DNA of 40,462 nt from Mycoplasmatota bacterium (lineage in GTDB: Bacteria; Bacillota_I; Bacilli_A; Izemoplasmatales; Izemoplasmataceae), in assembly GCA_030600605.1 (NCBI GenBank), contig JAUVLT010000010.1, positions 1-40,462 on the forward strand, written 5' to 3'. Below the pieces are notes generated by a model, which was given only the letters and a program-made list of their open reading frames with translations, had not been told where the DNA came from and did no database searches. The position numbers were made by a program, and so were the translations under genes. This document shows, piece by piece, positions 1 to 40,462 of this stretch. Positions within the stretch are counted from its first letter, which is position 1. Every line of letters begins with the position of its first letter.

Positions 1-1
1 T

Positions 2-283
2 ATTTTTATGTATTTAATCGCATTATATGGTAAAAAACGATTTAAGAAAGACGCCCTTGGTGGAGGAGATATTAAACTATATCTAATTATTGGATTAGTT
101 CTCGGATATCAAACAGTTTTCTTATCATTGTTTTTTGCATCATTAATCGCAATGATTTATAGTGTTATTTTTGGTAAAAAAGGTAGTTATTTACCGTTTG
201 TTCCATTCATAGCTATTGGTAGTTTATTAGCGTATTTCCTAGGAAATACTATTCTTGAATGGTATATGGTAATTTTAAGTTAA
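2..283 (+). CDS. Prepilin peptidase (A24 family), C-terminal fragment
   Basis: Partial gene: the frame is open to the left edge, so the N-terminus lies outside the window. About 93 residues remain. They contain GGGDIKL, which matches the second catalytic Asp motif (GxGDxKL) of the membrane aspartyl peptidases that cleave and methylate type IV pilins. Hydrophobic stretches follow (LYLIIGLVLGY, VFLSLFFASLIAMIYSVIF and a C-terminal segment), as expected for the last membrane helices of this family. The next three genes look like PilM, PilN and PilO, which supports a pilus or competence-pseudopilus role. The first Asp motif and the zinc-binding N-terminal region cannot be checked here. Confidence 0.8.
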   Translation: MFMYLIALYGKKRFKKDALGGGDIKLYLIIGLVLGYQTVFLSLFFASLIAMIYSVIFGKKGSYLPFVPFIAIGSLLAYFLGNTILEWYMVILS

Positions 284-299
284 GGAAGAAGGTGCACAC

Positions 300-1241
300 A
301 TGGCAAAAGTTTCTATTAACTGTTTTTTTACAGATAGTGAATTTAGTTTTATTGAAAAACCGGATGGCTATAATATGAAAAAACTTAAATATTCAAGTGT
401 TAAGTTGCCAAAAGGTACGATTGAAAATGGAATAATTTATAAAGAAGAAAAACTACTTAATATTATTAAGGATACTTTTAAATTATTCAAAATTAGGTCG
501 AGAAGAGTAAATTTAATTATTCATGAGGAACTATTTACTTTTAGAAAAATCGAAGTACCAATCATCTATAAACCAACTGAGATTGGGGAATATATTGAAT
601 CGCAAATTGGTAAAACGATTATGATTCCTTTTGATGATATGAAAATGGATTATATTATTCATCGTAAGAGTGAAGACCATTATGAAGTAATAATGTTTTA
701 TGCTCCTAAACACGAACTAAAAACATATATGGATATGTTTTATGAAATGAATATGCAAGTGATTAGAACTGATATTCCACCACTTTCATTACATCGTTTA
801 TACTATTATCGCAAATATGAAGATTCTGATGTTAAATTTGATACTGATATTATGTTTGTTGCTATTTTTGATGAAACTTATTCGATTTATATATTTGATG
901 AAGAAATCCCGATTTTCTCATTAGTACAAAATTTGAATATTGCTGAAATGGATAGTAAAAAGTATATTAGTGTTTTAGATCAAGAAATTGGAAAGATATC
1001 AAATTACTTTAAATTCAATATTAATGCGGGAGATCGTAGTATTGAAAAATTAGTTTTATTTAATATGTCAAATAAATTTACTAATGAGGAATTAAATGCT
1101 TATTTCTATGAAGAAGGTGCCCTTGTTCAAACGGAAATATTTAATATGAAAACAATAAGTAAGATTGTTGATACTTTGATAGATAGAGAATGTTATATTC
1201 CTCTAGCAGCTAGTTTAGTACAACAAAAAGGATTGTGGTAA
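300..1241 (+). CDS. pilM: PilM-like type IV pilus assembly protein (actin-like fold, diverged)
   Basis: A 313-residue protein with a strong ribosome site (AGGAAGAAGG) just before the ATG. Length, position ahead of two small single-helix membrane proteins, and a C-terminus ending in IPLAASLVQQ (typical PilM ends in an A-rich 'GLAL' helix) suggest PilM, the cytoplasmic actin-like ATPase that binds the PilN tail. The usual N-terminal phosphate loop (GxDxGxxxxK) is not obvious: the protein starts AKVSINCFFTDSEFSF, so nucleotide binding may be altered or lost. The call rests mainly on context and general layout. A structure prediction showing the two-lobed actin fold would settle it. Confidence 0.6.
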   Translation: MAKVSINCFFTDSEFSFIEKPDGYNMKKLKYSSVKLPKGTIENGIIYKEEKLLNIIKDTFKLFKIRSRRVNLIIHEELFTFRKIEVPIIYKPTEIGEYIESQIGKTIMIPFDDMKMDYIIHRKSEDHYEVIMFYAPKHELKTYMDMFYEMNMQVIRTDIPPLSLHRLYYYRKYEDSDVKFDTDIMFVAIFDETYSIYIFDEEIPIFSLVQNLNIAEMDSKKYISVLDQEIGKISNYFKFNINAGDRSIEKLVLFNMSNKFTNEELNAYFYEEGALVQTEIFNMKTISKIVDTLIDRECYIPLAASLVQQKGLW

Positions 1242-1242
1242 T

Positions 1243-1827
1243 ATGGGAAATAAACATATTTATTCAAAATCAGCGAATGGAATTAGTGACTTTGTCTATG
1301 TTGATTTACTTCCTGAAATAAGAAGATCAAGAAGATTTAATATTAATGTTATTTCGGCTTTGTTTCTAGGTGTATTCTTATCTTTTGTACTTATTTATAT
1401 GCCATTTAGAACAGCTACAGAAAAATTCGAGATTTTAAGTGCTCTAAATAACGATTTAGAACATGAATTAATGCTTACAAATGAGGAGTTTGTAGGGTAT
1501 GAAATAGATTTAGAAACAATTGCTTTTGAAGAAGAAATTGTTGCATTAGCATTATTAAAAGTTGATTTTAATAACTATTTAGATGATGTTGAGTTATTGG
1601 TTGATGGTAGTGAAGGATCAATTATCTTTACTCAGTATTTCTCTGATGTTGGAGAATTACGAGTAACAGTTCTTATTTCTTCACCATTTGCTTATAATAT
1701 CTTAAATAATAATTTACTTGAATTGTCATGGGTAGAATCAAGCGAATATTCAATTCCAGTTAGAACTGGAGATGCTGTGCTTTATAGTGCAACATTCACT
1801 TTAGGAGTTGATAGAGATGCTGAATAG
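1243..1827 (+). CDS. pilN: PilN-like type IV pilus inner-membrane protein
   Basis: A 194-residue protein that starts one base after the pilM-like stop. An N-terminal cytoplasmic segment carries VDLLPEIRRSRR, which resembles the conserved 'iNLLP' PilM-binding peptide of PilN. One membrane helix follows (about residues 34-55), then a coiled-coil-prone stretch (about 60-85) and an alpha/beta domain. In known systems PilN and PilO form a heterodimer linking PilM to the pilus base. The translational coupling with the gene before and the overlap with the gene after fit a single assembly unit. Sequence similarity outside the N-terminal motif is weak. Confidence 0.6.
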   Translation: MGNKHIYSKSANGISDFVYVDLLPEIRRSRRFNINVISALFLGVFLSFVLIYMPFRTATEKFEILSALNNDLEHELMLTNEEFVGYEIDLETIAFEEEIVALALLKVDFNNYLDDVELLVDGSEGSIIFTQYFSDVGELRVTVLISSPFAYNILNNNLLELSWVESSEYSIPVRTGDAVLYSATFTLGVDRDAE

Positions 1828-2395
1828 AAAAGTAAGTAATTATCTATACTATGGTATTTTAATTTTAATTGTTGGAACTGTATTATTAATAAGAAGCATT
1901 ACACTTGGTAACATTAATGCTAAAATTACTCAGTTAGAAGAATCAAATATTTCTTTGCAAAAAACAAATGATGATTTAGAAAAATCAGTTGAAGAGTACA
2001 AAGACATTCAAATAAATCATCTCTATGAACTTTATGGACAAGTACCAAATTATTATTCACAAACTGAACTTACTCATTATACTTTTGCAATGTTAGAAGT
2101 AATTGGAATAAACGAATCAGTTGATTTCCAAAGAGAAGTTGATCCTGATTCAGAAGTTACTTTCACAGATGGAACTACATTTAAACAATTACAGGAAGAT
2201 TTTAAAATAGTAGAAGTTCAAGTTTATTTTACAACGATGGATGATTCAGTTATTGAAGAATTTATTGATTTACTATTTAACTCTGAACAAGTATTTATTG
2301 TTAGTAGTATTGAATATTATTCACCAGATGGCATAAATTACATTGGTGTGAAAATAAACTTCTTAGCATTTTATAAGTTAGAAGACGCAAGCTAA
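1817..2395 (+). CDS. pilO: PilO-like type IV pilus inner-membrane protein
   Basis: The start chosen is the ATG at 1817 (192 residues), with AGGAG at 1803-1807; a TTG nine bases upstream is less likely. The gene overlaps the end of the PilN-like gene by 11 bases. Architecture is a short cytoplasmic tail, one membrane helix (about residues 9-29), a coiled coil (about 35-65, rich in Leu/Glu/Lys) and a C-terminal alpha/beta domain, matching PilO. Its last codons form the left arm of the transcription terminator. No PilP or PilQ follows, as expected in a cell with a single membrane. Confidence 0.55.
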   Translation: MLNRKVSNYLYYGILILIVGTVLLIRSITLGNINAKITQLEESNISLQKTNDDLEKSVEEYKDIQINHLYELYGQVPNYYSQTELTHYTFAMLEVIGINESVDFQREVDPDSEVTFTDGTTFKQLQEDFKIVEVQVYFTTMDDSVIEEFIDLLFNSEQVFIVSSIEYYSPDGINYIGVKINFLAFYKLEDAS

Positions 2396-2415
2396 TTTAG
2401 CTTACGTCTTTTTTT
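2384..2415 (+). terminator. Rho-independent terminator of the pil operon
   Basis: GACG and AAGCT (2384-2393) pair with AGCTT and CGTC (2399-2408) around an AATTT loop, with one C/A mismatch. Seven T follow (2409-2415). The hairpin overlaps the stop codons of both convergent genes (pilO-like and ispG). The T-run is good only on the + strand, so it mainly ends pil transcription. Confidence 0.75.
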
Positions 2416-3461
2416 ATATATATATTTATTTCTTTGATTAATTCATCATACATTTCATTTTCTTTTACTTTTCTCTTTATTTTTCCACCAACAAAAATTA
2501 ATCCTTCTTTTTTCCCACCAGCAATACCAATATCAGCGGCTTTTGCTTCACCAGGCCCATTAACAGCGCAGCCCATAACAGCAACGGTAATATTAGAATC
2601 AATTTTTTCTAAATATGCTTCTACTTTATTTACTAAATCAAACATGTTGTATTGAATTCGGCCACAAGTTGGACAACTAATAATCTTCGGTTTCTTATAA
2701 AGACCTAAAGAACTCAGTAACTCCTTTGCGACTTTTATTTCTTCAATGGGATCAGTTGATAAACTTACTCTAATTGTGTCGCCAATTCCTTCATACAGTA
2801 ATATCCCAAGTCCTATTGAACTTTTTATTGTTCCACTAAATAATGTGCCAGCCTCAGTAATCCCTAGATGCAGGGGATAATTAAACTCTCTCGAAGCCAT
2901 TCGATAAGCTTCAACAGTTTTATAGATATCACTAGATTTTAAAGATATTATAATATTTGTAAAATTAAGTTCTTCAAGTAATTTGACATGGTATTTAGCT
3001 GATTCTAACATTCCTTTTGAAGTAACTCCATATTTTTGAGTAATATGTTTTTCGAGTGACCCACCGTTAATTCCTATTCTAATTGGAATAGCTTTCTCTA
3101 AACATTTATCGACAACTAATTTTATGCGGTCTTTATTCCCTATATTTCCCGGATTTATTCTAATTTTATCAATACCGTTATCAGCACAAATAAGCGCTAA
3201 GCGATAATCAAAATGAATATCGGCTACAAGTGGAACATTAACTCTATTTTTAATCTCTTTAATCGCATTCGCATCTTCTATGTCCAAAATTGCAAGCCTA
3301 ACAATCGCGCTACCAGCGGTAGCTAACGTATTAATTTGACTTATCGTTTCTTCAATATTTTTTGTTTTTGTAGTAGTCATTGTTTGAATAACGACATTGT
3401 TACTGCCACCAATCGGAATATCTTTAACATAAACCTTTTTTGTTTGTTCTCTTCTCATCAT
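2397..3461 (-). CDS. ispG: 4-hydroxy-3-methylbut-2-en-1-yl diphosphate synthase (flavodoxin)
   Basis: IspG (GcpE) reduces methylerythritol cyclodiphosphate to HMBPP in the MEP isoprenoid pathway. At 354 residues it has the normal length of the short bacterial form. The [4Fe-4S] ligands are visible as SCPTCGR (Cys263, Cys266) and MGCAVNGPGEA (Cys298, followed by the conserved Glu305). The N-terminal TIM-barrel half carries VADIHFD and RINPGNIG. The first of two adjacent ATGs (3461 or 3458) is used; GGTGAT lies 5-8 bases upstream. It stands alone on the minus strand between the pilus operon and rpmG, so no other pathway gene is adjacent. Confidence 0.95.
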   Translation of the reverse strand: MMRREQTKKVYVKDIPIGGSNNVVIQTMTTTKTKNIEETISQINTLATAGSAIVRLAILDIEDANAIKEIKNRVNVPLVADIHFDYRLALICADNGIDKIRINPGNIGNKDRIKLVVDKCLEKAIPIRIGINGGSLEKHITQKYGVTSKGMLESAKYHVKLLEELNFTNIIISLKSSDIYKTVEAYRMASREFNYPLHLGITEAGTLFSGTIKSSIGLGILLYEGIGDTIRVSLSTDPIEEIKVAKELLSSLGLYKKPKIISCPTCGRIQYNMFDLVNKVEAYLEKIDSNITVAVMGCAVNGPGEAKAADIGIAGGKKEGLIFVGGKIKRKVKENEMYDELIKEINIYIKKDVS

Positions 3462-3513
3462 ATTATCACCGCTTTAATTATACCTTAAATACCTAGAAAA
3501 AAATAGATATCTA

Positions 3514-3542
3514 TTGCATTTTATCGGAAAGAGTGATATATT
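3514..3542 (+). promoter_or_regulatory. Sigma-A type promoter of rpmG
   Basis: TTGCAT (3514-3519) and TATATT (3537-3542) are separated by exactly 17 bases, about 30 bases before the rpmG start. It is close to consensus in both boxes. Confidence 0.7.
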
Positions 3543-3571
3543 ATTATAGAGTTTTGTTAGGAGGAATAAAG

Positions 3572-3721
3572 ATGAGAACACATTTCACTTTAAGATGTAC
3601 AGTTTGTAAAAGCGAAAACTATCGTGCACATAAAAATAGAAAGATTCATCCAGAACGTATGGAGACACAAAAGTATTGCCCAAAATGTAGAAAACAAACA
3701 CTTCACAAAGAGAAAAAATAA
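3572..3721 (+). CDS. rpmG: 50S ribosomal protein L33 (zinc-ribbon form)
   Basis: A 49-residue protein of the large ribosomal subunit. The ATG at 3572 is chosen because AGGAGG lies just before it; an upstream in-frame start would add 13 residues unrelated to L33 and lacks a ribosome site. Two zinc knuckles are present, CTVC near the N-terminus and CPKC near the C-terminus, so this is the C+ (zinc-binding) paralogue rather than the zinc-free form. It is monocistronic, with its own promoter and a terminator directly after the stop. Confidence 0.95.
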   Translation: MRTHFTLRCTVCKSENYRAHKNRKIHPERMETQKYCPKCRKQTLHKEKK

Positions 3722-3724
3722 CAA

Positions 3725-3752
3725 AAAACTTCTTTACATAAGAAGTTTTTTT
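3725..3752 (+). terminator. Rho-independent terminator after rpmG
   Basis: AAAACTTCTT (3725-3734) pairs perfectly with AAGAAGTTTT (3740-3749) around TACAT, followed by more T. The A-rich left flank could let it act in both directions. Confidence 0.8.
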
Positions 3753-3769
3753 AATTAAGGGGTGTCATT

Positions 3770-4693
3770 ATGAAAAAATATATTTATGGATTTGATATTG
3801 GTGGAACGTCAATAAAAATTGGCCTTTTTAACTTGAGTGGTGAGTTAATTGAGAAATGGGAAATAAACACTAACATAACCAATAAAGGAGTATACATACT
3901 AGAAGATATTTATGAATCTATTAAAAAGCATCAAGTTCAGTTAAAAGATGTTTTAGGTTATGGCTTCGGTGTTCCTGGACCTATTGTAAATGGAATTATT
4001 ATAAAAGGCATTAATTTACCATGGGAAAATTATGATTTAAAAAAAGAATTTTACAAATATATTAAAAACGATCTTATCTTTGTTGAAAACGATGCTAATG
4101 TTGCGGTGCTTGGTGAAACTTGGCAAGGGGCCGCAAAAGGGTATAAAAATAGTGCAATGATTACCGTTGGAACTGGAGTAGGTGGAGGAATAGTAGTTAA
4201 CTCAAAAGTAATTGATGGAACACATGGTTCAGCGGGTGAAATCGGACATATAAGAGTTGTTCACGAAAACGGCTTATTATGTAACTGTGGCAGCGTAGGA
4301 TGCCTAGAAACTGTAGCTAGCGCTACTGGTATTAAGAATATGTTTACTCAAATGCATCAAACAACAAATTTATCAACAAAACTAAAAGACAACTATAGCG
4401 CTAAAGATATTTTTGATGCTGCTAAAGAAGGCGACTTGTTAAGTTTGGCAGTAGTTGAAAAAACATCGTATTACTTGGGATATGCATGTCAAATATTAAG
4501 TTTAGTAACTAATCCTGATATTATAATTATAGGTGGAGGAGTAGCTAAATCAGGGATGTTTTTCATAGATAAAATAAGAAAACATTTTCAACAAACAGCT
4601 TTTAATTCTGTTAAAGATACAATTATTGTTTTAGCTCAATTGGGGAATGATGCTGGTATCTATGGCGCAGCATCACTAGTTGTAAATGATTAA
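3770..4693 (+). CDS. glcK: ROK-family glucokinase
   Basis: Phosphorylates glucose to glucose-6-phosphate with ATP. The 307-residue protein begins with the ROK phosphate loop (GFDIGGTSIKIG, about residues 7-18), carries ENDAN (106-110, including the catalytic Asp), VGTGVGGG (about 133-140), GEIGH (156-160) and the zinc-binding ROK signature CNCGSVGC (171-178). AAGGGGTG lies before the ATG. It overlaps the next gene by 8 bases, so the two are translationally coupled; a glucokinase close to a YqgX-like hydrolase is also found in Bacillus. Substrate is inferred from family; other hexoses or N-acetylated sugars are possible for ROK kinases. Confidence 0.88.
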   Translation: MKKYIYGFDIGGTSIKIGLFNLSGELIEKWEINTNITNKGVYILEDIYESIKKHQVQLKDVLGYGFGVPGPIVNGIIIKGINLPWENYDLKKEFYKYIKNDLIFVENDANVAVLGETWQGAAKGYKNSAMITVGTGVGGGIVVNSKVIDGTHGSAGEIGHIRVVHENGLLCNCGSVGCLETVASATGIKNMFTQMHQTTNLSTKLKDNYSAKDIFDAAKEGDLLSLAVVEKTSYYLGYACQILSLVTNPDIIIIGGGVAKSGMFFIDKIRKHFQQTAFNSVKDTIIVLAQLGNDAGIYGAASLVVND

Positions 4694-5303
4694 AGCAATT
4701 TTAAATGATTTCGCCGAAAACACTTATATTATTAATGAAAGAGAAGAAGCTTATATAATTGACCCAGGTACTAATTATAATGAAATCAAACAATATATAG
4801 ATAGTAAAAACTTTAAATTATTAGGAATTTTGTTAACTCATGGTCATTTTGATCATATTATTGCTGTAAATGATTTAGTTAGAGATTATGATATAAAAAT
4901 ATATATTCATGAAAAAGAAAGAGATTTTCTTTTTGATCCTAATTTGAATTTATCAGGGCTAACTTATAAAAAATTTACAGTAAGTGATAAATCTGCTGTT
5001 ATCACTTTTACTGAAAACGATAAACTTAAAATCGGGAAAGAATCAATCCGAATAATTGATACTCCAGGACATACTAGAGGTAGTGTATGTTTTAAATATA
5101 AGAACTTTCTTTTTAGTGGTGATACACTATTTAAAGGTACTATTGGAAGAACAGATTTACCAACTTCTAATACATTAGATATTCAAAGAAGTATTCAAAC
5201 TATTGTTAAAATTTGTCGGGATAATACGATTGTTTATCCTGGACATGGACATTTTACAACAATATTAAATGAAAAGTACGAAAATCCTTTTGTTATAGGG
5301 TAA
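4686..5303 (+). CDS. Metallo-beta-lactamase-fold hydrolase (glyoxalase II-like, YqgX type)
   Basis: A 205-residue soluble enzyme with the complete metal-binding set of the superfamily: THGHFDH (51-57), a middle DTPGHTRGS His motif, FSGDTLF with the bridging Asp, and a C-terminal YPGHGH. Size and the SGDTLFKGTIGRTD segment match the small YqgX group related to hydroxyacylglutathione hydrolase. The natural thioester substrate is not known from sequence. The start overlaps the end of glcK and has no strong ribosome site, suggesting coupling. A strong terminator ends the two-gene unit. Confidence 0.9.
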   Translation: MIKAILNDFAENTYIINEREEAYIIDPGTNYNEIKQYIDSKNFKLLGILLTHGHFDHIIAVNDLVRDYDIKIYIHEKERDFLFDPNLNLSGLTYKKFTVSDKSAVITFTENDKLKIGKESIRIIDTPGHTRGSVCFKYKNFLFSGDTLFKGTIGRTDLPTSNTLDIQRSIQTIVKICRDNTIVYPGHGHFTTILNEKYENPFVIG

Positions 5304-5329
5304 AGCAGCCTAAATTAGGCTGCTTTTTT
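5303..5329 (+). terminator. Rho-independent terminator after the MBL hydrolase gene
   Basis: AGCAGCC (5304-5310) pairs with GGCTGCT (5318-5324), extended by flanking A-T pairs and closed by a short AT-rich loop. Six T follow the stem. It separates this unit from the heat-shock operon. Confidence 0.88.
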
Positions 5330-5344
5330 AAAAAAAAACATATT

Positions 5345-5371
5345 TTAGCACTCAACACTTGACACTGCCAA
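5345..5371 (+). promoter_or_regulatory. Degenerate upstream CIRCE operator
   Basis: A perfect left half TTAGCACTC (5345-5353) is followed, after exactly 9 bases, by CACTGCCAA, which matches 6 of 9 bases of GAGTGCTAA. The -35 box (TTGACA, 5359-5364) starts inside its spacer. HrcA binding here would block RNA polymerase directly. It may be a decayed second operator. Confidence 0.5.
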
Positions 5372-5387
5372 AAGTGTAGTGTATAAT
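5359..5387 (+). promoter_or_regulatory. Consensus promoter of the hrcA operon
   Basis: TTGACA (5359-5364), 17 bases, TATAAT (5382-5387): both boxes match the sigma-70/sigma-A consensus exactly. It is the best promoter in the window. A strong promoter held down by a repressor is the usual CIRCE/HrcA design. Confidence 0.92.
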
Positions 5388-5391
5388 GTTC

Positions 5392-5418
5392 TTAGCAGTC
5401 AAAAAGTAAGAGTGCTAA
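5392..5418 (+). promoter_or_regulatory. CIRCE operator (HrcA binding site)
   Basis: TTAGCAGTC (5392-5400), a 9-base spacer and GAGTGCTAA (5410-5418). This matches the CIRCE consensus TTAGCACTC-N9-GAGTGCTAA with one mismatch in the left arm. It begins about 5 bases after the -10 box, covering the expected transcription start and 5' leader, just before the ribosome site GAGGTG (5421-5426). Confidence 0.93.
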
Positions 5419-5431
5419 ATGAGGTGAGTTT

Positions 5432-6445
5432 ATGCTTTCTATTAGACAGAAATCAATTTTAAAATTAATCGTTGATGAATTTGTTAAAACGGCCGAGCCA
5501 ATCGGTTCTAAGACTTTGGCGGATTTATTGGATATATCATCTGCGACAATTAGAAATGAAATGGCTTTTTTAGAAGATTTGGGACTTTTAGAAAAAACTC
5601 ATACTTCTAGTGGGAGAATTCCAAGTGATAAAGGATACCATTATTATATCGAAAAGCTTCTTTCAAACAATCAAAGTTATAGTGATAGTTTTACAGTTAT
5701 TGACGAACTATTCAGTAATAAAGATATTAAAAGAGATGAAGCAATTAGACAGGCAATGAATCTTTTAAGTCAACTTACTAACTATACAACTATCGCTTTA
5801 GGCCCGAGTGCTTATGGCTCGCGAGTAAAAAAGATTGAATTAGTACCACTATATGAAAATGTATCAGTTTTACTGGTAATCACAAATCGCGGACATGTTG
5901 AGAGTAAACAAATCACTATTCCCGATAATACTGATGTAGAAGAGATGAAAAGAGTAATTGAAATATTTAACGATATTTTATTTGATTGTCCAATTTCTCA
6001 AGTTAGTGAAAAACTACATTATGAAATTAATGAGCATAAAATTAAGGAAATACTAATTTATAATAGTACAATAATTGAAACATTCTTAGAAGCATTTACG
6101 AAATTTACTCAAAGTAAATACTATTTATCAGGACAAAGTAATATGTTATATCAACCTGAGTTTAGTGATATTGGAAGAGTTAGAGAATTACTGTCATTCT
6201 TTGAAAAAAACGATATCTTTAAATTAGTTGAAGATACTAGAAACACCGGAATAACAGTCAAAATTGGTAAAGAAAATGCTGTTAGTGCAATGAGAAATTG
6301 CACAGTTATCACTGTTCCGTACGGCTTTGGCGACAATGCAAAAGGTACAATCGCAGTGGTAGGACCAACGAGGATGGAGTATCAAAAAGTAATTCCATTA
6401 ATTAAATATTTAGCAAAACACATGTCGAAACTATATAAGGAGTAA
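5432..6445 (+). CDS. hrcA: Heat-inducible transcription repressor HrcA
   Basis: Represses chaperone genes by binding CIRCE; it needs GroEL in studied species. The 337-residue protein has the N-terminal winged helix (residues 1-75, with LIVDEFVKTAEPIGSKTLADL and SSATIRNEMAFLEDLGLL) and the HrcA GAF-like/dimerisation region with the C-terminal signature around VITVPYGFGDNAKGTIAVVGPTRM (read in two parts, about 289-313). Start ATG at 5432 has GAGGTG 5 bases upstream. First gene of hrcA-grpE-dnaK-dnaJ, hence autoregulated through the CIRCE sites in its own promoter. Confidence 0.96.
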   Translation: MLSIRQKSILKLIVDEFVKTAEPIGSKTLADLLDISSATIRNEMAFLEDLGLLEKTHTSSGRIPSDKGYHYYIEKLLSNNQSYSDSFTVIDELFSNKDIKRDEAIRQAMNLLSQLTNYTTIALGPSAYGSRVKKIELVPLYENVSVLLVITNRGHVESKQITIPDNTDVEEMKRVIEIFNDILFDCPISQVSEKLHYEINEHKIKEILIYNSTIIETFLEAFTKFTQSKYYLSGQSNMLYQPEFSDIGRVRELLSFFEKNDIFKLVEDTRNTGITVKIGKENAVSAMRNCTVITVPYGFGDNAKGTIAVVGPTRMEYQKVIPLIKYLAKHMSKLYKE

Positions 6446-6448
6446 GTT

Positions 6449-7000
6449 ATGACAAAAAAGAAAAGTACAAAAGAAGAAGTAAAGATTGAAGAAGAGACAT
6501 CTAAAGAACAAGTAGAAGAAATAATTGACAAAGTAATTGAAAAAACACCTGAAGAAATAATTATTGAATTAGAAGAAAATATAAAACAGTTACAAAATGA
6601 TCTTCTAAGAGAAAAGGCCGATTTAGAGAATACTAAAAAACGTCTTGAAAAAGAAAGAATTACTGAAAGAAAATATGCCGCAATGAACGTTAGTAAAAAT
6701 TTATTAACTTCACTTGATCATTTCAATCTTGCCTTAAAACATCAAGTAACTGATAAAGAAAGTGAAAAAATATTTCAAGGATTTAAAATGATAAAAGAAC
6801 AATTAAACAAAGCATTAGAAGATGAAGGTGTTAGCTTGATTGACGCCTTGAACGAAGAATATGATCCCAATTTTCATCAAGCAATATTGACCGAAAAAGT
6901 CGAAGGAACTGATGTAAATGTAGTACTTGAAGTATTACAAGAAGGATATATGTTTAAAGATAGACTAATAAGACCCGCTATCGTAAAGATAAGCGAATAA
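6449..7000 (+). CDS. grpE: Nucleotide exchange factor GrpE
   Basis: Releases ADP from DnaK. The 183-residue protein has a highly charged, low-complexity N-terminus (residues 1-45), a long coiled coil (about 45-95, including ADLENTKKRLEKER) and the C-terminal beta domain ending in GYMFKDRLIRPAIVKIS, the GrpE family signature. AAGGAG overlaps the hrcA stop, three bases before this ATG region, so the two are tightly coupled. Start is unambiguous. Confidence 0.95.
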   Translation: MTKKKSTKEEVKIEEETSKEQVEEIIDKVIEKTPEEIIIELEENIKQLQNDLLREKADLENTKKRLEKERITERKYAAMNVSKNLLTSLDHFNLALKHQVTDKESEKIFQGFKMIKEQLNKALEDEGVSLIDALNEEYDPNFHQAILTEKVEGTDVNVVLEVLQEGYMFKDRLIRPAIVKISE

Positions 7001-7010
7001 TAAGGAGTGA

Positions 7011-8846
<1,836 letters not shown>

Positions 8847-8855
8847 ACTAAATAT

Positions 8856-8884
8856 GATATGAAGCAGTTAATCTGCTTCATATC
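8856..8884 (+). promoter_or_regulatory. Perfect dnaK-dnaJ intergenic hairpin without T-run
   Basis: GATATGAAGCAG (8856-8867) and CTGCTTCATATC (8873-8884) form a perfect 12-bp stem around TTAAT, between the dnaK stop and the dnaJ ribosome site. No T-run follows, so it is not a classical terminator. It may stabilise or be processed at the 3' end of the dnaK message and lower dnaJ expression relative to dnaK (inference). Confidence 0.6.
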
Positions 8885-8905
8885 GTTACAAATTGAGGTG
8901 TAATT

Positions 8906-10003
8906 ATGAGCAAAAGAGATTACTATGATGTTCTTGGAATAAACAAAGGAGCAAGCGAACCAGATATTAAAAAAGCCTATCGAACACTTGCTAAGAAATA
9001 TCATCCTGATGTTTCTACTGAAAGTAATGCTGAGGCAAAATTTAAAGAGGTTCAAGAAGCGTATGAAGTATTAAGTGATTCTTCAAAAAGAGGTCAATAT
9101 GATCGTTTTGGACATCAAGCAAATCAAGGACAAGGTTTCCAAAGTTCTGGATTTGACTTTGATATTAATGATATCTTTTCTAGTTTCTTTGGTGGAGGAG
9201 AAAGTCCTCGTACATCAAACAGACCTAGAAAAGGACAAGATCTTCAAAAGAGAATGAATGTATCTTTTGAAGAGTCAATTTTTGGTGCCAAAAAACATAT
9301 TAGAGTTAATATTCATGAGGAATGTCATGTTTGCCATGGAACAGGAGCATTTTCTAGAAAAGATGTTAAAACGTGTAGTCGTTGTAATGGAAAAGGGACT
9401 GTTGTTGTTCAACAACAATCTATTTTTGGTACTACAAGAACACAAACGATATGTCCTGTTTGTAATGGAAAAGGAAAAGAGATTACTAGAAAATGTTCAA
9501 CATGTAATGGTGAAGGAATTGAATCGCATAATAAAGAAATTGAGGTTAAAGTTCCTGTCGGAATTGATTCAGGACAACAAATTCGCCTTGAAGGCTATGG
9601 AAACAAAGGATACAACGGTGGTCCTTCAGGAGATTTATATATCTTATTTGATGTAAGAAAACATCCGCTTTATGAAAGACATAATGATGATTTACTTATT
9701 GAAGTTCCAATTACTTTTGTTCAAGCAGCAATGGGTGATATGATAAAAGTTCCAACACCTTATGGAGATGTTAAACTTAGAGTGCCAGCTGGTACACAAA
9801 GTAAAACAACTTTCCGTTTAAAAGGAAAAGGAGCGCCAAATGTTAGATCTAAAAGAAAGGGAGATGAACATATTATCATAAATGTTGTTACTCCAAATAA
9901 ACTTTCTAGACATCAAACAAAACTTTTTGAAGAATTAGAAAAAACTGATTTAACAAAAGATTCAAGTATTTGGGAAAAATTTAAAAAAGCCCTAAAAATA
10001 TAA
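8906..10003 (+). CDS. dnaJ: Chaperone DnaJ (Hsp40, class I)
   Basis: Delivers unfolded substrates to DnaK and stimulates its ATPase. The 365-residue protein has the J domain (HPD at 33-35), a Gly/Phe-rich linker (about 70-105), the four zinc-finger repeats CHVCHGTG, CSRCNGKG, CPVCNGKG and CSTCNGEG (140-204), and two C-terminal substrate-binding domains. GAGGTG precedes the ATG. Last gene of the chaperone operon, closed by a terminator. In Bacillus prmA and rsmE normally follow; both are absent here. Confidence 0.97.
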   Translation: MSKRDYYDVLGINKGASEPDIKKAYRTLAKKYHPDVSTESNAEAKFKEVQEAYEVLSDSSKRGQYDRFGHQANQGQGFQSSGFDFDINDIFSSFFGGGESPRTSNRPRKGQDLQKRMNVSFEESIFGAKKHIRVNIHEECHVCHGTGAFSRKDVKTCSRCNGKGTVVVQQQSIFGTTRTQTICPVCNGKGKEITRKCSTCNGEGIESHNKEIEVKVPVGIDSGQQIRLEGYGNKGYNGGPSGDLYILFDVRKHPLYERHNDDLLIEVPITFVQAAMGDMIKVPTPYGDVKLRVPAGTQSKTTFRLKGKGAPNVRSKRKGDEHIIINVVTPNKLSRHQTKLFEELEKTDLTKDSSIWEKFKKALKI

Positions 10004-10004
10004 C

Positions 10005-10034
10005 AAAAAAGATTACTTTTTGTAATCTTTTTTT
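10005..10034 (+). terminator. Rho-independent terminator after dnaJ
   Basis: AAAAAAGATTAC (10005-10016) pairs with GTAATC plus the following T-run (10022-10034), loop TTTTT. It closes the hrcA-dnaJ operon. Confidence 0.8.
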
Positions 10035-10036
10035 TA

Positions 10037-10045
10037 TGTTATAAT
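10037..10045 (+). promoter_or_regulatory. Extended -10 promoter candidate for mtaB
   Basis: TGTTATAAT fits the extended -10 form TGnTATAAT about 40 bases before mtaB and right after the dnaJ terminator. No convincing -35 box is seen 17 bases upstream (TTTTTG). Confidence 0.5.
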
Positions 10046-10085
10046 TTTAAATGAAAATAAGTAATATAAAGAAGTAGGTGAGAAA

Positions 10086-11384
10086 ATGAAAATAGCTTTT
10101 GATACATTAGGATGTAAAGTAAACACCTATGAAACAGAAAGTGTTTGGGGATTATTTAAAGAAAGTGGCTTTGAAAGAGTTAGTCCAAAAGAATATGCTG
10201 ATGTCTATATTATAAATACATGCACAGTAACTAATTCAGCCGCTTCTAAAAGTAGAAAAGCAATTAGAAGACTTATAAAAATAAATCCAGAGGCTGTAAT
10301 TGCTGTGATGGGTTGCTATTCTCAATTATCTACTGATGAAGTTTTCTCAATTGATGGTGTTGATATTGTAATTGGTACAAAGAATAGAGAGCATTTACTA
10401 CCTTTAGTTAATAAAGTTTTAAATGAAAGACAACGAATAAAAGAAGTAACAGATATCTCTAGATATCGTGTTTTTGATGAAGTAAAAGTAACAAATTTTA
10501 CCGAAAACACAAGAGCATTTTTAAAGATCCAAGATGGTTGTAATAACTTTTGTACTTATTGTATTATTCCTTACGCTAGAGGACCTGTTCGTAGTAGACC
10601 AAAAGATTCAGTTATTGAAGAGGCAACTGATTTAGTAAAAAATGGCTATCATGAAATCGTTTTAACAGGAATTAATACTGGAGGGTATGGACAAGATTTA
10701 GAGAACTATAGTTTTTATGATCTCTTAAATGACCTAAAAGAAATAAAAGGATTGAAAAGATTAAGAATCTCTTCAATCGAAGTAAATGAATTAACTGATG
10801 AAATAATAAACTTAATTGCCAATAATCCAATATTTGCTAAACACCTTCACATACCACTTCAAAGCGGAAGTGATGAAATACTTAAACAAATGAAAAGAAA
10901 GTACAATAAAAAGCAATTTATGAAGCATATAGACCATATTAGAAGTTTAATACCAGATATTGCAATTACAACTGATGTTATAGTTGGATTTCCAAATGAA
11001 ACCGATGAAATGTTTTTAGAAATGTATGACTTTATTGAAAAGGTTGCTTTTAGTGAACTACATGTTTTTCCGTTTTCTTCTCGAAGTGGAACAAAAGCTG
11101 CAAAAATGAGTGGACATCTAAATGGAATTATCAAATCATATCGAGTTAATCAACTCTTAAAATTAAATAATCGATTGGCCACTAACTTTATTAATAAGAG
11201 CAAAAACAAGCCTTTAAGTGTAATATTTGAAAAGTCAGATAAACAATTCACTTATGGGCATTCTAGTACTTATATTTATCTAAAAGTTTTAAAAAATGAA
11301 ACATTACATAATCAGATTGTTAATGTTTTAATTGATAAAGCAAAATATAAAGATACTTTTGGAAAAATCGATACTAGTAAATAA
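10086..11384 (+). CDS. mtaB: tRNA t6A37 methylthiotransferase MtaB (radical SAM)
   Basis: Converts t6A37 to ms2t6A in tRNAs that read ANN codons. The 432-residue protein has the N-terminal MTTase domain with three cluster cysteines (Cys10 in LGCKVNTYE, Cys46, Cys77), then the radical-SAM motif GCNNFCTYC (Cys152, 156, 159) followed by IIPYARGPVRSR, then a short C-terminal TRAM-like region. The LGCKVN start and size favour MtaB over MiaB. Located directly after dnaJ, as in Bacillus (yqeV) but with prmA and rsmE missing. ATG at 10086 has AGGTGAG upstream. Confidence 0.92.
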   Translation: MKIAFDTLGCKVNTYETESVWGLFKESGFERVSPKEYADVYIINTCTVTNSAASKSRKAIRRLIKINPEAVIAVMGCYSQLSTDEVFSIDGVDIVIGTKNREHLLPLVNKVLNERQRIKEVTDISRYRVFDEVKVTNFTENTRAFLKIQDGCNNFCTYCIIPYARGPVRSRPKDSVIEEATDLVKNGYHEIVLTGINTGGYGQDLENYSFYDLLNDLKEIKGLKRLRISSIEVNELTDEIINLIANNPIFAKHLHIPLQSGSDEILKQMKRKYNKKQFMKHIDHIRSLIPDIAITTDVIVGFPNETDEMFLEMYDFIEKVAFSELHVFPFSSRSGTKAAKMSGHLNGIIKSYRVNQLLKLNNRLATNFINKSKNKPLSVIFEKSDKQFTYGHSSTYIYLKVLKNETLHNQIVNVLIDKAKYKDTFGKIDTSK

Positions 11385-11422
11385 AAAGTCTAAAACTATT
11401 TTAGATAGAGTAGACTTTTTTA
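11383..11422 (+). terminator. Terminator between convergent mtaB and minus-strand gene
   Basis: AAAAAGTCTA (11383-11392) pairs with TAGACTTTTT (11411-11420) around an 18-base loop. A-rich left and T-rich right flanks suggest it works for both convergent genes. Confidence 0.65.
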
Positions 11423-11433
11423 ATATTATTTAA

Positions 11434-11994
11434 TTATTTAATCATATAGCCAATAGAAATATCTTGTTCGCTAAGGTAAACATCATAATCCTGCTGTTCT
11501 AAAATAGCTTCTGGTAAATTGTGTAAGAAATGGATCATCTCATCTAAACATTGATATTTATTTGTGATATCAATAATTTTTTTTAGTCCTTTTCTAACTC
11601 CAACTTTTTTAACTATCTTTTGTTCATTTCTAGCAAAAATAATAAGTTTATCGCTAGATCTCTTAAATAGTTTCCCATATGAGAATCTTGTAATTACAGG
11701 TAATTCTTCGATTTTATAGATAAAGTATTTTTTAACTCTTTTCTTTCCACGGCTTTTTAGTTTATTATAAGTATTAGTTCCTTTTTTTCGCTTCTTTTGA
11801 ATTTTATCAACTAATTGAATACCATTATATTTTTTTTTTCTTAATTTTCTTGATTTTTTAACATATTTTTTGGCACCTAAATGAATTGTAATTGTTTTCC
11901 AAAGTCTAAATATAATGAAAATCATTACAAGTAAAACACCTATGCTAATATAGATGTTTTCCATTGCTAATTGGATTAAACTATCAATTGTCAT
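11434..11994 (-). CDS. Uncharacterised basic single-pass membrane protein
   Basis: I do not recognise this 186-residue protein. An N-terminal membrane helix (about residues 14-32, YISIGVLLVMIFIIFRLW) is followed by a very Lys/Arg-rich cytoplasmic stretch (about 40-90, with KKSRKLRKKK and KKRKKG), then a mixed alpha/beta-looking C-terminal half (about 90-186). The basic linker could bind nucleic acid or anionic lipid (inference only). The ribosome site GGAAGTGAT precedes the ATG. It is a lone minus-strand gene between mtaB and rpsU. No enzyme motif or cysteine cluster is seen. Confidence 0.7.
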   Translation of the reverse strand: MTIDSLIQLAMENIYISIGVLLVMIFIIFRLWKTITIHLGAKKYVKKSRKLRKKKYNGIQLVDKIQKKRKKGTNTYNKLKSRGKKRVKKYFIYKIEELPVITRFSYGKLFKRSSDKLIIFARNEQKIVKKVGVRKGLKKIIDITNKYQCLDEMIHFLHNLPEAILEQQDYDVYLSEQDISIGYMIK

Positions 11995-12091
11995 TCTATC
12001 ACTTCCATCCTAAATTTCATACAATTATAATACCATATATGAGCCTATTATTCTATAAATCGATTAAAAAGAAAGGTTTTTGACAAAAAAC

Positions 12092-12120
12092 TTTACATTT
12101 AAAGCGTAATTTGATATTAT
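12092..12120 (+). promoter_or_regulatory. Promoter of rpsU
   Basis: TTTACA (12092-12097) and TATTAT (12115-12120) lie 17 bases apart, 38 bases before the rpsU ATG. A TTGACA at 12080-12085 has no -10 box at a usable distance. Confidence 0.65.
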
Positions 12121-12157
12121 ATTAACGGAAATTCAAGAGTGAAAGGAGGGACACCTC

Positions 12158-12334
12158 ATGGCAAAAACTGTAATTAGAGAAAATGAATCGATAGAAGACG
12201 CTTTAAGAAGATTTAAGCGCGATGTTTCACGTTCGGGTACCCTGCAAGAAGCTCGTAAAAGAGAATACTATGTAAAACCTAGTATTTCTAAAAAAATAAA
12301 ACAAAAAGCAAATCAAAAAAGAGGAAATAAATAA
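12158..12334 (+). CDS. rpsU: 30S ribosomal protein S21
   Basis: A 58-residue basic protein of the small subunit, involved in initiation. The sequence begins [20 protein letters not shown] and continues with [12 protein letters not shown], the conserved S21 pattern, ending in a lysine/arginine-rich tail. A very strong ribosome site (AAAGGAGGG) lies 8 bases before the ATG. It has its own promoter and terminator. Its place between the mtaB region and phoH is as in Bacillus, apart from the inserted minus-strand gene. Confidence 0.96.
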
Positions 12335-12337
12335 TCT

Positions 12338-12366
12338 ATAACGGTATAATATACCGTTATTTTTTT
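12338..12366 (+). terminator. Rho-independent terminator after rpsU
   Basis: ATAACGGTAT (12338-12347) pairs perfectly with ATACCGTTAT (12351-12360), followed by six T. Confidence 0.85.
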
Positions 12367-12384
12367 CTTAAAAATTAGATGTTA

Positions 12385-12393
12385 TGCTATAAT
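12385..12393 (+). promoter_or_regulatory. Extended -10 promoter of the phoH operon
   Basis: TGCTATAAT (12385-12393) is an exact extended -10 element (TGnTATAAT). A weak TTCTTA lies 17 bases upstream. The element overlaps an in-frame ATG at 12392, which therefore cannot be the phoH start. Confidence 0.7.
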
Positions 12394-12424
12394 GAAGATA
12401 GAAAATTTGTGGAGGCTTGATAAT

Positions 12425-13393
12425 TTGGTAGATTTAACAAAACTAGTAATCAAATTTCATAAGATGGATAGTTTTAGAGTAGTAATGGGAAGCAATGATA
12501 AAAATATTAAAGTCTTAAATTCAATATTTAATATAAAAATTTTCACTAAAGGTGAAGACATTTTTGTATCAACTGACAATAAAGCGGTTATTAATCTTCT
12601 TGAAAAGATATTTGAAACCCTTATTGCGATTGCAAATAGCAATATTATTATTTCTGAAAGAGATATTATATATATTGCTAAACTAGTTGAAGAGAAGGAT
12701 ATTGAAGAAATTGTTGATATTTACGTTAACAGATTATTAATTACTAAAACATTTACTGGTAAACCAATATTCGCAAAAACATTAAATCAAGCAAATTATA
12801 TTAAATCAATAAATAATCATGATCTAGTATTTTCAATTGGACCAGCAGGAACTGGAAAAACATATGTTGCTGTTGTAAACGGTCTTGCTAAACTGCGTGC
12901 TGGTGAAATCAAGAAAATTATTTTAACTAGACCAGCTGTTGAAGCCGGTGAAAGTTTAGGTTTTCTTCCTGGAGATTTAAAAGAAAAGGTTGATCCATAT
13001 CTAAGACCTCTTTATGATGCTCTATATGAAGTACTTGGAAAGAAACAAGTTGAAGATTTAATTGAAAAAGGTATTATCGAAATTGCTCCGCTTGCATATA
13101 TGAGAGGAAGAACATTAGAAAATGCTTATGTTATTTTAGATGAAGCACAAAATACAACATTTAATCAAATGAAACTATTTTTAACTAGATTAGGTTTTAA
13201 CTCCAAAATGGTTGTTACTGGAGATATAACACAAATTGATTTACCAAAAAGAATTGAAAGTGGATTAGTTAATGCTATTAAGCTATTGGACAATGTTGCT
13301 GGAATAAATATTGTTCGTTTTGATAGAATTGATGTAATTAGACACCCATTAGTTCAAAAAGTTTTAGCAAAGTATGAAGAATATGAAAGCTAA
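12425..13393 (+). CDS. phoH: PhoH-family ATPase
   Basis: A cytoplasmic P-loop ATPase linked to RNA metabolism; PhoH and YbeY are a conserved pair. The TTG at 12425 is chosen: GGAGG (12411-12415) lies 9 bases upstream, while the in-frame ATG at 12392 sits inside the promoter -10 box and would precede the transcript start. This gives 322 residues, normal for the family. Walker A GPAGTGKT (about residues 139-146), Walker B VILDEAQN (about 237-244) and VTGDITQIDLP are present. The last 20 bases overlap ybeY. Confidence 0.93.
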   Translation: MVDLTKLVIKFHKMDSFRVVMGSNDKNIKVLNSIFNIKIFTKGEDIFVSTDNKAVINLLEKIFETLIAIANSNIIISERDIIYIAKLVEEKDIEEIVDIYVNRLLITKTFTGKPIFAKTLNQANYIKSINNHDLVFSIGPAGTGKTYVAVVNGLAKLRAGEIKKIILTRPAVEAGESLGFLPGDLKEKVDPYLRPLYDALYEVLGKKQVEDLIEKGIIEIAPLAYMRGRTLENAYVILDEAQNTTFNQMKLFLTRLGFNSKMVVTGDITQIDLPKRIESGLVNAIKLLDNVAGINIVRFDRIDVIRHPLVQKVLAKYEEYES

Positions 13394-13799
13394 TATTGTC
13401 AATAATTACAACCAAGAAGATTATTCAATAATTATAAATAAAGTTTTAACAACAGCTGAAAATAAACTTCAAATCAAAAAAAGGACTATAAATATTGTTT
13501 TAGTAGATAATATTACTATACAAGAACTTAATAAGACATATCGAAATAAAGATATCGAAACTGATGTTTTAACATTTCCTGATGGGTACTTAGGAAACCT
13601 TGGAGATATTATTATCTCTGTTGATAAGTGCTTAACACAAGCTAATGAATTAGGTCATTCTTTTAATAGAGAACTAGGATTTTTAGTTATCCACGGATTC
13701 CTTCATGCTCTAGGTTATGACCATAATTCAGAAAAAGCAGAAAAGGAGATGTATAGTCTCCAAGATCAAATCTTAAATAAAGCAAAACTATATAGGTAG
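13374..13799 (+). CDS. ybeY: Endoribonuclease YbeY
   Basis: Zinc-dependent single-strand RNase for 16S rRNA 3'-end maturation and ribosome quality control. The 141-residue protein has the metal site HGFLHALGYDH (His107, His111, His117) and the upstream TDVLTFP motif. The first ATG at 13374 overlaps phoH by 20 bases; a second ATG at 13383 would shorten it by three residues, and neither has a strong ribosome site, so translation is probably coupled to phoH. dgkA, which usually sits between ybeY and cdd, is absent. Confidence 0.95.
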   Translation: MKNMKANIVNNYNQEDYSIIINKVLTTAENKLQIKKRTINIVLVDNITIQELNKTYRNKDIETDVLTFPDGYLGNLGDIIISVDKCLTQANELGHSFNRELGFLVIHGFLHALGYDHNSEKAEKEMYSLQDQILNKAKLYR

Positions 13800-13807
13800 G
13801 TGAAGAA

Positions 13808-14200
13808 ATGAATAAATTGTACGATGAAGCAAAAAAAGCTTTAAAAAATTCTTATTCTAAATATTCTAATTTTAAAGTTGCTGCGGCATTAAAGTTAAAA
13901 AACGGTGAAGTAATAATTGGTGTAAATGTAGAAAATGCTTCTTTTGGACTTTCAAATTGTGCCGAAAGAAGTGCCTTGTTTACTGCGTATAGTAGAGGGG
14001 TTAGGAAAGAAGATATTGTTGAAATATTAATAACAACTGAACAAGATGAATTTATTTCACCTTGTGGTGCATGTCGCCAAGTTATGAATGAACTTATGCC
14101 AGCTGATGCACTTGTTCATATGACTAATAATAAAGGCGAAATAAAAACAGTGTTAAATAAAGATCTTCTTCCTTATGCTTTCTCAGAGGATGATTTATAA
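13808..14200 (+). CDS. cdd: Cytidine deaminase
   Basis: Deaminates cytidine and deoxycytidine to the uridine forms in pyrimidine salvage. The 130-residue protein is of the small tetrameric type: zinc ligand and proton-transfer residues in NCAERSA (Cys51, Glu53) and PCGACRQ (Cys86, Cys89), with the all-Cys zinc site of the tetrameric class. GGTGAAG precedes the ATG. The stop TAA shares one base with the era start. Position before era is as in Bacillus. Confidence 0.96.
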   Translation: MNKLYDEAKKALKNSYSKYSNFKVAAALKLKNGEVIIGVNVENASFGLSNCAERSALFTAYSRGVRKEDIVEILITTEQDEFISPCGACRQVMNELMPADALVHMTNNKGEIKTVLNKDLLPYAFSEDDL

Positions 14201-15099
14201 TGTTTAAATCAGGATTTGTTACCATCATCGGTAGACCAAATTCTGGCAAATCAACTTTTTTGAATAACGTGCTAGGTCAGAAGATTACAATTACAAGTGA
14301 TAAACCACAAACTACTAGAAATAATATTTCTGGTATTTATAATTCTGACACATCACAAATCATTTTCATCGATACTCCTGGAATTCATAAACCACAACAT
14401 AAACTAGGTGAATTTATGACAAATGCTGCAATCAACACATTAAATCGTGTTGATTTAATTATGTTTATGATTGACAGTACACAATCATTTGGAAAAGGTG
14501 ATCAGTTTATTATTGAATTATTAAAAGGTGTTAAAGTGCCTGTTTTTCTTGTTGTTAATAAAGTTGATTTAATTAAAGATATAGTTCTTTTGAAAAAACT
14601 AATTGATAAATTTAAAACTAGTTACAAATTTAAAGGAATCTTTACAGTTAGCGCTTTAAGAGGAGATAATTTAGATAAACTACTTGTTGATATTGAAAAT
14701 GAACTAGAAGAAGGACCAAAATATTATCCTGATGATCAGGTCACAGATCATCCTGAAAAATTTATTATTAGTGAGTTGATTAGAGAAAAAGTTCTTTTAT
14801 TAACACGAGAAGAAATTCCCCATTCAGTAATGGTTTTAATTGAATATATGCAGAATGATGATAAAAATCCTAATTTGATAAATATTCATGCTTCAATTAT
14901 TGTTGAAAGAAACTCTCAAAAGGGAATCATTATTGGCAAAGGCGGAAGCATGATAAAAGAAATTGGTACTTTAGCAAGAAAAGATATATTACATTTATTA
15001 GGATCTAAAGTGTATTTAGATTTACATTGTAAAGTCGTTAAAAATTGGCGAAATAAAGATTTCCATCTAAGAAATTTCGGATATAACGAAGAATTATAG
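14200..15099 (+). CDS. era: GTPase Era
   Basis: Ribosome-assembly GTPase that binds the 3' end of 16S rRNA. The 299-residue protein has G1 GRPNSGKST (11-19), the PQTTR switch I, G3 DTPG (58-61), G4 NKVD (120-123) and a C-terminal KH domain containing RNSQKGIIIGKGGSMIKEIG. It overlaps cdd by one base (TAATG). It sits with ybeY and phoH, partners in small-subunit maturation. Confidence 0.97.
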   Translation: MFKSGFVTIIGRPNSGKSTFLNNVLGQKITITSDKPQTTRNNISGIYNSDTSQIIFIDTPGIHKPQHKLGEFMTNAAINTLNRVDLIMFMIDSTQSFGKGDQFIIELLKGVKVPVFLVVNKVDLIKDIVLLKKLIDKFKTSYKFKGIFTVSALRGDNLDKLLVDIENELEEGPKYYPDDQVTDHPEKFIISELIREKVLLLTREEIPHSVMVLIEYMQNDDKNPNLINIHASIIVERNSQKGIIIGKGGSMIKEIGTLARKDILHLLGSKVYLDLHCKVVKNWRNKDFHLRNFGYNEEL

Positions 15100-15110
15100 A
15101 AGGTGATTAT

Positions 15111-15833
15111 ATGGATTTTTTAGAAGCAATTGTATTAAAATCCTTAGATTATAAAGATAGTAGTAAAATCCTTTATCTTTATTCAAAAAATGGATTACAA
15201 AGCGTTATTGCTCATGGTGTAAAAAAAATGAATAGTATTAACCGTTTTTTAAGTCAAAACGGTAACTTAATTAATATAACATTCTCAAAAGGTAGTTTTC
15301 CCTCTTTAAAAGAAGGAGAATTAGTGAATGATTTTCCCGAAATAAAAAAAGACATTTTAGCTTATTCATATTTAAATCATATTATGGAATTAGTAAATAA
15401 TACAATTTCTGAAGATTCTGATCATCCTAAAATGTTTAATTTTCTAAAAAGATTGTTCATCTTGTTTAATGAAAAACAAGATCCTGAAATCCTTTGTTTT
15501 ATTTTCGAGTTAAAATTATTATATTTTTTAGGTTATGGACTTAATTTTAAACAATGTAATGTTTGTAGTAAAACAAAAGACTTAGTATTCAGTATTGATA
15601 ATGGTGGGCTTATTTGTGCTGAGCATTTATCAATTAATCAACAATCATATGATAGCAATGTATACTTGCTTCTAAGTAAAATGTATTATATTGATATAAA
15701 TGATTACGAAAACTTTGAATTGTCAAAAAATAAAAGAGTGATTATCAGACATATCATTGATCAATTATTTGATCAATATGTAAGTTTTAAGACAAAATCA
15801 AGAAATATATTGCAACAATTACAGAAATACTAA
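15111..15833 (+). CDS. recO: DNA repair protein RecO
   Basis: RecO loads RecA in the RecFOR recombination pathway. The 240-residue protein has the N-terminal OB fold (about 1-80, with GVKKMNS in the usual basic position), a helical middle part, and a zinc site formed by Cys149, Cys152 and Cys169 with His172 nearby. The AAGGTGAT ribosome site precedes the ATG. Last gene before a terminator, following era as in Bacillus. Confidence 0.93.
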   Translation: MDFLEAIVLKSLDYKDSSKILYLYSKNGLQSVIAHGVKKMNSINRFLSQNGNLINITFSKGSFPSLKEGELVNDFPEIKKDILAYSYLNHIMELVNNTISEDSDHPKMFNFLKRLFILFNEKQDPEILCFIFELKLLYFLGYGLNFKQCNVCSKTKDLVFSIDNGGLICAEHLSINQQSYDSNVYLLLSKMYYIDINDYENFELSKNKRVIIRHIIDQLFDQYVSFKTKSRNILQQLQKY

Positions 15834-15854
15834 AAGAGCTTGCCTCTTTTTTTT
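15832..15854 (+). terminator. Rho-independent terminator after recO
   Basis: AAAAGAG (15832-15838) pairs with CTCTTTT (15844-15850) around CTTGC, followed by T. The stem is short, so termination may be partial. Confidence 0.7.
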
Positions 15855-15861
15855 GATTTTG

Positions 15862-15870
15862 TGTTATAAT
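15862..15870 (+). promoter_or_regulatory. Extended -10 promoter of glyS-dnaG-rpoD
   Basis: TGTTATAAT (15862-15870) matches the extended -10 form, 47 bases before glyS. The best -35 candidate (TTGCCT, 19 bases upstream) is poor and lies in the terminator loop. The leader is far too short for a T-box. Confidence 0.55.
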
Positions 15871-15916
15871 ATATACTGCATAATTATGTCGAAATTTGTA
15901 TCACAGGAGGAAAAAG

Positions 15917-17296
15917 ATGAGTAATATAAAAATGGAAGATTTAGTAAACTACGCTAAAAATTACGGATTCGTTTACCAAGGTAGCGAGATTTATGGTGGA
16001 CTTGCAAATACTTGGGATTATGGACCTCTTGGTGTAGAACTTAAAAATAATATAAAAAATGCTTGGTGGAAGAAATTTGTCCAAGAAAATAATCTAAATG
16101 TTGGACTGGATAGTTCAATTCTTTTAAATCCAAAAACCTGGGAAGCAAGTGGACATATTGGTGGATTTAGTGACCCTTTAATAGACTGTAAAAAATGTAA
16201 AACTAGACATCGTGCTGATAAATTGATTGAGAATTTTAGTAATAATTCAATTGTAGCTGATGGATGGACTAATGAAGCAATGATGGAATACATTATTACC
16301 AATAATATTGTTTGCCCTAATTGTGGGGAACTCGATTATACAGATATTAGACAATTTAATCTCATGTTTAAAACAAGTCAAGGAGTTGTTAATGAGACTA
16401 ACAATGATATATACTTACGTCCAGAAACAGCTCAAGGAATATTTTTAAATTTTAAAAACATTCAACGAACATCACGAAAAAAGATTCCTTTTGGAATCGG
16501 ACAAATTGGTAAATCATTTAGAAATGAAATTACACCAGGTAATTTTATTTTTAGAACAAGAGAATTTGAACAAATGGAACTTGAATTTTTCACTAAACCA
16601 GGAGAAGAAATGAAATGGTTTAATTATTGGAAAAACGAATCATATGAATTCTTATTATCTTTAGGACTTAGCCCTGAAAATATTAGAATGAGAGATCATA
16701 AGTGGGAACAATTATCTCATTATTCAAATGCAACAACTGATATAGAATATAAGTATTCTTGGGGATTTGATGAGTTATGGGGTATTGCTTCGAGAGCGGA
16801 TTATGACCTACGTCAACACCAAGATTTTTCTAAACAATCATTAATGTATTTAGATCCAATTACGAATGAAAAATATTTGCCTTATGTAATTGAACCTTCA
16901 TTAGGAGTTGAAAGATTATTTTTAGCTATTCTTTCAGAAGCTTATACAATTGAAAAATTAGAAAATGATGAAGAAAGAATTAATCTAAAAATTCTTCCTA
17001 GTCTCGCTCCATATAAGATTGCGGTTTTCCCATTAATTAAGAAATTCCATAAGGAACTAGCTGATGAAATGGTAACATATTTAAGTAAGTTTTTTACTGT
17101 AGTATATGATGATTCTGGAAAAATAGGGAGAAGATACCGTCGTCAAGACGCTATTGGAACACCATTTGCCCTAACAATTGATGATCTTGCTGTGAAGGAA
17201 GATAAATTTACTATAAGAGATAGAGACACAATGAAACAAATCATATTATCAAAAGAAGAATTAGTTCCATATTTGATGGAAAAACTATATTATTAG
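15917..17296 (+). CDS. glyS: Glycine--tRNA ligase (homodimeric class II type)
   Basis: Charges tRNA-Gly. The ATG at 15917 follows AGGAGG (15905-15910); an in-frame TTG at 15896 lies ahead of the ribosome site and is rejected. The 459-residue protein is the eukaryote/archaea-like homodimer, not the alpha2beta2 glyQ/glyS form of Bacillus. Class II motif 2 ([27 protein letters not shown], about 198-224) and motif 3 ([10 protein letters not shown]) are clear, and a zinc insertion has Cys91, Cys94, Cys133 and Cys136. The C-terminal anticodon domain is present. No T-box lies upstream. Confidence 0.97.
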
Positions 17297-17304
17297 GTGA
17301 TTGA

Positions 17305-19083
17305 ATGCCAAGAATTAGTGATGAAGTAATCAAAGAGGTTTTACAAAAAACAGATATAGTTGATATTATATCTGAAAAAGTTTCTCTTTCTAAAAAAGGA
17401 AAGAGTTATTTTGGCCTGTGTCCTTTCCATAATGAAAAGACTCCATCATTTTCAGTTGAACCTGAAAGAAAAATATACACTTGTTTTTCTTGTGGGGAAA
17501 AAGGAAATGCGATTACTTTTAAACAAAAAACAGAGAATATTACGTTTGTTGAAGCCGTTGAGGATTTAGCACTGAAAGCTAACATTAACCTAGATTTTTC
17601 TTCGTATAAAAAAGAAAATCCAAATAAGAAATATTATGAAATTAATAAAGATGCAGAAAATTTTTATAAACTTTTCTTAACAAGTACAAAACAAGGAACT
17701 GTTGCTAAAAAGTATTTATATAATAGAGGTATTACCGATCAAATTATAAATGATTTTAATATCGGGTTATCTCCGAATGATTATGATGTGCTATATAAAA
17801 CACTTAGTAATAAAGGGATTTTAGTATCTGACTTACATGATTTGGGTCTAGTTAAACAGAGTAAGACACAATCTTTTTATGATTTGTTTAGAGAAAGAAT
17901 AATATTTCCAATTATCGATGAACGTGGGAACACAGTCGGTTTCTCAGGGAGAAGCTATTTAGAAACGGATAAAGAATCTCCAAAGTATATAAATAGTCCT
18001 CAAACAATTATCTTTACCAAAAGTAAAGTACTATATAATCTAAATAATGCTATAAATGAAATTAAGAAAAATAACAGAGTAGTACTATTTGAAGGATATT
18101 TAGATGTAATCGCGGCTTATCGAGCAAATATTAAAGAAAGTGTTGCATCAATGGGAACTTCATTAACACTTGAACAAGTCAAAATAATTAAAAAATATAC
18201 TAATAACGTGACAATCTGTTATGATGGTGATCCGGCAGGAATAGAGGCGACAACAAGAGCTATTAAGTTATTTGAAAATGAAAGAATACAAGTGAAAATA
18301 GTGCTATTACCTGACAATTTAGATCCTGATGATTATTTAACTAAATATTCTGCTGCAAAGTTAAATACTTTTATTAACGAAAAATGGATTGATAAAATCG
18401 AATTTTCATATTTGAAAAATAACATGGATATTGATTTTTCAAAAATGTTAGATATCGAACACTTTAAGAAGATTATATTTGATTTAATTAAGAATACCTC
18501 AAACACGATTATAGAAAGCTATATTAAACGCTTAGCTACTGATATTAATGTTTCTGAAGTGTCTGTAAGACAAGATTTTTATCAATATACAAAGAAAAAT
18601 ATTCAAAATATTGGTGAAAGGTATAAAAGAATTGTTCCAATTGATTCTAAATATCTTTTTGCTGAAAGAAGACTACTTAGTTACTTTTTAAGCGATGTAA
18701 AATATATTCTGAAATATAATGCTGAATTTGGTGAAATATTTTATATAGATTCAATGACTAGAGATATTAAGCATATAATTGAAGATAGACATTACAAAAA
18801 TTTAGAAAATAATATAGATTCAGAAATTAGTGAGGATGAGTTTGTCAAAATTTTAAATCCAGATCAATTACGTTTTTACAATTCAAAAGTAAAAAATAAG
18901 ATGATTGATTTATTGGACAAGGAATATGACGACCTTATTAGCGCTATTCAAGAATATATTAACTCTCATTTACAATTAGAAATTGAAGAGAAAATTAAAA
19001 CAGCACCAACTATTATTGAAAAAATTAAGTTGGCAAAATACAGAGATATAAATTTTAAGGAGGCAAAACATGGAAAAGGATAA
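17305..19083 (+). CDS. dnaG: DNA primase DnaG
   Basis: Makes RNA primers at the replication fork. The 592-residue protein has the CHC2 zinc finger (Cys39, His42, Cys60, Cys63; [12 protein letters not shown] then TCFSCGEKG), the RNA-polymerase core, a TOPRIM domain (FEGYLD with Glu263; CYDGDPAG with Asp307 and Asp309) and a helical helicase-binding C-terminus. AGGTGA precedes the ATG. Its last 14 bases overlap rpoD, the conserved macromolecular-synthesis pair. Confidence 0.97.
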
Positions 19084-20326
19084 AATTATTCAAGAACTAT
19101 TAGATATTAACAAGGTAAAAGGTTATCTGGCAGTAAAAGAAATATTAAAGTATGTAAGTGATGAAACTGAAGATTTTGATATTATTATAACTGAACTCGA
19201 GAAAAGACAAGTTGATGTTGTAAGTGAAGATGAAATGGTAAGTTATGATGTATCTAAACAAGAAGGAATTGATCAAGAAAATAATTTAGCTGATGATGAA
19301 GACGATTTAGATCCAAGTATTGTTTTAGATTTAGATTTTACAAAGGATATTGAAGAAGAATTATTGCATGATAAATCATTTGAAAGTCAAATTTCAATAA
19401 AAGTTGACGACCCAGTTAGAATGTATTTAAAAGAAATTGGGAGAGTTGATTTGTTAGAAGGAACAAAAGAAGTCGAGTTAGCAATTGATATTGCTAATGC
19501 AAAAATGGCAAAGGAACAGTTTGATGAATTAGTTTCTTTTGGTGAAGAAATTACCCCTGAATATAAGAAAACTGTAGAAGAAATAATGTTTAGAGGAGAA
19601 TTAGCTAAGAATAAATTAGTCGAAGCAAATCTAAGACTCGTTGTTTCAATCGCCAAGAGATATGTTGGCCGAGGAATGCAGTTTCTTGATCTGATTCAAG
19701 AAGGAAATATGGGACTTATGAAAGCAGTTGGAAAGTTTGACCACACAAAAGGGTTTAAGTTTTCAACGTATGCAACTTGGTGGATCAGACAAGCAATCAC
19801 AAGAGCGATTGCTGATCAAGCTAGAACAATAAGAATTCCTGTACATATGGTTGAAACAATTAATAAGTTAGTACGTACTCAACGTCAATTAATCCAAGAA
19901 TTAAAACGTGAACCTCATCCAGAAGAAGTTGCTGAAAGAATGGGAATTAGTGTTGAAAAAGTACAAATAATCCAAAAAGTAGCTCAAGAACCAATATCTT
20001 TGGAATCTCCTGTAGGTGAAGAAGAAGATTCTAGTTTAGGGGATTTTATTCCAGATCCAGATACCCTTACTCCAATGGAGTTTATGTCTAAAATAATGCT
20101 GAAAAGAGAATTAGATAATGTTTTAGAAACATTAACTGATAGAGAAGAAAAAGTATTAAGAATGCGCTTTGGATTACTAGATGGGCGTAGTAGAACCTTA
20201 GAAGAAGTTGGAAGAGAATTTGGTGTTACACGTGAACGAATTAGACAGATAGAGGCTAAAGCACTACGCAAGTTAAGACATCCATCAAGATCAAAGAAAT
20301 TAAAAGATTTTATGAGTGGTAAATAG
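19070..20326 (+). CDS. rpoD: RNA polymerase primary sigma factor
   Basis: Housekeeping sigma-70 (SigA), 418 residues. Region 1.1 is at the N-terminus, followed by an acidic linker (about 45-100), region 1.2 ([14 protein letters not shown]), region 2 from about residue 184 ([42 protein letters not shown] for -10 reading), region 3, and region 4 from about 356 ([35 protein letters not shown] for -35 reading). AAGGAGG inside the dnaG end gives a strong start. The well-conserved region 2 fits the -10-dominated promoters seen in this window. Confidence 0.98.
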
Positions 20327-20979
20327 TGGCATTATCCAAAAGATTATCAAGTTGTCTTAAGTATACTCAAGGGTTTACTAGATTAGCAGATATTGGTACT
20401 GACCATGCATTGCTTCCAATTGCTGCAATTGAACAAGGATATGTTTTATCCGCAATTGCAATTGATAATAAAATTGGACCATTTGGAATTGCTTATAACA
20501 ATATAAAAAATAGTAAATTTGAGAATAGAATTAAAGTTCTTCTTGGAGATGGATTAGAGAAAATCGATGATGATGTAGATGTTGTTGTTATTAGCGGTAT
20601 GGGTGGTAATCTTGTTGCTAATATCTTACTTGAACACAGTTTAAGAAACGTAAAAAGAGTAATTTTACAACCAAATAGCGATTCCGATTTAGTTAGAGAA
20701 ATTTTATCTGATATTGGGTATTATATAGTTGACGAAATTATTATTAATGAGAAGAACAAATTATATGATCTAATAGTTATTGAACCAGGAATTATGGAAT
20801 ATACTAATCTTCAAAAAATCTTTGGGCCAATAAATTTAAAAGAAAAATCTCATTTCTTTGTGATAAGAATTGAGACAGAAATAAAAAGATTAGAAGAATT
20901 ATTACAACAAGTTCCTTCATCAGAAAGAACAATAGCTATAAAAGCACGCATTATGCTTTTAGAGGAGGCATTAAAATGA
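20326..20979 (+). CDS. trmK: tRNA (adenine(22)-N1)-methyltransferase TrmK
   Basis: SAM-dependent enzyme making m1A22 in tRNA. The start is GTG at 20326, sharing one base with the rpoD stop. The 217-residue protein has the SAM-binding motif ADIGTDHALLPI (about 21-32), VVISGMGGNL and the QPNSD motif expected of TrmK (YqfN). The order rpoD-trmK-nif3 matches Bacillus sigA-yqfN-yqfO. It ends in TGA with a 4-base overlap to the next gene. Confidence 0.92.
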   Translation: MALSKRLSSCLKYTQGFTRLADIGTDHALLPIAAIEQGYVLSAIAIDNKIGPFGIAYNNIKNSKFENRIKVLLGDGLEKIDDDVDVVVISGMGGNLVANILLEHSLRNVKRVILQPNSDSDLVREILSDIGYYIVDEIIINEKNKLYDLIVIEPGIMEYTNLQKIFGPINLKEKSHFFVIRIETEIKRLEELLQQVPSSERTIAIKARIMLLEEALK

Positions 20980-21749
20980 ATGGTATAGAAATTAAGAATA
21001 TCTTTGAATCCTTTTATCCAAGAGATTTAGCTTATGAATGGGATAATGTAGGACTTCAGGTTGGAACACTTAATAAAGATGTTAAAATGATATTACTTAC
21101 ATTAGATTTAACAGATGGGGTTGTTAAAGAGGCATTAGTTAATAGTGTAGACCTAATTATTGTTCATCATCCACTCATCTTCAGTCCAATTAAAAGTATT
21201 AATACTGATACCTATAAAGGTAAACTTATTGAAACTCTCCTTAAGAATGATATTACATTATATGTAGCTCATACTAACTTTGATATTAGTAATAAAGGTA
21301 TGAATTTAATATTGGCTAACATGTTAAATTTAAAAAATCAGAAAATATTAGATTACACAACTGAAACAGAAGGTTTAGGAAGAATTGGAGAAATTGATGA
21401 ATGCAGCATGAAAGAAGCTATTAAAATAGTAAAAGAAACGTTTAATGTAAAAAATGCCAGATTTATCGGTAATCTTAATGATAATGTAAAAAGAGTAGCA
21501 ATATCTGGTGGTAGCGGTTCAAGTAATATTTATAATGCAAAAAAAATGAAAGCTGACCTTTATATTACTGGAGATCTTTCATATCACTATGCTCATGATG
21601 TTTTAGGCATTGGACTTAATGCACTTGACATAGGCCATAATATAGAGAAATTCTTTGTTTTTGAACTTAAAAATATATTAAAAAATGCTGGAGTTATCTC
21701 CAACATCATAATTAGTAAAATAGATACAGATCCTTACAATTTTGTATAA
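20976..21749 (+). CDS. Nif3-like dinuclear metal centre hexameric protein (short form)
   Basis: YqfO/YbgI family, 257 residues. Metal-site motifs are VHHPLIF (about residue 62), AHTNFD (about 97) and DIGHNIEKF (about 218). The PII-like middle domain present in the long Bacillus YqfO is missing, so this is the compact E. coli YbgI-like form. Earlier labels as GTP cyclohydrolase are doubtful; the role is not settled. ATGA overlap with trmK. A terminator follows directly. Confidence 0.92.
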   Translation: MNGIEIKNIFESFYPRDLAYEWDNVGLQVGTLNKDVKMILLTLDLTDGVVKEALVNSVDLIIVHHPLIFSPIKSINTDTYKGKLIETLLKNDITLYVAHTNFDISNKGMNLILANMLNLKNQKILDYTTETEGLGRIGEIDECSMKEAIKIVKETFNVKNARFIGNLNDNVKRVAISGGSGSSNIYNAKKMKADLYITGDLSYHYAHDVLGIGLNALDIGHNIEKFFVFELKNILKNAGVISNIIISKIDTDPYNFV

Positions 21750-21775
21750 AAAAAAGAGTATTTGACTCTTTTTTT
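21749..21775. terminator. Bidirectional terminator between nif3 and ferredoxin
   Basis: AAAAAAAGAGT (21749-21759) pairs perfectly with ACTCTTTTTTT (21765-21775) around ATTTG, with A-rich and T-rich flanks. It serves the convergent nif3-like (+) and ferredoxin (-) genes. Confidence 0.85.
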
Positions 21776-21941
21776 ACACCTCTGAAATTGCTTCAACTGG
21801 GCAAACAGGTTCACATGCTCCACAGTCAATACATGCATCTTCATCTATAACAAAGATATCCCCTTCTGAAATACAATCAACAGGACATTCAGCAACACAT
21901 GCTGCACATGCAATACAGTCTTCATTAATTCTTCTTGGCAT
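21774..21941 (-). CDS. Small 2[4Fe-4S] ferredoxin
   Basis: A 55-residue electron carrier of clostridial type. Two complete cluster motifs of the form CxxCxxCxxxCP are present: Cys9, 12, 15, 19 and Cys37, 40, 43, 47. The start is ATG at 21941 with GAGGAGGT 8 bases upstream; the sequence starts [15 protein letters not shown]. An extra Cys23 lies next to the first motif. It is monocistronic. It could supply electrons to radical-SAM or MEP enzymes such as MtaB and IspG, but the partner cannot be deduced from sequence. Confidence 0.95.
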
Positions 21942-21979
21942 AATATAACCTCCTCTATATGAACTTTATTAACATACAT

Positions 21980-22008
21980 ATTGTATTAGATAAAGCTAGA
22001 AAAGTAAA
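21980..22008 (-). promoter_or_regulatory. Promoter of the ferredoxin gene
   Basis: On the minus strand TTTACT (22008-22003), 17 bases, TACAAT (21985-21980), about 40 bases before the ferredoxin start. The rest of the gap up to 22131 is AT-rich with no clear feature. Confidence 0.6.
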
Positions 22009-22131
22009 TATATTTTTGAAATTATTACAATTTCTATTATAATTTTGAAATTAATTAAACTATTTAGAAAATGAATGAAAAATAATGCAATATTATTAGT
22101 AAATACATATTTGAATAAATAAATAATTATC

Positions 22132-22160
22132 TTGTTTTTATATCAATATTCTTGTAAAAT
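22132..22160 (+). promoter_or_regulatory. Promoter of the YneF-family gene
   Basis: TTGTTT (22132-22137), 17 bases, TAAAAT (22155-22160), 30 bases before the start codon. Confidence 0.55.
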
Positions 22161-22189
22161 GAAAAAGAGATAAATTAAGGAGTGATAAC

Positions 22190-22405
22190 ATGGAGCCATG
22201 GGTAATAATAGTATTAATTGTAGTAGCTTTAATAGTAGGTGGAGTAATCGGGTTTTTCTTATCACAAAGATATTTCAAGAAATATCTGAAAGAAAATCCT
22301 CCGGTAAACGAAAATATGATTAGAGCTATGATGATGCAAATGGGTAGAAAACCTTCAGAAAAACAAGTAAGACAAGTAATGCAGTCTATGGATCAAGCAA
22401 AATAA
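22190..22405 (+). CDS. YneF-family (UPF0154) single-pass membrane protein
   Basis: A 71-residue protein found in most low-GC Gram-positives and Mollicutes, of unknown function. It has one N-terminal membrane helix (about residues 4-25) followed by FFLSQRYFKKYLKENPPVNENMIRAMM (read as the family core, about 23-49) and MGRKPSEKQVRQVM, both characteristic. AAGGAGTGAT precedes the ATG. Monocistronic with its own promoter and terminator. Confidence 0.92.
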   Translation: MEPWVIIVLIVVALIVGGVIGFFLSQRYFKKYLKENPPVNENMIRAMMMQMGRKPSEKQVRQVMQSMDQAK

Positions 22406-22407
22406 TT

Positions 22408-22435
22408 AAACACCTTCTTTTTAGAAGGTGTTTTT
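22408..22435 (+). terminator. Rho-independent terminator after the YneF gene
   Basis: AAACACCTTCT (22408-22418) pairs with AGAAGGTGTTT (22423-22433) around TTTT, then T-rich sequence. Confidence 0.85.
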
Positions 22436-22710
22436 ATTTCAACATTGGTCACTATATATATATTGAAAATCCATTAAAATATACGATTATGTGCGGGTGA
22501 TTAAAAAGAAAATCTTTTTCAAGACAAATACATATGTACAGATAAAACGCCTATGTTAAACTGAAACTATATAAAAATCGGTCAATGTATTGTGGTTACA
22601 TTTGTAAATGAATATAATTTCTTTTTATTTACATACCACCCAAAGTGGTCAATAACACATTAATATAAATATTGGTCAACGAATTGTGCCGAATTATTTA
22701 TGTCCAAAAT
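22436..22710. repeat. Gene-free stretch with four GGTCA-based direct repeats
   Basis: No open frame of note in the 334 bases between the YneF gene and plsY. Four words of the form [TCG]GGTCA occur in the same orientation: TTGGTCAC (22445-22452), CGGTCAATGTATTGTGG (22579-22595), GTGGTCAATA (22646-22655) and TTGGTCAACGAATTGTGCC (22672-22690). The second and fourth share a longer core, GGTCAAyGwATTGTG. An imperfect inverted repeat (GTGGT...GTAAAT / ATTTAC...ACCAC) lies between about 22592 and 22640. Function unknown: operators, a small RNA gene or degraded repeats are all possible. Confidence 0.45.
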
Positions 22711-22739
22711 AAAAAGAGAGTATTTAAACTTCTCTTTTT
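22711..22739 (-). terminator. Terminator of plsY (minus strand)
   Basis: AAAAAGAGA (22711-22719) pairs with TCTCTTTTT (22731-22739); read on the minus strand the stem is followed by a T-run, immediately after the plsY stop. Confidence 0.7.
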
Positions 22740-23336
22740 TTACATCCAAGTAATTTTTGGTTCTACTTTATTAATTATGTTTTTGTAGTTGCTTTTGTGT
22801 CTATATAAAATTAGTAGCGATGATAGTCCAACATATAATAACATTTCATAATCTTGGATAACGAGAGCAATAACAACAAGTCCAAATGCATAACAAGTTG
22901 ATCCGATGCTTACATATTTTGTTAGTTTTATTCCTGCAAAGAAAATCACTAATGCAATTATTGAAATTAAAGGGTTAAATGCACTAATAGCGCCAACTGT
23001 AGTCCCAACAGCTTTTCCACCTTTAAATTTTATATATATTGAAAATGCATGTCCAAAAGCTGAAGCGAATCCATATGCAAGAGGATGAAACAAATCATAA
23101 TTATCAAAAAGACCAAAACGGATTAGTAAGATTATTATCGCACCCTTTGTGACATCTCCTATAATTACAAGTATACCCACTTTGTGACCTAGAAATCTTA
23201 AAGAATTGGTCCCACCTGGATTACCACTTCCATGTCTTCTAACATCAATTCCCTTAAAAAATTTACCGAAAATTATCGAAAAAGGGATTGCGCCAATTAA
23301 ATATGCTAATAATAAAAGTCCATACTTCATTATCAT
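22740..23336 (-). CDS. plsY: Glycerol-3-phosphate acyltransferase PlsY
   Basis: Integral membrane enzyme that acylates glycerol-3-phosphate from acyl-phosphate, the first step of phospholipid synthesis. The 198-residue protein has at least five hydrophobic helices, the loop motif HGSGNPGGTN (35-44; the usual GATN is GGTN), and GHAFSIYIKFKGGKAVGT (95-112). GAGGTG lies 7 bases before the first ATG; a second ATG two codons later is possible. It diverges from parE, a conserved arrangement (plsY next to parE-parC in Bacillus). Confidence 0.95.
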   Translation of the reverse strand: MIMKYGLLLLAYLIGAIPFSIIFGKFFKGIDVRRHGSGNPGGTNSLRFLGHKVGILVIIGDVTKGAIIILLIRFGLFDNYDLFHPLAYGFASAFGHAFSIYIKFKGGKAVGTTVGAISAFNPLISIIALVIFFAGIKLTKYVSIGSTCYAFGLVVIALVIQDYEMLLYVGLSSLLILYRHKSNYKNIINKVEPKITWM

Positions 23337-23368
23337 AAAAATACACCTCGTTTTGCTAATTCTAAATT

Positions 23369-23377
23369 ATTATAACA
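23369..23377 (-). promoter_or_regulatory. Extended -10 promoter of plsY
   Basis: On the minus strand TGTTATAAT (23377-23369), preceded by a long T-tract that could act as an upstream element. No clear -35 box. Confidence 0.5.
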
Positions 23378-23417
23378 TAATAAAAAAAAAAATTCACTAT
23401 TAAAATCAATTTCATTT

Positions 23418-23426
23418 TGATATAAT
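23418..23426 (+). promoter_or_regulatory. Extended -10 promoter of parE-parC
   Basis: TGATATAAT (23418-23426) inside TTTTGATATAATA, nearly identical to the apt promoter core. No good -35 box. It lies 38 bases before the parE start. Confidence 0.6.
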
Positions 23427-23463
23427 AGATAAAGTAGTTAGTAGAATAGGATGTGTAAATGAT

Positions 23464-25395
23464 ATGGAGAATACTTTGAATAATTATAATGCTGAATCTA
23501 TTCAAATACTTGAAGAACTTGAAGCAGTAAGAAAGAGACCTGGTATGTATGTTGGTAGTACGGACTCTAGAGGCCTTCACCATTTGGTTTGGGAGATTGT
23601 TGATAATGCAATTGATGAGGTTCTTGCAGGTTTTGGTAACGAGATAATTGTAACTATTAAGGAAGATAATAGTATTATTGTTACCGATAATGGAAGAGGA
23701 GTTCCAGTTGATTTACATCAAAGTGGAAAAAGTGCAATTGAAATAATTTATACAAAATTACATGCTGGTGCAAAATTTGGACAAGCCGGAGGATACAAAG
23801 TATCGGGAGGGCTTCACGGTGTTGGAGCTAGTGTTGTAAATGCACTTAGTGAATTTGTTGATGTTAATGTTTCTCGCGATGGTAAAATTTATAATATGAG
23901 ATTTTCTAATGGCGGACGTGAAATTTCAAAATTAAAGATCGTCGGAGAATCTAAAGAAAATGGAACTACAGTTTGGTTTAAACCAGATTCAGAGATATTT
24001 ATAACGACAGTATTTAATTATCAAATAATGGTGGAACGCTTGAGAGAAAGCGCCTTTTTATTGAAGGGTTTAAAGATAATTTTAATTGATGAAAGATCAA
24101 AAGTTCAAGATGAATTCCTTTACGAAGATGGAATAATATCATTTATTGATTTTATAAATGCTTCAAAAACACCTATACATGAACCGAAATTTTTTGAAGG
24201 TAAGGCATTAGATATAGAAGTAGAAGTTGCTTTTCAATTTACTAGATCATATACGGATCAGTTAATTTCGTTTGTTAATAATGTAAGAACAAAAGATGGT
24301 GGAAATCATGAAACGGGATTTAAATCTGCCTTAACAAAGCTATTTAATGAGTACGGACAAAAAGTAGGGTTGTTAAAAAATGGTAAGAAACTTGAAGGTG
24401 CAGATATTAGAGAAGGATTAACGACAATCTTGTCTGTAAGAATTCCTGAAAATTTATTGCAATTTGAAGGGCAAACCAAGAATAAACTAGGGACACCTGA
24501 TGCTAGAACTGCTGTAGAACAAATTGTTTCAGAAAAGATGACTTACTTTTTCGAAGAAAATAACAACTTAACATATACTTTAATTGAAAAATCATTGAAA
24601 GCTCAAATGACGAGAGATGCAGCAAGAAAAGCTCGTGAAGAAGCTCGCTTAGAAAAAAGAAAAAGTAAAATTGAAACTAATCTTTCAGGTAAGTTATCAC
24701 CAGCCCAAACAAAGAATCCTGCTAGAAACGAATTGTATTTAGTGGAAGGTGATAGTGCAGGAGGAAGCGCTAAACAAGGACGCGATAGAAGATTCCAAGC
24801 AATACTTCCTTTACGTGGAAAAGTAATCAATACCGAAAAAGCTAAAATTGAAGATGTACTTAAGAACGAAGAAATTAATACAATTATACATACCATTGGT
24901 GCAGGATTAGGTCCTGATTTTGATATTAATAAATGTAATTACTCAAAAGTAATAATAATGACTGATGCTGATACGGATGGGGCTCACATTCAAGTATTAC
25001 TTTTAACTTTCTTTTTCAGATATATGAGAGAGTTAGTAGAAGCAGGTAAGGTATATATTGCACTTCCACCATTATACAAAATTTCTAGAAAAGTCAAAGG
25101 GAAAAATGTATATGAATATGTATGGACTGATGAAGATCTTGAAAGGATTACTAGTCAATATAAGAATTTTTCAATTCAAAGATTTAAAGGTTTAGGTGAA
25201 ATGAACGCGATTCAATTATGGGATACAACAATGGATCCAACTACCAGAACTTTAATTCAAGTAAACATTGATGATTTAGCTGATGCTGATCAAAGAATTA
25301 CTATACTAATGGGAGACAAAGTTGAACCTAGACGTGACTGGATTGAAGCTAATGTTGAGTTTGGTAGCGAAGATGACTTTGTAATAGGGGATTAA
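23464..25395 (+). CDS. parE: DNA topoisomerase IV subunit B
   Basis: ATPase subunit of topoisomerase IV, which decatenates daughter chromosomes. The 643-residue protein has the GHKL ATPase (EIVDNAIDE, TDNGRGVPVD, GGLHGVGASVVNAL), a transducer domain and the TOPRIM domain (LVEGDSAGGSAKQGRDR from about residue 426; MTDADTDGAHI). Pairing with parC and the plsY neighbour favour ParE over GyrB. The ribosome site (AGGATG) is weak; an out-of-frame ATG overlaps five bases upstream. The parC start follows the stop by two bases. Confidence 0.96.
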   Translation: MENTLNNYNAESIQILEELEAVRKRPGMYVGSTDSRGLHHLVWEIVDNAIDEVLAGFGNEIIVTIKEDNSIIVTDNGRGVPVDLHQSGKSAIEIIYTKLHAGAKFGQAGGYKVSGGLHGVGASVVNALSEFVDVNVSRDGKIYNMRFSNGGREISKLKIVGESKENGTTVWFKPDSEIFITTVFNYQIMVERLRESAFLLKGLKIILIDERSKVQDEFLYEDGIISFIDFINASKTPIHEPKFFEGKALDIEVEVAFQFTRSYTDQLISFVNNVRTKDGGNHETGFKSALTKLFNEYGQKVGLLKNGKKLEGADIREGLTTILSVRIPENLLQFEGQTKNKLGTPDARTAVEQIVSEKMTYFFEENNNLTYTLIEKSLKAQMTRDAARKAREEARLEKRKSKIETNLSGKLSPAQTKNPARNELYLVEGDSAGGSAKQGRDRRFQAILPLRGKVINTEKAKIEDVLKNEEINTIIHTIGAGLGPDFDINKCNYSKVIIMTDADTDGAHIQVLLLTFFFRYMRELVEAGKVYIALPPLYKISRKVKGKNVYEYVWTDEDLERITSQYKNFSIQRFKGLGEMNAIQLWDTTMDPTTRTLIQVNIDDLADADQRITILMGDKVEPRRDWIEANVEFGSEDDFVIGD

Positions 25396-25397
25396 TT

Positions 25398-27911
25398 ATG
25401 GCAAAAAATATTATTGAAGAAATAAATATCTTTGTTGAAGAAAAAATCCTCAAAGAAAATTTAGAGGATATTGTTGGCGAAAGATTTGGACGCTATTCTA
25501 AATATATAATCCAAGATAGAGCATTGCCAGATGTTAGAGATGGATTAAAACCTGTACAAAGAAGAATTTTATTCTCAATGTATAAATTAGGAATGTTTAG
25601 CGATAAACCATATAAAAAATGTGCTCGTATTGTTGGAGACGTAATTGGTAAGTATCATCCTCACGGTGATACTTCAGTTTATGATGCTATGGTTAGATTA
25701 TCCCAACCATGGAAAATTAGAAATTTACTTATTGATATGCACGGTAATAATGGGTCAATAGACGGTGATAGTGCCGCAGCAATGCGTTATACTGAAGCAA
25801 GAATGAGTTTATCTAGTGAAATACTATTAAGAGATATTGATAAAAGAACCGTTGTTTTTGTTCCGAATTTTGATGATGAAGAATATGAACCAGTTGTTTT
25901 ACCAGCTAGGTATCCTAACCTTTTAGTTAATGGATCTACAGGTATTTCAGCAGGATACGCGACTGATATTCCGCCTCACAATTTGAAAGAAATTATCAAG
26001 GCAGTAATAAAAAGAATTGATACTCTTGATATGACAATTGATGATATATTAAAAATTGTTAAAGGGCCAGATTTTCCTACTGGAGCCATTGTTCAAGGTA
26101 AAAATCAAATAAGACAAGCCTTCGAAACTGGTAAAGGTAGAGTAATAATGAAATCAAAATCAGTAATTGAAGATCAACATATAATCATTACTGAAATTCC
26201 ATATGAAGTTAATAAAGCTACTTTAGTAAGAAAAATTGATGATATAAGAATTAAAAAAGGAATCGAAGGAATTTCTGAGGTTCGTGATGAATCAGATCGT
26301 GAAGGATTACGAATTGTAATCGATATTAAAAAAAATGTTAATCCTCAATTTATCTTAAATTTTTTACATAAAAAAACTGATTTATCAAAATCATATAATT
26401 ATAATATGGTGGCTATCAATAATAAAAGACCAACATTAATGGGTATACTACCAATTATTGATGCATATATTTTGCATCAAAAAGAGGTAATAACAAATCG
26501 TTCAAATTATGAATTAAGAAAAGCTCAAAAAAGAGTCCATATTGTTAAGGGAATAATAAAAATGATGGACATCTTAGATGATGTAATCGCTTTAATCAGG
26601 GCTTCAAAGCATAAGAAAGATGCAAAAAATAGACTTATGCGAAAATTCAAATTTACTGAAGAACAATCAGAAGCAATAGTAACATTGCAATTATATCGTT
26701 TATCAAGTACTGATATTAAATCACTTCAGAAAGAAAATGATAAACTTAATATTCAAATTGAGAAGTTAAGTTTAATTCTACATAATGAAGAAGAACTGCA
26801 AACTGTAATAAAAACTGAATTAAAATCGATAAGTAGATTATTATCTACACCAAGAAAATCTGAAATCGAAGAAGAAATTGAAAAAATCACAATATTGGAA
26901 GAAGAATTAGTAATTGAAGAACAAGCTGTAATAGGAATCTCAAGAGAAGGATACATAAAAAGATCTTCAGTTAGATCGTTTAAAGCAACTGATAAGCCAA
27001 ATGTTAAAGAAAATGACTCAATGTTATTCGTTAGTGAAGTTTCTACTCTTGATACAATTCTAATATTTACCGATAAAGGTAACTATGTCTATTTACCTGT
27101 TTATAAGGTATCAGATTCCAAATGGAAAGACTTAGGTACTCACATTAATAATATTGTTCAGTTAGAAGAAAATGAAAAAATTATTAAAATTGTTCATGTC
27201 CATGATTTTAAAGATGATAGATATTTAGTTTTCATTACAAAAGATAATCTTATAAAATTAACAAAACTTGAAGATTTTAATGTTTCAAGATATTCAAAAA
27301 CAATTAAAGCAATCAACTTAAACAAAGGTGATTTACTAGTTAAAGTAGATGTTACTGATTCACTTGATAGTGACTTGCTAATTGTAACTAGAAAAGGATT
27401 AGCTTTAAAATTTAGTTTGGAAGAAATATCGGTTACATCAACAACTGCAAAAGGAGTAAAAGGCCTAAATTTAGCTCCAAAACAAAAGATTGCTTCAGGG
27501 ATAGTATTAAAAGATTATCACGATTTATTAATACTAACACATAGGGGCACTATTAAAAGACTAAGTTTAGAAGATATTCCAAAGAAAAAAAGAACAAATA
27601 AAGGAGTAAAACTTTATAAAGTAGTTAAATCAAATCCATATTTAGTTACTGATCTTTGCTTGATGAATTCAACCCAATACAAGAATCGTGCAAAAGTGTT
27701 TATTAACACTACAAAGATGTTGGTGACTTTAAAAGCATTTGATATAAAAACTGATAAAACTGTTACTGGAAAATCATTTATTAAAACTAAACAGGGAAAA
27801 CCAATATTTATAAATATTGAAGAGTTGGAAACTGATTTAACAATTCCTAATCTAAATGAATATAAGAAGGAAAAGAATATCGATATAGTTCAACAAAAAT
27901 TATTTGAATAA
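25398..27911 (+). CDS. parC: DNA topoisomerase IV subunit A
   Basis: DNA-cutting subunit of topoisomerase IV, 837 residues. The breakage-reunion domain carries RALPDVRDGLKPVQRR (41-56), HPHGDTSVYDAM (87-98) and the catalytic Tyr131 in MRYTEARM. A C-terminal beta-pinwheel with degenerate repeats (from about residue 510) replaces the strict GyrA box, supporting ParC. At the two quinolone-site positions it has Thr92 and Asp96, where Ser and Glu are common. Terminates the operon. Confidence 0.96.
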   Translation: MAKNIIEEINIFVEEKILKENLEDIVGERFGRYSKYIIQDRALPDVRDGLKPVQRRILFSMYKLGMFSDKPYKKCARIVGDVIGKYHPHGDTSVYDAMVRLSQPWKIRNLLIDMHGNNGSIDGDSAAAMRYTEARMSLSSEILLRDIDKRTVVFVPNFDDEEYEPVVLPARYPNLLVNGSTGISAGYATDIPPHNLKEIIKAVIKRIDTLDMTIDDILKIVKGPDFPTGAIVQGKNQIRQAFETGKGRVIMKSKSVIEDQHIIITEIPYEVNKATLVRKIDDIRIKKGIEGISEVRDESDREGLRIVIDIKKNVNPQFILNFLHKKTDLSKSYNYNMVAINNKRPTLMGILPIIDAYILHQKEVITNRSNYELRKAQKRVHIVKGIIKMMDILDDVIALIRASKHKKDAKNRLMRKFKFTEEQSEAIVTLQLYRLSSTDIKSLQKENDKLNIQIEKLSLILHNEEELQTVIKTELKSISRLLSTPRKSEIEEEIEKITILEEELVIEEQAVIGISREGYIKRSSVRSFKATDKPNVKENDSMLFVSEVSTLDTILIFTDKGNYVYLPVYKVSDSKWKDLGTHINNIVQLEENEKIIKIVHVHDFKDDRYLVFITKDNLIKLTKLEDFNVSRYSKTIKAINLNKGDLLVKVDVTDSLDSDLLIVTRKGLALKFSLEEISVTSTTAKGVKGLNLAPKQKIASGIVLKDYHDLLILTHRGTIKRLSLEDIPKKKRTNKGVKLYKVVKSNPYLVTDLCLMNSTQYKNRAKVFINTTKMLVTLKAFDIKTDKTVTGKSFIKTKQGKPIFINIEELETDLTIPNLNEYKKEKNIDIVQQKLFE

Positions 27912-27933
27912 AAAGTAGCGAAAGCTGCTTTTT
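27910..27933 (+). terminator. Rho-independent terminator after parC
   Basis: AAAAAGTAGC (27910-27919) pairs with GCTGCTTTTT (27924-27933) around a GAAA tetraloop, with one G-U wobble. It overlaps the parC stop. Confidence 0.8.
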
Positions 27934-27977
27934 ATTAAATATATTCAAAAAAAGCAACATATGACTATAATAATGGG

Positions 27978-28031
27978 GTAAACATTAGGAAAAAAGCCAT
28001 AAATGTAGTAAAATGAAATTGTAAATGTTAC
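27978..28031 (+). promoter_or_regulatory. Paired GTAA-N3-TTA operator candidates ahead of the Fic-like gene
   Basis: GTAAACATTAG (27978-27988) and GTAAATGTTAC (28021-28031) share the form GTAA-N3-TTA; the second is an inverted repeat next to the ribosome site GAGGTGG. A TATAAT (27966-27971) just upstream of the first could be the -10 box, although its -35 (TTCAAA, 16 bases away) is poor. Two similar words flanking the leader suggest a repressor site, possibly autoregulation by the winged-helix protein encoded next. Confidence 0.4.
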
Positions 28032-28047
28032 GTTTGAGGTGGTTATT

Positions 28048-29121
28048 ATGAATTGCTTGATAAATTTAAATAGAACACAAATTCCTCATGATGTTGTAAT
28101 GTCTTATATTAATATATATAAGTCAATTGGAATAAATAGCTACAATCATGAGGCGTTAAATTCTGATTACTCAGTAATGGTGCGACAAACTATCAATATT
28201 GATACGCATTTTTTCACGAAAATATTTGAAATAAATGTGACAAATGCTAGATTAAAGTCACTTATCTACAAGGATGTTTTACCAAAAAACAAAGATGAAC
28301 GCTTTGTTTTAAATCTGAAAAATGCATTTGCAAAAATTCATGATGAAAATTCTACATTTGAGTTATTACCAAATGAGATTTTTGACTTACTAAAATTTCT
28401 CTATAAAAATATTCTTTCTGATTCTAAATTGCAATTTAGAAAAGTAGCTAAGAAAACTAACAAAATCTCTCTTCTTACAAGTAGTTATACCTCTAAAAGG
28501 GAGAATTTAGATGATTTAATAAAATTATATAAAGAAAGAATGCGAGAAAGTAAGTATGAAGCCTCATTTATTATTGAAAATTTTTATATTGATTTTATAA
28601 ATATTAGCCCTTTTACTGAAAAAAATATGGAAATCGGATTAATTATATTTTATATTTTGTTAATAACAAACCAGTATGAAGTATTTGAATATATTAGTTT
28701 TATGCAATTAATCGCAAAGAATAAAGCTGAATATGAACTAGAAGTTAGAAATGCCTCGTTTAACTGGGATGAAGGATTTAGTCAATTGTTACCATTTCAT
28801 AGATTTATACTAAGAATATCAACATATGCATATGATCAAATTAATGATTTAATCCGTGATTATGAGTTTGATAGTCAATTAAATAAGTCAAATAATGTGG
28901 AAAATACTATTAACAAACTTCCAGATGTTTTTAGTAAAGATGATATAAGGAATGTTCATCCTTACATTTCGGACTCAACAATAAATAGGACTTTAAAGAG
29001 ATTAAGAGATGATGAAAAAATTCGACCACTTGGTAAAGGAAGAAGTGCAAAGTGGATTAAACTATATAGATCAACAAACAAAAAAATAACTTTTGAACAA
29101 CTTGATCTAAAACTTAGGTGA
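28048..29121 (+). CDS. Degenerate Fic-like protein with C-terminal winged helix
   Basis: The ATG at 28048 follows GAGGTGG; a GTG nine bases upstream overlaps that site. The 357-residue protein is mostly helical. Residues about 155-265 follow the Fic fold pattern, but the catalytic motif HPFx(D/E)GNGRxxR reads SPFTEKNMEIGL (187-198): Pro, Phe, Glu and Asn survive, while the catalytic His, both Gly and both Arg are lost, so AMP transfer is not expected. Residues about 295-341 look like a winged helix (FSKDDIRNVHPYISDSTINR, then a GKGRSAKWIKL wing). Ends in TGA 4 bases before nadC. Likely a regulator or adaptor; the Fic assignment is by pattern only. Confidence 0.65.
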   Translation: MNCLINLNRTQIPHDVVMSYINIYKSIGINSYNHEALNSDYSVMVRQTINIDTHFFTKIFEINVTNARLKSLIYKDVLPKNKDERFVLNLKNAFAKIHDENSTFELLPNEIFDLLKFLYKNILSDSKLQFRKVAKKTNKISLLTSSYTSKRENLDDLIKLYKERMRESKYEASFIIENFYIDFINISPFTEKNMEIGLIIFYILLITNQYEVFEYISFMQLIAKNKAEYELEVRNASFNWDEGFSQLLPFHRFILRISTYAYDQINDLIRDYEFDSQLNKSNNVENTINKLPDVFSKDDIRNVHPYISDSTINRTLKRLRDDEKIRPLGKGRSAKWIKLYRSTNKKITFEQLDLKLR

Positions 29122-29125
29122 TAAT

Positions 29126-29950
29126 ATGAATGAAAGAATTGATAAAATAATTATAGATGCAATTAATGAGGATATTCCCACAATTGACATAACAACTGAT
29201 AATTTATTTTCTAATGAATCTAGTGAAGGGATATTTATCGCAAAAGAGAAAGGTATTTTGAGTGGTGTGAATGTAATGAAACGAGTGTTTGAATTACTCG
29301 ATAAAACAATCAATATAAAAATTCTAAATGGCGATAGTATCCTTGTTGAAAAAGGCGATATTATTGCTATAATTAGCGGTAGAACTGCTGCTATTCTAAA
29401 AGGGGAAAGAATCGCTTTAAACATTATGCAACGCATGAGTGGTATAGCTACATTGACCAGTTTGTATGTAAAAGAAACCGGAGAATACAAGGCGAAAATT
29501 TTGGATACTAGAAAGACAACACCCAATTTAAGAATACTTGAAAAGATGGCTGTTGTTCACGGTGGAGGAATTAATCATCGGTTTTGTTTAAGCGATCAAG
29601 TAATGATCAAAGACAATCATATTAAAAGTGCAGGATCTATTAGTTCTGCAGTCTCTATAATTAAATCAAAAATTGACCAAAATATAAAGATTGAAGTAGA
29701 GATTGAAACTTTTGACCAGTTTTTGGAAGCATTGGATACGAATTGTGATATTATAATGCTTGACAATATGAGTAATGAACTTATGAAGAAATGTGTTTTA
29801 GCGAATAGTGATAAACTTCTTGAAGCCAGTGGCAACATGGTACTCGACCGAATAAAAGGTGTTGCTGAAACTGGAGTTGATTTTATTAGTGTTGGGGCCT
29901 TAACACATTCATATAAGTCAATGGATATTAGTTTAAAATTCAATAGATGA
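29126..29950 (+). CDS. nadC: Nicotinate-nucleotide pyrophosphorylase (carboxylating)
   Basis: Quinolinate phosphoribosyltransferase: makes nicotinate mononucleotide from quinolinate and PRPP in NAD synthesis. The 274-residue protein has DTRKTTPNLR (127-136), HRFCLSDQVMIKDNH (151-165), an EVEIET motif and IIMLDNMS. nadA and nadB, which normally make quinolinate and often sit beside nadC, are absent from the window. It lies 4 bases after the Fic-like gene and overlaps the RBS of argS, so all three are probably co-transcribed. Stop is TGA. Confidence 0.95.
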   Translation: MNERIDKIIIDAINEDIPTIDITTDNLFSNESSEGIFIAKEKGILSGVNVMKRVFELLDKTINIKILNGDSILVEKGDIIAIISGRTAAILKGERIALNIMQRMSGIATLTSLYVKETGEYKAKILDTRKTTPNLRILEKMAVVHGGGINHRFCLSDQVMIKDNHIKSAGSISSAVSIIKSKIDQNIKIEVEIETFDQFLEALDTNCDIIMLDNMSNELMKKCVLANSDKLLEASGNMVLDRIKGVAETGVDFISVGALTHSYKSMDISLKFNR

Positions 29951-29958
29951 GGTGCATT

Positions 29959-31611
29959 ATGAATTTACAGAATTTAATTGAAAATATAAAGCAGGAATTT
30001 AAAAATACACTGGTCAATCTAGGGTATTTTTCGGAGGAAACAATAATAGTGATTGATACTCCCAAAGGAAAAGAAAATGGTGATTATTCTACTAATATAG
30101 CTATGAAACTAGCTAGAGTAGCCAAAAAGGCTCCATTAATAATTGCAAAAGAAATCGTTAATCAATTTAACAGAAATAATCTTTTTATTGAAAAAATTGA
30201 AATTGCCAATCCAGGATTTATAAATATCTTTTTGGATAAGTCTTTTTTAACTAATCTAATTACAGAGATTAATAATCAAGGAATTGATTATGGTAATTTG
30301 AATATGGGACATGGAGAACACTATAATATTGAATTTGTTAGTGTTAATCCGACTGGAAGTCTACATATTGGACACGCAAGAGGCGCTTCAGCTGGGGATT
30401 CTATTAGTAGAATTATGAAAAAGGCAGGTTATAAAGTTACAAAAGAGTACTATGTAAATGACGGTGGAAATCAAATTCATAATTTAGCAATTAGTATTGA
30501 TGTTAGATATCAACAATTATTTGGTAAGAAGATAGAGATACCTAAAGATGGGTATCATGGTGAAGAAATTATTGATGCAGCAAAAAAAATAAAAAATAAA
30601 TATAAGGATCGCTTTATAAAAGAAGATGGGTACGAGTTTTTTAAAGATTATGGCGTTAATTCTCTTCTAAAAACACTTAAAAAAGATTTAAGTGATTATG
30701 GTGTTACTTTTGATGTATGGTTCAGCGAAAAAACGCTATATGATAACAAATTAGTGGAAAAAACTGTTACATATTTGATAGAAAACAACTACACTTACGA
30801 GAAAGACGGTGCTATTTGGTTAAAAACTAGTGATTACAATGATGAAAAAGATAGAGTTATTATCAAAAGTGATGGCTCATATACTTATATTACCCCAGAT
30901 ATTGCTTATCATATGAATAAACTTGAAAGAGGATATACAAAACTTATTGATATTTTAGGTGGAGATCATCATGGATACATTAATCGTTTAAAGGCAGCAA
31001 TTGAAATGATTTCTGGAAAAGGCGATTTATTAGAAATTGAAATCCTCCAAATGGTAAAAGTAATCCAAAATGGGAAAGAAGTCAAAATGTCTAAAAGAAG
31101 CGGTAAAGCTATAACATTAAGAGACATTATTGACGAAGTTGGGGTAGATCCAATCCGTTATTTCTTTGCTATGAGGAGTTTAAATACTCACATGGATCTT
31201 GATTTGGATTTAGCTTTAAAGCAAACAAATGAAAATCCTGTATACTATGCTCAATATGCTCATGCGAGAATAAATAGCATCTTTGTAACAGCTGAGAAAA
31301 AAGGATATAATACCAAAAATTTGCCAACAGAATTTACTACTATAACAAGTGAAAAATCATTTGAATTGATTCAAATTTTAGGTAATTATCCAGATACAAT
31401 TAGACAAGCTGCTATTCATAGAGCACCACATAAAATAACAAATTACGTCAATAATTTAGCAAGCGCCTTTCATAGTTTTTATAACGACGAACAAGTAATT
31501 ACAGATGACCACTTAAATACTATGGAACGTTTATCACTGTTAAATGCAACTAAAATAGTACTAAAAGATGCATTAAACTTAGTTGGAGTAAGTGCACCAA
31601 ACAAAATGTAA
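29959..31611 (+). CDS. argS: Arginine--tRNA ligase
   Basis: Class I synthetase for tRNA-Arg, 550 residues. The ATG at 29959 is chosen because GAGGTG (29949-29954) lies directly before it; an in-frame ATG at 29947 precedes the ribosome site. The N-terminal additional domain (about 1-110), the HIGH motif (HIGHARGA, from residue 136), the KMSKR signature (about 375) and the helical anticodon domain ending in a short LVGVSAPNKM-type C-terminus are all present. A small hairpin without T-run follows the stop. Confidence 0.96.
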   Translation: MNLQNLIENIKQEFKNTLVNLGYFSEETIIVIDTPKGKENGDYSTNIAMKLARVAKKAPLIIAKEIVNQFNRNNLFIEKIEIANPGFINIFLDKSFLTNLITEINNQGIDYGNLNMGHGEHYNIEFVSVNPTGSLHIGHARGASAGDSISRIMKKAGYKVTKEYYVNDGGNQIHNLAISIDVRYQQLFGKKIEIPKDGYHGEEIIDAAKKIKNKYKDRFIKEDGYEFFKDYGVNSLLKTLKKDLSDYGVTFDVWFSEKTLYDNKLVEKTVTYLIENNYTYEKDGAIWLKTSDYNDEKDRVIIKSDGSYTYITPDIAYHMNKLERGYTKLIDILGGDHHGYINRLKAAIEMISGKGDLLEIEILQMVKVIQNGKEVKMSKRSGKAITLRDIIDEVGVDPIRYFFAMRSLNTHMDLDLDLALKQTNENPVYYAQYAHARINSIFVTAEKKGYNTKNLPTEFTTITSEKSFELIQILGNYPDTIRQAAIHRAPHKITNYVNNLASAFHSFYNDEQVITDDHLNTMERLSLLNATKIVLKDALNLVGVSAPNKM

Positions 31612-31646
31612 AGTGGTCTATCCACTTCTAAGGTTAGGAGACGCCA

Positions 31647-33218
31647 ATGTATAAATGGAAAATAAAGAATGAACATTTAGACCAAACAAGATTGGTCGAG
31701 GATATTTACCGCACTAGAGGAGTATCAAACTATCAAGATTTGTTCGATTTAGACGAACGAGATTTGAATGATCCATATCTCTTAAAGGATATGCAAAAAA
31801 CTGTTGACCGAATAATGGATGCAATCAAGACAAAAGAGAAGATATTAATCTACGGGGACTATGATGTTGATGGAATTACTAGTACTTATATTTTATACAA
31901 AACATTAAAAGATTTAGGTGCAAATATTAGATATGATATTCCCAATCGGTTTGTTGATGGATATGGATTAACACATGCAAAAACTTACGACATAATCAAT
32001 GAAGAATTTGATTTAGTGATTACAGTTGATAACGGAATCAAATCTACTTTTGAAGCAAAAGTTTTAAAAGAGAACGGTGTCGACTTAATTATTACAGATC
32101 ATCACGAGCAAGAAGGTGAATTACCTTGTGCCTATACAATTATTCATACAGCTTTATCTGATTATCCATTTAAGCCTCTAGCTGGCGTAGGAGTTGCTTT
32201 TAAGGTATCACAAGCTTTAATTGGTGATGATGCGCTTGAATATATCGATATTGTTGCTTTAGGGACAATCGCTGATATGATGCCTTTAGTTGATGAAAAT
32301 AGGGCTATTGTGAATCTTGGTCTTAAGAAGATGATATCATCACAAAATCTTGGTATTTCAAAACTTATATCATTTTTAGATATAACATATCCTTCAGTCG
32401 CAGATATTCAATACAAAATTGCACCAAGATTAAATGCTTGTGGCAGAATGAAAAGCGCTAAATTAGCTGTTGATTTACTTTTATCAAAAGATAATAAAAC
32501 AGCACTACAGTATTTAGAGGAAATAGAAGAAATCAATAATAAACGAAAAAAGCTTACAAAAGTATTGTTTAATGAAGCATTATCGCAATTGAATGATAAT
32601 GAACCTAGTATCATAATCCATTCCCCAATAATGCATGAAGGGGTTCTGGGAATAATTGCTTCAAGACTTGCGAATGAATATTCAAAAGTTAGTGTTGTTT
32701 TAAAGGAAGAAGAATTTACATACAAAGGAAGTATTAGAAGTTACGGATCTGTGGATGTTATTTACGTGTTAAGTGAGTTAAAAGACTTACTTGTAAGATA
32801 TGGAGGGCACCAGAATGCCGCAGGATTGGAATTTAAAAAAGAGAATCTTACTGAATTTAAAAGAAGATTCAATGAAATGATACCAAATGCAAAAAGAGAA
32901 GAATTTGTTGTTGCAGAAGGCGTTATTGATATTTACAAACTTGATATTAATCAAATTTTTGAATTAGATCAATACGACCTTAAAAATTCACTCTTTATAT
33001 TTGATGGTATTATTCCTAGTAGTAAATATTTAATAAAAGGTGAGCATACAAAATTAATGATTAATTCAACAACTGAAGCAATCTTTTTTAACAACAAAAA
33101 TCTCCATTCAAAAATGAAAAAATCAAGTGTTGTAACTCTTTTAGGACGACTTGATATAAACACTTTTAGAGGAAGATCTAAAAAACAGATTCTAATTGAA
33201 GATTTTGAAATAAATTAA
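31647..33218 (+). CDS. recJ: Single-stranded-DNA-specific exonuclease RecJ (short form)
   Basis: 5'-3' exonuclease for recombination and repair. The 523-residue protein has the DHH motifs GDYDVDG (70-76), VDNG (128-130 region), TDHHE (150-154), an RLNACGRM segment and the DHHA1 signature GGHQNAAGLEF, followed by an OB domain. It stops where the long Firmicutes RecJ proteins (over 700 residues) have an extra C-terminal region. The context recJ-apt-relA matches Bacillus. AGGAG precedes the ATG. Confidence 0.93.
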   Translation: MYKWKIKNEHLDQTRLVEDIYRTRGVSNYQDLFDLDERDLNDPYLLKDMQKTVDRIMDAIKTKEKILIYGDYDVDGITSTYILYKTLKDLGANIRYDIPNRFVDGYGLTHAKTYDIINEEFDLVITVDNGIKSTFEAKVLKENGVDLIITDHHEQEGELPCAYTIIHTALSDYPFKPLAGVGVAFKVSQALIGDDALEYIDIVALGTIADMMPLVDENRAIVNLGLKKMISSQNLGISKLISFLDITYPSVADIQYKIAPRLNACGRMKSAKLAVDLLLSKDNKTALQYLEEIEEINNKRKKLTKVLFNEALSQLNDNEPSIIIHSPIMHEGVLGIIASRLANEYSKVSVVLKEEEFTYKGSIRSYGSVDVIYVLSELKDLLVRYGGHQNAAGLEFKKENLTEFKRRFNEMIPNAKREEFVVAEGVIDIYKLDINQIFELDQYDLKNSLFIFDGIIPSSKYLIKGEHTKLMINSTTEAIFFNNKNLHSKMKKSSVVTLLGRLDINTFRGRSKKQILIEDFEIN

Positions 33219-33249
33219 TGTTAAATAAGTTTTTATTTAATAAATACTT

Positions 33250-33258
33250 TGATATAAT
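33250..33258 (+). promoter_or_regulatory. Extended -10 promoter of apt-relA-dtd
   Basis: TGATATAAT (33250-33258) in CTTTGATATAATA; 44 bases before apt. The 20 bases 33221-33240 form a perfect AT-only inverted repeat (TTAAATAA / TTATTTAA) that covers the -35 position, where only TTTTTA is found. Confidence 0.6.
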
Positions 33259-33301
33259 ATGATAATACAGAGTATAAAAAATATACTATGGAGGATATAA
33301 A

Positions 33302-33814
33302 ATGAATTTAAAAGACTATATTGCAAATGTACCAGATTTTCCCATTCCAGGAATTCAATTTAAAGACATAACACCATTAATTGGAAATGGTAAGGCTTTT
33401 AAACATGCTACTCAACTATTTGTTGAATTCACAAAAGAAATAGAAGCTGATATTATCGTTGGACCTGACGCTAGAGGATTTATTTTTGGATGTCCAGTAG
33501 CTACTCAATTAGAAATTGGGTTCATACCTGTCAGAAAACCAAATAAATTACCTAGAGAAGTGATTGAATTTACTTATGATCTTGAATATGGAACAAACAC
33601 TTTATGCCTTCATAAAGGTGATATTAAACCAGGACAAAAAGTCTTAATTATAGATGATTTACTAGCAACAGGTGGTACAATAGAAGCAACAATTAAACTG
33701 GTTGAAGAATCAGGGGGAATTATTGCCGGTATTGCTTTCTTAATCGAATTAGAATTCTTAAAAGGAAGAGATAAGCTACAAGCTTATAACGTTCTATCAC
33801 TAATACGTTTCTAA
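33302..33814 (+). CDS. apt: Adenine phosphoribosyltransferase
   Basis: Salvages adenine to AMP with PRPP. The 170-residue protein has the usual length, the VGPDARGF segment (53-60), and the PRPP-binding motif [13 protein letters not shown] (114-126). GGAGG precedes the ATG by about 6 bases. It directly precedes relA, the conserved Bacillus pairing that links purine salvage to (p)ppGpp metabolism. Confidence 0.97.
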
Positions 33815-33826
33815 GAGGTGATTAGC

Positions 33827-35998
33827 ATGAAAACACCAAGTTTTACTGAACTAAAAGCAAATATTCAGAAATATATTAAAAATAAAGAGCATTTTGAAAT
33901 AATTCAAGATGCTTATGAATATGCCTTAAAAAAACATGAAGGACAATTCCGTAAGTCGGGAGAAGAATATATTGTTCACCCAATAGATGTTGCCCTTATA
34001 TTAAGCGAACTTCACACAGATCCAGTAACTTTAGTTGCTGGTCTTTTACACGATGTTATCGAAGATACCGATACAACATATGATGATATTAAGGCTGTTT
34101 TTGGCGAAGAAATAGCTCTCTTAACTGAAGGAGTTACAAAACTTGGACAGTACAAATTCACAGGATCAGAAAGAGAATCAGATAAAATAGCTGTTCAAGC
34201 TAAGAACTACCAAAAAATGCTTTTGGCTATGGCTAAAGATATTCGAGTTATCATTGTTAAATTAGCAGATCGCTTAAATAACATGAGAACTCTAAGCCAT
34301 TTGCCAAAAGAAAAACAATTAAGAATTGCTAAAGAAACAATGGATATTTTCGCTCCATTAGCTCATCGTTTGGGGATGAATGTCATTAAGGCAGAGCTAG
34401 AAGATACTTCATTTAAGTATATTGAACCAGATACTTATAAACGTATTTCTAAATTAATTGCCGATACTAAGAAGAATCGAAACGAAGATTTAGAAATAAT
34501 GCAAACAAATATTCAATATTTGTTATCTGAAAATAATGTAATTTGCGATATAAAAGGAAGAATTAAAAATATTTATTCAGTTTATAAAAAAATGCGTGAT
34601 CGCAAAAAAGAATTTGAAGAAATATTCGATCTACTTGCCTTAAGAATTATCGTTGATGATATCGAGAGTTGTTATCGAACTATTGGTATAATCCATTCTA
34701 AATGGACACCAATTCCAAACAGATTCAAAGATTATATAGCAATGCCTAAGCCAAATCTATATCAATCTCTACACACATCAGTAATTGCTAATGGAAAAGT
34801 ATATGAAATTCAAATACGTACCAAAGAAATGGATGAAATTGCCGAATACGGAGTCGCAGCTCATTGGGCTTATAAAGAATCCGGAAATATAAATACAATG
34901 ACCGACGAAGTTTCAAAAAGATTAAAATGGTATGGAGATTTAATTAATTTTACAAAAGAAGCAGATGATGAAAATGAAGTATTAAATCTACTAAGAAATG
35001 ATATTTTCCAATCTAATGTTTATATTTTTACACCTAATGGAGATATTATTGATTTACCAAAAGGTTCAACACCATTAGATTTTGCCTTTAGAATTCATAC
35101 CGAAATTGGAATAAAAACAGTTGGCGCAATTGTTAATGGTAAAATTGTTCCATTAGAATACGAGCTAAACACTGGTGATATTGTCAATATGAAAACTAGT
35201 GTTAACTCATTTGGCCCAAATGATAACTGGTTAAAGATTGTTAAAACATCTAACGCTAAATCTAAAATAAAGAGTTACCTTAATAAAAGAAGACGTAGTG
35301 TTTTGGTTGAAATTGGAAAAGAAGAGTTTCAAAGAGAAGCTCAATCCAGAAATGTTCAATTAAAATTAACTAATAAAAAAATTAGTAAATATTTTTCACA
35401 TAAAAGTGCTAATTCGATTGAAGATTTATACTATGAAATAGGGAAAAATACAATTTCACCAGTAAGCGCTATAAACAGTCTTATAGGTAATATTAAATAT
35501 ACTGACGAAGAACTAATTCAAAGAATTAATGAATCTCATAATCAAGATATAAAAAGCGTTTCAAACATCATTGTTGAAGGATTGAAAAATCCTTCTATAA
35601 GACTATCAAACTGTTGTACTCCTATTCCGGGTGATGAAATTATGGGATACGTCTCAAAAGGAATTGGAATCGCAGTTCACCGCTCTAAATGTAATAATTT
35701 AAAAGGTTTAGATCCAAATAGATACATTGATGTTTCTTGGGGAACTGATAATAGTAGAGTTTATGTTGTAAACATTAAAATAATTGTTTCTAATAGAGAT
35801 AATGTTTTAGCTGAAATAATAAATACTATTACTTCCTCTAAAGGAAAAGTTCAACAAGTTGCCGCTTCATCTAATAAAAGACATGAAGGTGTTATTAAAC
35901 TAAAACTGAACATTAAAAATAAAAAAGAATTAGAAAATATCATTATTAATCTTCAAAAGATAAGTGATATTTATTCAATTGAAAGAATGATGAAATAA
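33827..35998 (+). CDS. relA: Bifunctional (p)ppGpp synthetase/hydrolase (Rel)
   Basis: Controls the stringent response. The start is ATG at 33827 with GAGGTG immediately upstream; an earlier in-frame ATA/ATT start would overlap that site. The 723-residue protein has an intact HD hydrolase (HPIDVA, LLHDVIEDT with His75-Asp76), the synthetase domain (NRFKDYIAMPKPNLYQSLHT, about 298-317; RDRKKEFEE matching the basic RxKD form of bifunctional enzymes), TGS (about 395-455), a zinc-finger-like NCCTPIPGD segment and a C-terminal ACT domain. Both activities look intact. Confidence 0.96.
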   Translation: MKTPSFTELKANIQKYIKNKEHFEIIQDAYEYALKKHEGQFRKSGEEYIVHPIDVALILSELHTDPVTLVAGLLHDVIEDTDTTYDDIKAVFGEEIALLTEGVTKLGQYKFTGSERESDKIAVQAKNYQKMLLAMAKDIRVIIVKLADRLNNMRTLSHLPKEKQLRIAKETMDIFAPLAHRLGMNVIKAELEDTSFKYIEPDTYKRISKLIADTKKNRNEDLEIMQTNIQYLLSENNVICDIKGRIKNIYSVYKKMRDRKKEFEEIFDLLALRIIVDDIESCYRTIGIIHSKWTPIPNRFKDYIAMPKPNLYQSLHTSVIANGKVYEIQIRTKEMDEIAEYGVAAHWAYKESGNINTMTDEVSKRLKWYGDLINFTKEADDENEVLNLLRNDIFQSNVYIFTPNGDIIDLPKGSTPLDFAFRIHTEIGIKTVGAIVNGKIVPLEYELNTGDIVNMKTSVNSFGPNDNWLKIVKTSNAKSKIKSYLNKRRRSVLVEIGKEEFQREAQSRNVQLKLTNKKISKYFSHKSANSIEDLYYEIGKNTISPVSAINSLIGNIKYTDEELIQRINESHNQDIKSVSNIIVEGLKNPSIRLSNCCTPIPGDEIMGYVSKGIGIAVHRSKCNNLKGLDPNRYIDVSWGTDNSRVYVVNIKIIVSNRDNVLAEIINTITSSKGKVQQVAASSNKRHEGVIKLKLNIKNKKELENIIINLQKISDIYSIERMMK

Positions 35999-36441
35999 TG
36001 AAAGTTGTCGTTCAAAGAGTAAAAAGCGCAACTTGTACTGTAAATAATGAAGTAATTTCAAAAATACAAAACGGCTTCTTACTATTTGTCGGTTTAACAC
36101 ATACTGACACTATTAAGGAAGTAGAATATCTAGCCAAAAAGATTGCTAAATTACGTATTTTTGAAGATGATAATGGTAAGTTAAATAAAAGTATTATTGA
36201 TATGAAATATGACATATTATCAATTTCACAATTTACTTTATATGCTAATTCAGAAAAAGGTAATCGTCCTTCTTTCACAGATGCTATGGAGCCAACTATG
36301 GCCGAAAAACTTTATTTAAAGTTGTCAAGCATATTAGAAAATACATATCAAATAACAACTATTAATGGATTATTTGGAGAGTATATGGATATAGCGTTAA
36401 TTAATGATGGACCAGTAACCATTATCTTAGAAAGCAAGTGA
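35998..36441 (+). CDS. dtd: D-aminoacyl-tRNA deacylase
   Basis: Removes wrongly attached D-amino acids (and Gly) from tRNA. The 147-residue protein begins MKVVVQRVKSATCTV and has SQFTLYA (about 79-85) and NDGPVTIILES near the C-terminus, where the family's cis Gly-Pro motif lies. The ATG shares one base with the relA stop (TAATG), as in Bacillus relA-dtd. It ends in TGA. Start and length are unambiguous. Confidence 0.96.
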   Translation: MKVVVQRVKSATCTVNNEVISKIQNGFLLFVGLTHTDTIKEVEYLAKKIAKLRIFEDDNGKLNKSIIDMKYDILSISQFTLYANSEKGNRPSFTDAMEPTMAEKLYLKLSSILENTYQITTINGLFGEYMDIALINDGPVTIILESK

Positions 36442-36445
36442 TAAA

Positions 36446-37237
36446 ATGATTCGTAAACTTAACGAAATTGACCGAAACAGAGTACTAAAATATCTTTATA
36501 AAAGTCCCTCACTAAATATCTTTATTATTGGTGATATAGAAACATTTGGATTTGATAAAGACTTTCAAACAATATATGGTCAATTTGATGAGGCGAATAA
36601 CTATTTATCAGTCTTGCTTTTTTATCGCGAGAATGTAGTTTTTTATTCGCATATTGATCATTTTAACAAAGAATGGCTATCAGTATTAAACCAACATGAT
36701 TATAAGTATTTTAGTGGTAGAAAAACTTTGATGGATCTAATATACCCTTATCTGTCGGGTTTTGAATACAAAGAAATGTTTTTTGCAGAAGCTAAAGATT
36801 TATCAATGGATGTTATTGATGAGGATTTAGTGATTATACAATTAAAAACAGACAAAGACGCTGAGTTAATATATGACTTACTACATACAATTACAGAATT
36901 TAATGTTAGTAACCAAGAAAAAACTAATTTTATTGAGAGTAAAATGAATAGTTTAACTATGGGGGTTACCTATTATATTTTAGAAAATGGAAAAGCTGTT
37001 TCCACGGTTGCAACAACCGCTGAAACAACAATAAATGCTATGATAATTGGAGTAGCAACAAAACCTAATTATCGTAAAAGAGGATTAGCATCAGTTTTAA
37101 TGGTTTTCTTGATGAAAGAATATTTTAATAAAAACAAATATTTATGTTTATTTTATGATAATCCAAAAGCTGGAGATATTTATAAGCGATTAGGATTCAA
37201 AGATACCGAAAAATGGGTTATGATTAATAAGAGGTGA
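36446..37237 (+). CDS. GNAT-family N-acetyltransferase
   Basis: A 263-residue protein with an N-terminal half (about 1-135) lacking clear motifs and a C-terminal GNAT domain. The acetyl-CoA loop is NYRKRGLAS (about residues 203-211), preceded by the beta-strand IIGVATKP; LCLFYDNPKAGDIYKRLGF is the usual end of the fold (read in two parts, about 231-250). The substrate is unknown. A two-domain layout with a poorly conserved first half is common in this group. It sits 4 bases after dtd, ends in TGA, and is followed closely by a second acetyltransferase. Confidence 0.85.
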   Translation: MIRKLNEIDRNRVLKYLYKSPSLNIFIIGDIETFGFDKDFQTIYGQFDEANNYLSVLLFYRENVVFYSHIDHFNKEWLSVLNQHDYKYFSGRKTLMDLIYPYLSGFEYKEMFFAEAKDLSMDVIDEDLVIIQLKTDKDAELIYDLLHTITEFNVSNQEKTNFIESKMNSLTMGVTYYILENGKAVSTVATTAETTINAMIIGVATKPNYRKRGLASVLMVFLMKEYFNKNKYLCLFYDNPKAGDIYKRLGFKDTEKWVMINKR

Positions 37238-37241
37238 TTTT

Positions 37242-37850
37242 ATGATTAAGATACTATTACCTAAGCTACAAACAAGAAGATTAACTTTAAGACCATTATC
37301 ACTAGAAGATATTGATGATGTTTTTGAATACGCAAAAAGCTCACTAGTAGGACCTAATGCTGGATGGAGACCTCACATTTCAAAAGAAGAGACTGAAGCA
37401 TTTATAAGCTATTCAATCAAAAAAAGAGAATTTGGACAACCAGGTATATATGCAATAATTGTAAATGCTACTTTAAAAATGATTGGAACTATTGAGATTC
37501 ATTCTTATAATCAATTTAAAGCTGAAATTGGTTTTGTCCTTAACCCAGATTATTGGGGAAAAGGATTCGCAGTAGAGGCAAGCAAAGCGATAATAATTTA
37601 TGCTTTTGAGATTCTTCATTTAAAGAGATTGCAATATGGTTGTTTTCTTTTTAATAAACGAAGCAAGCGTGTTTGTGAAAAATTATGTTTTACATTTGAA
37701 GGTATTCTAAGAAACAAATTTCAAAATTATAATGGTGAAATAATTGATGAAGAAATTGCTTCAATCACAATTGAAGATTATAACTCAGGGAAAATTAAGT
37801 GGAAAGACGAATTTAAAAACAGTTTAAAAGTTGACTCTAAGGGCTTTTAA
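37242..37850 (+). CDS. GNAT acetyltransferase, RimJ/RimL type
   Basis: A 202-residue single-domain acetyltransferase. It opens with LQTRRLTLRPLSLEDIDDVFEYA, the RimJ/RimL/SpeG-like start (about residues 9-31), and has the acetyl-CoA motif YWGKGFAVEAS (about 102-112). Substrates of this class include ribosomal proteins and small amines; the exact one cannot be told. GAGGTGAT overlaps the previous stop. The promoter for the hisS T-box lies inside its last codons. Confidence 0.87.
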   Translation: MIKILLPKLQTRRLTLRPLSLEDIDDVFEYAKSSLVGPNAGWRPHISKEETEAFISYSIKKREFGQPGIYAIIVNATLKMIGTIEIHSYNQFKAEIGFVLNPDYWGKGFAVEASKAIIIYAFEILHLKRLQYGCFLFNKRSKRVCEKLCFTFEGILRNKFQNYNGEIIDEEIASITIEDYNSGKIKWKDEFKNSLKVDSKGF

Positions 37851-37859
37851 GGTTATAAT
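37831..37859 (+). promoter_or_regulatory. Promoter of the hisS-aspS T-box transcript
   Basis: TTGACT (37831-37836), 17 bases, TATAAT (37854-37859). It overlaps the 3' end of the acetyltransferase gene and places the RNA start at about 37866, just ahead of T-box stem I. Confidence 0.8.
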
Positions 37860-37865
37860 CTATTT

Positions 37866-38096
37866 TGTAAACCAGTGAAAAAGAATAGTAGTTAATTATC
37901 CTCATGTTTTAGAGAACGATACCTCGGCTGAAAGTATCTACTAAGGGATTAACGAAGACACTTTTGAGGGCTTTTCTGAATATTAGTAGGAAAAGACGTA
38001 ACTCGCGTTAAGAGTTAAGGGCCTAGTAAACTAGGAACTAAGGTGGTACCGCGGAAATATTTTCGTCCTTAAACGTTTGTTTAGGGACGTTTTTTA
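37866..38096 (+). promoter_or_regulatory. T-box riboswitch controlling hisS-aspS
   Basis: The T-box sequence AGGTGGTACCGCGG (38041-38054) includes TGGT for pairing with the uncharged tRNA end. Stem III is CCTAG/CTAGG (38022-38035). Stem I has AGTAG (37887-37891 region) opposite CGAA (37953-37956), the loop-E-like specifier bulge, plus AGAGAA (37911-37916) and GGCTGAAAG (37927-37935) as distal motifs. The specifier segment GACAC (37957-37961) contains GAC (Asp) and overlapping CAC (His); GAC is followed by A as expected. The terminator is CGTCCTTAAAC/GTTTAGGGACG (38064-38089) plus seven T. Confidence 0.93.
38064..38096 (+). terminator. T-box regulated terminator
   Basis: CGTCCTTAAAC (38064-38074) pairs with GTTTAGGGACG (38079-38089) with one wobble, followed by TTTTTTT. 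It competes with the antiterminator built on the T-box sequence just upstream. Confidence 0.9.
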
Positions 38097-38115
38097 TTAT
38101 AAAAGGAGTGATATT

Positions 38116-39438
38116 ATGTATCAAAAAATCAAAGGAACTTATGATTTATTGCCAAAGGATACAAAAAAATGGCAAGCATTAGAAAAAACAATTCACAATG
38201 TTAGTAAAATCTATAATTACGAAGAAATAAGAACACCAATATTTGAAAATACAGAATTATTTCATCGTTCTGTAGGCTTAGAAACTGACATTGTTTCAAA
38301 AGAAACTTATGATTTTGTCGATCGTGGTAATCGTAAAATCACTTTACGACCCGAAGGAACTGCCTCAGTCGTAAGAAGTTATATTGAAAACAAACTATAT
38401 GCTGATAGATTACCTATTAGTAAGCTTTATTATATGGGACCTATGTTTAGATATGAACGTCCACAAAAAGGAAGATATCGCCAATTTGCTCAGTTTGGAG
38501 CTGAAGCATTTGGTAGTGAATCACCTCTTCTTGATGCTGAAATCATTAGTTATGCAGTTAGTGTAATAAAAGCCTTTAAAATAAAAGATATTGAAGTACA
38601 ATTAAACTCAATAGGAGATCAAGAATCTAAAACAATGTATAAAGCTGCCCTAGTTACCTATTTAGAAAAAGATATTAAGACATTATGCAGTGATTGTCAA
38701 AATAGATTCGAAACAAATCCTTTACGTATTTTAGATTGTAAAATTGATAAAGATACAGAATTACTTAAAAACGCTCCAAAACCAGTTGATTATTTAAATA
38801 AAAAAAGTAAAAATCATTTTGATAAACTATGTGCTTACCTAGATGCAATGAAAATCAAATATGCTATTAATAAAAATCTTGTTAGAGGTCTTGATTACTA
38901 TACTCACACTGTTTTTGAAGTTAATGCCAATCTTGAAACTCTCGGTGCTCAAAATACTATTTGTGGTGGAGGAAGATATAATCATTTAGTGTCTTCACTC
39001 GGTGGACCAAACATCCCTGGCGTTGGATTTGCCTTCGGACTTGAACGGTTGATGCTTGCCCTTGAAAGTGTAAACTTTAAAGGAGCACCAGATTATTTAC
39101 ACCTCTTTCTAATAGTTTTAGGAGAAGAACAAAAAGAAGATGGAGTAAAATTACTTAATAGATGCCGCTTAGGTGGACTATTTAGTGATATCGACTTTTT
39201 AGATAAAAGTTTAAAAGCTCAGTTTAAATTAGCTGATAATTCAAATGCTAGATTTATCGCAATTTATGGTGAAAATGAAAAAGCAAATCATAAAATAAAT
39301 GTTAAAGATAAAGATACTGGAAAAGAAATAACAATTGAAAGAGATCAACTATATAACCATATTATTACGGAATTAATGAATCCATCGCAAGCTTGTCAAA
39401 CATGCAAAGAAGAAAACTGTGATAATTGTGGCGAATAA
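38116..39438 (+). CDS. hisS: Histidine--tRNA ligase with cysteine-rich C-terminal tail
   Basis: Charges tRNA-His. The ATG at 38116 follows AAGGAGTGAT; an upstream in-frame start would lie in the T-box terminator. The 440-residue class II enzyme has GTYDLLP at the N-terminus, motif 2 (MFRYERPQKGRYRQFAQFG), the histidine-A signature RGLDYYTHTVFEV, and motif 3 (GVGFAFGLERLML). After the anticodon domain the last 14 residues carry CxxC-x4-CxxC (Cys427, 430, 435, 438), not usual in bacterial HisRS and looking like a small metal-binding knuckle. Confidence 0.96.
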   Translation: MYQKIKGTYDLLPKDTKKWQALEKTIHNVSKIYNYEEIRTPIFENTELFHRSVGLETDIVSKETYDFVDRGNRKITLRPEGTASVVRSYIENKLYADRLPISKLYYMGPMFRYERPQKGRYRQFAQFGAEAFGSESPLLDAEIISYAVSVIKAFKIKDIEVQLNSIGDQESKTMYKAALVTYLEKDIKTLCSDCQNRFETNPLRILDCKIDKDTELLKNAPKPVDYLNKKSKNHFDKLCAYLDAMKIKYAINKNLVRGLDYYTHTVFEVNANLETLGAQNTICGGGRYNHLVSSLGGPNIPGVGFAFGLERLMLALESVNFKGAPDYLHLFLIVLGEEQKEDGVKLLNRCRLGGLFSDIDFLDKSLKAQFKLADNSNARFIAIYGENEKANHKINVKDKDTGKEITIERDQLYNHIITELMNPSQACQTCKEENCDNCGE

Positions 39439-39466
39439 AATAAGTGAATTTTAAAGGAGAATATTT

Positions 39467-40462
39467 ATGAAAAGAACACATAACAACGGAGAATTAAGTA
39501 TTAAAAATATTAACGAATTAGTTCTTTTAAAAGGATGGGTAGCTAAAAAAAGAGACCTAGGCGGACTCGTTTTTATCGATTTAAGAGACCGCTACGGCAT
39601 TACTCAACTAGCTTTTCATCCAGATTCACCTCTTTATAAAAAAACATTGGACATTAAGAATGAATATGTTTTAGAGGTTAAAGGCAAAGTTATTGAAAGA
39701 AGTTCTAAAAATAAAAATATACCAACAGGTGATATTGAAGTAGAAGTAAACGAGTTAATAGTTTTAAATAGTTCTGTTTTAACACCTTTACTAATTCAAA
39801 ATGATACTGATGCATTAGAAGATACTCGACTTAAGTATCGTTATCTAGATCTCAGAAGACCAATTTTACAAGAAAATTTTATTATTAGACACAAAGCGGC
39901 AGTAGCAGTAAGAGAATTCTTAGATAATGAAGATTTCATTGAAATTGAGACTCCAATTTTAACTAAATCTACTCCTGAAGGAGCAAGAGATTACTTAGTT
40001 CCATCACGTATTAATGGTGGTGAATTTTACGCTCTTCCTCAATCACCTCAAATTTTCAAACAATTATTAATGATTTCAGGATTTGAAAAATACTATCAAA
40101 TTGCAAAATGTTTTAGAGATGAGGATTTAAGAAGTGATCGTCAACCTGAATTTACTCAAATTGATATTGAAACTAGCTTTATGGATCAAGATGAAATCTT
40201 AAATATTAGTGAAAACATGATTAAACATGTTATGAAAAAAGTTAAAAATATTAATTTAACTGACCAATTTCCAAGAATTACTTATAAAGAAGCTATGGAC
40301 AAATATGGTACTGATAAGCCGGATACTAGATTTGAAATGTATTTAATTAACATTACAGATATAGCGAATAGATCATCATTTAGTGTTTTTACTTCAAACA
40401 TCTCTAACGGTGGAATAGTAAAGGCTATTAAAGTGAAAAATGGTGCTTCATTATATTCTCGT
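39467..40462 (+). CDS. aspS: Aspartate--tRNA ligase, N-terminal part (runs off window)
   Basis: Partial: 332 codons are present and the frame is open at the right edge. AAAGGAG precedes the ATG. The N-terminal OB anticodon-binding domain (GWVAKKRDLGGLVFIDLRDRYG, read about residues 22-43) is followed by the class II core: RYLDLRRP, IETPILTKSTPEGARDYLVP, and motif 2 (KCFRDEDLRSDRQPEFTQID). The start of the bacterial GAD insertion domain is reached near the edge. Second gene of the T-box transcript; the spacer after hisS has no terminator. Confidence 0.96.
   Translation, partial: MKRTHNNGELSIKNINELVLLKGWVAKKRDLGGLVFIDLRDRYGITQLAFHPDSPLYKKTLDIKNEYVLEVKGKVIERSSKNKNIPTGDIEVEVNELIVLNSSVLTPLLIQNDTDALEDTRLKYRYLDLRRPILQENFIIRHKAAVAVREFLDNEDFIEIETPILTKSTPEGARDYLVPSRINGGEFYALPQSPQIFKQLLMISGFEKYYQIAKCFRDEDLRSDRQPEFTQIDIETSFMDQDEILNISENMIKHVMKKVKNINLTDQFPRITYKEAMDKYGTDKPDTRFEMYLINITDIANRSSFSVFTSNISNGGIVKAIKVKNGASLYSR

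Follow-up and report, generated by a model that had tools for sequence, protein, structure and literature searches.

Gene X, located downstream of the topoisomerase IV genes in a 40,462-nt stretch of DNA (the whole of which is called the window), encodes a pseudo-Fic protein with a C-terminal winged helix. From sequence comparisons, we consider it probable that X binds DNA, regulates its own gene, and also sits at an accessory site linked to dif, where it may help XerCD or topoisomerase IV at the chromosome terminus. The surroundings of X point to chromosome-terminus biology, and the mechanism is proposed here with moderate confidence.

Structure of the X protein

The gene and its two characteristic segments are as follows.
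28048–29121, plus strand: gene X, pseudo-Fic domain and C-terminal winged helix, 357 amino acids.
28603–28641, plus strand: codons of the degenerate Fic motif, ISPFTEKNMEIGL (residues 186–198), assigned by alignment with active Fic paralogs.
28885–29067, plus strand: codons of the winged helix, residues 280–340 (NKSNNVENTI...GKGRSAKWIKL), assigned from near-invariant columns and predicted secondary structure.

Pfam and NCBIfam searches gave the gene no name. The window protein had no Fic match in a Pfam search up to E 10, and the curated cut-off was not reached; Pfam Fic matches at E up to 1 were obtained for 17 of 43 X orthologs (best, 4e-6). In a profile–profile alignment (hhalign), the X orthologs matched the active Fic paralogs over the full length including the winged helix, with a probability of 99.9 and an E value of 1.8e-36. 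The AlphaFold2 model of X, built with 66 sequences, has a Fic fold (pLDDT 88.6). Its top structural match by Foldseek and VIA-align was a Fic protein from Bordetella bronchiseptica (Protein Data Bank ID: 8uqu), with a TM score of 0.91 by target length, a Z score of 30.9, and an rmsd of 1.9 Å over 251 residues. The order of helices and strands at the C terminus of the model is that of a winged helix, and in the ortholog alignment this part is far better conserved than the Fic core.

Residues 187–198 of the translated open reading frame are SPFTEKNMEIGL. The columns of ISPFTEKNMEIGL align one to one with IHPFxDGNGRxSR of the active Fic paralogs in related genomes, and the His, Gly, and Arg positions of the motif are gone in X. 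Nearly all the paralogs keep HPFx(D/E)GN(G/K)RxxR, and a few have small variants. The class II inhibitory motif, (S/T)xxxE(G/N), is also missing in X, where the SNAIEG of the paralogs faces non-matching residues. X is a true pseudo-Fic protein, with a dead active site and a retained Fic fold. The motif is gone from the window protein and from every X ortholog aligned or inspected; its loss is fixed among them and is not recent decay. Judged by the lost catalytic motif, X does not appear to be an active AMP-transfer toxin of the FicTA type. A preliminary description of this DNA had already read a Fic-like pattern without its catalytic residues at positions 187–198, a Fic fold, and a C-terminal winged helix. 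The first is borne out by the alignment with active paralogs and the second by the predicted structure and its match to 8uqu; the third is present in the model and near-invariant in the orthologs.

Distribution and gene neighborhood

The neighbors of X in the window are listed below.
23464–25395, plus strand: parE, topoisomerase IV subunit B.
25398–27911, plus strand: parC, topoisomerase IV subunit A, the usual upstream neighbor of X.
29126–29950, plus strand: nadC, quinolinate phosphoribosyltransferase (QRPTase domains), the downstream neighbor of X in only part of the Izemoplasmatales.
29947–31611, plus strand: argS, probably on the same transcript as X and nadC.

Matches to X were found in 58 of the 61 relatives searched, a few of these being paralogs or fragments. 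The named X loci belong to Izemoplasmatales, Acholeplasmatales, Anaeroplasmataceae, and other Bacilli bins. An Izemoplasma has been cultured (PMC8397711). Upstream of X, parC is the usual neighbor, in some genomes separated from X by a single inserted gene (in one Izemoplasmatales family, a GLUG-motif lipoprotein gene), and the downstream gene is variable. In Izemoplasmatales, parE–parC–X is followed by differing combinations of nadC, argS, recJ, and apt; in Acholeplasmatales, it is followed by a PHP-domain gene. nadC is a frequent, not a conserved, partner of X, and parC is the steadier one.

Several further features of these loci were observed. A PHP-domain gene lies 3′ of X in loci L110, L131, L134, and L276, and 3′ of nadA–nadB in the Izemoplasmatales loci L161–L172. 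In L010 and L012, the nadC homolog between X and argS has diverged far beyond the adjoining genes (identities of 44 and 38%), as though a different copy had taken its position. A uridine-kinase-like gene (PRK domain, ~550 amino acids) is found between parC and X or just 5′ of X in L271–L274 (families f16 and f22). A long imperfect hairpin with arms like GAGAAGATTATC and GATAATCTTCTC occupies the parC–X gap in several Acholeplasmatales (L110, L114, L129, L133, and L160). Elsewhere in the window, a T-box leader was detected at 37866–38073 (Rfam RF00230, 137 bits).

Putative promoter and operator of X

The following features were assigned between parC and X.
27910–27936, plus strand: terminator-like hairpin after parC, read by eye.
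27940–27969, no strand assigned: inverted repeat TATATTCA-N14-TGACTATA, candidate X operator, conserved in relatives and overlapping the putative promoter.
27944–27949 (TTCAAA, −35) and 27966–27971 (TATAAT, −10): putative promoter across the X repeat.
28009–28014, plus strand: second putative −10, TAAAAT, kept in relatives with a TTGGAA/TTGAAA-like −35 (upstream regions compared by eye).

Given the terminator-like hairpin after parC, X probably starts its own transcript. The half-site of the candidate operator is TGAcTATrTTTA. Where X has a leader of its own, similar repeats with spacers of 11–14 bp also precede it in other genera, families, and orders. Scans of six genomes for a larger regulon with the promoter-type repeat returned matches mostly within genes. 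One intergenic copy, which may be due to chance, is located between genes for a YhhQ-like transporter and a tryptophanase-like protein, upstream of the latter (L061, ~1948–1974; G000:C4:6947–6973).

The preliminary description had pointed to two words upstream of X, GTAAACATTAG (27978) and GTAAATGTTAC (28021), and to GTAA-N3-TTAC as the operator. Both words exist, but their role as operators did not hold up: a degenerate pattern covering them has five matches in the window against 2.0 expected, with at least five in nine of 100 shuffles, and comparison of the upstream regions showed that they are not conserved 5′ of X even within the genus. GTAAA-type words, being near chance level and differing in close relatives, were rejected as operators. 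The GTAA-N3-TTAC arrangement is likewise not conserved, and it is the different inverted repeat at 27940–27969 that is conserved instead.

The same description inferred that X is a pseudo-Fic repressor that senses a nucleotide and is possibly linked to NAD, acting on an nadC–argS unit or on itself. nadC does follow X in part of the Izemoplasmatales, and in the window it starts 4 bases past the X stop codon, as had been stated. The candidate operator overlaps the promoter of the X–nadC–argS transcript, and a PHP-domain gene comes after nadA–nadB in Izemoplasmatales and after X in Acholeplasmatales; these points also speak for such a sensor. Nevertheless, we regard it as very improbable, because many genomes have no nadC at the X locus (there, X is followed by argS, recJ, or a PHP-domain gene), the nadA–nadB promoters have no match to the X repeat where the operon is present, nadA is undetectable in many X-bearing genomes, and the second recurrent site is at dif and not at NAD genes. 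An NAD regulon of X was discarded, since the nadA promoters are without a site and the repeats 3′ of nadA–nadB–PHP led to dif. The NAD link of X is weak, and what survives of the repressor proposal is that X probably acts on its own promoter.

A related repeat at a fixed distance from dif

Chromosomal dif is usually described as a 28-bp site activated by FtsK. A repeat like that of the X promoter recurs 3′ of the nadA–nadB–PHP genes, and beside it is a strongly conserved 25-bp word, TTCCTATAATATATATTATGTTAAC. This word is a dif-like site, of which 51 of 61 relatives have a single copy; a control with the reversed pattern found none. Over an extended length of 28 bases, it has two mismatches to the dif of Bacillus subtilis (PMC3025954). 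The dif-linked repeat starts at −132 (N11) or −133 (N12) from the dif core in nearly all genomes. Its center is ~118 bp before the dif core on the XerC side (~130 bp center to center), and the sequence around it is much less conserved than the repeat itself. For a repeat with an 11-bp spacer, the dif-linked copy is the sole match in G000 (C69:16304–16338) and in most genomes having one. A structured RNA at this position was considered and rejected: an Rfam search at the repeat gave no match, and the two arms agree at half-site position 4 in 12 of 39 cases and disagree in 27, which makes a base-paired stem unlikely. Two other features were noticed around dif, namely a possible second, weaker repeat at about −67, lying between the main repeat and dif, in family f2 and part of f22 only (L222–L226, L243, L244, and L251), and DnaA-box-like words, TGTGGATAA or TGTGGAAA, on both sides of dif, at about −38 (for example, in L179–L188) and about +40 (in most genomes).

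The relationship between the two classes of site was analyzed with matrices in both directions. A set of 26 X-promoter repeats, picked by eye, served to build a half-site matrix, with which ~400 bp on each side of dif (~825 bp in total) was scanned. In 44 of 45 Izemoplasmatales genomes (counted by us as 22 genera), the center of the best match fell between −121 and −116. The same position was found in 17 of 29 genomes of other X-bearing families and in none of seven genomes taken as lacking X. These seven belong to distant lineages, which makes the co-occurrence a weak criterion; among them, G214 has a remote Fic-like match (E 8.8e-29) that keeps much of the motif, and was counted as having no X ortholog. 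X-bearing genomes without a recognizable dif-linked site comprise family f10 (0 of 3, with a divergent X), most of f16 (one of five has the site), and some members of f12 and f22. As a control, 12 column-permuted matrices gave 0–2 of the 45 genomes in 11 runs and 13 of 45 in one. The reverse matrix covered 12 positions and was made from 78 dif-linked half-sites (consensus, TGACTATGTTTA); it scored above 10 for 24 of the 37 X genes that have a leader of their own and for 1 of the 37 that directly adjoin the gene before them. Half-site positions 9–12, which are outside the first matrix, also agree between the two classes.

The dif-linked repeat might have nothing to do with X and be a degenerate dif that serves as one more Xer-binding site, in view of a TATGTTwA-like word common to the repeat and dif. 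However, its 8-bp arms are 11–12 bp apart, whereas in dif the 11-bp Xer arms flank a 6-bp central region (PMC5357621), the invariant TGA of the repeat falls outside the dif arms, and the same motif is present in X promoters, which have no dif. We consider such an origin highly unlikely. No more credible is an ordinary operator of the gene downstream of dif, which is asparaginase-like in several families: the spacing between the repeat and that gene shifts by hundreds of bases, but the distance to dif is constant within 1–2 bp, and in f22 and f10 other genes follow dif.

X itself is linked to dif in part of the relatives. It lies ~0.3–1 kb before dif in f22 and f16, one gene before dif in f7 and f5, and 7–12 kb from dif in f10. 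The xerD gene is near X or dif in f22, f16, and f10, and parC is directly 5′ of X or one gene away in f5, f10, and f16. This arrangement looks like an old parE–parC–X–dif–xerD terminus neighborhood, which would since have been spread apart in Izemoplasmatales. The γ domain of FtsK was found in 29 of 30 genomes and XerD in 30 of 30. A role of X as their substitute was rejected on this ground, and X would add to the usual machinery.

These data bear on whether X reads both repeats or is an autoregulator only, with another protein reading a similar repeat beside dif. The latter would account for the several X-bearing lineages that have no dif-linked repeat and for the difference in spacers, which are 11–12 bp at the dif-linked repeats versus 11–14 bp at the X promoters; one binding mode for both classes is not assured. 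On the other side, the half-sites agree at 12 positions, some of them outside the training matrix, each matrix finds the other class of site, X is beside dif in f22, f16, f5, and f7, and the repeat is missing in the seven genomes taken as X-less. A second protein at dif is, in our judgment, unlikely, and X itself is very probably the protein that binds both the promoter and the dif-linked repeats.

Proposed function of X

Here, we propose how X may work. X would be a sequence-specific DNA binder, most simply a dimer on the inverted TGAcTATrTTTA repeat. At its own promoter, the site extends over the −35 and −10 elements, and binding there would repress the X–nadC–argS transcript. X would also bind the single chromosomal site that lies on the XerC side of dif, ~118 bp away from the core. 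The dif-bound X may function as an accessory factor that most likely helps to assemble or time the XerCD–dif complex, and it may also bring topoisomerase IV to dif, so that dimer resolution and decatenation are coupled. That X acts on recombination or topoisomerase IV is suggested less strongly than the binding, and we regard it as plausible rather than probable. The idea that X still recognizes ParE is attractive, as active Fic proteins AMPylate ParE. In a more speculative form, to which we give limited credence, a dead Fic protein that kept the ParE recognition of its ancestors would be a DNA-bound dock that holds topoisomerase IV at a set place beside dif and couples decatenation to XerCD dimer resolution in Mollicutes-related bacteria.

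If this proposal is true, the terminus machinery would have a new component, namely a dedicated accessory site that keeps a constant distance from dif in related orders and is read by a pseudoenzyme whose gene neighbors those of topoisomerase IV. A gene that is near-universal in these lineages would gain a function, and the coordination of decatenation and dimer resolution would become testable outside Escherichia coli. Searches of the open-licence literature for Fic in combination with dif, or for the X protein of these lineages, brought up no paper on such a pairing.

Comparison with known systems

Fic proteins with a C-terminal winged helix, such as 8uqu (of which the N-terminal domain was solved) and SO_4266 (Protein Data Bank ID: 3eqx), resemble X in fold and domain order. 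The sequence of 8uqu aligns with nearly full-length X, including the wing GKGRxAKW. X differs from these proteins in having neither HPFx(D/E)GNGRxxR nor SxxxE(G/N), and in a winged helix that is far more conserved than the Fic core. As in winged-helix regulators, a winged helix is accompanied by a palindrome, here a predicted site, at the protein's own promoter (24 of 37 promoters with their own leader versus 1 of 37). The active Fic toxins Fic-1, Fic-2, and FicY AMPylate ParE/GyrB (PMC7479194). They have the Fic fold in common with X, and their target, topoisomerase IV, is the genomic neighbor of X, which lacks the residues for their known chemistry. X thus exemplifies the reuse of a former enzyme fold, that of Fic, in a predicted DNA-binding factor.

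Plasmid cer sites use ArgR and PepA as Xer accessory proteins (PMC5357621). Like ArgR, PepA, and ArcA at cer and psi, X would be a regulator that binds DNA and has another site at a defined spacing from the Xer core, and a site so placed was found in 44 of 45 Izemoplasmatales genomes. In contrast to the plasmid systems, the core is the chromosomal dif, the protein is unrelated, and FtsK is also present. In E. coli, XerC targets topoisomerase IV to dif, and MatP, which binds matS, is tied to both the terminus and topoisomerase IV (PMC4865107), as proposed for X. Unlike MatP with its many ter sites, the unrelated X protein would mostly have a single dif-linked site with an 11-bp spacer per genome.
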